A stretch of 64,000 nt of DNA from Daphnia carinata (taxonomy: Eukaryota > Arthropoda > Branchiopoda > Diplostraca > Daphniidae). Within the stretch, counting starts at the first letter, position 1. Each line of letters begins with the position of its first letter. The DNA lies in assembly GCF_022539665.2 (NCBI RefSeq), contig NC_081333.1, positions 6,136,971-6,200,970 of the forward strand, in the 5' to 3' direction. The position numbers and the translations under genes are program-made. Below, piece by piece: positions 1 through 64,000 of the stretch. The notes under the pieces are model-generated. The model was not told where the DNA came from. It saw only the letters and a list, made by a program, of their open reading frames with translations, and did no database searches.

Positions 1-12
1 TTGAAACAAATT

Positions 13-2073
13 TTAGCTAGACTTCTCCACGGTATCTCTGGAAGTATGTCGCGTTCGAGCTTTGACCACCTCCTGTAAATGTTTTGGTAAAAGGGGGATA
101 AATGGGTCGCCTTGACCGTCGTATTTAGCAATGGATTCCACGCAACACCTATGAAAAGTTTTTCGTTATGTTATTTCTAACCGTTTTCGTATATTTACTA
201 ACCTGAGAAGAGTTTTAGGAGTGACAGTCATCGACAATATGTTATCAGCATAAACCTGTACAGAAAGGTGGTGATTAAGTAATAAATGAAAGTTTTAAAT
301 AGTTTTATCCTAAAATACCGTGCCATCTGGCTGGTAGCTGTGGATATTACTTCGAACTCCACCTATCACGATCCAATCGCTGTCGACCTTAGCACTTTGA
401 TGCCATAATCGTTTATCGGGTATCTTTAATGGTATTTCGGTCCAGTTATTTCGTTCTATATCGTACATCCAACAATCCCCTATGAAAATACACTCATTAC
501 ATAGATTATTGTAAAGCTTATTTGCTATTATTTAACCAGTTTTTAAAATACAATTTCGGTTGAAAATTCGCAATGCTTGTGGTCCTTATCTGAACAATTT
601 TCTACGATTTTGGCCAAAAAATTCTTTCACTCCGGTCGATCGTCGGACTACCGGGTTGCCAGTAAACGATCTTTTTCAGAATTAAATGGTATTCTTTCGA
701 CGAGAAACGGGGTTACATTATTTTGTTTTTTAAAGCATTCTTGCCCCTCACTTTTTTTTTACATAATTTCTTGGAAGACAAGATTAGTTGACAACCCCTG
801 GTAAAAAAAAAAAAGGAAAGACGCAGGACCACAGACAGTGCAACATTTTTGGGCAGATTAAGAACGAGGACGAAACAAAAAAAAAAAAGATATATATGGC
901 AATCTAATAATAGAAAGATATGAAATATAACTATACCCAATACTTCTCCTTCTGCCGAAAGACCACCATAAAGAATTGCTTTTGTTGATCCAACATAGGT
1001 GAAAGAATGCCATGAACGACCACTTGGAAAGAACTTGCCTGGATTTAAACTAAAAAGTAGTTATTAAGCAGATTCGGTCGTCAAGAAGCAAAACAGTACG
1101 ATTTACTTTTCACTCCACGACATGGACTTCAAATCAAGAACGTAAAGATCATTCAATCGTGTTCCCTGAAGCCTGCCACCGAAGATATACACAAGAGATT
1201 GGCATCGAAATCCAGCAAGAGCTGCACGTGGACTTGGAGGTAGCCCACTTGTTTCTGGCCATTCCCATTTGTTAGCATCTATGTTGTATGCAACTAATTG
1301 ATTATTCCACCCTCTGCCCATGTACCACTGATGACTTCGGTCAGGAACGTATTCATAATGATCGACATTGCGATCACCTTCAGCAGGAGGTGTACCGAAG
1401 CCCCCAAAAAAGAATACCCTGAAACATAAGTTTGGTATTAGCAAATAAATACAGGCAACACAATATTTCAATTTACTTGTTACAGTAAGCCCATCCAAAG
1501 AGTTTATCACGATGTAAAGGTTTGCATCTTGTTGCATCAGGTTCTAACCTTGTCCACATCCATGTGAACAGATTGAGCTGATAAATGTTATTACTATTTC
1601 CTTCAAGATCAGGGTCTCCAAAATATCCTTTTAAATGCCTAAATTGAAATATTACCGAAAGTGTTGAAATGAAATTCTTTTACCTCCATAAATATACAAA
1701 AGGTCCCCAACCACAACACCACAAGCACCCGAATTAGCAGGTGGTATGTGTCCCTTTGTTGTCCTTATTGTCCTAAATTTCTTCAATGAATAAGGAGAAT
1801 ACTTTGTAATAAAAAAACATTATGATCACCATCTTGCTACCATAGGATCATACAACAAGATTTCACTGGGATCATGATATTCCTGATAAAAGGTTTCTCG
1901 GTTGGGATTTTGCTGTAAAAAGGAAAACAACAATGATTTATGGTACACTAAAAATGAATGAAATTACTCACCGTGTAACCACCCCATACAAGCAACACGT
2001 GCCCATTGTACCTTTGAACTTCCAGAGCTATATGGCCAACTCTCAGCAACTTACGGTCCACTGTATCATACAT
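13..2073 (-). CDS. Klhdc2: KLHDC2-like kelch-repeat protein, about 8 exons
   Basis: Kelch beta-propeller protein of the KLHDC1/2/3 type. In vertebrates KLHDC2 is a substrate receptor of CUL2 E3 ligases that reads C-terminal degrons; that role here is inferred from the family. Spliced exons on the minus strand lie at about 1973-2073, 1806-1915, 1688-1776, 1477-1638, 1105-1420, 956-1049, 300-482 and 13-170. Kelch signatures are visible in order: VLLVWGGYT, DLLYIYGG, VFFFGGFG, VYIFGG followed by NDLYVLDL, AILYGG, and WIVIGG. The RGWNN and SPRAA segments and the C-terminal LPKHL tail match KLHDC2 better than other kelch proteins. The start is set at the ATG at 2071-2073, ahead of GHIALEVQ and the first blade, so the N-terminus is shorter than the human one. 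The stop is the TAA at 13-15. Exon borders are approximate but use GT/AG. No frameshift was seen. Confidence 0.8.
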
Positions 2074-3096
2074 TTCTTCTATATGTATCTCACTGAAACC
2101 CAATGCTAGACTGGTACAAACTTCTCAAATTGCTTTAAACTGCCTATGCTTGATCAGGATAATCATAATTAATAAAAAAAACATTTTCTGTATTACACGT
2201 TTTCTACAGTGCACAGTAATACAACAAACGTGTATTTACTTACCACTACCCACGTATCCATATCAGGAAAAATCGACTAGAATAGATCTACCTAACTGTG
2301 AGTGAGAGGTTTATGTAAACAACCCACGTATGTGTAGTATTTATACACTGTGGTCGCACATCACCCCGTATTTCACGAGTTACAGTATTCGATTCTGCTA
2401 TTTAATGTTCGTTGATTTGCGTTTTAATATGCGAAGACGAATCGGTTTTCCACCAAACGGAGATCTGTTTTAACCTACCCGTAAATAGATATAGCTAGCT
2501 AAGTAAACAGAAGAAGACTGCTGTGCCCAAACAGTACACAATTTAACCGTTTGTCTTCCTTTTTCGTCTGCTGGTAGTGAATCGTGGAAAACATTTCCCA
2601 TGCCCCTACCGAGGCGGGAACGCAGGACATGCCATTCAACGCAACCGTGCCCATCTAGGTTGGTTCTATGTCTCTGATGTTATGCTCGTATGTTAGTTCT
2701 CCTCCTGTTTTTGAGACAGAATTTTAAGCTCTGCAACTCAGCATCCGGTACAACTCTATTCTGAATCATTTTAGGTAAAACATTCTAACAAATAGTATCA
2801 TATAAACATATAAGTCACCATAATACAAATAAATGAATGAATGGACATCGTATATGTATATACTAACACGCAAATGTAGCTATGAATCTAATTCACAAAT
2901 ATTAAAATATTAAGGCTTATTAATTGTATATTCTCTAATAAACTAAAGAGCAATCTCTCCTAAGGAAAAAAGAACAAAAATATAATTTCTTAATAGTATA
3001 AAGGAAGAAAAAATCGGATACATAGCGGAGCAGGAGATGAATGCCATAAGTTTTTGTAATAGACAATGGTAATAGGCAATTGCCGTTTATTGATGA
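2074..3096. other. Intergenic, no gene recognised
   Basis: This is the 5' flank of the kelch gene followed by AT-rich DNA. I see no convincing coding exon, RNA gene or tandem repeat. The kelch promoter should lie in the first few hundred bases, but no clear TATA box could be assigned. Confidence 0.5.
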
Positions 3097-3436
3097 GGGC
3101 GCATTTTGGCGTCAACCGTTAGTTCAACCTTTTTGGTTCAACTATTGTGAGTGGTTGACGTTAAAATGGTCTGAGGTTGAACTGCCCAGCTGAACTACTA
3201 GTTTACGGTAAAATGACAGTTAATGTCAATTGACATCCGCCAGGTGGCTGCCTGCTACATTTTCGTCTGCTTATTTTTGTTTACATTCTGTGTAACATTG
3301 TACGATTTTATAATTGTCAAAGTTAAAATTAATACAACCATTTTATTATCTAAAAACTTTATCCTAAATATTTGTAAGTATTTTATTATTGATTGAAGTG
3401 ACTATGTATAACAACATTTATATAAATTTAGGTAAT

Positions 3437-3547
3437 ATGGCAGATAAAAGAACATTATGTCTTCTTCTGTCGCAACATATTTACAATGAAATCCAATCAT
3501 CCAGTGAAGAAAGTGAATCTGACATTTTTATAAATCAATATTTTTAG
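3437..3547 (+). pseudogene. N-terminal remnant of a Harbinger-type transposase
   Basis: A 36-codon reading frame starts MADKRTLCLL and has an acidic serine stretch (SSSEESESD). Such acidic N-termini are common in PIF/Harbinger nucleases, but no catalytic domain follows. It overlaps, tail to tail, the last codons of the minus-strand Myb gene (which ends at 3528). Assignment rests mainly on its position inside the element. Confidence 0.35.
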
Positions 3548-3917
3548 AAATGTAGCCTCTATATACTTTGCGTAGATTTTCCCATTTGGTCTTGCACATT
3601 TGAATTTTATCACTGCCACGAATAGAAAATCCAGCTTCTTCTAGTTCAGTGGCTATGCAGTGCCAAAGTTGCCGTTTGCCTGTCTTCGAATCGCTTAACA
3701 TTGCCCATTTATCTTTTAATAAACCTAAATGTAAATGGGTTGATGTTTTAAATTATAAATTTTAAATGAACTAAGTATAATATAATAACTTACCCAAAAA
3801 ACATTCGGTAGCCTCAGCATCAATTGCTACTTGTGTGGCAGTTTTTTTCCCATTCCAACACTCTTTCTTTGGAATAACTTCTTCTGTTTCACTTACATAA
3901 TAGAAAGGACTTTCCAT
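3528..3917 (-). CDS. Myb/SANT-like DNA-binding protein of a Harbinger element
   Basis: Two exons, 3794-3917 and 3528-3724, joined through a 69-bp intron with GTAAGT donor and TTTAG acceptor. The product is about 106 residues. It starts MESPFYYVSE, and its second half has the spaced tryptophans of a trihelix/MADF-type Myb domain: DKWAML, LWHCIATEL, and CKTKWENLRKVY. In Harbinger elements such a protein helps bring the nuclease to the TIRs and into the nucleus; that role is inferred. The frame is open across both exons, so it may still be expressible. The start is the first ATG of the open frame. Stop at 3528-3530. Confidence 0.6.
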
Positions 3918-4073
3918 TTTGACTGAATCTGTAAATTCAAACAACTAAAAAAAAAGTAAAAGAAAATCAAGTTTAAAAATACAGACAACGTCTGCAGTAA
4001 ACAAGGTTGCAATACTTATTTTCTACAGAAAACGAAATGCGTAAAAAAAATTAGCTCTACTACGGTTGACCTA

Positions 4074-4365
4074 GGGCGCATTTTGGCGTCAACCATTTGT
4101 TGAACCTTTTTAGTTCAACTTTTCGTCAAAGTTGACGCCAAAATGGAAGTTCATCGCTACAGTTGAGAAAGGGGAGGAGTTGCAGTTCAGTTGAAGGTCA
4201 ACGGTGGTCTGGACCACCGTTGAAAAAGCTCAACTGTCTCAGTTGAACCTCCCACTGGCGTTGTTGCCAAAACGGTCGCCTAGTTGAACCATCTACCGGG
4301 CAGTTGACGCAAAAATACCAGTTCACTAAAAAAGTTGAACTAAAAGTAGACGCCAAAATGCGCCC
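4074..4365. repeat. Nested MITE with the same TIRs as the Harbinger-like element
   Basis: A 292-bp unit begins GGGCGCATTTTGGCG and ends with its complement. It is flanked by CTA at 4071-4073 and 4366-4368. It contains no coding sequence, only inverted GTTGAAC/GTTCAAC motifs. It interrupts the right arm of the larger element, so it inserted later. Confidence 0.7.
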
Positions 4366-4841
4366 CTAGAGCTCAACGGTAGTTTGAACCACCGTTGAAG
4401 AAGTTCAACTTTTTCAGTTCAACTTACCCTTGCAGTTGGCGCCAAAACGGTCAACCGGTTCAACCATCTACCGGACAGTTGACGCAAAAACGCAAGTTCA
4501 CTGAAAAAGTTGAACTAAAAGTAGACGCCAAAATGCGCCCTGAATTCGGGGTGGCAACGCAATCGTTGCTCCGCAAAAAAAAAAATCTCCATACGGAATA
4601 AATGAAAGCTTCCGATTTACGCGAGGCCGAGCCCTAGCCGCAGGTACTGCAGCCTACAGGGTACTTTGGAGGGGCTAGTCCGTACATAAAAGACCGCAAT
4701 TTACCCAATCTGCAGTCCGCGTCCGCCTTTTACTCTGGTCTAATACATGGTAATCGTAAACGTTTTGCTACTGTCCAACGACAACCTGTCCATTCTGTCT
4801 GTACTATTTACCACTGTTCAGGATGTTTTGATGGCAACAAA

Positions 4842-6132
4842 ATGTCGTATTCAAAATTGGAATGGTTCGAAAGCTACAAAACATGGGTGGTAACAAACCC
4901 AGAAAGGCTGTTCCAGTTCGAAACAGCCGGCCGTTTCCTCTCGTACTTAATTGCCGGTATAGTTACCTTAGTTCACTGTTACTTATAGTCCATTGATAGT
5001 AATCCTACCGTTACTCTGAACAGGCCGCATAAAAACATCACCAGCCATTTCTGAGTTGCTGTACTCAGCTTCCAATATTATTAGTAATGATAATCATATA
5101 ACAAAGCTTAAGTAACAGCATTATTGTTTAAATATAGTATTTTTGAATGATCAAATAATATTGAGATCAACACACCATAAAGAATTGGACCCCAAAACAG
5201 CAACATTTGTGGAAAAATGTAGAATCTTATTTACTATTTTGGAATACCTTCAAGTGTTTGTGGAGATCACAGCAACCAAAATTTGGGGTTCATATGGAAA
5301 ATGGACTGCTGTAGCTGTTATACAATTAATCAAGTATGTACATTTGACTGAATGCCTCTGGCTTTTTTTATTCATAAGAAATTTCTTTCTTTCCTTGAAT
5401 ATAGATTTTTATGGAGGGTTTTCATGTTGATCCAGCAAGCTGGGATAGCATCCTCACAAGCCATTCGCCCCCTTAACAGGAAAAAGCTTAGACAGAACCA
5501 ACTGTCAGAGTCCAAATGTGATATGGAAGGAAAAAATAATCTTACTTTCACCCTGAAGTCTGGAAGGGTAATTCGGCAAGTCAATGGGGCACCCCAGATT
5601 CATAAACGTAACTGGAAACTCCCTAGTTCACAACCACCGCAAGGCCATGTTGTAAATAACAGGAAGCTAGAAGGATATTCCTTACTTGGAGAAGTAAGTC
5701 ATTGCTTAAACTATTGAGGAATACTCCTCATTCTAATAACTGCCATTTCAGGTAAGTATTACTAAACAAATTTGGAATTTCGATGTTTAGGTACTTTATA
5801 CGTTGAAACCGCTTTGTCACCTCGTCGCAATGAGCCGCTTTGGAACAAAATCTTGGATTCCGACGTCAATAGCATTTGCTACAGATATTGCAAGTATAAC
5901 GCTGTTGAACTCAAGTTCATTAAACTGTGAAGATGCACGAGAAATTCGACGACGTCAGATTGCTCTACTAATGTATCTCTTACGGTCACCGATCTACGAC
6001 CGCTTTAGTCGAACTGTCATTTTACAGACAATGACTTATTTGAGAAAGGTTCCTGTTGTCGGAATTTTGCCTCAACAGTTTCTTCAGTACATGTTGTTCT
6101 GGCAAAATGTATACTGCTATACTTGGGATTAA
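4842..6132 (+). CDS. Pex16: Peroxisomal membrane biogenesis protein PEX16
   Basis: PEX16 is an integral peroxisomal/ER membrane protein that recruits PEX3 and helps insert peroxisomal membrane proteins. Five exons, 4842-4956, 5024-5083, 5138-5333, 5405-5693 and 5791-6132, join in phase to 333 residues, against about 336 in human. Recognisable blocks are the N-terminal RFLSYLIAGR, the ISELLYSASN segment, LEYLQVFVEI with KIWGSYGKW, the basic RVIRQV region, and the C-terminal YLLRSPIYDRFS with a WQN..CYTW end. Donors are GTAT, GTAA, GTAT and GTAA; all acceptors are AG. The start is the ATG directly before SYSKLEWFESY, which matches the family N-terminus. It lies just right of the Harbinger-like element, so its promoter must be close to or within that element's right flank. 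Confidence 0.9.
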
Positions 6133-7269
6133 ATTATCTTCCCACACAAATTTTCTTTCAGGGTAGAGCTTAGTAACATAAACTGGATATGGATATTACA
6201 TATTTTGCAGTGTGATTTTGATGGGAAATAATATTGTGAATTTTTTCTGGGGACGCTGTCATAGTTTTGTTAATTTTTCGCACATTTTTCGATTGTTTCA
6301 ACTACGGTTGTCACTGCAAAAAAAAATAATTCAAAAGAATCATCGTTCAACAGACATTAAATAAATTTCAAAAGCATGATTCATCTCCTACAGTATCCAT
6401 AAAATGCACAGCACCAGAACCCTCTTTTTTTTCTTTTTGACTTTTTACATGAGCTGTTATGGCAAGTAGTAACTCATGTGGAATAAGTTGTGAGAGAGAA
6501 TAAATATATTCATTACTAAAGGTTTGGAAGCTGCATTGAACAAAAGATCAAGCTATTTGGCTTTTTTTTTCAAGTATGTTCTCATAAGCGATTAATAAAA
6601 CACGCACCGGTTATTACTTGTCAGTATATCAGTTTGGTCCGTGCTGTTATGAAATTTTTTTTCATGCATAAATTTTACCTTGTATGCCGGAAGTGAATAT
6701 AATGATGCAATATTCACCACGTATGGGTAGGCTATATGCCAGATACATAATTTTTCGTAGAACATAATATCTTTACATATTATTTCTCGCGTATTAAACA
6801 GAGTACACCGCTGCTTGCAAAAGTTAGATCCTTTTTATTTTGTGCAAAAAATATAAACGAATGTTTTTTAAAAATAACTTTTTCAATTACTTATCTGTAT
6901 CAACGAGAAAGTAAAACAAAGAAGGAACCTGATAAGTGTTAAGAAAAATAAAAAGCGAAATAAATAATACAGAAATTTTCTCCTTGACCCAGAAAGTTCT
7001 GTCTCATCATTACCTTTTGCACAATTAAAGTCTATTCTAACGCGTTAACAGATAAGCACGCCATTCTTCAATGGCGTGGGCGAATGGAATCATTTACCAT
7101 TATGTTAAAAATCCCAATGGCATTCTTAAAATTTAGTTTTTTCCTTTGTTTTCGTCAGAGGCGAGAAGATTCTTCTAGATTTTTAGATTTTTGTTATGAG
7201 ACGGATGTCGTAGATCGGATAAAATGTATTTTTGGTGATCTGTATACTATGTACAGAATGGGGTTTTGT
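6133..7269. other. Intergenic, 3' flanks of PEX16 and CHMP2A
   Basis: AT-rich DNA between two genes that converge here. AATAAA-like signals occur at about 6498 and 6592. No further exon, RNA gene or repeat could be supported. Confidence 0.4.
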
Positions 7270-8291
7270 TCACTCGCGACGTAGGTTGTTCAACCTTGCC
7301 TGTAAATCCGCATCAGCGTCGATCGTACCTCCAGCCGTAGCAGCTGCAGCTTGTGGACCCCCTTTGGTGGCAAGGCCGGTAGTTGAAGCCAATGAACCGG
7401 AAGCAATTGGTAAGCCAGTTAATTGATCTGTTAACTGAAGTCCAAGCTCATCCAATACTTGCGATACGACAGCGTCACTAACAGAATGCAATGTATGAAA
7501 AAATCCTGGTAATATCTCTATCGCTAATATGTGGACAGTATTATTTTACCTTTCTTCCTCATCGGCCTCGTCGCCCATTGCATCATCAATAGCGTCACTC
7601 ATCATTTCTTCTTTCATATCCATAATCTCAGACTGTTTCTCAAACTCTTGCATTATCTTTTGAATCTGAGGTAATTTGAGTTGTCTGAAAAAGATAAATA
7701 TATGTGAATTCGAGACGTTAAAAAAGGATAGCTTCTTCTTACTTGTTCATGTTTTGCATTGCTTTAGTAACTCCTTTCATGGCTTCAGCCATGGCATTTT
7801 GTGATTTCAATGTTTGAATCTTTAACGAAACTGCTTGAATATTTGCTCTCATCAAGATGAATTTTTTTACATAACGTCTTGTCCTCACTAAATCTAGCGC
7901 CATGATTTTCACAGCATCCTGTTGGAATTGAGGTACTGTTTAATGGATTCGATGTGTTTAAAAGAATTTGCTATTTACAGGCAACACATGTGATCTCAAA
8001 CAAAGAATAGTTATTAAAAATTCTTAATCAAGCGTTCAATAAAGCATTGCACAACTATTTTATTAGCAAAATCTTCACAAATTGATATATAACTTATTTT
8101 TGAAACAATAGTGTATACTATACCATTTGATTATCTTTAGCCATCTTTTTTATATCAGCTATAATTTTTTTTTCCTGCTGTTCCATTTTCATTCTTTCCC
8201 GGTCTAAATCACGAATGGCTTTGTTTAAGGATCTTTGATTTCGACGTAGCATTTCGTCAGGGGTAAGGCGTTTACCGAATAGCCACTCCAT
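7270..8291 (-). CDS. Chmp2a: Charged multivesicular body protein 2A (ESCRT-III, Vps2)
   Basis: ESCRT-III subunit that co-polymerises with CHMP3/CHMP4 on endosomal, midbody and nuclear membranes and recruits VPS4. Four exons, 8124-8291, 7743-7918, 7550-7684 and 7270-7477, join to 228 residues. Visible blocks are MEWLFGKRLTPDEMLRRNQR, the basic RTRRYVKKFILMRANIQAVS helix, KGVTKAMQNMNKQLKLPQIQ, the acidic MKEEMMSDAIDDAMGDE linker, and the C-terminal MIM1-type end DADLQARLNNLRRE that binds the VPS4 MIT domain. Length and sequence match the family closely. This is the intact copy of a tandem duplicate; the partner at about 9999-10947 is broken. The duplication breakpoint lies about nine codons before this gene's stop. 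Confidence 0.93.
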
Positions 8292-9093
8292 TTTTAAGCT
8301 CTCAAAATTCCAACTTCCAACAAAATTTGTAAAACGGATTTAAGATGGTAAAAAAGCACAAAGTTATTAATGATGACCTCCAAAATGGACTAATATGTAT
8401 GAAATATCAACACAACTGTTTTGTAGGTTTAGGTTTTCAGGTTGAGCAATTTCCTCCTAAATGACACTTCCTATCTATCGATTTTGTACTGTATTGCGAT
8501 TAACAAGAATACCCGAATAGAGCCGAACAGGGTCTTGACTCAATACCTCAGGGATTCAAGGTTTGCCAAAAACTTATCGTCTGTTTATTCGTTGAAAGCA
8601 ATACTTCAACAAGTTAAAGAGAGGCTAATTAAATTTGTTCACATTACCAGTAAAAACATGAATCCAGTATATGACGCATTTATTGTCGAATCGACCCGTA
8701 TATTTACCAATGCTGCTGGTGATGGTTATTTTACATTATGTATATCAGTAACGAAGTCCTGCTGAGTTATTGGCGATGACATTAAACCGACTGAAAGAGA
8801 CCAATGCGGAAAGATGAGGGCACAATTGTGTCCCCATATGTCAAAACCCGTATGTCATCCACGTCAAGTAAAATCCGAAATGGAAATGGGGAAATCCTTT
8901 ATAACACGGTTAACTGGAAGTTCTAGGCTCAGTTGTCACATTCAGTCGTCGCAGTTGGACAGGAAACTTTGAATCACAGTTGCAGTGACAATGTATCGAG
9001 AAGTTATCATGATAAAAGGTCCTTGTTGTTATAATTTTGTACATCGAAGTCCAGCATTAAAAACTCTTCTAATATTGTTTTTCCTCACTTAAG
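8292..9093. other. CHMP2A-ETH spacer, probably holding both promoters and ETH exon 1
   Basis: CHMP2A starts leftward at 8291 and ETH runs rightward from about 9094, so this divergent spacer should hold both promoters. ETH exon 2 begins in codon phase 1, so an upstream coding exon with the start codon must lie here or further left. I could not place it. About 400 bp (8698-9093) is well conserved in the second copy at 44366-44750. About 190 bp (8508-8697) is missing there. Confidence 0.5.
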
Positions 9094-9761
9094 GACTTTT
9101 TTTGACTTGGTTATTGTTGGCGTCAGCCTTATCGGATCCTGGCGCTGAACCGTTTAATCCAAACTTCAATAGATTTCGACAAAAAATTCCGCGCATTGGC
9201 CGACGTGGGGATGGCATCATCGCCGAATACATGAATTCGGATTCTTTTCCTCACGAGGGAAGTCTATCCAATTTTTTTCTGAAGGCCTCAAAGGCGGTAC
9301 CTCGTCTGGGTAGACGCAAAGATGTTTCTACTGAGGTGTGTAAAAACTAGTTTGAGGGGCAACCTAAATTGCATGTTTTAACTTCATGTAAGATCCTCTA
9401 GTCGGGTCATGCTACAATTTTCGACGAGCAGTATCCATTTAGAGACCGCTTGGGTCTGGGCCATGCATCCAACGAACTTCCCACTGTTCACTATAAACAA
9501 GTTTTATGGCCAAATTTCGATACTGGTAACTATTCACTCTGAGTTATCTGTACGAGTAGTAGCAAAATAAGATTTCAAAATGTTGTAATATTACAAGGTT
9601 TTTAAACCAAATTTCTCTAAATGTTAGATGAATTCACAAGCGGACCAAGTAAGGAACAAAATTATCCAACAACGCGGATAACGAACGACCTACACGACAA
9701 TTATGTGCAGGATTTAATCCGTAGCTGGACGAATCAAAACGAGAATATCAACGAAAATTGA
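9094..9761 (+). CDS. ETH: Ecdysis triggering hormone (ETH) precursor, exons 2-4
   Basis: Neuropeptide precursor whose amidated products start the ecdysis motor programme through the ETH receptor. Exons 9094-9335, 9432-9525 and 9628-9761 join in phase to a TGA at 9759-9761. The first encodes the hydrophobic signal-peptide core LFLTWLLLASALS. Next comes a peptide ending NRFRQKIPRI-G-RR, then one starting GDGIIAEYMNSDSF and ending LKASKAVPRL-G-RR. Gly is the amide donor and RR the dibasic cleavage site. The two later exons encode a C-terminal spacer (YPFRDRLGLG ... DLIRSW). The PRI/PRL-amide pair strongly resembles the Daphnia ETH1/ETH2 peptides from memory. Exon 1 with the start codon was not found. 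Directly upstream, a frame from the ATG at 8991 is in phase but has one TAA just before 9094, so splicing at the AAG acceptor is preferred. The GTGTGT donor at 9336 is weak-looking. Confidence 0.85.
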
Positions 9762-9996
9762 GACCGGACACACAATATGTTTTTCTGTTTTCTTTTGTTT
9801 GCCTCGTTTTTCTTTGAAGGGGGGGGGAAGGGGGGTTGGAATATACATTAGTCCAATCGATGTCTTATTTTTTTTCTTTTTTTTTTTACTGCGTTCCCAA
9901 GAAAGTATCCATTAAATATAACAGTGGCAACCACAGCCAGATACCAGAAGAAAAAATATATTATAAAGAATAATAACAAATAAAAAAAAAATTCCT
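9762..9996. other. 3' end of ETH and right border of the duplicon
   Basis: Contains a G-rich run (9820-9838), T-rich tracts and A-rich DNA ending at the duplication junction. It holds the probable ETH 3' UTR. Nothing coding was seen. Confidence 0.4.
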
Positions 9997-11107
9997 AGAC
10001 TGTAAATCCGCATCTGCAGCGACTGTGTATCGAGCCGCTGCGGCTTGCCGACATATTTTAATGGTTCGACCGGTTGTGAAAGCCAATGAGCCGGAAGAGA
10101 TCGGTAGACCAGTTAATTGATCAGTTAACTGAAGGCCAAGCTCATCCAATACTTGCGATACTACCGCGTCACTAACAGAATGAAATAAGTATGAAAAAAA
10201 CTTCTAGTAATATCTTTATCGTTAATATGTGGATAGTATTATTTTACTTGTTTTCCTCATCTGCCTCGTCGCCGATTGCATCATCAATAGCGTCACTCAT
10301 CATTTCTTCTTTCATATCCATAATCTCAGATTGTTTCTCAAACTCTTGCATTATCTTTTGAATCTGAGGTAATTTGAGTTGTCTGAAAAAAATAAATATA
10401 AGTGAATTTTAGACATTAAAAAAGGATAGCTTCTTATTACTTGTTAATGTTTTGCACTGCTTTTGTAGCTCCTTTCATGGCCTCAGCCATGGCATTTTGT
10501 GACATCAATGTTTGCATCTTAAATGAAACTGCTTGAATATTTGCTCTCATCAAGATGAATTTTTTTACATTACGTCTTATCCTCACTAAATCTAGCGCCA
10601 TGATTTTCACAGCATCCTATTGGTATAGAGGTACTGTTAACATTGAGATACTAAAAAAAAAACAGTTATTAAAAATTTTTTAAATCAAGCTTTCAATGAA
10701 GCATTCTACACATATTTCGTTAGTAAAATTTCCACTAATTGATATTTAACTAATATTTGGAACAACATGTGTATACTATACCATTTGATTATCTTTAGCC
10801 ATCTTTTTTACACTAAGTATAGTTTTTTTTCCTGCTGTTCCATTTAAAATTTTTCCCGGTCTAATTGATGAATGGCTTTGTTTAAAGATATTTGATTTTG
10901 ACGTAGCATTTCGTCAGGGCTAAGGCGTTCACCAAATAGCCACTCCATTTTTAAGATCTCAAAATTCCAACTTCCAAAACAATTCGTAAAACGGATTTAA
11001 GATGGTAAAAGAAGAACAAAGTTACTAATGATTACCTCGAAACTGGACTAATATTGTATGAAATATCAACGCAACTGTTTTGTAGGTTTAGGTTTTTAGA
11101 TTGAGTA
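9997..11107. repeat. Segmental duplication copy B, part 1
   Basis: Left part of the second duplicon copy. It contains the CHMP2A pseudogene and its upstream flank, parallel to copy A 7300-8432. It ends at a TA where the 13-kb element begins. Confidence 0.85.
9999..10947 (-). pseudogene. CHMP2A pseudogene (second duplicon copy)
   Basis: All four CHMP2A exons are present in order. The first starts MEWLFGERLSPDEML but reaches an in-frame TAA after REKF (codon 36). Exons 2 and 3 are nearly intact (MKEEMMSDAIDDAIGDE). The last exon is cut by the duplication breakpoint after DADLQ, so the conserved end ARLNNLRRE that binds VPS4 is lost. Several replacements of conserved residues (R to Q or I) also point to relaxed constraint. 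It can therefore not make a normal ESCRT-III subunit. Confidence 0.9.
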
Positions 11108-11737
11108 GGGTAAAAGAGCGAATTGGGACAGCGTTTGGGCTAACAGCCTTTCTTATGGGGAATGCGTGTAAAGCCGATCTGCTAATTTCGGACAAAAACC
11201 CTAATTCATTGGACATTTCTACGAATTCTGGACAGTCTTATTTTTAAAAACTAATTTATTCATTCGATTCAGTTTTTAATTCTGAATCGAATAGCTTAAG
11301 ACACCGAAGGGAGTGCAATAGAAAAATATTGCGAAATTTATGTTTTCAACAACCAAAACAATGAGCTGTCAAAACGAGACTTCATTTTTCAGGCCTGGTA
11401 ACTTGCGATTGAAATTCACCCCCAAAACATAAAATATAGATTTTTAAAATTGTATTAAACCCTTCGCTCTTTAAGTAGCCAATAGGTTATAGGTTCCACG
11501 GTAAAAACGAAAAAATAAATGTGATTGAAATTTTCGAGGAAAAAGCATAAGCACTTCCCGTAAACCCGCCGTAATGTCCGAAATTTTAAACCGAAAAAAA
11601 TTGTTTTTAACTTGCCCTATCCTACCAAATATCGCCGTAAGAATGTTCGTCACTGTTTCGTAACAATGCGTTAAAATTTGTTACTAACGTAGACATATAC
11701 TATTCATTTAATTGCTGACTGATTTTAGTCTATTTTC

Positions 11738-14663
11738 ACATAAGCTCCCATGACGCTAAATCTGGACAGCAGACTATATTGTAACGAATCGTCTAGCGAA
11801 GCCCCTTCTTGCCTCCTATCTCCAAATAGACTAGAATCGTATACCTGTAGCCCCTTGTGACTCAGAACTTTCACTTACTAACCTAGTTTTAAAAAGTCCC
11901 TTAGAAATATAATAAAAAACGAAGACATGTCCCGGCACATCGGCTAAAAATAGATTTATTTCAGTTGGTCTGAGATTGCCCGAAATGGCCTAAAGTCGCC
12001 CGACCGATTTTTAGCTATCGTCCAAATTCGTTCGATACCGTCCGAATTTGCCCGCCTATACCTCGCCATTGCGCCCAAAATCGCCCGATACCGCCCGATA
12101 TTGCCGCCTATCCTTAAACACTGTGCCGTATGGCTCTCACAGTCGATGGTTAACATATAAAAAGCCATCGGCAACTCACAGTAGGGAGTCGTCCCTTGAA
12201 AGAGCTATCTCGTGTGTACCTCAGCATTCTTCCGAGCCGCTACCTCATCCTCATAAGCTGAAGCGTAAGTCTCTTCTTAGTAATATTCGCTACTTGCCTT
12301 AGTTGTCCCTTAGTAGTGTATGTCAAGTAACTGTTGCGTAATTGTAGGCCTTCGCCTATTCCCTGTTAATTCGACTGGTTGCTTGTGGTGTTTTAATACA
12401 CGTTATTCTACCGTACACGTATTGTTTTACGCTTACTTATACACGACATTGTGAGTAGCAGCGCCGCATTAGTTTATGTTTCCATATTGGAGACAACATG
12501 ACAACGTCGTGTCCTCCTTTACTATATTGATTTGTATAAGTTGTATACCAAAAATTACAAAACGTTCATAGCTCAGTCATAAGGCTTTGGCGTGCAAGTT
12601 TGGAAGTCGGTGGTTCAACCCTACATAGTGACTGATTGTATTTCATTGCTTATACATTTCAGATCACTCTTTTTAAAAATTTTGAATTTTTTTTTATTCA
12701 AGAGAGATTGTTAATTCATTTTAATCATCCAAAGCTAACATTTTTCCAATTACTATTACTTCCCTGGGTTCGCCTAAATTCCGGTTATAAATCAGAAACT
12801 TCGTCACCTTAGCCAGCTTACAATATTCATCTAACCTGTGATGGGAATTCATTTTTTTACATAAGCTCCCATGGCACTAATTTGGGACATCAGACTATAA
12901 ACTAAATAACATTGGTAGGTTGTGTTTCGATTATAAATCAACAGTGGTATAGTCGTACGGTGTTGGAACACCAACTCGGAGGTTGGTGGTTCAATACCAG
13001 TTGGGGCTCTCGTGCAAATATTTATTTATTACTTGTAATTTTTAATCTTATTTTGTGAGATTTTATACAATCGCCAAAGACACTTTAAACAAACGCAATA
13101 TCAACAAATCTTGGTATTAATAGATTCGTTTAAATGTTCTCCACGGGGCTGTTAAATATTTTATGAAAATAATATGACAATATTCATCTAACCAATGATT
13201 TAAATTCTTATATTTTTTACATAAGCCCCCGTGACGCTAATTTCGTACAGCAGACTACATACAAGTAGACATGTTATGTTTTTCAATAATTTTACACTCA
13301 CCATGGCATAATTGTAAGATGTTGAATTGTCAACAAAAAGGCTAATGTTTCTATACCGTATGGAAACTATACAACTACTTGTATTTCCTTTTTTCTTTGA
13401 ATTTTTTCGTATTTGATGAGATATTTTAAATTCAATAAGAACATCCTAAACTAAAGCATATAATCAATACTGGTATAAATAGATTCGTTTAAGTTTCCTC
13501 TACATGGCTGTTAAATATTTTATGAAAATCATATGAAAATATTTATATAATGGGTGATTGTAATTCTTATATTTTTTACATAAGCTCCCGTTGAAATCAC
13601 TAAAAATACCTCACACTACTACAATATCAATAATATTAGGATAAATAGATACGTTTAAGTTTTCTCTACATGGCTGTTGAATATTTTATGAAAATCATGT
13701 GAAAATATGCATCTAATCGGTAATTGTAATTTTTATGTTTTTCCCATAAGGCCCCATGACGCTAATTTGGGACAGCAGACTACATACATTAATACATGTT
13801 ATGCTTTTTAATAATTCTTTGTTAACCATGGCATAGTCGTAAGACGTTCGATTGCCACACTAAAGGACAATGGTTCTATACTGGCAAGCCAAAATTTTTA
13901 AGTTTCGTTTTCCTCATCTTAATCATTTTATAAAAATCATGTGAAAATATGCATCTAATCGGTAATTGAAATTTTTATGTTGTTCACATAAGGCCCCATG
14001 ACGCTAATTTGGGACAGTAGACTACATGCAAAAAGACATGCTATGATTTTTAATTCTTATTTGTTAAGCATGGCGTAGTCGTAAGACGTTTGATTGCCAC
14101 AGTAAAGGATAATGGTTCTATACTGTCAACACACCATTTTTAAATTTCGTCTTCCTCATTTCCTTATTTTTCCTTTTTTGTGAAATATTTTGAAATCACT
14201 AAAGATACCTCACACTACTTGAATATCATTAAAATTAGGATCAATAGATTCGTTTAAGTTTTCTCTACATGGCCATTGAATATTTTATAGAAGTCATGTC
14301 AAAATGCGCATCTAATCGGTGATTGCATTTTTATGTTTTTTTACATAAGCTTCCGTGACGCTAATTTGGGACAGCAGACTACATACTAAATGACGTCCTA
14401 GGCTTTTCTATCAAGTTGTGTTAAACATGGCATAGCTGTAAGACGGTGGATTGCTGATATAAAGGGTGATGGATCTATACCGCTTTGGCACCACATTAAT
14501 TTTTCATATCCTCATTTTTGAAATTTTCCTGTTTGGTGAGATATTTTTGAAATCACTAAGAACACCTTAAAATAAAGATATATCAATAATATTTGTGCCA
14601 ATAGATTTGTTTAAGTTTTCTCTGCATGGCTGTAGAATATTTTGTGAAATCATGTCACAATAT
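11738..14663 (+). repeat. Tandem array of tRNA-like units, left part
   Basis: Units of about 357 bp share three landmarks: CATAAGCTCCCRTGACGCTA followed by ATTTGGGACAGCAGACTACA; a tRNA-like module; and a block around ATAGATTCGTTTAAGT followed by TACATGGCTGTTGAATATTT. The first landmark starts at about 11738, 12861, 13221, 13746, 13989 and 14344. The tRNA-like modules begin near 12565, 12945, 13303, 13826, 14070 and 14427. The module has a box-A-like TAGCTCAGTC/ATAGTCGTAAG and a box-B-like GGTTCAAYCC. Older units keep the B box best (12615, 12995). Some units are partly deleted. The array is interrupted by the Gypsy element and continues at 21614. Confidence 0.75.
11780..12520 (+). repeat. Possible LTR-derived insertion in the first array unit
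   Basis: About 740 bp unlike the other array units splits the first unit. It starts TGTAACGAATCG and is flanked on both sides by ACTATATT-like sequence (about 11771 and 12520). A TGTA...GACA boundary at about 12449 could be an LTR end. No coding sequence or partner LTR was found, so the nature is uncertain. Confidence 0.3.
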
Positions 14664-15120
14664 TGTCGCGATTATAACCTTGTAATACTAAATAGTCATG
14701 TCATGCCTTTAACAAAGTCGATGTCACGATGGGCCTTTTGTGTTCATTGCATGGAAAACGTTGCTGTGTTGTTTTGTTATAGTGTACCAGGAAAAACTTT
14801 GTTCATGTTGTACCTAGAATTATCTTTTCTCAAGTCTATGAAGAACGTAGTTACTACTCTTTCGTTATTTGGAGTAGTTGTGTTTAGGAGCTAGTAGAAA
14901 ATAGAGCGTTAATGTTGAAAGTCAATTCTGTGTTTGATTGAATATAAAGTGTTAGCGAGCTACTGGTTGTGCCTTAGCCAGTAGTGGTTAAACAGTGGAT
15001 TGCCTGTAACGTTATTGCAGCAACTAACTGTGTTTTCATCATTGGCGAATAATCAACAAAGTGAAGTGTTTATGAATCAACTTATTCGTGTTTGTGGAAG
15101 TGTCCATTTTGCCCGTGACA
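14664..15120 (+). repeat. Gypsy 5' LTR
   Basis: Direct repeat of 21273-21613, with one extra 17-bp segment. It probably continues past the shared part (15021) to GTGACA at 15120, giving TG...CA ends. The following AAATTGGTGGAGACGC would then contain the primer-binding site; I could not assign its tRNA. Confidence 0.7.
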
Positions 15121-15275
15121 AAATTGGTGGAGACGCAGGGTAAACGGACGCCACACGACCAGATTCTACAACCTCACGTGATCCCGTTTGTCACAGATGC
15201 CAACAGAACCACCCAGAACCTCGCGTTCTTAAGATAATCTTTTACCTATCCAAATTTATTTTTTCTTGTCGGTTA

Positions 15276-16382
15276 GTGTTAGTACGTCGTTTAACAAAGA
15301 TGTCGAGAAGAGGGAATAGACCAGACTTCGAAGAAGAACGAGTTAAGGAACGCGACCCCCCGATATTTAGTGGAACACCAGGGGAAGATGTAGTAGAATG
15401 GATTGCAACATTTGAACAAATTGCTGATCGTAACTTATGGAATCCTGTACGTCGAATGCGTGATTTCGCACTTTTTTTAGATGGAATAGCACGAAAGTGG
15501 TATCGCAGTCTTCGACCTGTACCTGCGAACTACGAAGAATTGAAAACCGAGTTATTGAACGCTTTTAAAAACCCCAACTATGAATATAACTTGGAGACCC
15601 AACTTCGAAGTCGGTATCAAGGAGTTGATGAACCGGTTATGAGCTATTGCTTTGACGTAGCCTATCTGTGTTCAAAAATCGATCCCAACATGACAGAGAG
15701 TACGAAGATTAGTCATGTTTTACGTGGTATAAAACCCACTCTTATGGAACGAGTATATCCGTTGATAGTTCCAGGGGTAACCGACACTAAAGCGTTATAC
15801 CAACTTTTACAGCTCCATTCGCAAGCCTCTCACATGGCTAATAGGGGAGAATGGTCGGCCAGAGTACTAAATTCCACTTCTGATTCCGCATCACCAGTCA
15901 TGGTTATAAATAGTACGAATACGACTTCCTAGGCTTATGTGACGCAGGATCAATTAAAAACTGCGATTGAATCGGTAGTCACTCACGATCAATTGAAGAC
16001 AGTCATTACGGGAGTTCAGAATGATCCTTCGTCAGGGTTTGCGAGCATGGAGAAAATGCTTACCGGGATCTACGAACAAAAAATGGAAAAAAATGACCGA
16101 TTCTTTCGGGATCAAGGCAGGAGATTTTACCAGCCATCGGACTCGAGAGAAGAACGAGATTATCCGAAGGGGAGATTTCAAAATCATTATTCGAGAAATT
16201 CCCAGGAAATTATACGATGCTATACGTGTCAAATGACGGGGCATATGGCTCGAAACTGTCCTAACTTTGAGAAAAAATGTCATACCTGTGGGAAGCCTGG
16301 ACATCTTGCTCGCGACTGCCAGAATCAAGATAATTCCAGTTCGAACACACCATCTTCTAGTACATATGTTACAAAAAACTAA
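15276..16382 (+). pseudogene. Gypsy gag with two CCHC zinc knuckles
   Basis: The first open frame (15276-15932) has a retrotransposon gag domain: the FSGTPGEDVVEWIATFEQIA start, a WYRSL segment, and a helical remainder. A TAG at 15930-15932 stops it. The same frame resumes at 15939 and carries two zinc knuckles, CYTCQMTGHMARNC and CHTCGKPGHLARDC, before a TAA at 16382. The natural start is more likely the ATG at 15300 (MSRRGN). Gag would assemble the cytoplasmic particle and package RNA; the stop makes this copy defective. Confidence 0.85.
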
Positions 16383-16390
16383 GTAACCCG

Positions 16391-16738
16391 ATGACTCATG
16401 GAAGGAGTAATGTAGCCGTCACATGTACTCTTCCTTTGCTGGACCACACTTTAAATCTGGTTTTTAAGGATGTGGATTGCCATGGTCATCGGGTTAGAGC
16501 CGTCATTGATACGGGCGCGGGTATATCTGTGATCTCCCCTGAATTCCATCGTCAACTGTTTTCGGGAAGCGTAAAGAAGTGGGATGGTCCTAACATTTTG
16601 ACGGCAGATGGGAAGTTTATGGTTCCAAGCGGGATTTGTAATATAGAAATAAAAATTGATGGGCATCTAATTTCGGTCACAGCGGCTATTTTATACATTA
16701 ACGGATTTACTTTACTTTTGCCCAAAAAGAATGTCTAG
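16391..16738 (+). pseudogene. Gypsy aspartic protease
   Basis: A 115-codon frame contains the aspartic protease motif VIDTGAGISVIS (catalytic D-T-G at about residues 40-42) in a retropepsin-like context. It normally lies at the N-terminus of pol and cleaves gag-pol. It ends where unrelated sequence begins, so the link to reverse transcriptase is lost. Confidence 0.8.
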
Positions 16739-16753
16739 CAGCTAACACCTCAC

Positions 16754-18330
16754 ACTTAACAGGTATGTGTTAATCTTTACGTTTAAGGAAGACTGGCCAG
16801 CTTATTCCATCTATTTTCAGGGAAAAGGCAGGATTTGTCTAATAGGACAATGAAAACCAAACTTTAAAAAAATTAGAAAAATAGAAGAAGAAGAAATTAA
16901 AAAAGAAAAATAACAAGAAGTGGTCCTGAATTGCTAAACTTGCACAAGCCACCGAGGCAGCATCAGTGTCATCAACCTCTGATCCGACAGAGTTTGTCAA
17001 AACAGGTATTCCTGAACCAAGACCAACAAGTACACTGCTAACACAAATTTTCAACAGTGAAGGCTGCCTAGTATTCAGCTAATTTGATTTAGGAGAACTA
17101 TCTTATCCCTCACCCATTCTGAACAAGACCACTTTAGATTCAAAAGTGGCAACGATAAAAAAAAAACTCAAAGCCAAAGTGAAAATCTTGGATGGCCAAA
17201 CTGAAGTTGAATGCGAGAAGTATTGAAGAGAAACAGGCATGGAAAGGTGCTCTGCAAAGAGCAGAAGGTTTTCAGGTAAACTTTCAATTTGACAAACATA
17301 TTTTTAAAATTTTAAATAATTTAACCTTTCTGTATTGCAATAGGTGAAAAACAATGTGGAATTGCTTGCTAAATCTATTAAGAAACAAGATGAAATCAAA
17401 TCAAATTGTAAAAGAAGTTGGCTGAACGCATCGAAGAATAGGAAAAGAGAAAGGAATAACAACAGAAAACGAGAAAAGCCAACATTAAGAAAAAGAAAAC
17501 TGAAAAGAAAGAACATAAACCGAATGAACACCGCACACTTAACAGGTATGTCTAACATTTACATTTAAGGAAGACCGGCCAGTTTATTCCATTGATTTTC
17601 AGAGAAAAAGCTGGAATTGTCTGATAAGACAACGAAAATCAAACTTTAACGGAAGTTAGAGGGAATGAAGAAGAAATTAAAAAGGAAAAGTAAGAAGAAG
17701 AGGTCCTGAATTGCCAAACATGCTCGAGCCACCAAGGCAGCATCTGTGTCATCAACCTCTGGTCTTTCAGAGTTTGTTAAAACAGAAATTCCTGAAGCAA
17801 GACTAGCAAGTACTCTGCCAACACCGATTTTTAACAGTGGAGGCTGCCTAGTTTCCGGCAAATTTGACTTTGGAGAATTATCTAATTCCTCACCCATTCT
17901 GAATAAGACCACTTTAGATCCAGAAGTGGCAACGATTAAAATGAAAGAAAATAAAACTTAAACCAAAAATGAAAATCTTGGTAGGCCAAGCTGAAGTTGA
18001 AAATGCAAGAAGTATTGAAGAGAAACAGGCAAATGGTGCTCTGCAAATAGCTGAAGGTTTTCAGGTAAACTTTCAATTTGACAAAAATATTTGTAAGATC
18101 TTGAAAACTTTTAACCTTTCTGTATTGCAATAGGTAAAAGACTATGTGGAATTGCTTGCCAAACCAATTAATGAACGAGATCAAATCAAATCAGAGAGTA
18201 ACAAAAATTGCGCTGAACGAATCGAAGAAAAGGAAAAGAGAAAGGAATAACAACAGAAAAGGAGAAAAGCCAACATTAAGAAAAAGAAAACTGAAAAGAA
18301 AGAACATAAAGTGAATAAACTAAAGAAAAA
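16754..18330 (+). repeat. Tandem duplication of a 784-bp exon-intron block replacing Gypsy RT
   Basis: Two direct copies, about 16754-17537 and 17538-18330, begin with CTTAACAGGTATGT. Each holds two exon-like segments bounded by GTAAAC/GTATGT donors and TTTTCAG or TGCAATAG acceptors. The translated parts share a serine/threonine segment (SVSSTSGLSEFVKTEIPEA) and a coiled-coil-like charged stretch (lysine/glutamate-rich, VELLAKPINERDQIKS). Frameshifts and stops break both. Downstream, 18330-18525 continues an open charged frame to a TAA, with AATAAA-like signals near 18777. I do not recognise the gene. Confidence 0.6.
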
Positions 18331-18530
18331 AGGCAAATTTATCGCATGAAAGACTGATACTGACTGATGGATCAGCTAAACTTGTGTTCTTTCATGTGCA
18401 GCCATGTCGTGATAGTTTTTTAGAAAAATACACTGATATGCCTTCCATGATCGTGGAAAATTTGAAGAAAAAAAATCTTAGATTCAATTTAAAAGGTTTA
18501 GTGTCTTCACTAATAAGAGACTCATAAAAA

Positions 18531-19400
18531 AAAATCCGTCGTAGTAGAAAATTGATTTGTCATTATTAGTAGCTTTGCTAACGTAAAGTGTAAAGCTTCC
18601 TTATATCTCAATGTAGTATGTGATGTGTAATTAGGTAATCAATAGCTGCTTGAAAATGTACAAAAGGTGAAAACAGGACACGAAGAACGAACAAAATCAT
18701 TTATAGCAGTAGGTTATGATTTTAATATATTTATTGGGCTCTTTGTAATTGTTAAAAGAATGGAAAATGTATAAAGAATAAATAGTATTAGAATCAATAT
18801 TGAATTACAATAGTCTTTGTTTTGGTCCTTGCCTCATACGATAGTTCAAGTTTGTACTATTATTCCTATAAACATTATTTATCAAATGTTAATAATAATA
18901 AACTAGTCTTCGTGGTAACATATTTTTGTTCCCAGCAACCACAAAAGCCCCGCGGAACTCATTCAGTTTCCTTATTCACAACGAATCAGTGGTCTTTACC
19001 TATGGCATAAGTATCGACAAAGGGAAGTTATAAGGGAGATGGACTGGGGGTTGGGGGAATAATCAAAGAGGGTGGACAGAACAAGGCTAAGTGCGAAAAA
19101 CATTAATTTCTTGTATTATATTAAAAAAAGCCGATAGTAGTTCAATAAACAAAAATTGTGAAAAATGAACTTTATTTAACGGCATATTAGCAATATATCA
19201 ATACTAACATAATCCGAAATCAGATTGCTAACGAATAAAAAGATTAACTAACGTACATACGCTAACATTGTTTGATCTCGGCAAACCTTATAGAAGGTAA
19301 CGGTTTCAGCAACCTATGTACATTCCACTTTCCACGGAATAGGAGGTTGGAAATATATTTTGAAAATAAATATAAAGTTTGTGGGAACATGGAAATTAAA
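18531..19400. other. Unassigned DNA inside the Gypsy element
   Basis: AT-rich, no coding potential recognised. A segment at 18940-19020 (CCCCGCGGAACTCATTCA ... GTGGTCTTTA) recurs at about 55258-55415, so it belongs to a dispersed repeat. Confidence 0.4.
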
Positions 19401-19403
19401 CGG

Positions 19404-19546
19404 AGAAAAAGGCCCAGTCCAATGGAGAAAAAGGCCCACTTTTGAATTTGGAAAAAAGTGGGCCTTTTTCGTATGGGCCTTTTTCGTCTGGGCCTTTTTC
19501 GCGGGCCTTTTTCGTCTGGGCCTTTTTCGTCTGGGCCTTTTTCTCC
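19404..19546. repeat. GGGCCTTTTTC microtandem array with inverted copies (hairpin)
   Basis: Six direct copies of GGGCCTTTTTCGTCT-like units (about 19459-19546) follow two inverted copies (GAGAAAAAGGCCCA, about 19404-19440). The two sets could pair as a hairpin around 19440-19458. The plus-strand reading frame runs through it into the integrase and gives repeated GPFS/WAFF residues. Confidence 0.85.
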
Positions 19547-20938
19547 GCCAATCGCAAAATTCAGGCAATCGAATCGTTACAATCACTGGAGTGGGGTAGT
19601 GTAATTGCTGGATTGAAAGAAAATAAACCAACGAGAGAAATCAAGAAAATGACGCGAAACTTCACATTGAGAGATGGAATTTTGTTTCGACAACATATAC
19701 AAAATGGTGCAGCTCATTACCGTCTTTGTATACCACTTCCACTACTAGAGGAGATTCTATTAGCATGTCACGATGACTTAACCGCCGGTCACCTTGGGAG
19801 AACCCGTACCATCAATAAAGTTGAGTCACGTTATTTTTGGCCAAGCATGCGGAAAGATATTGTTGAAAACATCAAAACCTGTATTGATTGTCAAAGCAAA
19901 AAGAAACCTTCACAAGCTCCCGCTGGTTTGCTAAACCCCATCAGAACACAACAACCTTTAGAAAAAATGGGACTGTATTTACTAGGACCTTTTCCACGTT
20001 CTAAATCAGGAAATAGACACATCATAATTGCCGTGGATTATTTCACGAAATTTGTCATTGCAAACGCGGGACCTTCAGCAGATACAAGACAGGTGGTGAA
20101 TTTTTTTGTTCACCGGATCGTATTGCAACATGGAGCACCGTTGAATTTGATTACAGATCGGGGACAATGTCTTGTTTCTAACTTTGCCGAAGAACTGTTC
20201 AAAGCCCTACAAAGTAATCACTTGGTGACTACGGCTTACCATCCACAATGCAATGGTCTTGTTGATCGATGCAATCACACTTTTACACCAATGTTGTCTA
20301 TGTTCGTGAATTCTTCTCATGATGATTGGGATGAAGCGTTAGATTTTGTCACGTTTGGATATAACACCAGCAAACACGAGTCAACTGGTGTTAGCCCATT
20401 CTTTATGCTTTACGGTAGAGAAGCCATACTTCCCATAGATGCAGCGTTGGGTAACAATCCGAACCCTATTTACCTAGATGGATCTGATGCAAACTAGGTA
20501 CAACAAATGATTCAGCGATTAACATTGGCACTAGAGATGGTCAAGAGACGAATGCTAACAGTACAAAACCGTCAAAAGAAAAACTATGATGCTCATCATC
20601 GCCACACTAACTATTCTGTAGGCGATCTAGTATGGATTTATAGACCACTCCGGAAGAAAGGTCGTTCTGAGAAATTACTACATCGATATCATGGACCATT
20701 CAAAGTGTTTAAAAAATGCAAGGATCTCAACTATATAGTTGAACTGCGGCGGGGAAGATTTAAAGTGAGCGATCGTGTTCATGTATCAAAAATGAAACCA
20801 TTCTATAAGCGGCAAAGTTTAAATTCAAAAACCTTTCTTCGGAAAAATACTACAAAGAAAAATAAAGGTAGGAAAGAACTAGAGGTTATTTCAGTATCAT
20901 CAGATGTTTTCCGTGGAAATGACACAAGTTCCATATAA
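19442..20938 (+). pseudogene. Gypsy integrase, degenerate
   Basis: The frame carries the HHCC zinc-binding region (HDDLTAGHLG ... CIDCQ), then an rve core with the first aspartate in AVDYFTKF and the second in LITDRGQC. In the third motif the usual glutamate of NGLVERFN is replaced: the sequence reads NGLVDRCN. A stop at 20495-20497 separates the last part, 20507-20938, which holds the C-terminal GPY/F-like region (YHGPFKV). A serine-rich tail continues to 21241. The first 40 codons come from the GGGCCTTTTTC repeats, not from integrase. The E-to-D change, the stop and the missing reverse transcriptase show that it is inactive. Confidence 0.85.
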
Positions 20939-21272
20939 ATGGATTTTACAGATGCATCAGATGATCAACCGATTGAGACAAATGCTGCAGATGAAACTAG
21001 AATTGCCAAAAGCTCCTCAGATGACACGTCAGATGAGAGCGCAATCGAACGGATCTCTTCAGATGCTACCTATCAATCAACAGCCAAACGATCGCCAATG
21101 AAATCTACAGATGCACAAAAACTAAAGACAACATTACCCTTGTCCATTCAAAGAGAAAGTAAAAGAAAACGTGTGATTTATGATAATCTGAGACCTCGGC
21201 GCAATGCGCAACCTACATCTCGTCTGGGCATTAACGATTGATCGGGACGATCAATCTCGGAGGTGGGAGTAA

Positions 21273-21613
21273 TGTCGCGATTATAACCTTGTAATACTAA
21301 ATAGTCATGTCGATGTCACGATGGACCTTTTGTGTTCATTGCGTGGAAAACGTTGCTGTGTTGTTTTGTTATAGTGTACCAGGAAAAACTTTGTTCATGT
21401 TGTACCTAGAATTATCTTTTCTCAAGTCTATGAAGAACGTAGTTACTACTCTTTCGTTATTTGGAGTAGATGTGTTTAGGAGCTAGTAGAAAATAGAGCG
21501 TTAATGTTGAAAGTCAATTCTGTGTTTGATTGAATATAAAGTGTTAGCGAGCTACTGGTTGTGCCTTAGCCAGTAGTGGTTAAACAGTGGATTGCCTGTA
21601 ACGTTATTGCAGC
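21273..21613 (+). repeat. Gypsy 3' LTR, truncated
   Basis: Direct repeat of the 5' LTR, preceded by the polypurine tract at 21257-21272. Matching stops at 21613, where array sequence resumes. Confidence 0.85.
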
Positions 21614-22640
21614 CATGCAAGTTTTCGCCATTTGATGAGATATTTTGGAATCACTAAGAACACCTTATACTAAAGCAATATCATCAATACGGGTATCAAT
21701 AGATTCGTTTAAGTTTCCTTTACATTGTTGAATATTTTATGAAAATCATGTGAGAATATTTATGTAATGGCTGATTGTAATTCTTATGTATTTTCCATAA
21801 GCTCCCGTGACGCTAATTTGGGACAGCAGACTACATACAGAAAGACATGTTATGCTTTTGAACTATTTTGTGTTAACCATGGCATAGTCGTAAGGCGTTC
21901 GCTTGCCACTACAAAAGGGTAATGGTTCTATACTGTCAAGTCAGTATTTTTAAATTTTTTAATCCCCCTTTCCTTTTTTCCTCTTTTTTGTGAGATATTT
22001 TAAAATCACTTAAGATAGCTTACACCACTACAGTATCAACAATATTAGGATCGATTGATTCGTTTACGTTTTCTCTACATGGCTGTTGAATATTTTGTGA
22101 AAATCATGTTATAATATTCATCTAATCGATGATTGCAGGTCCTCTGTTTTTCGCATAAGTTCCCATGACGCTAATTTGGGACAGCATACTGCGTACTAAA
22201 TGACGTATTATAGTTTTCTAAATCGGTATGTTAAGGGTGGCGTAGTCGTAAGACTTGGGTTGTCAACTCGAAGATTGATGGTTCAAATCCAGTAGCAGAA
22301 TATGAAAAGATAGCTTTGAGTAATTTTTTCACTTTTTATAACATTTTGTGAGATACTTTTACATCTGCAATGACACCGAATGACAGACTTGTTTAATCTT
22401 CCTCTGCATTTCTATTGCATATTATAAAAATTATGCGACAATATTCATGTTATCGGTGAGTGCTATTCTTATGGCGAGCTGTATCATTCATTAAAATCTC
22501 GGTGACAGTGGCTCTGTCGTAAGATCTTGGCATGGTAATTATAGGATTGAAGGATCGATACTTAATGGGACAAATATTTATTATTTTCCATTATTGGTTT
22601 TTTATCACATTTTGTGTGATATTGTGGAATTGCATGTTTG
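21614..22640 (+). repeat. Tandem array of tRNA-like units, right part
   Basis: The array resumes with the same landmarks. ATTTGGGACAGC motifs are at about 21812 and 22171. tRNA-like modules begin at about 21880, 22236 (box B GGTTCAAATCC) and 22505. Spacing is again about 356 bp, then 269 bp at the degenerate end. Confidence 0.75.
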
Positions 22641-22908
22641 TAAGAAAAAGTAGGGAGTTTTAGTGAGTTTCTTGGGATCCTTTTGTGTGATTTTAGAGGA
22701 CAAGAAAATAAAGGAATTTCTTCAACAATGAAAACAAAAAAAACAGTGTAATTTCACAGTAACATGACAAGTGGCTAGTAAAACAAGCGGTAAATGTATA
22801 AAAAAAACCTATTTGCTGGCACTTTTTTCTTCAACGTCTTTGTTTCTTTAAAGTAAAATAGACTGTATTAAATATCAAGCAGAAAACTGGAAACTGAAAA
22901 GCTTTTGC
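22641..22908. other. Spacer between array and PHD gene
   Basis: AT-rich, no feature recognised apart from being the 3' flank of the minus-strand PHD gene. Confidence 0.4.
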
Positions 22909-23604
22909 TTACTTGATAAAGGTGTCCATGCAAGTTGGACAACAAAAGCTGGTGATGCCATGTTTCTTAAGGTTATCCATACCGAAACAGGTCTCATGCA
23001 TCCACGAATCACAAACCCTACATTGGTTGCAATCATCCTCTGTACCTGTGCTTTTACACAGCATACAGAGAACACGTAGCAACTTTTGTTGGGTTTCTTC
23101 GATAAAGGCAGAAGGATCCCCGACTCTCAATCGTGCTTGAAGCCTCGATGAGCGACGTGATCCTCCTATAATGACCTTGTCTGCCGTCTTTTTGCCCTTT
23201 TTTCCTTTCGTCGTCGGACTGTAAAGCAGAAGAAATAATTATAAGTAATTAGGGAATTCAAAACATTAAAATAACTAAGTGCTACAACCATACCATGAAA
23301 ACACACCATCTTTTGCCAAAGTGACAAGAGGAGTATTAGCCTCAGATGGCCCAGGTGTTGGCAGCGACTGGAAATGTCCGTTCCTACCAAAATTCTGTGT
23401 AATCGACATTTCTTAAAATGACAAATTTAACTTACATTTCCATGTATTGGATGTATCCCTCATCCACGTCGTCGTAGAAGTCCTCATCCAACTGTGGCGC
23501 ATTGGTTTTTTGAAGGAATTTTCCCTTTCCTGCACTTTTCCCAGTTTGCTGCTGCTTCCGCTTTTCCACCTCCGCCAAATGTTTTTTGGCTTTTTCTGCC
23601 GCCA
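22909..23604 (-). CDS. PHD-finger protein, likely C-terminus of a pogo/jerky transposase
   Basis: Three exons fit GT/AG rules: about 23433-23604, 23294-23396 and 22909-23219. The first starts MAAEKAKKHLAEVEKRKQQ, a charged helix. The last ends in a PHD-like zinc finger: CMLC, then CNQCRVCDSWMHETC, then CCPTC. Many metazoan pogo/jerky transposases end in such a charged helix plus PHD finger, so this is probably the surviving C-terminus of the element's own transposase. It could instead be a small chromatin-type protein with a start of its own, because the ATG at 23602-23604 opens the frame. The DDE core is absent. The frame is open through the finger, and all expected Cys/His residues are visible. 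Confidence 0.55.
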
Positions 23605-24087
23605 TTATTTTTTTTTTTTGGAAAATATCTGTGTCCAAAATTAGCGTCGGCTGTCCCAAATTAGCAGAAATGTTTTTTTCTTATTGATGACATTAGCATA
23701 AAATTAGTATTTAATGGGACAGACTTGTACTTAATTTGTAGTCCTTAACTTTCTCTACGATTTGATATAATTAGTTAATGGGTTTCTTAAATTTTACCTT
23801 ATATATTTCCTGTGTCGTCTAGGTGTCAACTAATAAGTAGTACACTGTATACGTTATTTGCCCGCAAGCAATACGCACAGATTTCAATTATCGTTTTCTC
23901 GGGTATTGTTACGTTTTATAATTTGCCCTTTGGACAAATTGCGTAACCCCCCTTTTAGTTTATAATTCGCCTATAAGATGTCCCTATTGAACCCCTATCA
24001 CTAAGCCATTCGTGAAGCGACGAAATGTATGTTTCTTGTCCCAAATTAGTAGGAACCGGGCCTGTGTCCCAATTCACGCTTTTACCC

Positions 24088-24148
24088 TAATTCCCTTCTA
24101 AATGACACTTCATATCTATCGATTCTGTACTGCATTGCGATAAACAAG
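24088..24148. repeat. Segmental duplication copy B, part 2
   Basis: This 60-bp island (CTTCTAAATGACACTTCATA ...) matches copy A at about 8449-8507. It separates the 13-kb element from BEL1. Confidence 0.8.
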
Positions 24149-24540
24149 TGTTACCTACGGCTCTGCAATCACTGGCAGGGCTGTAATAGGCAAGGACCTG
24201 CATATTTCTATCGTGATGGTTGGTATTTGCGTCACAGGGTCAGTTCAGTTCAGTTATCAACAGTTCAGTTGTCCACAGCGTCACTATCAGTTCTTTTGTA
24301 ACTCAGGAATTGTCGACTAAGTTATTATTCAAGCCTTTGTTCCCTTTTCTCGATTTGTCTCCCCCCTGTGAAATAAAGCCTATGTTAAATTTTGAAACAA
24401 TCATTTTTCCATTTTTCATGAAATTAATCTTTCTTCTCCATCTGTTTTCCTGTGCCATTCTCATATGCATGAAGAATGTCGCACAAATGGTGCTGAAACC
24501 CAATATTTTACGAACACGTGCATTCCTCGTCCTTGTTTGA
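24149..24540 (+). repeat. BEL1 5' LTR
   Basis: The first 180 bp match 42658-42840. The right edge is uncertain; TTGTTTGACA at about 24534-24543 would give TG...CA ends. Confidence 0.55.
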
Positions 24541-24755
24541 CAACAAGGGGCTAGATCTTAAAAAATCTCAATTGGATCATTCTTAAAATTGTCGAGTATT
24601 TCCCTTGTAAAACTTTTGCAGCTGTTTACGCGAGCCTGAAGGCTACGCCTGTCTACCACATGTTGAGTATCTGACTACGGTGTCGCTATATCTACGTGAA
24701 TCATCGACATCTGTTAACATGTAACTCTGTTACCCTGTAATAACGTTTCTACGTC

Positions 24756-25007
24756 ATGAGGGAAACCGTACCCAAAGCCGAAAATGTGGATATGGACGGC
24801 GATATCCTAATCGTAGACGACTTGAAACGCGAAAATCAGAAGAGTGAAAGGCACCTGCTCCCGGAAAACGATCTCAAGAAGAAACGAGGGAAGGGAAATT
24901 TGGCCTACACGAAATTAAAGACCCAGCTCAGAAAAGCAGCGGCAGATCACAAGAAGGGAGCTATCATATTCAAAACAACTGAAGTTGCAGTATGGCAAGA
25001 TAATTAA
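24756..25007 (+). pseudogene. BEL1 gag N-terminal remnant
   Basis: An 83-codon charged frame starts MRETVPKAENVDMDGDILIV and ends in a stop. Related lysine-rich coding sequence continues to about 25250 in another frame. Assigned to gag by position between LTR and pol; no domain motif is visible, so this is inference. Confidence 0.4.
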
Positions 25008-25250
25008 TTCGTTTCTACGAAGAAGTTAAAGAATTGCCCACACGGCGCATCTCCTTCCTGGAAACCTCCTCAAAGGCTCTTAGCCTTCCCAACGCATCAA
25101 TCATACCGTTGAGAAGTACTGAGGAAGGCCACAAGAGGCTGAAAAATTGTGGAGGATCATGCCAATATTTTCAATTCAAGAAATTGTTGGTGATATGCTC
25201 AGGAGTGCTTTAGGAGATCCCTCCGTGAAAGTAAGACTCGTGCGTTTTAA

Positions 25251-26224
25251 AGTATCACAAAAACATTTGGCTGTTTCAAACAAATATATAAAATCAAGTA
25301 AAATTGTTAGATAATGTAAATTTTGGGGTTTACCATTGTTTATTCAATAAATTATTAAGGCGGCTGTTTTTCATAGAAATGAGGAAGACAATATGTGGAT
25401 TGCAAAAATTAATCGCTAACGTTAATAAACTAACAAAGGCAGCCAAAGGAAATAATTAAAAACACAAACAATAAAACTCTTTCAATAGGATAAAGGTCGA
25501 GCACTACAATAAGTGAAATAAGAGACCGATTTCTATCATACCACCTAAAAAATGCCTATGGACTAAAGTATTGCACCTCCTCTGTAACTGGACATGTAAT
25601 TTCAGGGTATTTAATAAATAATTATTAAAATACAATTAGAGCAAAATCAGAATATGTAAGAGCTGTATATTATGTAACGATAGTAGTATGAAATAGCAAA
25701 ACATTAATGCAATTGGAAAAGTTTGTTATGACCACATAAAGTGCAAAATAAGTAATGAATATTTCTGATTTTTGCTCTAATAGTATTTTGTAAAATGAAC
25801 TCTATTAAATACAATATAGTTCACGTTATTCTGTAATTTTAATTAAAATGGCATAAGAAAAAAAAGTTTTGTGAACCATTTAAGTAATGAATTAACACCA
25901 TCGGTATTTTAAAAAGGAAAATGGATGTAAGCCGACGCTTTTACACGCTCATCGCTGTCTATGCTTTTGGAGATCATCGTTCCAATTGGAACTATTAAAA
26001 AAAATATCACTATCTCTAAATAGAAATAGGATTAATGCTTTGGAAAAATAGGACTGTCCTAAAATATTTTAAAAGTCCTATTTCACCGCCAATCTCAATA
26101 AAAGATAAAGTTTTTTATTGAATATGCAATTTCAAATATTCTGTGGTCGTTTAATATTCATTTTATGTCTTAATTACATTAAAATGCTATAAATATTATA
26201 TAAAGCCGTTGGGTATATCGAAAA
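25251..26224. other. AT-rich DNA between BEL1 gag and the pogo element
   Basis: No coding sequence. It contains a short piece of the AATAGGACTG repeat family at about 26036-26095 (AATAGGACTGTCCTAAAATA and its neighbours), the complement of part of 40915-41075. Confidence 0.45.
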
Positions 26225-26647
26225 GGGGAGGCCGGGGCTACGCAGGTCAGGGGTTCTGCCGGTCAATCTACCTAAAAAATACTAAATTTTTTTAAGAATT
26301 AAAAATAAAATCGTTAATTAAAATAATGTACTGCATCACTGTGGAAATAATTGAGATGATTTAATAAACATTGGCTGATATATAACTAATAATCGAAATC
26401 GCATTAATTTTAATTTTCGACGGAAAGTTTCGCTTCGTATAGCGATGATACAAAACAAGATAGATTCCTTTTCCGTAGAAAAATAGTTTGTTTTTTCTAG
26501 AAAATTTTTCCTGCTTTGGATTTTTTATTATGTTTTTTGATTGCGCATCTTCTTGAAGTTGCGCATTGGACCCCTATTGGGGTTAGACCGGTCGATTTGG
26601 TGGGGTTCAACCGGTCAATGTCTTCTACAGTTTTATCAGCTTGTTAA

Positions 26648-26949
26648 TGTAACGTATTCTAATAGTACGTTGGTAGGGAGAAAGACACTTGATAGCGATT
26701 TCACTAGCACTTTTATTTGAACTTTCGGAAACTTACAAAAAAGACGTCTGCTTGCGACAAGTGGAAATTAAGAAGGGTCAGCCATTGCCGACATCGGCCA
26801 CCAAGAAGGCTCGGTTAAACAGCGCCCCTAGCGGCATACACAAATAATATTAAAAATAATACAAATAAATATAAAAAACAGCAGGTCTTCGCACGGGCTT
26901 TTCAAATCTAGAAACCCCTTGGTTGTCCTCCTTTTGAGAATCTGCAACA
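26648..26949 (-). repeat. BEL2 3' LTR
   Basis: 302 bp, starting TGTAACGTATTC and ending GCAACA on the plus strand. It lacks about 50 bp that the other LTR has near its left end. Confidence 0.93.
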
Positions 26950-27249
26950 ACCTCCCCGCCGGAATCGCCAGCTCCCTCCTGCGATTCCAAATTCTTCTTG
27001 CGGAGTGGATTCTTTTTTTTCTTCTTGGATGTAGTTTTCTTTCTTTTCTCCGGCTTCAGCGTTGTCGACTAGTGTGTCGATATCGGCTTGTACTTCTAGA
27101 CGATGGACAGTCTGGATGCCTCGGGTGGTTTCCTTTCCCGATCGTAGCCGTAGGGTAACAGCCCTTACTTTGCCGTCGTAGCCAGAGACCAATTCAATAA
27201 CAATGGCCGTCGGCCATGAAACTCGCTTGATGTTCGGCTCTTTCAACAA
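26908..27249 (-). pseudogene. BEL2 pol C-terminal (DUF5641-like) segment
   Basis: This frame starts LKEPNIKRVSWPTAIVIELV and continues VRAVTLRLRSGKETTRGIQT, the SH3-like tail that follows integrase in BEL/Pao pol. Its last codons run into the 3' LTR. It is separated from the integrase frame by a frameshift or stop at about 27300. Confidence 0.8.
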
Positions 27250-27342
27250 GACGACTTCGCCAACACGTGGAATTCTTGTACCCTTGTCTTTGCGACAGTA
27301 AAATCGCCTAAGGTTGAAGAAGTACGAGTCTTGCCAAAGCCT

Positions 27343-28104
27343 CTACCATGTTAGTGCGTGCTCGCTTCTCTGCTTATCCAATTCGATAAGCTCGTCGCGG
27401 CTAATTTTCGTAGCGTCGGGTGACTCTATTGTGGCACCAGGTCGCCTTCCAGTTAGCAGCTTTTGAGGAGATAAAACTTCAAAGGATTGTTCGTCTCCAG
27501 ACACATAAGTGAGAGGCCGTGAGTTCACGACGGCTTCGATTTCAAACAAGATGGTATGAAGCTGGTCGTAGCTCACTTTCATTTTCCCCAACACAACGGT
27601 TAACGGTTCTTTAACGGAGCGCACCATTCTCTCCCAGAACCCGCCCCACCAGGGAGCTAGATTGGGGGAGAATTTCCACTTAATACCCTTGCTTGACAAC
27701 CAGTTGGCTAGGGTAGGATCTTCTGATATCAGTTTTGCCGCAAATGTAAATTTTAACGCGTTGTCACTGTAGATAATTTTGCAATCTTCTCTACGCGACA
27801 TCATTCTTCTTAACGCGTGCATAAACGTTTGGGCAGTTAGTTCAGTCACAAGTTCCAAGTGCACGGCTCTTGTGACGGCACAATTAAACAAGCACGCATG
27901 CACTTTTTTCTCTCCTACATGCGTTTTCTCGATATTGTTCCCTTCACTGTGGTTTTCAATTAGGATGACTTCTTCTAAGTCGTACATTGGTCCGAAGTAG
28001 TCAATCCCGATGACCTCAAAGGGTTGTGCTCTCTTGGTACGATCCAAGGGCATTGAAGCCGTTTCTTCATTGAAGGGACGAGATTGCACTCGTTGACAAA
28101 TCAC
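27343..28104 (-). pseudogene. BEL2 integrase
   Basis: The catalytic triad is complete: aspartate in VIGIDYFGPMYD, aspartate in IIYSDNALKF, and glutamate in WWGGFWERMVRSVKE. NSRPLTYVS near the C-terminus is typical of BEL/Pao. The upstream zinc-binding domain lies in another frame (28067-28342), where a C-x-x-C stretch is scrambled. So the core is intact, but the full protein cannot be made without frame correction. Confidence 0.9.
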
Positions 28105-28302
28105 ACACTATTTGATGACACTTTTTATTCGTTGGCGGGCGCGAATAATCCAAAAACGATTTCATAAAAACGTCAGAGTGTTTTGGACACCGGCATGTTT
28201 CCGTTTGACATGATGATATTGGATCACCATGTCCACAATCTTCTCGGTTGCTGGGAGAAGAATCGGCGGGTCGATCAGCAATTCCTTTAAGGCTGGACCT
28301 AC

Positions 28303-29730
28303 TCAACCAGTCACTGGAATAAGCTTTTCTTGCGCATCCCAAATTGGTCTTAAAGTTTCAAGGTTGCAAAGCAGTTTACCAAGTGGCTTCCCATCTTGAA
28401 GGGATTCGTAGATTTCTGGAAATGCCCTTTTCTGAATAGACTTCAAAATAAAGTTTTCGGCGGTGGCGATTTCGTGGACAGATAGAGATGGGTTTTCCTT
28501 TCCTTTGACCGTTTCGATTGCCTTACCGAGCAAATCCTTTCTAAAAAGCCTAAATATCCAGGCAATTGTTCGTAGAAACCACAGATAACTGCTTGCTCTT
28601 GATGCCAATGCATCAAACCAATCTAGGGGCCTGCTTACTGCAAGACTTTCGATTCTTGTCTTGGATCTTGCCTCAATCTCCATCGACTGTATTTCTTCTG
28701 ATGTCAGATTTCCTTGTTGCGGCCATTCTTTTTCGTCATAAATCAGCCAGGATGGACCTCCCCACCAAAAAGAAGCCGCAATCAGGTTTTTGACCGTGGT
28801 TCCCCTTGATGTGTAGTCTGCTGGATTGTCTTTCCCAGGGCAGTGTTTCCATTGTTCTGGTTTGGACCTTCTCCTAATAGCCTCAACTCTGTTTCTGACA
28901 AACAGCTTCCAACGGGTTGGCTCACCCTTTATCCATCCTAAAGTTGCCATTGAATCTGCCCATAGATGCACTTTCCATTGGACCTTGTCAATTGCATTGA
29001 CGATTCGTTCAGCTAATACACTACCGAGCACGGCACTAAGCAATTCTAGTCTTGGTAGCGATACTTCGTTCTTCGGAAGTGGTGCTGCTCTTGTCTTGCA
29101 ACAAATTAGGTGCATGAAATCTGGATATTGCGATTTCGCGTAAGCCACTGCACCATATGCTTTTGTCGAAGCGTCACAAAATATGTGCAATTCTTGCATG
29201 TGTTTGTTTGGTGCCAAAGAAATCATTCTTGGCACTTGTATCTTCTCAATGTCTTTGAGAACTTCAACTATTGCTCTGAATTGGATTTCCGTCTCTCTGG
29301 GCACTTCATCGTCCCATCCAATTTTGACTTGCCACAATTCTTGAAAAAGAAGCTTGAATTGTAACGTGACGGGTCCAATTAATCCAAGTGGGTCGAACAG
29401 TTTTGTTGAAATTTTTGAGAAAGATCTCTTCGTTAAAATTTTAACTTTTGTAGCTGCGTCTACAATTACATCAGACTTGAAATAAAAGCAATCCGTGCTT
29501 GTATTCCATCTTACACCAAGTACTATTTGCGGGTCTAAATTAAGACACAAATGTGAATTAGTCGAGTCTTCTGTTAAATTTTGTTTTTGTATATATCTAC
29601 GCAGCTCACTGTTGTTAGTCACCCATTTTCTTAAGTCCATTTTGCGTCTGCAAAAAGTTTCAGTACAGTTCCTATTACGGCCATTTCTTCCAGTGTATTG
29701 GATTTGGTACTTTTTTAAACTTAAAATCAA
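28303..29730 (-). pseudogene. BEL2 second half of reverse transcriptase and RNase H
   Basis: A long frame includes the post-YXDD part of reverse transcriptase (VLGVRWNTSTDCF, the conserved LFDPLGLIGPVTLQFKLLFQ), then RNase H-like blocks (LHIFCDASTKAYGAVAY, LPRLELLSAVLGS, VHLWADSMATLGWI, PGKDNPADYTSRG). Its first codons (29640-29730) lie outside pol, because the hAT left end is at 29691. It continues 32172-32630 across the hAT insertion. Confidence 0.9.
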
Positions 29731-31964
29731 ATCTTCGAAAAAAAAGGTCCGTCAAATCAGTTCCAAATCAAATCTTTGAAAATATGGCTGAAATCCAAAT
29801 CATTTTATATTTAAAAAAATCCAAATCAAATCCAATTTATTTTTCTTTTTTCTCTTGTCGATTGACAGTTTCCAAAAGATGAGCATTTCGTTTGATGAAT
29901 ACAAGCATGTCAAATAATTTGGGTTTTATCTTGTTTCTTTTTGCTGACAAAATATCAACTACCGTGTTAAATGCACGCTATTAGCGGAAGAACTTTTAGA
30001 AATCATAATTAAATGTAACTTTTATTCGTACACCATTTTTATGCACTTTTAAATTATTTTATATTTTCTCTGCTTTTTAAAATTAATTATAATCATGCAG
30101 AACATGGAATTCCCATGGTATCCCTTGCAATTGGGGCTAAGGCTAGGAATCTATGTTGATTAAGATTCCAATATTCACATGGACTAAAATCAAGACCAAA
30201 TTGACCCTTTTCATTCACAATTGGGGGCTCTTTCAAATAGTTATCAAATTCATCGAGCACTTTCGACACACCCCTTGACAAAGTTCGAGGGCGAACGAGC
30301 ACGCTGGCAAGTAGAGGACGGATGGATTGTCTTGCTCGCTTATGAACAGGGGTAGCTGATGGATTTTCATTTGCTTTACGTGTTCTTTCATCTTCAGCAC
30401 CACTGCCAGAGTTGTCTTCATTGTCTTCCCCCTCTTCGTTACCACCTAAAATTTCAAATAATAAATTCAACCATATAAATCAGCTTACCTAAGACACAAA
30501 TGTGCATGAGACGCATGAATGTAAAAGTGGTTTTCATACCGACTGTACGATAGCGCAATCTCAGTAATTCCTTAGCAGTAGCAATGACGTCTTCTTCGTC
30601 TTCTCCGCTGCTGTTATCGACGTTCCCTTTATTCTTGGGTCAAGCAGTGATCCTGCAATAGTTCACAAAGTTCAAAAACATCACAAGACTTCAGTACTGT
30701 TTTTACTACTTCCGCAGTCCTTGAGCAGATTGATGGTATGATACCATCTCTCCTCTTTCCATAGCTCGGAATTTGATATGTAGGTGCGAGAAATGAGATC
30801 AGCTTCCGAAATCCCTCTCATTGCACTATCGTTAAAGGCAAATTGTCTCAAACAATCATTTCGCCTAAAAGAGTGTCAATTTTCTTTTGAGTATCTTTTG
30901 GTATTTTTGGTGCTGCTAGGAAATTCTTCATGGAAGACTCGTTTGTTAGGTTTGCTTCCCCTCCTCCTTTTACTTTGTTATAATCTTCTTCGTGGCATCT
31001 TCTTAAATGTCGGATGAAATTGGAAAAGGAATCTGCCTGTCCGTGATGATATTTCCCGTTGTTGCATTACTTACATTGCGCGAAGACCTTTCCGCTTGCG
31101 TAATCAGTATGCCAGTTTTTCCAGCAATTAGTTCTCCAGAGAGGCACTTCGCTTGATCAAAGATTGGCGTTTTCACAGCGTTTTTTGGTAGTTCTACTGG
31201 GATGGATCTTACTCCCTTGTCCAGAACATCTTCGTCTTCAGAGGAAGTTTCATCTCCATCAGGACCACTTGCCTCCTCTTCATATTGGGTTTCTGTAATA
31301 GTGTCTTCTTCCTCCTCTTCGTACAATAATGGATCCTGAATGGAAGGGGCTATTGCACGGCTACATCCTCTAACTTGCGATGTACTTCGTGATGCACCTC
31401 TTGATGCCCCTCTTGATGCCCCTCTTTATGCCCCTTTTGATCCACCTCTTGATCCACCTCGTGATCCTCTTGAAGCACCACGCTTGGTGCCACTACCTGG
31501 TCCACCCATGTGTAATCACTTAAGAATGAAACCTGATAAATATGAGGACTTAAATCTTATACAAAGATCAGAACAGAAATGCAAACCCTATGTATCTGTG
31601 AGATGTTAGAATGAGGACCCACAAACTCACTCGAGGACTTTTGTTGTCTTAAATGTGACAAATGGGCAATGACTGCTAGTGACGATGAATGACGAAATTT
31701 ACCCCGCTGGCTACTTAATAGGCCTATAACTATGGCCCCTAAAACATCGGAAAATGTGCGAATCGCTCATGTCACTAGCGACATCTGCCAAGCAATTTTT
31801 GTAAGTAATGATTTGGATTTGATTTGGATTTTTCACGATATTTCAAATCAATTCCAAATCCAAAGCATCATTATAAAAAAATTTTAAAATCCAATCCAAA
31901 TCAGCAAAATGATTTGATTTGATTTGGATTTGATTTGAATTGCGGGCAAAAATCCAATACACTG
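29691..31964 (-). mobile_element. hAT transposon inserted in BEL2 reverse transcriptase
   Basis: Ends CAGTGTATTGGATTT (left) and AAATCCAATACACTG (right) are perfect inverted repeats. An 8-bp target duplication flanks it, ATTTCTTC (29683-29690) and ATTGCTTC (31965-31972), with one mismatch. CARTG-type ends and 8-bp duplications are diagnostic of hAT. Subterminal DNA is packed with ATCCAAATC/GATTTGGAT motifs on both sides (29735-29850, 31805-31945). The flanking pol frame reads YADDYFSNASTVEEA on one side and EEMAVIG on the other, so it landed just after the RT catalytic motif. Confidence 0.95.
30093..31509 (-). pseudogene. hAT transposase, internally deleted
   Basis: Reading leftward from the ATG at 31507-31509: an N-terminus of RGAS/RGGS repeats (12-nt DNA repeats) with one stop, an acidic stretch, and a BED zinc-finger remnant (NATTGN followed by FSNFIRHLRRCHEED after a frameshift). 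Next is the DNLPLTIVQ..EGFRKL segment typical of hAT, then a gap where the RNase H catalytic core should be, and finally the C-terminal dimerisation region (EYWNLNQHRFLALAPIARDT, ending in CSA and a stop). The core deletion makes it inactive. Confidence 0.85.
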
Positions 31965-32171
31965 ATTGCTTCTTCTACTGTAGATGCATTTGAGAAATAG
32001 TCGTCTGCATATACGTGGCGAGGATTTGTCTACTGCTTCCTGCTAAATCACCTTCATAGGACTCCAAGTGTTTTTCAAGACGGTCCTTAGCACTACCGGG
32101 CTACATGTGAGTCCGAATGGAAGCCTGTTCCATTTGTATAGTTGCAGCGATCCTGGGACGTCTTCGTCTTC

Positions 32172-32630
32172 TTAGTAGAATCTTAACGCTTCCGCGTCTT
32201 CTTTAAGTAGCTTCACCATGAGAAAAGCTTGTCTGATGTCAGCTGCTGTCCAGGCGATGAAATTCCACCTAAATAGTAACATCACGTCAAGGATGTCCGG
32301 GTTCAGATTGGGTCCTTCTTCTAGGCAGTCGTTGGCGCTGAAACCTGTTTTCGGTTTTGCTGAACCATTGAAAACAGGCCTAACTCTGCTGGTTGTTTTG
32401 TCTCTTCTGACAACCGGATGATGGGGCAGGATAGTGTAGATACCACTTAATGATATATCTGCTCTGGAAATGAACCTATACTCTTTTAGTTTATCTAATT
32501 CGGCTTCACATGAAGTCTTCATTTCTTTATCTCTGTCCAATCTTCTTATCAGCGCCTTTGCTTGATCCTCTGCCATGGCTTCATTCTTGCTCAGACGATT
32601 TTTGTTTTCATTCCATGAGAGTGGTGCCAC
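32172..32630 (-). pseudogene. BEL2 reverse transcriptase, first half
   Basis: Shows the fingers/palm of BEL/Pao RT: YTILPHHPVVRRDKTTSRVR, VFNGSAKPKTGFSANDCLEE, and TAADIRQAFLMVKL with the first catalytic aspartate. The YADD box follows at about 31990-32010, before the hAT insertion. A stop separates it from the protease part. Confidence 0.9.
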
Positions 32631-32648
32631 ATAATGTCCATCTTCATC

Positions 32649-33527
32649 TTAGACGATGGAGTCTGCATAGGATTTCCACTGGGTAGATAGTAGAATTTTC
32701 TCTAATGGATCCAAGCTTTCCAGCTTCCACCATCTGGCGAAGTCTATTTCGTCAGTTTTCAGGTCTGTGTCTTCCTCCAAATTTTCGGGTGTTCCTGGTT
32801 TGGCTTTTAAGAGAAAACCAATTGCCGTGTTAGACGATATTGCCACTGTCTCATCCTACCCTAGTAATAACCATCCAAATTTGCTTTCTATCGCTCGAAT
32901 GCCCGTTTTCGAGACGATCTGTTTTGAGCCGAGAATCTTCCAGACTTGATTCGCTCCGATCAAGACGTCGATTTCGCGCGGTCCTGCTCTTCCGCTTAGA
33001 ACTTTGTCATCTGCGAGTTGGTATCCTTTACTCCAAAGTCCGCTGATGAATTCCGCCTTTTTTGATCCAGCAACCTTCCCGATTTTGGGCTGCTCGATCG
33101 CTTCCAATTCTATCTGTTCAGCTTGTGGGATGACTCCTCGAAGTCGCAATTTTCTTACGCTCCGTTCTTTCTCTGGATGCATGTGTCCCACTGCTTGCAG
33201 CTTCAGGTTGACTTTCCCGACCTCTTGTAGTCCTAGAGTTTGAGCCAATTCACTCCGAATTAAGGTTGCATTCGATCCTTGATCGACATAAGCAATAGCT
33301 TTCAGCCATCCTTTTGGGCCCTCCACTATTACTGTTGCCGTTTGGACGTATACGCCACCAAATAGGCGTGCTTCTATTGAAAGAGGAGCGTCATCTGCTA
33401 CCTTTAACATTGGAGATGCCGCTGCTGTTGCCGTCACCGATTTCGGATTAACTGCCTTGTTGCAGATGGCCGTGTGGTGATCTTTTCCGCATTTGCAGCA
33501 CTTGCTTATTCTCCAACACTCTTTCAC
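32649..33527 (-). pseudogene. BEL2 aspartic protease region
   Basis: Begins CWRISKCCKCGKDHHTAICN, a CCHC-like zinc knuckle, followed by a DUF1758-type protease with YVDQGSNATLIRS around the catalytic aspartate, and the FGWLLLG end. 32649-32846 continues it after one stop. In DUF1758 proteins the motif is D-x-G-S, as here. Confidence 0.85.
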
Positions 33528-33603
33528 TTGATGATTTTGTCAAAGGGACTTCCAACACCTTTTTTCTTTTTTGACTTGCTAAATTTTCTTTTCTAGTGTG
33601 ACA

Positions 33604-34793
33604 TCACATTTGTTGGTGGGGGTGTTTATCATTGCAACATAAACATCTTCTTTTTTCCAAACTAAACTGTTTCCTGTTCTTTGGATTTCTTGGGTATTCT
33701 GTTGCAGTCCCTGTGACTGCTAACTCAGCTGCCGTTGGCGTTGTTGCGAATGTAACTCGTTTTGGTTTCTCTGGTGCTTCTGGTTTCGTTTTCTTCTTTT
33801 CGTGTTTTTCTGTGGAATAGCCATATTCCCAGTCTTGAGCTATTGAATCAATGAAATTAAAGAGATCTTTCAATGTCTTTTGCGACCGTCTGGTCTCTCC
33901 GTGCCATCTTGATATTAACTCAATTGGCAGTTTTCTTGTAATGATATCCATGATTGCTTCGTTTTGAGCTGTAGCCTGTTCTGGGTTGCCGAGATTTAAA
34001 GCATGGCCCATTGCCTTGTCGTGTAGTTGTCGTAAGGCCTTGTGGTCGTCTTGACGTTCTACTTTTCTTAGTTCTGTAATGGCAATATAGTGGTCTGCTT
34101 TCACCGATCTCGGCTTGTTGTATTTCCCATTTAAGATATCTGCTTCCCTGTTGTAATTGTCTTCAGTTAAGTCCAAGTGCGATATCGCACCAGCGGCTTC
34201 CTCCGTTATGTGTAGTTTCAATCTGCCAAATTTTTCGATGGGCCTCATGGATTGGTTTTCGTGGATAAGTATGCGGAAAATCGCCCACCAATCCCTCTAT
34301 TTGTGTAGATCACCGTCGAACTTAATTTCGATCATGGGTAGCAGATGTGCTATAGCCTACTCATAGCGTTTGCAGTAGGTTGCAAAGTTAGTGCGTTCAT
34401 TGCCGGAGCAATGTTCGTAGTTGGAGATCTCTCCTCTTCACTATGCGCAGCAACTTGAAGTACAGGTTCTCTTTCTTGAGGGCTTCTTCTGCTCTCAACT
34501 GGTCTTCTCCTCCTCCAATCAATACTCATCTTGTGAAATCAGTTGACGAATTCTTCATGTTGTTGAAGATATCTTTCTTGTGCTTCAGCTTCCAATAGTG
34601 GGATGAGTGACCGATAGTTCTTAATGAGTCTCTTTATTCTGTCGTCGGCCAGCTCAAAAGATATTTTGGCTTCTACCAATCTTTCTTCTTCACATGCTTC
34701 GTCGTAATTCTTCAGGCCCTTATGGAGCTCCTTTTCTAAGATGTCGATGGTCACCACCATAGCTGCTCGGGTTAATGATTTCTTGGTGGCCAT
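33604..34793 (-). pseudogene. BEL2 gag
   Basis: 34539-34793 is a helical N-terminus beginning MATKKSLTRAAMVVTIDILE. 33604-34248 has the DUF1759 core: IEKFGRLKLHITEEAAGAIS, LTEDNYNREADILNGKYNK, LRQLHDKAM, and LPIELISRW, ending in a CCHC-like RRCLCCNDKHPHQQM. A frameshift at about 34300 and a further break divide it. Confidence 0.88.
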
Positions 34794-35095
34794 TTTGTTG
34801 TTTGAGTTTCAAGGCTGTCTGAAAAAATGTATCTGAAAAAGAATTATTGTGGGATATCCCAAGGTGAGTTTTCTTTCTGAGAAAGCTACACGAAAATGGA
34901 TTTAGAAAAGAACAAAAGGTTGTATTTTGCGATATCGCACCAGTTTCACAACAAAGGCTAGCTGTCCTTTTCTTCTATTACAAAAATCTTCTTGATTAAA
35001 CAACCATAAAAATTATACCATGAAACAAAAGAAATCTTAGTTGTTTTCAGGTAATTCCTCTTCTTCCTTAGTAGTTCCTTAGTAGTCTCCCTTCC

Positions 35096-35672
35096 GCGTT
35101 TGGAGCACGTACTCTTTTCCTACCTCCTCTTTCTTCAAAGTCACCACCAGGCCTTCTTCACGATATTCAATCTTTACCTTCACCTTTTCTTTCTTTTCTT
35201 CTGGTACACCAGCTTTGTCAGAAAAAAAGTTGGCAACGACGACGTCCCTGACTGGTCATATGGTATACGTTGGTTGTGGTACAGGAAATCACGATGGATG
35301 AAGTCTTCTTGTCGGCTGTAGGTGGAACTTTGGGCCAAAGTCTGGTGTTGGATGAACCAATGGCCCTGGCGGAAGGCGAATGTCCGGGTAAATTTTCTCC
35401 TCTGGAACTACAGATGCTGGTTGTTGTAGATGACGTGGTTTGAGAGATTCCAGGTATCTGGCCCGGTCGGTGTTTGACTGAATGTTTGTGACTCCAATGG
35501 CGTCAAATCTTGGCACATACCGGCTTGCTACAGCGTAGAAGCCTCTCTCGTGGTAGTCTAGTTTGCCATCTATTGATACTCCAGGGGAGAGAGGTTGGTA
35601 ATCTCTAGTAGGAGTGGTGTGAAGAGGTGCAGGTCGTTCCCCAAACTTAAATTTGCGCTTGAAAGTACCCAA
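35096..35672 (-). pseudogene. Unassigned leader reading frame of BEL2
   Basis: Between the primer-binding site and gag, a 127-codon frame (35289-35672) starts MGTFKRKFKFGERPAPLHTT and is proline/histidine-rich. A second charged frame at about 35096-35260 reads VKVKIEYREEGLVVTLKKEE. BEL/Pao elements usually have little coding before gag. I recognise no domain; it may be an extra ORF, captured sequence or chance. Confidence 0.35.
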
Positions 35673-35998
35673 GTCTTCTAATCTTAATTAGATACTTTTA
35701 AGAAAGGTTAGTAACGGGCTTTAAAGTGTAAATCTAAACCTAGTTTACGTTGAGCCTTTGGGTGTTAGTCCAAGTGAGTGGCCCGTATTCTCTATTCATA
35801 GCAAGGTATAAGATTTCTTGAAAAAAAGCTGTGGGGAATGAAATGGTTGTTAGTAAATTTAAAAGAAAAGGCTTAAACCCTCACACTAGTTTAAAGTAGT
35901 GGCCAAAAAATTTCCTTGACACGTGTTTCTTGCTCAACACGTGTGTGAATGTAATACTCAAGCAGCCTAAACGTCTAATTTGGACGATTTCTTCAATT

Positions 35999-36018
35999 CT
36001 AATGGTTTCGAAGGACCA
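35999..36018 (-). other. BEL2 primer-binding site, tRNA-Tyr type
   Basis: On the minus strand, TGGTCCTTCGAAACC begins directly at the inner end of the 5' LTR. TGGTCCTTCGA is complementary to the 3' end (TCGAAGGACCA) of metazoan tRNA-Tyr as I recall it. The match is 11 bases. Confidence 0.65.
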
Positions 36019-36370
36019 TGTAACGTATTCTAGACCTAAGAGAAAGCTTTTAATTAAATTAAATAAACACTTAATACCTTAATAGTACGTTGGTAGGGAG
36101 AAAGACACTTGATAGCGATTTCACTAGCATTTTTATTTGAACTTTCGGATACTTACACAAAAGACGTCTGCTTGCGACAAGTGGAAATTAAGAAGGGTCG
36201 GCCATTGCCGACATTGGCTACCAAGAAGGCTCTGTTAAACAGCGCCCCTAGCGGCACACACAAATAATATTTAAAATAATACAAGTAAAGTATAAGAAAC
36301 AGCAGTTCTTCGCACGGACCTTCCAAATCTAGAAACCCCGTGGTTGTCGTCCTTTTGAGAATTTGCAACA
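36019..36370 (-). repeat. BEL2 5' LTR
   Basis: 352 bp with TG...CA ends. It includes a 50-bp segment absent from the 3' LTR. Confidence 0.93.
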
Positions 36371-36501
36371 GTTAAAAGCTTGTTAACCGGTGACCTTCGG
36401 ATGACTCCGTTTCCTTTCTGTGGGTAATCATGACATGCTGAAACATGATTCATGATACATAGTCATTTCTTCAGTTTTATTTTTGACTTCGTTCAGAGAA
36501 G

Positions 36502-37711
36502 ATGCGAAATTACTTGCGCAAAACCGACGCCATCCGACCTGACGAGGAGACACTCAAGCAGGCCGTATCTACCCTATTAAGTGGCCAAATAACACTGCGA
36601 CAAGCAGCGGAGGCATTTAACGTGAAGCGCAGTACACTAAGTGGCGACTTAGTATAAGAAAAAAGTGCAATATTTTCATGGCGGAACCTTGCCTCCAGTA
36701 CTAAGCGAACGGAACATTCGCGACAACTTTTAAGCATTTCAATGGAGGTCGAACTGGTGCAATATTTACTGTAATGTTCACGTTTAAATCATGGATTAAC
36801 TCCAGTGCAAGTCCGGGAACTTGCTTTTCAGTATGCCGAATCCAACGCCATTAAATTTCCAGAGCAATGGCGAATTAATGGAATGGCAGGTTAAGATTGG
36901 TTTTCCGGAGTCCTGAAACGCCACGAAGAGCTTTCAATCCGAGCAAAGGAATCCACTAGCCAAGCGCGTGCTTCGGCCTTTAACAGGATTGTCGTTGAGC
37001 GCTTCTTCACCCAACTGGTGCAACTCTACGAGGAACATGATTTCGCTCCATCACAAATTTTGAATACGGATGAAACGGGCATCTCAACGGTAATGAAACC
37101 ACCTCGCGTAGTCGCACAACTGGCCAAAAACAAGTTCAGCAAACGATTTCTGTTGAACGCGGCGAAACAACGACAATGGTAGGGTTTATTAGTGCGTCCG
37201 GTTGCGTCATGCCCCCAATTTTTCTGAATTTGCGCGGCAGAATGGTGTGGTGATGTTTACATTTCCGCCCCATTGCTCACACAAACTGCAACCGTTGGAC
37301 GTGTCCGTCTTTGGGCCGTTCAAACATACTTTTCGTCGAGAACAAGACGATTGGTTGGCCACACATCCCGGTGAAAAATTGCGGATCGATGATATTGCGT
37401 ACTTGAATCGGGTTGCTTTTATCGAAAAGTTTAACCTGGTCAACATCATATCTGGATTCCGATCAACTGGAATTTGGCCCTTCAATCGGCACGTTTTTTC
37501 CGACAATGATTTCCTGCCATCACATGTCACTGATAGGCAAATAGATGACTTCATAATTGGAGAGTTTCCCCATAATTTAATTATTAATTATTTAAATTTT
37601 ATTTGCATAGTTCCGATTGCGGCTCAACCTAAAGCTACATCGTCAACAGCGAATCCGACTGAACCTACGTCGTCAACAGCATCATCTTCAGAAGCGCTAA
37701 CAAGTAAATAA
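36502..37711 (+). pseudogene. Pogo/jerky-type transposase of pogo-1, broken
   Basis: Starts MRNYLRKTDAI, followed by an HTH_psq domain (LLSGQITLRQAAEAFNVKRS) and a stop. A CENP-B-type second HTH follows (LTPVQVRELAFQYAESNAIK ... WFSGVLKRHEELSIRAKEST). The DDE core has its first aspartate in QILNTDETGIS. The middle of the core with the second aspartate is deleted at about 37185-37205. The rest is open at 37202-37711 (FPPHCSHKLQPLDVSVFGPF, IISGFRSTGIWPFNR). Stops and the deletion inactivate it. Confidence 0.88.
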
Positions 37712-38252
37712 ATTGTAATCCAAATTTTTTTTTTTATTTCTGCAAAAAAATTAATAGGGAGTTTTGAAGACATACGTCCGTTCCCCCGCGTGAAAGCCAT
37801 AGAGGAGCCCTCCAAGAGAAAACGAATTGGTTCATCGCGCGTAATAACGTCGACACCAGAAAAAAATGGACCAGAGAAAAAAAACCCGGAAAGTCTCCTT
37901 ATTGCAAGATAACGATGACGAAACCCAAAATGAAGCCACATTCATTGCTCCGGTTTAAAAAACCCATTCTGGTCGAACGGTATTACAAGTTAAAAAGACC
38001 AATTTGTAATGGCTTATTGCTTGTTTAAGAGCTGACCGACATAACCCCAGCAACGGGGTTAGTCCGGTCGCTTTATGCCAAATTTTGTAATAAAATTGTA
38101 ATTTCGAATTAAACTTGAAAAATGTAAGAAAAAAGACCGTAACAGCTAGCTTATTTCTTCATTTTCTAAAACAAAAATTCACAAAATATCACAAACAGTT
38201 TAGAAGTTATTGGCAAAAAACAAAAAATGACCGAAATAGCCCCGGCCTCCCC

Positions 38253-38830
38253 TACATGTTTTACACAATTTTTTTCATCATGGGAGGTTCTTGGTAGCCT
38301 ACTAGCTGAGGATGATGTAGGAGGGACTGAAGGGCCTGTCAGGCAGCTACCAGGCAACCAAAATAAAGGTTCTAAGAGAAATTTAGGACGGCTATGGAGA
38401 AGACTGAGGAGGACAGTAGGAAGTTCTGCAGAGGTACTTAGGAGCCCGTCGTGTCGTGTGGGTGCATGAAAGGTAAGTAGAAAGTATACCCGGCTTCACC
38501 GATCAACAACGTCAAGCGTGCGATAAATGGGAGGTAAACTTTGAAACTGATCATGTGGAAATAATGAAGTTTGCAAATCGTTATGCTACGCCATCAAACC
38601 CTTCCGCCAGTACAATCGGGATGTCAGCCTCAAATATCACGTTCAGTATCCGAAAAACGGCCTACCAACGTTATGCCGACCGGCCTTCTCCGACAATTGA
38701 GCCATGGTGATTTGGAGACCCAAACCCAGATGCTGAAGCTGGAGATGACGTTGGAGACAGCAAGGGCTCAGATGGAGGCAAATTCAACTTTGTCACGGAG
38801 ACCCTGAATAAGGCTTTGAGAAGAATGAGT
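38253..38830 (+). other. BEL1 sequence, probable gag remainder
   Basis: Short charged frames (for example TLETARAQMEANSTLSRRP at about 38740-38807) with many stops. By position this is the rest of BEL1 gag after the pogo-1 insertion. No motif confirms it. Confidence 0.35.
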
Positions 38831-41720
38831 CAACATAGGTAAACTTATAGACAGCTCTAGAGTTATGTGATGTCCAACGATATTGCTGCCAATAACACGT
38901 TGGTTAGGCAAGTGCATCGAACGTTAGACGGTTTGGAACTGACACATTTCTCGAAAGACGTTTTTATCAAGAAACTGACTTCAACCGAAAAAACGATGCA
39001 GTCGTAACGGAGTACAGCGGCCTGAAACACGCCAGACTTCTCCCGATTTAAGAAGCAAGGAATGAATCGAACAAGATGAGGTATTTATCTCACCACGGGA
39101 TCGTGAACCCTTCTAGATCATCGACCAAAAGTCCGAATTGTATTCGATGGAGCTCCTGAGTTCGGTGGCACGTCGATAAATCAAATTTGTGTCGGGGACC
39201 TAATTTACTCGTTAGGTTGCCCGGTGCTCTCATCGTTTCCGGCGTAACCTTGTGCCAGTCGGAGCAGACATCGAAAAAATGTTTCTCCAGGTGAAAGTTC
39301 CCGAAGAAGACCAGGAACTTTCCGTTTTGTTTACCGGTGGCCTGACAGTAGTTCAGCCCCGATGATGTATCTTATCCGACGACCTGTATATTCAGCCTCA
39401 ACCGAACGGCAATGGTCATCATGACTAGTATCCGGGGGAAGCCGGCGGAGTCCGACGGAATTTCTTCGTTGACAACTACCTCGATTCGTTCGATTCCGAA
39501 GACGAAACAGTAAAGTGGGCCCGCCAAACGATAGCATCTCTTCACTTAGGCGGCTTCAACTTAACGAAGTGAACGTCGTCGACGTGGGCCGTAATAACAA
39601 GCCTTAAGGGAATTAGGCCTTACTTGGATAACACTGGCCCTCGACTTGGAAAGACTTCCCATCGAACGAACACTTGGGATGATGTAAGATAGTGAGGAAG
39701 ACATGTTACTCTTCAAGATTCGAACGTCATCGGAAAACGAAGTTCATACCAAAAGGTTTTTCTTAAGCTTCATATCCAGTGCCTACTATCCGTTGGGACT
39801 CGTCGCTATTGTTGTCTTCCTTATGAAGTCTGCTTCAAAACATTTGAACAATGAGAAAAGGATTGGCTGGAACGAACTGTTATCCGAAGATTTGTGTCAA
39901 CGATTTTACTACTGATACGAGCACCTCGAAAATTAGTAATCAGTGTCGAGATGTTTCAGATTCCAACGTTGATGCTGGACACAGCAGTACCGTCGAGCTG
40001 TAGCTTACTTCCGTACCGTATTCGAAGACCATTCGATATACGTGCCCTTTATCGTTTCAAAAATACACGTTACACCGGTAAAATTTCTCACGATTCCCGG
40101 GGGGGGGGGGGGTTCAGGCTGCTATAGAGGGCCTAAGTATAGCCCTCATAATTTGTCCAGAGCTCGAAATCGTTACCCGGCAAGTAATTTTCCATACGGA
40201 ATCGGACAAACTGTGCTATGTTGGATTCACTCGAAGACCTGCCTATTCTTTGTCTTCGTATACAGCCCTATTCATAAAAATCTCTGGAATACAGATCGTC
40301 AATAATAGCGTCATGTTCTGGAGTTTCAAATCCTGCAGATCTCTGCGGTCGTGGCATCAACCTAAAGGACGTCGACAAGTTGATCAACTTCCATGAGGGG
40401 CCCCCATTCCTGAGTCTTGATCCAATGGAATGGCACAGTTGGGAAAGAGGTTACAGAGCCAGATGGGCGGGATGTAAACGTGATTCGGGTTTTGGCCGTC
40501 AAAACAGAAGATGAAAATCACATAATCGACCGATGTGTAATCCGATTCTTTAGTCTACTAAAACTTCAGCAAATTCTAGCCTTGAGTCAAAGATTCGCCA
40601 GAACACTCGTGATAAAATACTTTGCGACAAGCTAACAGTCGGAGAGCTGTCGGCGCAAGAAACGTTAGCGTCGCTAGTGCTGTGCATCAAACGTCGTCAA
40701 GAATTAGCCTTCTCTAAGAATATACGCCTTAGATAAAAATTTGAAATTGCCAATCAAATCCAAGCTTCGCACCTTCATGCTCTTTATGGACGAAGTCTGC
40801 AGTTGAGTGTAGGTGGAAGTAGGCTTCATACGCCAATAGACTATGCGATTAAACATCCTATACTACCGCCAGCCGACGAGCTTTTAACACAAGGGATAAT
40901 CTGGGAAATTGCGGTGAAATTATAGGACTGAAACGAATAGGACTGGAATAATAGAACTGAAAATTTCCAGTCCTATTTCTACAGGAGAAATAGGACTGAG
41001 AGAAATAGGACTGACTTTTAAAATATTTTAGGACAGTCCTTTCTCCATGGCATCAGTCCTATTTCTCAACGAACCACCTTTGCCGCGGTACAGCAAGAAC
41101 TTCGCAACGCCATGGAGGAACTTACCAAGCGATGTGAAGAAATTCAAGCTGTAATGGCCTGTTAAGAAATCGAATGGTATTTTTCTCCTCCACAAGGGCC
41201 TCATTTTGGTCGGTTTTGGGAAAAATCGTTCAATCTAGCATAGGGCCATGAAAGTTAGCATCGGATATCGCCTCGTCACCAGCAATCTGTACTAAGTACC
41301 GTCGTCACCGAAGTGTCAGTCGATCTAAATGCACGGCCACTGACACACCTCAGTATGGGCCCGGAAAACCCTGATCCAGTAACACCCAATCATTTCCTTT
41401 ACGGTGGAGCTCGCCGAATAGATGGCTACATGAGTACGTTTCCACATCTGACGGAAAGAAAAAAATGGAAGGAAAACGACCAAACGTTACCGTGGGAAAC
41501 TTAGTTCTTGTGATTGAACCAAATACGTTACGTGGACAGTGTTCTTTAGGCAAAGTGCTCTAAGTTATTCCCAGTTCCAGCAATAATGTCATTCGTGTAG
41601 TAAAAGTAAAAATTAGTAACCATGCACGACCATGTATTCGTCGGGTGATAAATCTGCGTTTTGGCTACGGCCAAGGAACAAGAAGTTACCGTGAAAAGAG
41701 AGTAAAATATATCATTGGTA
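38831..41720 (+). pseudogene. BEL1 pol, heavily decayed
   Basis: Fragments in changing frames keep BEL/Pao order. RT: VVFDGAPEFGGTSINQICVG at about 39135, EKMFLQVKVPEEDQELSVLF at about 39275, and a catalytic box mutated to FVDNYLDS at about 39470. Then TKRFFLSFISSAYYPLGLVA (39740-39800), and the integrase C-terminus LNARPLTHLS ... TPNHFLYGG (41315-41405) followed by an SH3-like tail (LVLVIEPNTLRGQ, 41505). An AATAGGACTG repeat interrupts it at 40915-41075. A run of 14 G at 40099-40112 breaks another frame. Confidence 0.8.
40915..41075. repeat. AATAGGACTG-family short repeat
   Basis: A 160-bp segment made of direct and inverted AATAGGACTG/CAGTCCTATT copies, inserted in BEL1 pol. Related pieces are at 26036-26095 and 62560-62640. 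It looks like a MITE or simple foldback repeat. Confidence 0.6.
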
Positions 41721-42090
41721 GCGTAAATCTCCCCTATCGGTACCTGTGATATGTAGACATTGTAAAAATATTTGAACTTGAACTGTCGTCAAAATGTTCA
41801 AATCAAAATTGTAAATGTAAGTCGTGCAAACATTAATGATGAAACACCAGTGTAAATTCCGTAGAGACACCTTAAAACTTAGTGGAGTGTTCACGACCTT
41901 CAACGCCACCTATATTCCACTTCAAACATAGGGCAATGGCCAAAGTTAAATCGTTTGCTGTTTAGTACTATATAACATTACGAAATGAGGGAAACTGTTT
42001 AGCCTCCAAGGTGAGCAGCTGATACTCAGTTGAACTAACTTGTGAATAGTGAACACGTTTAAGTGACCTCTCCTACGTTAACGTTCATCA

Positions 42091-42657
42091 AATGGCAGAA
42101 AATCCGTCCCCATCTGCCGCATCCGTGAAAGAAAGATTAACGAAAAGTCGCGAAGTTGAGGAGTGCACGTTTAACCTCGGGGAAAACTTTGCTAGCGCTC
42201 TTAATGCAAAAAAAGAGGCTATTGGACGGGCGGTGGTACGTGGTGCCTAAGCACACCCCGTCATTTTTTGCTTTGTGAAAGCTAACGTCAAAGGCGCGGC
42301 GTTAGGCAAAAGGCGGGTTGTGGATTGCGAAGGTTTTATGTAAATGACAAATCGAACCGCCTGGAACTTTAATTTTTACAACACCGATGTTTCGGCTGTT
42401 TCTTGCCACTGGCGGTTGCCGGCCACACGAAACTCATAAATGTCCTCACCCATGCCACTGCGCCTTCTGCAACTCAGACGAGCATCATCAAATCCTTTGT
42501 GGATCTCGGAAGGCCAACAAAGGCGTGCTCCCTACCAGTGATGTACGTTTGAAGATCCACTGGAAGTGTGTTTTTTTTTGTTGTTTTGTTCATTTGTTCT
42601 CAACACAGTTTTGTTTCTTTTGGTTTTGTTACACCGTTGTAAACAGGTAGGCCCGCT
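42091..42657 (+). pseudogene. Cysteine/histidine-rich frames before the BEL1 3' LTR, unrecognised
   Basis: A frame from the ATG at about 42091 (MAENPSPSAASVKERLTKSR) reaches a stop at about 42250. A second frame (42387-42550) holds GCRPHETHKCPHPCHCAFCN followed by SDEHHQILC, a zinc-knuckle-like pattern seen in BEL gag. Its place after pol is wrong for BEL1 gag, so it may come from another element. Confidence 0.35.
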
Positions 42658-42840
42658 GTCACCTACGGTGCTTCCCTCACTGGCAAGGCTGTAGTAAGCA
42701 AGGGCTTGCTTACCTTTATCGTGATGGGTGGTAGGCCCTATTGCGTCAGAGGATCAATACAGTTCAGTTATCATCAGTTCAGTTGCCCATAACGTCAGTA
42801 TCAGTTCTTTTGTAACCCAGTAATTGTTGATTAATGTGAG
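42658..42840 (+). repeat. BEL1 3' LTR, truncated
   Basis: Matches 24149-24330 in order (CACCTACGG, CACTGGCA, ATCGTGATGG, CAGTTCAGTTATCA). Cut where the pogo-2 remnant begins. Confidence 0.6.
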
Positions 42841-44362
42841 AATTGATTGATTTGTTGATAACATGAGAAGACATTGACGAAAGGAAGTTTTTACGGGTGA
42901 ATATGTAGACGGGTGGACAATGAGTTCCAGCATCACAGATGAAGCCAACCATTGTAGTGGTAACTCCACGCTCAGCCGAAACCGTTTGTTGGACTTGCTT
43001 TAATCCCTTTGTAGCGAGGACATCGGTGGTGACAAGACAGTTGGAATGCCCGTCTCGTCCGTGTTCCAGATGCGGCCAGGTCGGATGCGATATTTTGTAA
43101 TGACTTCAATTAAATTATCGAAAAACTTGGCTACAGCGGGTGCGTTAAATGCACTGGCACGTGCCTGACTTGTCGCCTCGGGTGCGCGGATAGACAAAGA
43201 CGGGTTCCGTTTTAAAAAATACGTAAACCAATCTTCGGATGCCTTTTCTTTCTCTATCCAATTTTTTGGCATGGTTAAACCGTTAGCGATGGCAAATTTA
43301 AAGGCTAAGCACCGGGATTCTTTTGGAGTTAGGCCGTGGCTCATCAAGAGCAAATCTTTAAATAATTTGCCAATTCCGTCTCGAGCCCAATCGGAATAAT
43401 TTGACGAGCATGTTCCAGTCGCATAACAGGCTGTGTTGAAAGCGGAGGACCACTTTCGCGAAATTTCTTCACATACCTGTCCAAAGTGGACTTCTTAACA
43501 TTGAAAAAGGAACTGGCATGCCGGATCGAATATCCTCCCGCTAACACAGAAGTTACAGCGTGATGCATTATCTCTTCTTTTGGCGGAGAATCTGACCGTT
43601 TTCGCTTATAATTACGAACCATCTAGATTAAAGAAACAAAATAGAGCTGCGGTCATAAATAATACAACACAAGAAAAATAACAGACGAAAACTATTAATT
43701 GTCAGTGATTGCACGAATGATAGCTTACCGTTTTCCAGATACGAAGCAGAATAGAGGTGGTGTCAAGTGGACCGATGACAGATGACTTATGACGACCACG
43801 GTGTAAGAGTTTCTTTATATACCAAGCCATCTGTTCTTCAGATTCTTTTTTTCGTTGAAATTAAGTAGCCATTTTGCTTGTTTACGGTTAACGAGAGAGA
43901 ATTGATGCATACCGCCGCACAAGATGTGAGCTTGCTATCCGCTCTGTTTTACCCCGTCCCATCTTACCCCAGAATGTCTTGTCCCAACCAGCCCCATGGG
44001 TGGTGTCTTTGAAAACACGCGATTTTCGGAAAACCGCTTCAGATAATTTTTTTTGAAACTGAAAAAATGTTTGAAAATGAATAGAGTATTTCACTATATT
44101 TTTTGAAAAATTTTAGATCAAATAACGTAGCCGTAAATAACAATATTATTACAGCCCAACATAATTTTTCGAACCATCAAAAATTTCTGGCTGTATGGCT
44201 GTATTTCAAAAACGGATGCCACCACTACCACAAAACTCCATCCCCAAACGCGCATGTGCTTAATAAACCTGATGTGCAAATTCAAAATTTTATAAAAGAA
44301 GCGTTTCTCTAAAACATAACTTGTCCCAACTAATCCGTGTCCCGATTAGCCCCGGTCTCCCC
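42841..44362 (-). mobile_element. Pogo-type transposon (pogo-2), truncated at its 3' end
   Basis: The right end reads TAGCCCCGGTCTCCCC followed by TA (44363-44364), the same TIR as pogo-1. Just inside are two GTCCCAACTAATCC/GTGTCCCGATTAG motifs. The transposase runs leftward from 43622. No left TIR exists; the sequence changes to BEL1 LTR at about 42840, so a deletion joined the two. Confidence 0.75.
42855..43622 (-). pseudogene. Pogo/jerky-type transposase of pogo-2, N-terminal half
   Basis: Starts MVRNYKRKRSDSPPKEEIMH with an HTH_psq domain (GGYSIRHASSFFNVKKSTLD). A frameshift at about 43345 leads into the CENP-B HTH (MSHGLTPKESRCLAFKFAIA ... FLKRNPSLSIRAPEATSQAR). The first DDE aspartate is in IWNTDETGIPTV. 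After another frameshift, QVQQTVSAERGVTTTMVGFI and PPVYIFTRKNF end the sequence. The rest of the DDE core is lost. Confidence 0.88.
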
Positions 44363-45427
44363 TATATATACCGATGCTGCAGGTGAAAGTTATTTTACAT
44401 TATGCATATCAGTAACGAAGTCTTGCCGAGTTATTGGCGATAACATTAAACCGATTGAAAGAGACCAATGCGGAAAGATGAGGGCACATTTGTGTGTCAA
44501 ACCTGTATATCACCCACGTCAAGTAAAATCCAAAATGGAAATGGGGAAATCCTTTATAACACGGTTAACTGGAAGTTCTAGGCTCAGTTGTCACAATCAG
44601 TCGTCGCAGTTGGACAGGAAACTTTGCATCACAGTTGTAGTGACAATGTATCGAGAAGTTATCATGATAAAAGGTCCTTATTGTTATAATTTTGTACGCG
44701 AAGTTCAGCATTAAAAACACTCAGATGTTGCTTTTGCTCAATTAAGGATTTTTTTTTACTTGGTTATTGCTGCGTCAGCCTTATCAGATCCGCGCTGAAC
44801 CGTTTAATTCAAACTTCAATAGATTTCGACAAAAAATTCCGCGCATTGGTCGACGTGGGCATGGCATCATCGCCGAAGACATGAATCCGGATTCTTTTCC
44901 TCATGATGGAAGTCTATCCAATTTTTTTTTGAAGGCCTCAAAGGCGATGCCTTGTCTGGGTAGACGCAAAGATGTTTCTACTGAGGTGTGTAAAACTAGT
45001 TTGAGCGGCAACCTAAATTGCATGTCTTAACTTCATGTAAGATTCTCTAGTCGGGTCACGCAACAATCATCGGCGAGCAGTATCCATTTAGAGACCGCTT
45101 GGGTCTTGGCCATGCATCCAACGAAGTTCCCACTGTTCACTATAAACAAGATTTATGGCCAAATTTCGATACTAGTAACTATTCACTCTGAGATATATGT
45201 ACGAGTAGTAGTAAAAGAAGAACACAATTATGTAGGAAAGCGGATAACGAGCGATCTACATCACAATTACGTGCAAGATTTAATCCGCAGCCGGAGGAAT
45301 TTTTTTAAATTTTTTACTACGTTCGCTTGAAAGTACCCATTAGATATAACAGTGGTAAGCACAGCCAAACACTTCGGGGAAAAAATATATGTAAATAATA
45401 ATAACCAAATAAAAAAAAAATCTTCCT
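44363..45427. repeat. Segmental duplication copy B, part 3
   Basis: Sequence parallel to copy A 8698-9996 resumes one TA after pogo-2, beginning CCGATGCTGCAGGTGA. It ends in the same A-rich border as copy A. It carries the ETH pseudogene. Confidence 0.88.
44750..45300 (+). pseudogene. ETH pseudogene (second duplicon copy)
   Basis: Both peptides are recognisable: NRFRQKIPRI-G-RR, then GHGIIAEDMNPDSFPHDG leading to LKASKAMPCL-G-RR. The PRL-amide that receptors need is changed to PCL. Small deletions in the signal-peptide region (about 44770-44800) shift the frame between the hydrophobic core and the first peptide. The next exon is still similar (YPFRDRLGLG at about 45080) but has lost its GTAACT-type donor: ACTAGTAACT replaces ACTGGTAACT. 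The last exon has a deletion. It therefore cannot make an ETH precursor of the normal type. Confidence 0.88.
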
Positions 45428-45451
45428 AAAAAAAGTGTATTTGATTCCACA

Positions 45452-46669
45452 TTATAACAGTTCACCACAAGCAGAAATTATGATTTTATCAGTTGGTTTT
45501 CCGGACTTCGTACCATATTTCTCCATCTTACGCAAAACATCTAGACCAGCAAGTAGCTGACCAAACACAACGTGCTTGTTATCCAACCTACACTGACACA
45601 AATTGATGTCTGAAACAAGTACCAATAATATAAAAAGAAACAAATTACCATTCAGCTTTGTCAAACGTTAAAAAAAACTGTGATCCATTTGAATTCGGTC
45701 CTGAATTTGCCATTGATAGTACACCTGGACCGGTATGTTTGAGTACAAAATTTTCGTCTTCAAATTTCCCATTGCCACCGAAAATCGAGCGGCCTCCTGT
45801 GCCATCACCATTCGTAAAATCACCACCTTGGGCCATCTTTTAGAAATTACAAACTATGCAAACCAACAGAAACATTTGGGGGTTTGAAACATTCAACTTA
45901 CAAATCCTGGAATAACACGGTGAAAGCTTGAGTTCATGAATCCATAACCTTTTTCATGAGTGCAGAGAGCCTGAAAGTTTTCAACTGTTTTAGGAGCAAC
46001 ATCTGCTCTTAACAAAATAATAATTCTGCCCAAGTTTGTTTTTCCCGCCTTCAGGTCCATATAAACTTGGGGGTTGCCACGAGGCTTCTTCTGAACCTCT
46101 TGTTTATTTTCTCCATCAGCAACTGAGGCTGTGTCGCTGGTAGTTTCTTTATTGTTTTCTTCCAATGTACTTTTGTTTTCTTCTGTTTTCCCTGCATACT
46201 TTTGTAACCAAGAATCTTCAGACCACACTGGCCTAGAATATCCTTCTTTAATTTTCCTAGGTCTGGCAATATTGACTGTTATTGTTTTCCCAAATAGTTC
46301 AGAATCATTCTGAATAAGAAAGTATCATACAAAAATAATATACGAAATCTAATGTGAATACTTGAAGTATTACCATGTTGTCTATAGCTGCTGCAGCATC
46401 CTCAGCAAGTTCATATTCGATAAAAGAGAAACCTCTATGTTTTTCATGATTTTCATAATCAGGAGGTATTTCAATATTGACAATTTCACCAAAAGGTATG
46501 AATGCAGCCCTTACTACAGATTCATCAGCTTCATCTGGTAGACCCCCTAAATAAGTTTCAATTAGTATTCTATGTCGAAAAATGTTGGTTGTGACGTATA
46601 CTGATAAACTACTTTGCATCATTTGACCTTACCAACATAAATATTTCGTTTTGCATTGTTAGCTGTCAT
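45452..46669 (-). CDS. Ppie: Peptidyl-prolyl isomerase E (RRM-cyclophilin, Cyp33)
   Basis: Nuclear cyclophilin with an N-terminal RNA recognition motif. It associates with the spliceosome and, in mammals, with the MLL PHD3 finger. Five exons, 46633-46669, 46374-46546, 45902-46309, 45649-45836 and 45452-45587, join in phase to 313 residues (human about 301). [23 protein letters not shown] as RNP2 side and [10 protein letters not shown] as RNP1. After an acidic/glutamine-lysine linker (about residues 95-140), the cyclophilin domain shows [15 protein letters not shown] with the catalytic arginine, [15 protein letters not shown], and [11 protein letters not shown] with the cyclosporin-contact tryptophan. 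It ends SACGELL. All donors are GT and acceptors AG. No defect was seen. Confidence 0.93.
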
Positions 46670-49207
46670 TTTTAAACACCAAAATAATTGAAGTGAAAGC
46701 ACGTGAACTCGTAATAATACAACTGGACTAGTGTATATGACGGCAGAGTAACAACTTGCGTCAATTTTCGATTCAAAAACAACATGGGTTTAAGGGGCTG
46801 GATTTAGCGTAATGCTGCTTGGCGTGTGGAAGGGTAAAGTTTGGGAATCATAGCGTTGTCTAGACGTTAAAGCTGTAAATCCTGGAAATCGTAGAGGAAA
46901 TGGGAGGAGTCAACAACCATAGGTTTTTCCCAACTTGGTCTCCGCGAGACCAGAGTAATAGAAACATGGTTTGTTGAAGCATGGTGCGTACAGCCACTGC
47001 ACGGAAAACACCTTTTCGAAAATTTTTCACAAAAATGAAGTTTGATTTCGATATTAGCTTCATAATATCGAAATAAAAAAACGGTAAAATATTAATTTGA
47101 CCATTAGTTTGAGCGTCCTCTGTTGGGCTGAACGTTCCGTTGTGCTTACTGGAAAATGTAAGCAGGACTCATTAAAGAGATAAACAGTTTACCAATCACT
47201 AAATAACAAGTAAACATTGCAACTAATACTAAGCGAAAAATTTCAAACCATTTCGAATCATTTGTTCAGGTTCAACAATACTTTTATTTTATTTCCCAAC
47301 ACCCGCCACGGCGCTTATAATAACGGTAAACTCGGGATGCTTTCAGAACAAAAAGGCATTGGGCGGAGTTGATATAACGGTGGCTGTGCCAGGTTTCTAT
47401 AACACTGTTTATGGGAAGTCCGCCTAATACACCGTATTTTATTTTTGACCCTCAACTCCCAATATAAGAAGAAAAATGCCTGGAATAATTAGAATGCCAC
47501 CCTCCATCACCGGCAATGATCATCATCGACTACATCGATTAAGCGTATATGAAAATGCGTATTCAAATAAAAATGCATGATCATATCTTACAATTTCAAA
47601 ATTTTTCATAATGGATTTAACAAATTATTTTGTTTAAAAAAAAAACAGAAGAACAGCCTTACTTTACATCGGTGTTGAACCGCTGCTGTTTGTGTCTGCA
47701 GCCAACAATATTCCGCTTAGGTATTAGGTCATGAAATGTTGCACGGATACTCATATACCCTTTATTTGGATGGCACTTTTATACGTTTAAGCGTAGGATG
47801 ACCAGCAATATCTTTTCATGAGCTAATGACCATAGTGGGTGAGGGAGGGTGACGTTGCGATTGCTATAGCCTTTTCTTCTTAGCCTGGGAAGTGGGGGTC
47901 TAACAAAAATACAACAAAATATTTTCTCCAGACATTTTTCATATTACCTGGGGTACCTGAAAAAGATATCTAGATTTAAACTATCCAACCCAACTTATGG
48001 TGGTTTAGCGCCAAATCCGCCCTACCTCTATTTAAAAAAGTAAGTAATTAATGTGTTCTACCCATATATGTTTTTTTCAGAATAAATCGGCGTTTTCCCA
48101 AGCTGGTTCCGAGGCAATATGCACTACTTAGTAGGCTACATAATCGCGCCTACCGTTTTCTTTATAGGCAAAGTGTGTGCTGTCGCCACTAGGGCTTCAA
48201 TTTGGCTACTTTAGTGGTTAAGCCGTTAAAGTTAAACCAATCAAACAATACTGCGTGTAGCGCATGTCCTTTAAATTTTTTCGACGAGAACAAAATAAAT
48301 TTTGTTGATATAAATTTGTCCAATGAAATAATATATATGTACAATAGTTATGGTAATTGAAATAAAAGAATATAGAGAAATTTTTTAAAAATTATTTGTC
48401 ACTAAAATTAATTACGATATTCGCCAAATTTAATGGCAATCGACAGCTCTTGGTAAGGATTTTCCATTTTTAAGTAATTGTTATCAACATTTTTAAATCG
48501 AAAAAATTTCATAGGCAAAATGTGTTTTTGTTGTTTTTCATTCTAAGGTTGCAATGGATGCAACTGATAAAAACACAAAAATTGATGTTATGCTTAAACT
48601 TTTTCCTTTTTCGAAAATTTAACGCAAATTTAATAGAAATAATTGCTCTTGATAAGACCTCGCGATTGCTACAAAACTTGTCAATTTGAACTGTTTATTT
48701 TTCTCGTAAATAATTATAAAATGCTTTCGTGATTTTAAAAAAGGGAAGGGGTGCGTGAAAAATACTAAACTTTGCATTGATCGTTCGATGCTTAATCTTC
48801 GTCAAAATATGTAATCATTATAACATTTTTGTTGTTGGTGATTCCGGAAAAATTTGTATAAACAAATACTTTTAAGATGTTATATTTAACCCCAAAAATT
48901 AGGTTTGAAAAAGTGGTTTTTGACAAACCATTATGGCGGCCATTTTCTTACCGCGCCAAGTTCAAATTGTAACAAGCGTAAATAGGTGTTAAAAATTGTA
49001 ATTATAAGCAAATATTTTCGCTTATAATAATTAATTTCGATATCCGTTTTTGATAGGAAATCGCAGAAACTAACTAAGACAAGTTAAACAAATTTATTTC
49101 ATCGGCTTTCATTTAATTTACAATTTTAGCGGTTCTTTTTTCAAATTTCCGCGAAATTTCCGGTATTTTGACCATAGGGGAAAAACGCATCTGCAACTAT
49201 GCACTAC
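46670..49207. other. Intergenic DNA, no gene recognised
   Basis: Upstream flank of PPIE, then 2 kb of AT-rich sequence. I see no exon with family similarity, no RNA gene and no clear repeat. TTTTTCAAAT/AAAATTT runs are frequent but not ordered. Confidence 0.45.
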
Positions 49208-49746
49208 TTAGCAGATATGTAATGAGACCATGTAAAATTTTCCTTTTTTCTGTTGGATACTGGAACTTTGCCTTAACTTATACACTAGCAACTTTTTCAT
49301 AGGCTTACTGTCAAAATGAAACCGTACTTTAACATATTCCATGACCAGATATTTTATCTTGTAATCTCGATGGTCATCACCCAAAAATTGAATGGTATGT
49401 GACTCAGCGATCTTATCACAAAACTGTTCAACGATTCGCATAGTCTGAAACCAAGGTTCAGTTACGTATACTAGATCGCCACGATTTCTCATAACTGTAT
49501 AGTGATCTGCTCTGAAATTGCTAGGCAAATCATGTTCATTAAAACCAACCAAACCCTTGCAAATTGCGCAATTACTGAAATACTTCCCACATACTTCCCA
49601 CTTTTTATCATAGAACCACATAAACCGTACACCATTATTCTTAACTTAAAGTCATTATAATCTAGGTCATCCAGAATTCCTGATACCGAATACTTACTCG
49701 TCCAGTAACTGATTTCTGAGGGATTCTTTATACTCTTGACGACCAC
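49208..49746 (-). pseudogene. Transposase-like C-terminal fragment, weakly recognised
   Basis: A 137-codon frame includes CGKYFSNCAICKGLVG (paired cysteines), then RGDLVYVTEPWFQTMRIVEQ, and ends KKGKFYMVSLHIC. The cysteine pair followed by a GxLVY..P..F box recalls the C-terminus of THAP/P-element-like transposases. An overlapping frame (49489-49746) extends it upstream after a frameshift. The match is by general pattern only; it could be another transposase type. Confidence 0.35.
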
Positions 49747-50730
49747 TGTTTTTTCCGCGTTCCTGTAGACACTTTGCCATCGGAACTAGCCTAGATGTTC
49801 AATCGGCTCTATATCTTTAATTTTACTTTCATTACTTCCTTTCACAAGCAAACTAAGACGTGATTGAAAGGAAATATACCTGATGATTTGTAAAAAAGAT
49901 GTCACCCTTGGATGACTATCTACTTAGAAAATGATTCCGAAAAGTCTGTAATTGTACAATGTGTCATTAGTTAAAATTTTTTATTAAAAATGTTTATAAG
50001 TTACTAATTACCATGGAACTATAAGTTTCATCAAATTAAAATTTGTTTATTATTAATATTTGTTTTGATAATTTTCTAAATTAATAATTTGGTTATTTTT
50101 AAGTTCTTTATGTATACTACTAATTTGTTATATACCTGTACATTAAGATGGGATTCTATATTGTTTCGAACTACTTTCAGCAAGAGCGAAGCGTCCACCA
50201 TAAAATGGATTTTTGAATCAAGTTCAAGTGGATAATCGAGACACAGCACCCTCCCTTTTCTCCGGACACCCACCGTTTTCAGAGCTTTTTCACACAGGCG
50301 CTTACGTCGGCAAATGTCTTGCGCGGACGGATAAACTAGGGGGGAATTATCGGTGCATGTTAATAAAAATATGGTCTATCCTTATTCTAAGAACAGGATA
50401 TTTGCCACACTGTTTATCACCAATTGCTGTTGAGTAGCATGCTAATCAACAAACATCTGAACCCCGCGTTCGGCAACATAGTGGCTTATGGAATAACCGT
50501 ACTATTTATCCGCTATGCAGCCTTTCTAAGTTCCCGTACGCGGAGCTCGAATTTTTTTGAGTCACGGTGTTACTTCTTACTTCTTAATTCTTTCGGTAGA
50601 TCGTTCGATTAGTTCCGAGTTAACAATTTTCCAGCAGTGTAATATGCATTTCCGGAATCAGTGTATAAAAACACTACTAGATTGTGTATTGTCAGGGGTT
50701 GGATTTGATGACTTGTAAGTTAAATCAGTT
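49747..50730. other. Unassigned AT-rich DNA
   Basis: No coding or repeat signal recognised. Weak short frames only. Confidence 0.4.
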
Positions 50731-51099
50731 GTGAATCGGTTCAGATTGTTCACCCAGAATGGACGTGCTTTCCAGCGCTCATCCATAGCAGTTTCCAACG
50801 TCAATCGCAATCAAAGTATGACCTCAGACCAGGAGCCTAACATAGGCAAATTGGTGGTCGCCAATTTCACATCACGAGAGACCTTTTTGGTTCTCTGTTG
50901 TGGATTGATGTCCGGGACAATAATTGTTACCACGAAGAATGGACCAGGTCAACTTCATTGCCGTAACGCAACCGTCCTTCGGGACTGCCTGCCAGTAAGA
51001 GCGGAGTCAGGCTGCACAGTGGATCCGGTTGGCGATCACGCTCACCGGCCCGTGACCGTGTTCGAAGTTCGATATTTGCGAGTTAGATATTACGTGTGA
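50731..51099 (+). CDS. Hypothetical 122-residue frame
   Basis: Starts MNRFRLFTQNGRAFQRSSIA. Composition is mixed, with no recognised domain, signal peptide or clear membrane segment apart from the short TFLVLCCGLMSGTIIV stretch. GC content is higher than in its neighbours. Just downstream (51110-51160) is a tRNA-like stretch (GGTAGAGCGT ... GTTCAATCCC), so the frame could be part of a SINE-like repeat and not a gene. Confidence 0.2.
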   Translation: MNRFRLFTQNGRAFQRSSIAVSNVNRNQSMTSDQEPNIGKLVVANFTSRETFLVLCCGLMSGTIIVTTKNGPGQLHCRNATVLRDCLPVRAESGCTVDPVGDHAHRPVTVFEVRYLRVRYYV

Positions 51100-51879
51100 A
51101 TTTATGTGGTAGAGCGTCACTCAGCCACCGATGTTCAATCCCGTAGGTGAGTTCGTGAGATACAACAATTTGCCATGCTATCCGAAAGATGCATATCGTA
51201 GCATGCAGGACATGGGCTAGTATTGTGCCATGTCAGGTAGGGAGTAGCAGAGTTCCGGCCGGTGGAGTTCACGGCCTTCGGTCGAGCTCGCTGCTCATAT
51301 CTGGCGTGGGTAACTATTTACTAGTTATGCCTCACATGAAAAAGAGGGGAAAGTTGAACTGCATAATCGCAAAACGATTTGTTGTTGTAGCATTAGAACG
51401 TACCTTTGGAAATCATAGTTCTGTTGTCTGTAATCATAAATTAGGAGTATGGTTTTGTATCGTAAATTTTTGTAAGGAAACTGAATTGATTCGTTTGAAA
51501 TCTTTTTCGAGATAAAAATATCTAAATGCACGGTAGAAACATTTTTTCTCTTAGAAACGCTTTTCGAAAGTGATGGACACATTTAATAAATGACATGCCT
51601 TATCCCATCGTCTGGCTATCGTTTTTTACTATTGATCTCAGATCACATGATTGTTTAGCAAGCTGATTGTCGAGCACAAACGGCTTTTTAATTTGGCAAA
51701 CTAAAAAAACTGTTCGAATTTAGTTTTTTTGTTTTAATACCTACCAATTGTTTTATAGTTATTCATTTATTTAATTTATTAAATATAATTAAAAATTTTT
51801 ATTGAAATAATTACTCAATTTAATATTTTTATTTCATTGAATAATTTAATTATAGAATTGTTTGATTTTGCATATGTTC

Positions 51880-52200
51880 TCACAATACTTAAAGCATGCC
51901 AGCGGCTGCAACAATGAAGGGCCATTCAAGAACAAAAGAGAAAAGCCAACTCTTCTGTTAGAAGATGACGCACTCATAGCCAAATGGATCAGGGGAATTT
52001 CTAGCGCAGGGTATCCAGTGACAAACAATTATCTGTTGCGTTTCATTAACATACCTCGCAATAGTCGAAAACGGTGAAGACATTTGCCAACAATCAACTG
52101 CCGGAAAGATGGCTTCAAAAATTTACTATGCGATACAACCTGTCATTCATAACTGTGGAAATTGTGAATCTCATCAGGAGCCAAAATCACTCTCATGAGC
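51880..52200 (+). pseudogene. Jerky/CENP-B-type transposase HTH fragment
   Basis: Frame 51862-52077 reads KPTLLLEDDALIAKWIRGIS, then SAGYPVTNNYLLRF, the CENPB-type helix-turn-helix of jerky-like transposases. It continues after a stop as LPERWLQKFTMRYNLSF (52092 on), corresponding to the W..F..RH..LS segment. No DDE core follows; the foldback-like element begins about 200 bp later. Confidence 0.55.
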
Positions 52201-52429
52201 TCAAGCAATGGGATAAACATATTGCAAAATATTTCAAGTTGGTTATTATTTGCATATATTTTTGCCATAGTTTGGTTTTTGTTGCATTTCACCAGATTAT
52301 AGCTTCTCAGCTTCCCATTCATATTGTTTTTATCGATTAACACATATCATGAAAATTTTTATTTCATTTATAATTTCATTTCATAATGACAACGGTCTAA
52401 AGGGCATTTTCACGGACTCTACGAAATCT

Positions 52430-53215
52430 TTCAACTGCGATTAAAGCTTCTTTCTCGTTTCATCAGGAAAAGGGAAAGTTTGTCAAAACTGGCGACTAAA
52501 AACTTGTTCCTCTCACTGGCATGAGGACAGTGCTACCCTCCGTCACAAGTAGCCTACTTAGAGGTTTCGACAGACGTGTCCCCAAAAAACGACACATCTA
52601 CCCCGACATACGTAACCCCGCAGAAAATGGAAAAACATCTCCCGTCAAAGCTACCCCGACATATGGACCCAATAAAAAATTTAAAAACGCTCCCGTCACA
52701 TCTACCCCATTATAAATATAATACAATTACAGCCGTCATATGTACCCTTTTGTTGTATTAAGACAGACATACCTACCCGTTCGTTTAAAACTGATCGACA
52801 CACCTACCCCTTCGATTAACACAGTCCGACATACCTACCACTTCGATGGAAATTGACCATCTTACCAACCCCTTCAATTAAAACAGTCCGACATACCTAC
52901 CTTTGCGTTGGAAACCGGACGACGCACCTACCCCATCGATATACAGACCGACATACCTAACCCTTTGTTGAAAGCTGATCGACACACCTACCCCTTTGTT
53001 TCGTTGAGCCCGACAAACTTACCCGTTCGTTTTTTTAAATCCGACTTACCTACTCCTACGTTCAATTTAGCCCGACACACCTACCCATTTGTTACAGGTT
53101 TTTTTATTTATGTATTTAGACTGGCTTAACTGTACCTCTGATAAGAAGCACCCGTTTTTAATCATCTTTGTTCTGTAAGAAGATAAGGTAATGAAACAAG
53201 ATATTATTTCCACGT
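52430..53215 (+). repeat. Left arm of the foldback-like element
   Basis: Its core (about 52575-53095) consists of 31-bp direct repeats of the type CCTACCCCTTCGATTAAAAC + AGTCCGACATA, with diverged left units. The arm ends near 53215. Confidence 0.85.
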
Positions 53216-53967
53216 AAGATACCGTACTGTTTGTATTATTTGATCAGCCTTAACAATATTATGATGCTATGAAGAGGGTTACAACGACTGGAAAGCATTC
53301 AATGAAGAAAGTTCCTACAAATTTTCTATTCATTCAGAAAATGAAGAAAGTTCCTATTCAGGTTACCGTCTCCATACTATTATTAGTTCCTTGAAATGAC
53401 GAACGAGACTACTTATGCCTTTTTGTTCGTTAGGGAATTGTAGGCAGGAGAAATGATAGCCGACTTATGGGAGAATCGCTGGATAGGTTTTTCTGTCGCA
53501 GAACGACATTAATTGTTGCCGCAACTACCCTACAAGTAATACTACAAATAATAACTCACAGTTCTAACTTGTACAACCCTCAGAAAAACGAGGCAAAAGA
53601 CTAGCCCTTAATCTACACCATTACTGTTGAAAACAAAGATCAGAAGCCTTATACAAACATGCACTGATTACCTTATTAGTTCCCAGAGCTCGTGAATCCA
53701 TCATATCTAATGTAATTATATATTACATACGCTACAGAACTTTACCACTTGCGGCAACAATTATACAAGTAGAAGTGTCCGACAGAGCTCTTGACAATTT
53801 ATAGTAGCAGACGAAAGGGAAAAACAAAAATACCGAGGCTAAACAGTATCCTTTTGTGTTAGTGCAATATTAGTAAGAACATAAGAAGAAAAGAAAAGGG
53901 TTTGACCTACGTATATTGATATTTACATTTACATTTCTACCAACAATTCCGCTGTATTTTCTTCTTA
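53216..53967. other. Interior of the foldback-like element, left
   Basis: AT-rich, no coding sequence recognised. One short direct repeat GAAAGTTCCTA... occurs near 53307 and 53345. Confidence 0.4.
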
Positions 53968-54655
53968 TTATTGCACAAAAATCCTTAAAATTTGTTGAAT
54001 AGGCGCCCGGCAAAAGCAGCAAAAGGGGCCGACACGCTCTGCACACATTGCACATAGGGTGTGCCCACACGAAATAAATGCAGTATCTATGGTGTTGATT
54101 AGGCACACACCACAAAGATTATGTGCAGCAGTGGGAGCAGCAATGTCAGCGGGAGAATCAGCGTCGGCGGGAGCATCAACGTCAGCAGGAGCAGCATCGT
54201 CACTGGAAGCAGCAACTTCAGCGGGATCAACCACCTCAAAGGGGGCAGCAAACTCTACCGGAGCAGCAGGTTCTACGATGATGTTTTGGTGTTACCCGCG
54301 GCCTCGTCGTTGACCTATAGGAATCGCTGGAGCGTCGCCATCAGGCCTAAGATAGCGTGGCATTAGGCGATTTCGGGTATGTCTTGGTAGCACGGCAGGC
54401 TGGTCATGTACGATGACAACTTGATCTTGTCGCTCGACCGGTGCATTCTCTTGTTGCCAGGTGCATTAGCTGGGACGACATGTGGATCCGGTATCAAGTT
54501 AGGCTGGGTAAGCGGTCTTCCGGCAACATTTCGAGGTCACCTTCCTGCAGCATTTCTTGGCGGACGAACACCAGCATGTCTTGGCAGATGAGCCCCAGCA
54601 TGTCTTGGCAAAAGTACTTCATTATTTGGTGGTGCATCCTCATTTACAGTCACAG
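53968..54655 (-). CDS. RING-finger protein inside the foldback-like element
   Basis: The C-terminal part (53968-54234) has an alanine/proline/aspartate-rich low-complexity stretch (ADVDAPADADSPADIAAP) and then a C3HC4-type RING: CGVC, CGHTLCAMC, CCFC. It ends with a hydrophobic QQILRIFVQ tail. This resembles the RING of IAP/MDM2-type E3 ligases and suggests ubiquitin ligase activity (inference). Further upstream, open minus-strand frames read LPRHAGAHLPRHAGVRPPRN and HTRNRLMPRYLRPDGDAPAI, so the gene probably extends to about 54655. A TAA at about 54294 and a frameshift at about 54450 must be spliced out or are lesions. The start is unknown; an ATG opens at 54232-54234. Confidence 0.55.
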
Positions 54656-56062
54656 GTAATTGTAGCAAATGTTAAAAGCCAAAACGATACATTAAAAAAC
54701 AGGTTTAGCTTTGAATTTGATGAATAGAGATATATACTTACAAAGAATCCAGCTGCCACTTCATGGAATCTCTGAAGACTGATTTTGCTATTCCACAGTA
54801 ATCTTGTATAGTGCGCGATACGGGCTTCTTGTCCAATCTATCGCCTCGTACGATGGCGACCTATTTCTTGGTCATCACGGAGTGCAGCCAAATCTCTGGA
54901 GGTGGTGGCTTCAACTTTTTGCAGATGTACTACGTAACAAAGAAACGTTAGTCCAAACAAATGTAGCGCGTTTGGAAATTCTAGTTCGTCTGCTTTTTAA
55001 CAGAGTGAACAAAGAGCTTTGTGACGTAGCCCACATTATTATTAAACGTTTCCATGGTTGCAAAAATAACTAATAAAAATAATTGATTTGAATCATTTTT
55101 GTTAAAGAAACATACAATCAGAATCTAAAAATCAAACCATATTCAGGGGTAAATAAAAAATCGTAATAATCAAGCAAAATTGATTGGAATCACTGATTGG
55201 AATCAAAATTTGATTGGAATCAAAATTGATTCGGGCGATATGCCCAGCACCCACCAAACGCCCCGCGGAACTCATTCAATTTTCATCCTTACCATGTAGT
55301 TCTTTCCTTTGTCCGCTAGAGGCACTACAATCAGATAAAGTATTTTGCTTTTTCTGCGTCAGAAGGGATAGGGCTAAAAGCATAGCACACCATGAACCTG
55401 TGGTCTTTATCTATGATATCAGTATGCGGTGTCGCGAGAAAAGAATTATAGTTTTTCTTTAGTGATGTCGATTATCAGTGTTTGCCTTGAATATTACGAT
55501 ACCGATATATTACAAAAGGTTATCGATGTTCTTATGCCAAATGACATGATATTTTTTGAAATTCACAAAAGCCTTGCATTCAAATCCGAACATTAACACG
55601 ATATATTGTCAGTTTTACGCTCTACCCGATGGAATGTGCTACGCACAATGATTTGGCAGTAATAGGGTATAGAATTCCGTAAATAAATAGGGTAAAAGCA
55701 ACGTTGTGTGCTTAATAATCCATCAAATCGAAACAAATTGTGAGGAACACTTAATAACACATAAGCATGCGACATCGTACAGGCTAGGAACTTTGTAAGT
55801 GGTTTCCGTTGAAGAGTAGGCTACTATGTAGCAATCTGGATTACAATGCTCTTCGACAAATCGACCTAGGGTACATTGAACTAAAATGGCGAAGTTTTTC
55901 TTCGACGATCATGGCAACATGGTTGGGCGGAATGCAGTAAAGGAAAACTCTGGTTGGTCTCGACCGTCGAGAATTTTCTTATTTTGGAAGGCAGCGACGA
56001 CCCATGTGTTGCAACAGTATTCATTTCATGGTTGGTCATTCATTTTTGATTTTTTTCAGTAT
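54656..56062. other. Interior of the foldback-like element, middle
   Basis: No recognisable gene. 55258-55415 (CCCCGCGGAACTCATTCA ... GTGGTCTTTATC) repeats 18950-19005 and marks a dispersed repeat. Four TGATTGGAATC-like repeats lie at 55175-55225. Confidence 0.4.
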
Positions 56063-56496
56063 TGTAAGGAACGGCCAACCGTACTCCTTACATTCCCCTC
56101 TCGTTCCTACGCTTGCAACCCTTTTTTCCCCTCTTCCGCCAACAGGTCATTTGCCGATGGCTCTGGCCTTCAAACTTGTCAATTCTTCACATAGGTGTTA
56201 CATTTCCACGCAGAATATTTATTCCCGATGGGACACCTAATCCTAAACGACCTTGCTTCTTCGTGTAAATGTTGCCCTTTTTCCAGATTGTGAGTCAGTC
56301 TACTTTCGGTTGTCATAACAGTCAGTCCAGTTTCAAGTGTCATCTCTGTCAGTCGGTCTCAGTAAGTTTCCCTTCGGCAACTATTAATTGGTCTTCGTAA
56401 AATACTGGAACATCCGTGCAACAATACAGTTCATCATCACTATTTCCCATTATTCAATAATTAAAAGTAAGGAACAGATCTTTTTCGAACCTTACA
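56063..56496 (+). mobile_element. Solo LTR 1
   Basis: 434 bp, from TGTAAGGAACGG to TTCGAACCTTACA, so TG...CA ends with inverted TGTAAGG/CCTTACA tips. A 4-bp target duplication GTAT flanks it (56059-56062, 56497-56500). It is the same family as 60579-61033. Confidence 0.92.
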
Positions 56497-56929
56497 GTAT
56501 AATTCGTCGTTCAGATAATACCAAGAAGAAAGGCGTAAAGCTAATCGGCTTTAGAGATGGAAGCCTTTTCGACAACCGATTCAGAAAGGAATAAAAGAAG
56601 TCTTAGCAATGCCAGGAGAAGGAAACAAACATTCGACAACAGGAGGAGTCTCCACCACCTCCTCCACATTCTTTGCCTCTTCTGTCTCTTTTAAGTTATT
56701 ACTAAGTTTAATTCACATAATATACAAAACAAAACAATCTTTTCTATCAGTTTTCCCAGTTACGCTTAGGGTTTTAGACTTCAGCTTATTTATGGAAACG
56801 GGGTAAAATGGTATGTATAGAAACCGAAAAATGAGGTCATAAATATTTAGTGTTTCGAAGTTCGAATTTCTTGCCCGCCGACCCACTCCCTGTTTCTGAC
56901 CGTCCATCACCTCACTTTTCTGCTGGCCA

Positions 56930-57052
56930 AGAACCCATCTGAAGTTACCCGTAGATCTCCTCTCTGCCCGTCAAACCACTCTTTGCCCGTCGACCCCCTC
57001 TCTGCCCGTCAACCCACACTCTGCCCGTCAACTCACATTGTGCCCGCAAAAA
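56930..57052 (+). repeat. Minisatellite, CTCTGCCCGTCAACCCA type
   Basis: Five imperfect units of about 19 bp (CTCTGCCCGTCAACCCA, TTTGCCCGTCGACCCCC). Related to 58285-58505. Confidence 0.75.
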
Positions 57053-57097
57053 TGCCTACTGGGGGACAACTACCTTTTTTTTGCATTTTCCCACCCC

Positions 57098-58263
57098 CTA
57101 GTAGCACAGCTGGTCCAAGCGACGTCACGGGGACGTCCAATGGACGTCGGTCTGTCCCAGCTAAGTCCGCCGTTTTCGAGACGGCTATGGATGTCCCTGG
57201 GACGTAATATTTCGGACGTCTTTCTAACCAGGGCAATGAAATATCCCAGTTACGTTCATCAGGGGACACGAAGGGACCCTAGAAGCATAGCCCGTCTTAG
57301 GGATGTCCTATTACGTCCCAGCTATGTCCGCCGTTTTTGATACGGTTATGGATGTCCCTGGGATGTAATATTTAGGACGTTGTTCAAACCATGGCAATGG
57401 AACATCCTAGCTACGTCCGGCAGGGGACATGAAAGGGACCCTATTGTTTATTCTATTATTATATTATGATAATGTCTGACTGAGTAAATATAGTTCTAAT
57501 TTTTTTTTCTCCATTTTTGCTATTCTTTCTGCTGTTTTTCCTTTATTTTTTTTCAAGGAATAATTTTTACTTAAAACCTACTTTACTATTGTTAAGGATA
57601 GTATCATATCATTTGATTCGAGAGCACGTTATGCTGAAGCATCCATCTTTCCGACCCAATTCGACACGTCGTCGCGGTTGTAGTCGTGCCCTATCACCGT
57701 AGATATCCATTTCCCCTTGAACTCTTTAACAAATTTTGGTCGTCTTTCATCTTTCGCTGCCCAATCTATTTGTATTCGATTATTTAGATCCCGTAGAATA
57801 TATAATATAATAGACGCCATCAAAACCGCGCCGGGCGTAGAATTGTTAATAGTAATTTTTGTTTAATTATTTGTATTTGTAAAAATAAATGAAATGTAAT
57901 TCAATTACCAGTGGTTTTATGGTTTTATTTTAATTGGAAGCTATTTCCAATACAAATTTTCCTGCGTCCTTTGCCTGCCGCGATCCGGACATTTCTCCGG
58001 ATGTTCCAATACGTACGTTCACTGAACGTACGGATTTGCCATCCTCCAGACGTCCAATTAAGGACGTCCGTAGTACTCCCAGCTAAGAACGTTACCAGGA
58101 CCTCCAATTAGTTACGTTCGTAGGACGTCCTCCAGTAGACGTCCCTGAAACCGGGCATTAGGACATCCTGGTGACGTACATCTGCCGTCAGAATGGGACG
58201 TCCCGATCGGACAGCCAGGACGTAGCTGGGATGTCCCTGGGACGGACAAAGGCTAGTAGGGCC
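57098..58263. repeat. GGACGTC-rich MITE-like element, copy 1
   Basis: Ends CCCTAGTAGCACAG (left) and GGCTAGTAGGG (right) are approximate inverted repeats. Both arms are dense in GGACGTC/GGGACGT motifs. The left arm has two direct copies about 166 bp apart (TGTCCGCCGTTTT.GA.ACGG at about 57165 and 57325). No protein was recognised; 57629-57823 is an isolated short frame. Confidence 0.6.
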
Positions 58264-58284
58264 CTTTCGTCACAGTCTCCACCC

Positions 58285-58505
58285 GTCAAAACCCCCGCTA
58301 TAGTTGTCCGTCCACTCACTTTTTGCTTCTGCCCGCTAAGAAGCCCGCTGTTATTGTCCGTCGACCCTCCCACTGCTCGTCGACCCACTCGCTGCTCGTC
58401 GACCCACTCGCTGCCCGTCGGCCCACTCGCTGCCCGTCGGCCCACTCGCTGCCTGTCAGCCCACTCGCTGCCCGTCGCCCCCCTCGCTGCCCGCCAAAAC
58501 GACCA
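58285..58505 (+). repeat. Minisatellite, CTCGCTGCCCGTCGGCCCA type
   Basis: About nine units of 19 bp (CTCGCTGCCCGTCGGCCCA), nearly identical at 58383-58480. All six frames are repetitive, so the reading frames here are artefacts. Confidence 0.85.
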
Positions 58506-58989
58506 ATATAGCTGCCCATTGACTTTTTCCTTGTTTTTGTCCGTCTTTCCCTCACAGTCTCAGCCAGGAAAACGCCCGCTGTAGTTACCCGTCAACCTAC
58601 TTTTTCCCTCTGCTCGTCTTTTCACGAATAGTCTCTGCTCACCAACCCCCTTTGTCCACCAAAAAAAACGCTGTAGTTGCTCACCGTACAGTCTCTGCCA
58701 GTCGGCTTACCTACTGTAGCGCTCACCTGATTTAAGCCAAGCCCGTAGACTGAAAAATTGCCTAAATCCGCAATTTCACCCGCAGTTTAGTTTTCCAAAT
58801 CCCCATCCCACCAATTCACTGTAGCAGACGGCGGTTTTGGCGCCAGCCAATCACAGCATCCCACAAATTCAACACAGCAGGCTGCGGTTTAGCCGCAAGC
58901 AAATCACAACAAAAGCACAACTTGATAGACACAGGCTCCTCCCTTTTTCCTTTTTTTTATATAGTATAGATTAAAGCTGATCAAATAAT
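58506..58989. other. Interior of the foldback-like element, right
   Basis: Degenerate minisatellite sequence, then a GC-richer stretch with two similar blocks (GGCGGTTTTGGCGCCAGCCA and TGCGGTTTAGCCGCAAGCAA at about 58830 and 58880) followed by a T-rich end. The paired blocks look like part of a further short repeat. Confidence 0.4.
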
Positions 58990-59780
58990 GCAAATAATAG
59001 GGTAAGCGGAATCATCTTGTTTCCTCATCTTATCTTCGTATGAGCAAAAAGATGATTAAAAATGGATGCTGCTTATCAGAGGTAGACTGAAGCCAGTCTA
59101 AATACATTTTTAAAAAGTCCTGTAACAAAGGGGTAAGTGCGTCGGGCACTATTATTCGAAGTGGTAGGTAAGCCGGATATTTAAAACGAAGGGGTAGGAG
59201 TGTCGGACTGTTTTTACAGAAGGGGTAGGTGTGTCGGAGTGTATCAACCGCAGGGGTAGGTGTGTCGCACTGTATTAATCAAAGGGGTAGGTGTGTCGGA
59301 CTGTATTAATCGAAGGGGTAGATATGTCGGACTGTATTAATCGGAGAGGTACATATGTCGACCAGTGTTCAGCGAAGGGGTACGCTTGTCGATCAGTGTT
59401 CAGCGAATGGGTAGGCTTGTCGGTCTCAGTTAAAAAATGGGTAGATAAGACGGCTTTTAAAAAATGAATTATTATCTGGGTAGTTTTGACGGAATCATTA
59501 TTCAGTGTTTCTCATGGGTAGATATGTCGGGGTAGGTCTAACGGGAGATGATTTCCGTTTTTTGTAAGGGTAGGTCTGTCGGGTAGGTATGTCATGTTTT
59601 GGGGTAGGTCTGTCGAAACCTCTAGGTATTTATGACAGGGGGTACCACTGTCTCTATCCCCTCTCACTGAAAAATTCTGATAAGGCGGGTAATTCCGTTT
59701 TGGCTAAATTTTCAGCGTCTAGATGGACATTACCCCCTTTTTTATTTTTCCTGATGAACGGACGCAACGTTGGATGTTAA
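58990..59780 (-). repeat. Right arm of the foldback-like element
   Basis: Inverted copy of the left arm. The 31-bp repeat reads AGGGGTAGGTGTGTCGGACT + GTATTAATCGA, with the cleanest units at 59240-59400. Confidence 0.85.
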
Positions 59781-59795
59781 AGGAAAAATGCCACC

Positions 59796-60578
59796 TAACA
59801 TTGAGGCATTTGCACCCAAAAAGTTGTATGATTATGAGCCAAATGATCTTAGGCAGATAATTTCGTAAAAATGTCAATCAGCCAAAACAAAAATAATTGC
59901 CATCACTGCTTAACGCTTATAAAACCAAGTGTTGTAATGAGACCACAAAAAGATAGAAGAGAAGAATGAAAATAAGTAAATAGGATATTTGAAGGGCGAG
60001 GCAAGTTTGAAACAACACATATTTTACCCACACTAAACGTGAGGGGTAGCTAGTATTACCAAAGGTTCTTTTTAATAGCACTCTCGGCTCGGCTTACGGG
60101 GAAAATTGAAAGACCGCACTTGGCTTAGTGGGCCTCCCTGTCTCCTCCTTAACCTCTAGCGGCCGACATAGAAAACAATAGTCAATGGCATTTGTAGGTA
60201 ATGAGTGAATACACGATGAATGGAGAGAAAGTGATGCGGTAAATATGAAATTCATAGCACCTTTTTCTTGTCTTTCGCTAAAAGAACCCTACAATTATAT
60301 TGTAACTTAAGCACATCTAGACTTTCCACATTATTTCCTTTACTAGCACTGCCCAGCAGTCGGAAAATGTCAGGTTTTTGTATGCCTATGGCCAACTGTT
60401 TATTTCAATTATCTGCAAGCTTTTTCATTAAATTGATTGCAGTAATCCTTTACGGACAGCTGATTTTTAGCGGCACTGCGATTTGTCCCGATCAAAAAGG
60501 ATGGGGATCAAGCCCTAGTTCATATTGGACCAGCATGGTGTACTAGGATGGTGAGACAACTCCCCTTTTTATGGCTAT
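59796..60578. other. Unassigned DNA right of the foldback-like element
   Basis: No family match in either strand. AAACGTGAGGGGTAGCTAGT at about 60034-60053 ends in CTAGT, as Helitron 3' ends do, but no 5' end or helicase was seen. Confidence 0.35.
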
Positions 60579-61033
60579 TGTAAGGAACGGCCGACCGTAC
60601 TCCTTACCTTCCCCTCTCGTCCCCACGCTGGCAACCCTCTTCCCCCCTCTTCTGCCAACAGGTCATCTGCCGATGACTCTGGCCTTCAAACTTGCCAATT
60701 CTTCACATAGGTGTTACATTTACACGCAGAATATTTATTCCCGTTGGGACACCTAATCCTAAACGACCTTGCTTCTTCGTATAAATATTGCCCTTTTTCC
60801 AGATTGTCAGTCAGTCCACTTTTAGCTTTCAGTCAGTCTACTTCTAGCTTCGGTTGTCATAACAGTCATTCACCAATTTCAAGTGTCATCTCAGTCAGTC
60901 TGTCTCAGTAAGTCTCATTTCGTCAATTATCAATTTGGTCTTTGTAAAACACTCGAACACAGTGCAACAATACAGTTCATCATCGCTATCCAATAATTAT
61001 CAGTAAGGAACAGATCGTTTTTCGAACCTTACA
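60579..61033 (+). mobile_element. Solo LTR 2
   Basis: 455 bp, from TGTAAGGAACGG to TTCGAACCTTACA, with a 4-bp target duplication CTAT (60575-60578, 61034-61037). Differs from solo LTR 1 by scattered substitutions and an extra CAGTCAGTCTACTT-like repeat. Confidence 0.92.
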
Positions 61034-61037
61034 CTAT

Positions 61038-62678
61038 CTCGAATGAAGCCTGTTTTCAGACGAGGAGGCTGTGGCCTAATTGAGGAGACTTATAGCCAAC
61101 GCCACCATAGGAACTAGTGAGCAACTAGATAATTCGCCAACGGTTTTCCATTTTATTTGTACTGGAAACATTAATGGCGTAACGTAGTTAATGCTGTAAT
61201 AGCGTCCTTCCGGAAATGGTGAAGAAGTTCTACTTCGTCGATATTTGCCAAACTCGAAGTGATCACGAAAATGGCCCTGTCACGTTCTACCATTCGCCAA
61301 GGAGTAATTTCGATGAGGGGAAAATGATAGGAGAAGAATTTGTCCCCCCAAAACGTTGGCGTTTCAAAAAAGGAGCCAAGGTAAAATATCTTTTCTAGGT
61401 ATATTGAAGTTATATTGATCATTGTGTTTTGTTTTTGTCACTGTTATCTTCGACTCACAGACCCTGTTCCAAAAGCAACAGCCAATGTACTTGCCTGAGC
61501 GATCAGCTGGATTGATTGTGTTACGAGCACCCAAGTGTCCTGCCATGCATCCCCATCTAGTGCCCTCATTCCACCACCCCTCGATAGATGGCAGACCAAA
61601 CGGTATGCGACGGGGTCGTCTGCTGTCAGTCATGTTAGCAGTCTGTTACCTCGCCGTCTACCGAGTGGTCTCAAGAAGGAGCTCTGCAACACTATTAGCT
61701 TCTCTTCGCGTATCCTAAGTGAAGTGTATCGTATTCAAGTCTCTTGTCAAATAGACTTGTCCCGGTTATCCATCGGAGTATTTTCATCTTCATATCCTAA
61801 CTATTCGCCCCATCGTTACCTGCTTCCGTCTGGGTCCAATGCCGGCAACATCCGCAACAATTGGTATTCTCTTTCTTTAAAATTTTACACAATTATTTAA
61901 CAATTGCCTTATTGGCGGTATTGCCCAATATCTAGAATCAAACATGCCACTTCACTCCTAAAATGCTTCTACCAATTCTGAGACAGAAACCGAAGAGCTG
62001 GATCTCAATTCTACCTACAAGGATAACTGTGCGATGGGCCTGGAAGGTACATTAAGTTAATGTTCTAATACCCTATTAAACCTATTTTATGATTGATTAC
62101 TATTTAAATACACGCTATCTAGCCCAGATCCAGTCAGGTTAAATGGGCGTTAAACCAACCGATTTTTCTTCTAATAAGCATCTAACTTGATTGAGCCTTC
62201 CGTAGAATTTTATGGTAGATGTTTTCATGTTGACCTTATACGTATTTGAATATGTCAAATTGAGATATTTTTTGGAGTCTAAACGTTTAAAAGATGTATT
62301 GTTGTTCAAAGACCAAATAAAGGCGCATATGAGTTTGCACCTGGCCAAAACTGCTCATTCCAAAGATTTAATTACAAAGCGTTACTTCAAATCGATTTTT
62401 ATTGAATATAAAAATGACAGTATCGTTGTTACGCCATGCTATAGAAATTTAATTCATTATAATGGGCTACTATTAAACAAAAAAACGAATCATAAAATTT
62501 ATTCTAAACGAATTAAACGTCAAATACAATAATATAATAACAGAAGATTGGCGTTTAAATAGGTCTGGCAGAAAAAGGACAAACTTAAAATCAATAAAAA
62601 CAGTCCTACTTCTCCACGGTATTAGTCCTATTTCTCCTCAGCGATAGAAGAGCAAAAAAAACTGTTGAGATACAGAGA
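61038..62678. other. Unassigned region with short open frames
   Basis: Frames at 61216-61398 (MVKKFYFVDICQTRSDHENG, charged), 61422-61718 and 62212-62532 (lysine-rich, MVDVFMLTLYVFEYVKLRYF) have no recognised domain. A GTAAAA site at 61380 and a CAG at 61460 could splice the first to the second, but no homology supports that. AATAGGACTG-family sequence lies at 62560-62640. Confidence 0.3.
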
Positions 62679-63077
62679 GTGAATGAGAGAGGAGCTGGTA
62701 GAAGATGGTATGCCTTATATATCCTTATATCTTATGGTATGCCTTATATCAATGCCTTCCTAGCCAATTTTAAAGAAGAAATACTGAAGCTGAAGGTTGG
62801 TGGGAATGAGTTTCGTGATAAAATTTTCAGAGTGACTCTTAGCCGGTTACGTAGCGATGCCCCTGCGACGTCATTCGCGTTAAAAATTGCCCCCCATAAT
62901 GCGTATTATTATGCCTGCCGAAAATGTACACCAAAAGGCTTGTGGGTTTCGAACCACAGCCAACCAAAAACTGCCGGTCGCGTCACATATCCAGAACTTC
63001 ATGCGCCCCTCCGCACAGACATTAGTTTCCGAGGGCGATTGCAAATACAGCACCATAGTAAAGACAATAACCGTTGA
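62679..63077 (+). pseudogene. Tnp2-like transposase fragment
   Basis: A 132-codon frame shows a pattern typical of the metazoan Tnp2/transposase-domain proteins: INAFLANFKEEILKLKVGGN, then LRSDAPATSFALKI, HNAYYYACRKCTPKG with a CxxC, RVTYPELHAPLRTDISFRG. In these proteins the DAPA...C..C segment lies in the transposase core. It is a fragment with no upstream or downstream match; a second frame (to 63114) continues after it. Assignment is by motif memory only. Confidence 0.5.
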
Positions 63078-63207
63078 AGACATACTGACCGATATGGTTG
63101 AAGCCCCCTCTTGAATCCCAGTGTTTTTTAATTGCATCGTGATTGCCGTCTATAACTGAATAATAAACTGCCTTAATGATGCATTCTAAGCCCATTTTTA
63201 TTATTTG

Positions 63208-63499
63208 TCCCTATAGAAGGAAACACGTCCGATTTTTGACGTAATTTGGATGTGGACATTCTAATTTTTGCGGTACGTCCCCGTTTGGACATCCGATGTA
63301 TGTCCCATTGTAGAGCGCTACCCGAAAGGCAATTTCATCTCCTTGTTGGATATCTCTGAAATGTCCGGCTAAGGATGTTCGAACGATGTCCCATTAGTTA
63401 CATCCATAGGATATCTCAATGGCGTAGAAAGACGACGGACCTAAATCTGATCTGCCGACGTCTCTATGATATCCCCAAGAGAAAGTGTGCTAGTAGGGA
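63208..63499. repeat. GGACGTC-rich MITE-like element, copy 2
   Basis: Bounded by TCCCTATAGAAGG and GTGTGCTAGTAGGGA, similar to the ends of the element at 57098-58263. Filled with diverged GGACRT/ACGTCC motifs (ACGTCCCCGTTTGGACATCC). Non-coding. Confidence 0.55.
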
Positions 63500-64000
63500 T
63501 CGCTGGCAAATAAGGTTTTTCTCTTGAAATTCGGAATTTTTCAGAAAACAATGCACTTGACTATTTCAGTCATCCTCTAGACGGTTGCTGATTCCACATA
63601 CGCACCTCCGCAGTTATCATTTATGTCGATTTCCAATGGCTACCCTACAGAGTAGGGTTAGGGCAGTCAGAAAACTAGCCATGACGTCATGCACTAGTCG
63701 GGGCATTGCCAGGTTTTTGGCCCATTGGAACACATTTTTTGTCTTGGTGCAAGCAGACGCTCTTGTAACGCACATTTGTAAACAAAAAATGGCAGGTACT
63801 GAAAGTGTAGGTTGTAGTTTTTGTGTGGAGTGGTTGTAGATTGGTTTATGCCATTAATTGTGGAAAGTTTATTGTCTGCCGATGATATATTTTTTATTAA
63901 ATTAGAATCTAGTAGGAAGTTTCCGATTATTTGTACTTGTAATAATAAAGAAAATAAATATTTTCCTTTTAAAATTTTCAAGTTTTGTGTGTTCATCGTG
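63500..64000. other. Window end, nothing recognised
   Basis: Short overlapping frames on both strands without family similarity. AT content rises toward the end. Confidence 0.35.

What the first reader, a model, noticed from the sequence alone, without database searches (positions are those of the whole stretch)
52400..59795. 7.4-kb foldback-like element with arms of 31-bp repeats and a RING gene
Arms of about 0.8 kb, built mostly of 31-bp direct repeats in perfect mirror order, are rare outside foldback elements. Enclosing a RING-finger gene, with no transposase, is unusual and could reflect gene capture by an element able to fold as a giant hairpin. It has also collected a solo LTR, two minisatellites and a MITE.
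Basis: partly seen in the sequence, partly recalled or inferred. Interest (0 to 1): 0.75.

Follow-up and report, generated by a model that had tools for sequence, protein, structure and literature searches.

The report
Broken foldback transposon with layered insertions
A 7.1-kb jumping DNA element with long, internally repeated mirror-image ends is best read as a broken Mutator-type transposon whose "RING gene" is the tail of its own transposase gene, and sister copies in the same genome carry a spliced copy of a host sugar-transferase gene that seems to have arrived inside a Copia retrotransposon.

Summary
The foldback element is real, but its ends lie at 52518 and 59660, not 52400 and 59795. 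It has a perfect 8-bp target duplication (CTCTCACT). Its ends recur in the 108-Mb genome: 35 left and 31 right ends at up to 2 mismatches. Of 22 loci tested, 18 had both ends, and 10 of these show 8-9 bp duplications. The arms match at 80%, not 'perfectly'.

The RING is best read as element-borne, not captured. In 13 of 16 genomic places it lies within 3 kb of a family left end, always antisense to it. In 5 places a MULE transposase domain lies 0.4-1.3 kb upstream on the same strand; the best scores 44 bits (PF10551). The window copy kept only the 3' part. The family is thus Mutator-like (MULE).

The surprise is in sister copies. They carry a GALNT glycosyltransferase copy without the parent's 8 introns, joined to Copia reverse-transcriptase sequence at 11 shared bases. 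All 7 junction loci found are family copies. The window has a solo Copia LTR (53625-53927) at the same site. Known kind, new variant: two-step gene capture.

The parts
52510..52517 (.). left target-site duplication CTCTCACT
52518..59660 (+). whole element (7143 bp), non-autonomous MULE-type foldback copy; left end GGCATGAGGACAGTG, right end CACTGTCTCTATCCC
52518..53284 (+). left arm; 31-bp repeat block about 52734-53100
53625..53927 (-). solo Copia LTR, 303 bp, TG..CA; flanks ATTAC/TTTAC resemble a 5-bp duplication (4 of 5)
53968..54291 (-). RING-finger (C3HC4) end of the presumed transposase gene, 107-aa open frame
54358..54950 (-). upstream remnant of the same gene, homologous to L047 and to the C4 copy, downstream of their MULE domain
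55386..56062 (.). internal segment shared with several sister copies; no function assigned
56492..56860 (.). internal segment shared with several sister copies; no function assigned
56863..58971 (.). block absent from sister copies, with two 19-bp minisatellites; right part (58500-58971) is a dispersed repeat; stands where sister copies have about 130 bp or more of family sequence
58970..59660 (-). right arm; 31-bp repeat block about 59124-59440
59661..59668 (.). right target-site duplication CTCTCACT

Best explanation
The finding is a decayed, non-autonomous member of a foldback family of the Mutator-like (MULE) superfamily. Shown: defined ends; 8-9 bp target duplications in 10 of 18 two-ended copies; arms built of 31-bp repeats; copies from 1.3 kb (arms almost alone) upward; and, in fuller or related copies, a MULE transposase domain with a RING finger 0.4-1.3 kb downstream on the same strand, antisense to the left end. 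Inferred: domain and RING belong to one gene; the window copy retains only its 3' part; transposase supplied by a fuller copy bound the arms and moved the element by cut-and-paste, giving the duplication. A second layer lies in sister copies. A GALNT mRNA was reverse-transcribed as part of a Copia element, by template switching at an 11-bp match. The chimera (5' LTR, primer site, gag start, spliced GALNT, 3' part of Copia pol, 3' LTR) entered one MULE copy and was multiplied with it. Missing introns, the 3' junction, the LTRs and the shared location are shown; the complete chimera is pieced together from several copies, and the order of events and template switching are inferred. The solo LTR in the window copy is inferred to be what LTR-LTR recombination left.
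For: Ends and duplications; 8 of 18 two-ended copies have an 8-bp duplication with at most 1 mismatch (1000 re-pairings: mean 0.47, maximum 4; re-pairing leaves some true pairs in place, so this is generous to chance), and two more have 9 bp. Empty site. Gene: 13 of 16 RING places lie within 3 kb of an L-type end (two of the ends with 3 mismatches), all 13 antisense to it. A MULE-like peptide has 13 matches (E up to 1) in 9 places; the 5 best places all have the RING downstream on the same strand. PF10551 scores 44 bits, E 3.1e-11, cutoff 27.6, on an exon pair joined at a GT-AG intron of the C4 copy. GALNT: parent of at least 9 exons, 612 codons; each of its 8 introns is absent wherever a copy spans it. 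Copia: RVT_2, 80 bits, in relative L054; exact 11-bp match GCAGAAGGTGA at the junction; the 7 junction-spanning loci found are in family copies; LTR followed by GGTTATGGGCCCAG in L032 and a near form in C8_1879; sister copies empty at the LTR site.
Against: 8 of 18 two-ended copies show no duplication, 4 of 22 loci lacked a recognisable left end, and the widest pairs (19 and 30 kb) may be false pairs. The copy with the best MULE score (C4:8282272-8312785) has both ends but no duplication and was read only in part. Its MULE exon pair is open, but stops and frame changes occur elsewhere in the gene in every locus read, so no working transposase was found. Two of the five MULE-RING places (C7, C12) are 97% alike and not independent. 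The 4 weaker MULE places had no RING match. FLYWCH-like pieces gave no Pfam hit. No single copy read holds the whole LTR-GALNT-LTR unit, and the 5' joint is unresolved. The 7 junction loci need not be 7 separate insertions (C9_1132 and L031 are very similar). The window copy has no GALNT, and a plain Copia at that site would leave the same solo LTR.
Confidence: 0.85

Rival explanations
1. One reading: a foldback element that captured a host RING gene.
For: RING finger inside the arms and no transposase recognised in this copy. A host parent was sought only by six-frame search of this genome and one protein-database search.
Against: All 13 RING matches within 3 kb of an L-type end are in the same antisense position; two of them lie in diverged copies L047/L048 (ends with 3 mismatches, RING 48% and 40% identical). 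A MULE domain lies upstream in 5 places. The 20 genome matches showed no clear host gene.
Confidence: 0.06
2. The arms are two unrelated insertions of a dispersed 31-bp satellite.
For: Both arms are 31-bp arrays.
Against: Non-repeat outer ends and inner non-repeat arm sequence recur with the arrays in sister copies; flanking duplications; empty site.
Confidence: 0.01
3. The family belongs to another foldback-forming superfamily (P/Galileo, hAT) and the MULE-RING gene is a separate passenger.
For: 8-bp duplications also fit hAT and P elements (recalled). One MULE in copy C10_984 did prove to be a separate nested element with its own ends and a 9-bp duplication.
Against: The RING sits at a fixed place and strand relative to the L end, also in diverged copies, with the MULE domain upstream of it in 5 places; 9-bp duplications occur too.
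Confidence: 0.08
4. GALNT was captured from DNA and lost introns later, or was taken up by the MULE from a free processed pseudogene rather than through Copia.
For: No copy read holds the entire LTR-GALNT-LTR unit; copies are deletion derivatives. The 5' joint is unresolved.
Against: Each of the 8 introns is missing exactly. No poly(A) was seen at the 3' junction in the four copies printed; instead it passes into Copia pol at 11 shared bases. An LTR and primer-like site precede GALNT in L032 and C8_1879.
Confidence: 0.13

Closest known systems
Tm1 Mutator/Foldback family, root-knot nematodes (PMC3169594; abstract and passages seen)
   Same: Foldback arms with internal repeats, 8-10 bp (mostly 9-bp) duplications, asymmetric end motifs, some members with a Mutator-like transposase and others without
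   Different: About 14-bp arm repeat; no RING, GALNT or Copia-borne gene in the passages seen
FB4 and Ssk-FB4 of Drosophila (PMC8277862; section 9 and passages seen)
   Same: Arms of about 700 bp, 9-10 bp duplications, argued there to be MULE, with a captured gene in several copies
   Different: Ssk was captured with its upstream sequence, not as a spliced copy; here the gene is intronless and Copia-borne. That survey discarded intronless captures of multiexonic genes
Ghost and Phantom MULEs (PMC6446971, passages seen); Phantom-like MULEs of Daphnia pulex (PMC2884549, passages seen)
   Same: Ghost: a RING ORF besides the transposase ORF; Phantom: 8-10 bp duplications, TIRs up to 613 bp, Crustacea among hosts, minisatellite after the ORF in aphids
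   Different: No 31-bp foldback arms or captured gene in the passages seen; clade membership not tested here
LTR-mediated retroposition (Tan 2016, known here only as cited in PMC5408686 and PMC8277862)
   Same: Host mRNA joined to LTR-retrotransposon sequence at microsimilarity by template switching
   Different: Here the chimera lies in a DNA transposon and was multiplied with it

Membership tests
Foldback elements | long inverted arms made of tandem repeats | tested here: met
Foldback elements | moves as a unit: target duplication and empty site | tested here: met
   window copy; family: 10 of 18 two-ended copies
MULE superfamily | MULE transposase domain in the family | tested here: met
   PF10551 44 bits in the C4 copy; related sequence at 5 RING-bearing places. 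Not found in the window copy
MULE superfamily | 8-10 bp target duplications | tested here: met
   8 or 9 bp in 10 of 18 copies
MULE superfamily | catalytic DDE triad complete | tested here: inconclusive
   profile matched over positions 4-97 of 99; triad not placed residue by residue
Phantom or Ghost clade | transposase phylogenetic placement | not tested
   fragments only; no tree made
Phantom, FLYWCH-bearing members | FLYWCH zinc finger | tested here: inconclusive
   two FLYWCH-like pieces of a decayed copy gave no Pfam hit at E up to 1; the N-terminal part of the gene was not delimited
Pack-MULE | MULE carrying a captured host gene fragment | tested here: met
   sister copies, GALNT; not met by the window copy
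LTR-mediated retrocopy | spliced gene copy within LTR-element sequence with microhomology, no poly(A) | tested here: met
   3' side; 5' side LTR seen but joint not resolved
Copia solo LTR (window 53625-53927) | TG..CA ends with 5-bp duplication | tested here: inconclusive
   ends met; duplication 4 of 5

The most novel reading that the evidence does not exclude
Two-step gene capture: an LTR retrotransposon took up a spliced host mRNA (GALNT) by template switching, the chimera landed in a foldback MULE, and the MULE multiplied it over the genome as intronless 'Pack-MULEs'. This class would be missed by surveys that filter out intronless captures, and it links RNA-based and DNA-based gene duplication in one lineage of copies.
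Probability: 0.72. Interest if true: 0.65.

Novelty: new variant of a known kind. Interest (0 to 1): 0.5.

Why it matters
It ties a foldback family to a superfamily by the position of its own gene, where some foldback families (Tetris in PMC4079207; FB4 in PMC8277862) lack a known transposase. It shows that a RING finger inside such an element can be a remnant of the element's own gene. It also gives a step-by-step fossil of host-gene mobilisation through a retrotransposon and then a DNA transposon, a kind of capture that a published animal survey excluded by design (PMC8277862). I did not see this combination in the listings of nine searches of the held library; most subscription papers are not held.

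Tried and rejected
MULE ORF in copy C10_984 as the family's transposase: rejected. It is a separate element, about 98% like L037, with ends GTGTCCACCC and, in C10, a 9-bp duplication TTATGGATG.

RING homologues in the large protein database: 67 candidates, none at E 0.001 or better. Rfam at gathering threshold: no hit in the window. FLYWCH: no hit with two pieces. Upstream 5' exon of the GALNT parent: not found by an 81-base query or in L036.

Selection on GALNT copies: copy-to-copy dN/dS is 0.78-1.20 in six pairs among four copies, and 7 of 8 copies measured against the parent have stops or frameshifts (C8_1879, 142 codons, has none). They look neutral since amplification. Against the parent dN/dS is 0.19-0.58 in the 8, which may mean earlier constraint but also contains the parent's own branch. 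RING exon: about 52 codons in six sequences, too few to decide.

Host identity: given by no tool. A crustacean such as Daphnia is my guess from the look of the retrotransposon proteins (recalled), untested.

Ends left unexplained: most of the 38 left and 36 right end matches outside the 22 tested loci were not read, and some (for example at C5:9250953 and C5:9271523) did not pair up.

Full report
What is there. The window lies on contig C3 (6136971-6200970) of a 108-Mb genome in 106 contigs.

Ends. Alignments of other copies stop at about 52518 and 59660. Around these points the window reads CTCTCACT-GGCATGAGG...CTATCCC-CTCTCACT. Joining the flanks gives a sequence that aligns in one piece to L029 (C2) and L030 (C4) at 73%.

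Family. Pattern scans with up to 3 mismatches found 38 left ends (35 at 2 mismatches or fewer; reversed control pattern 1) and 36 right ends (31 at 2 or fewer; control 5). I tested 22 loci for both ends and found both in 18; the other 4 lacked a recognisable left end. Eight of the 18 have an 8-bp duplication with at most 1 mismatch; 1000 re-pairings give 0.47 on average and 4 at most, and re-pairing leaves some true pairs in place. Two more (C9_945 and C5_5542) have 9 bp with 0 and 1 mismatch. Eight show none. Sizes of copies read with both ends run from 1278 bp (C5_9711, arms with about 50 bp between them) to 16.7 kb (C10_984, swollen by nested elements). I chose pairs with one left and one right end, so the constant polarity is partly by selection.

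The RING gene. The window frame 53968-54291 (minus) carries a C3HC4 RING (PF13920, 37.5 bits). The genome has 20 matches in 16 places. In 13 of the 16 (window included) a left-type end lies within 3 kb, and in all 13 the RING runs antisense to it. Two of these are diverged copies whose ends differ at 3 of 20 bases (L047, L048); they are 97% like each other. Upstream of the RING in L047 is a peptide with a weak MULE match (E 0.017, below the curated cutoff). Searching with it gave 13 matches at E up to 1 in 9 places; the 5 best places all have the RING 0.4-1.3 kb downstream on the same strand, the 4 weaker ones do not. In the C4 copy (C4:8282272-8312785, both ends, no duplication, read in part) two exons joined at a GT-AG intron give PF10551 with 44 bits, E 3.1e-11, over profile positions 4-97. 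The window copy matches this gene only from 54950 downward, so the transposase part is gone and the RING part stayed. Stops and frame changes occur in this gene in each locus read. That domain and RING form one gene is inferred.

Captured gene in sister copies. ORFs inside several copies match GALNT: Glycos_transf_2 71.6 bits and Ricin_B_lectin 42.9 bits. The closest gene outside the family is C1:5185500-5189500, of which 9 exons read as 612 codons without stop. Element copies align exon after exon; each of the 8 introns is missing wherever a copy spans it, which points to an mRNA origin. At the 3' side the copies pass from GALNT into another sequence at GCAGAAGGTGA, 11 bp shared exactly by the parent and by dispersed repeat L052; relatives L053 and L054 differ from it there. 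That repeat is Copia: a 342-aa frame in L054 gives RVT_2, 80 bits. Of 21 matches to a query over both junctions, 7 span the GALNT-Copia junction, and these 7 lie in copies of this family; 10 are Copia alone, 3 the 5' stretch alone, 1 a short piece. At the 5' side, L032 shows LTR, then GGTTATGGGCCCAG (a tRNA-Met primer site, recalled), then a gag-like start, then GALNT; C8_1879 and C9_1730 show near forms. The 5' joint itself was not resolved.

The window's solo LTR. The Copia LTR in the window is 53625-53927 (TG..CA). C9_945, C1_8749 and C10_984 are empty at that site, and C2_6862 and C5_5542, which carry GALNT-Copia, have the same right flank. The simplest reading is that the window copy descends from a copy with the provirus and lost it by LTR-LTR recombination; a plain Copia there would look the same.

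Later decay. About 2.1 kb beside the right arm (56863-58971) is absent from sister copies. Its right part is a dispersed repeat; the relatives listed that reach this end stop at 58971-58974. GALNT copies carry stops or frameshifts in 7 of 8 measured, and copy-to-copy dN/dS is 0.78-1.20 in six pairs.

Literature seen. Passages of PMC3169594, PMC6446971, PMC2884549, PMC5408686, PMC4079207, PMC2955051 and PMC13317346; section 9 and passages of PMC8277862; otherwise search listings. That Drosophila FB arms also hold 31-bp repeats is recalled; searches for '31 bp' in PMC4079207 and PMC2955051 found nothing.

Verdict. A real foldback element of MULE type, corrected in extent and in the meaning of its RING gene. 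The copy itself is an ordinary decayed one. Its family records an unusual two-step gene capture.

Noticed in passing
C10:987686-990970 (L027, position 2987-6271) and L037 (C4:8041992-8044973): A separate MULE with ends GTGTCCACCCGTTTCGGCAC, nested in copy C10_984 with a 9-bp duplication TTATGGATG; the two copies are about 98% identical, transposase frames partly open.
   Followed up: partly
   Followed up: partly
window 56863-58971: Block with two 19-bp minisatellites; its right part is a dispersed repeat ending in TATATAGTATAG. It may be a rolling-circle (Helitron-like) element, not tested.
   Followed up: partly
L047 (C7:11552700-11560200) and L048 (C12:11300-18800): 5.8 kb shared at 97% between the end region of contig C7 and small contig C12: segmental duplication or an alternative haplotype.
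   Followed up: no
C8_1879 copy (L018), GALNT 5' part: N-terminal GALNT portion has dS 0.60 to the parent against 0.20-0.31 for the seven other copies measured, with no stops: possibly a different or older source.
   Followed up: no
C1_8536 (L009) and C9_1132 (L022) copies: Retrotransposon polyprotein frames (up to 1116 aa), BEL/Pao-like by eye, inside family copies; not scanned.
   Followed up: no
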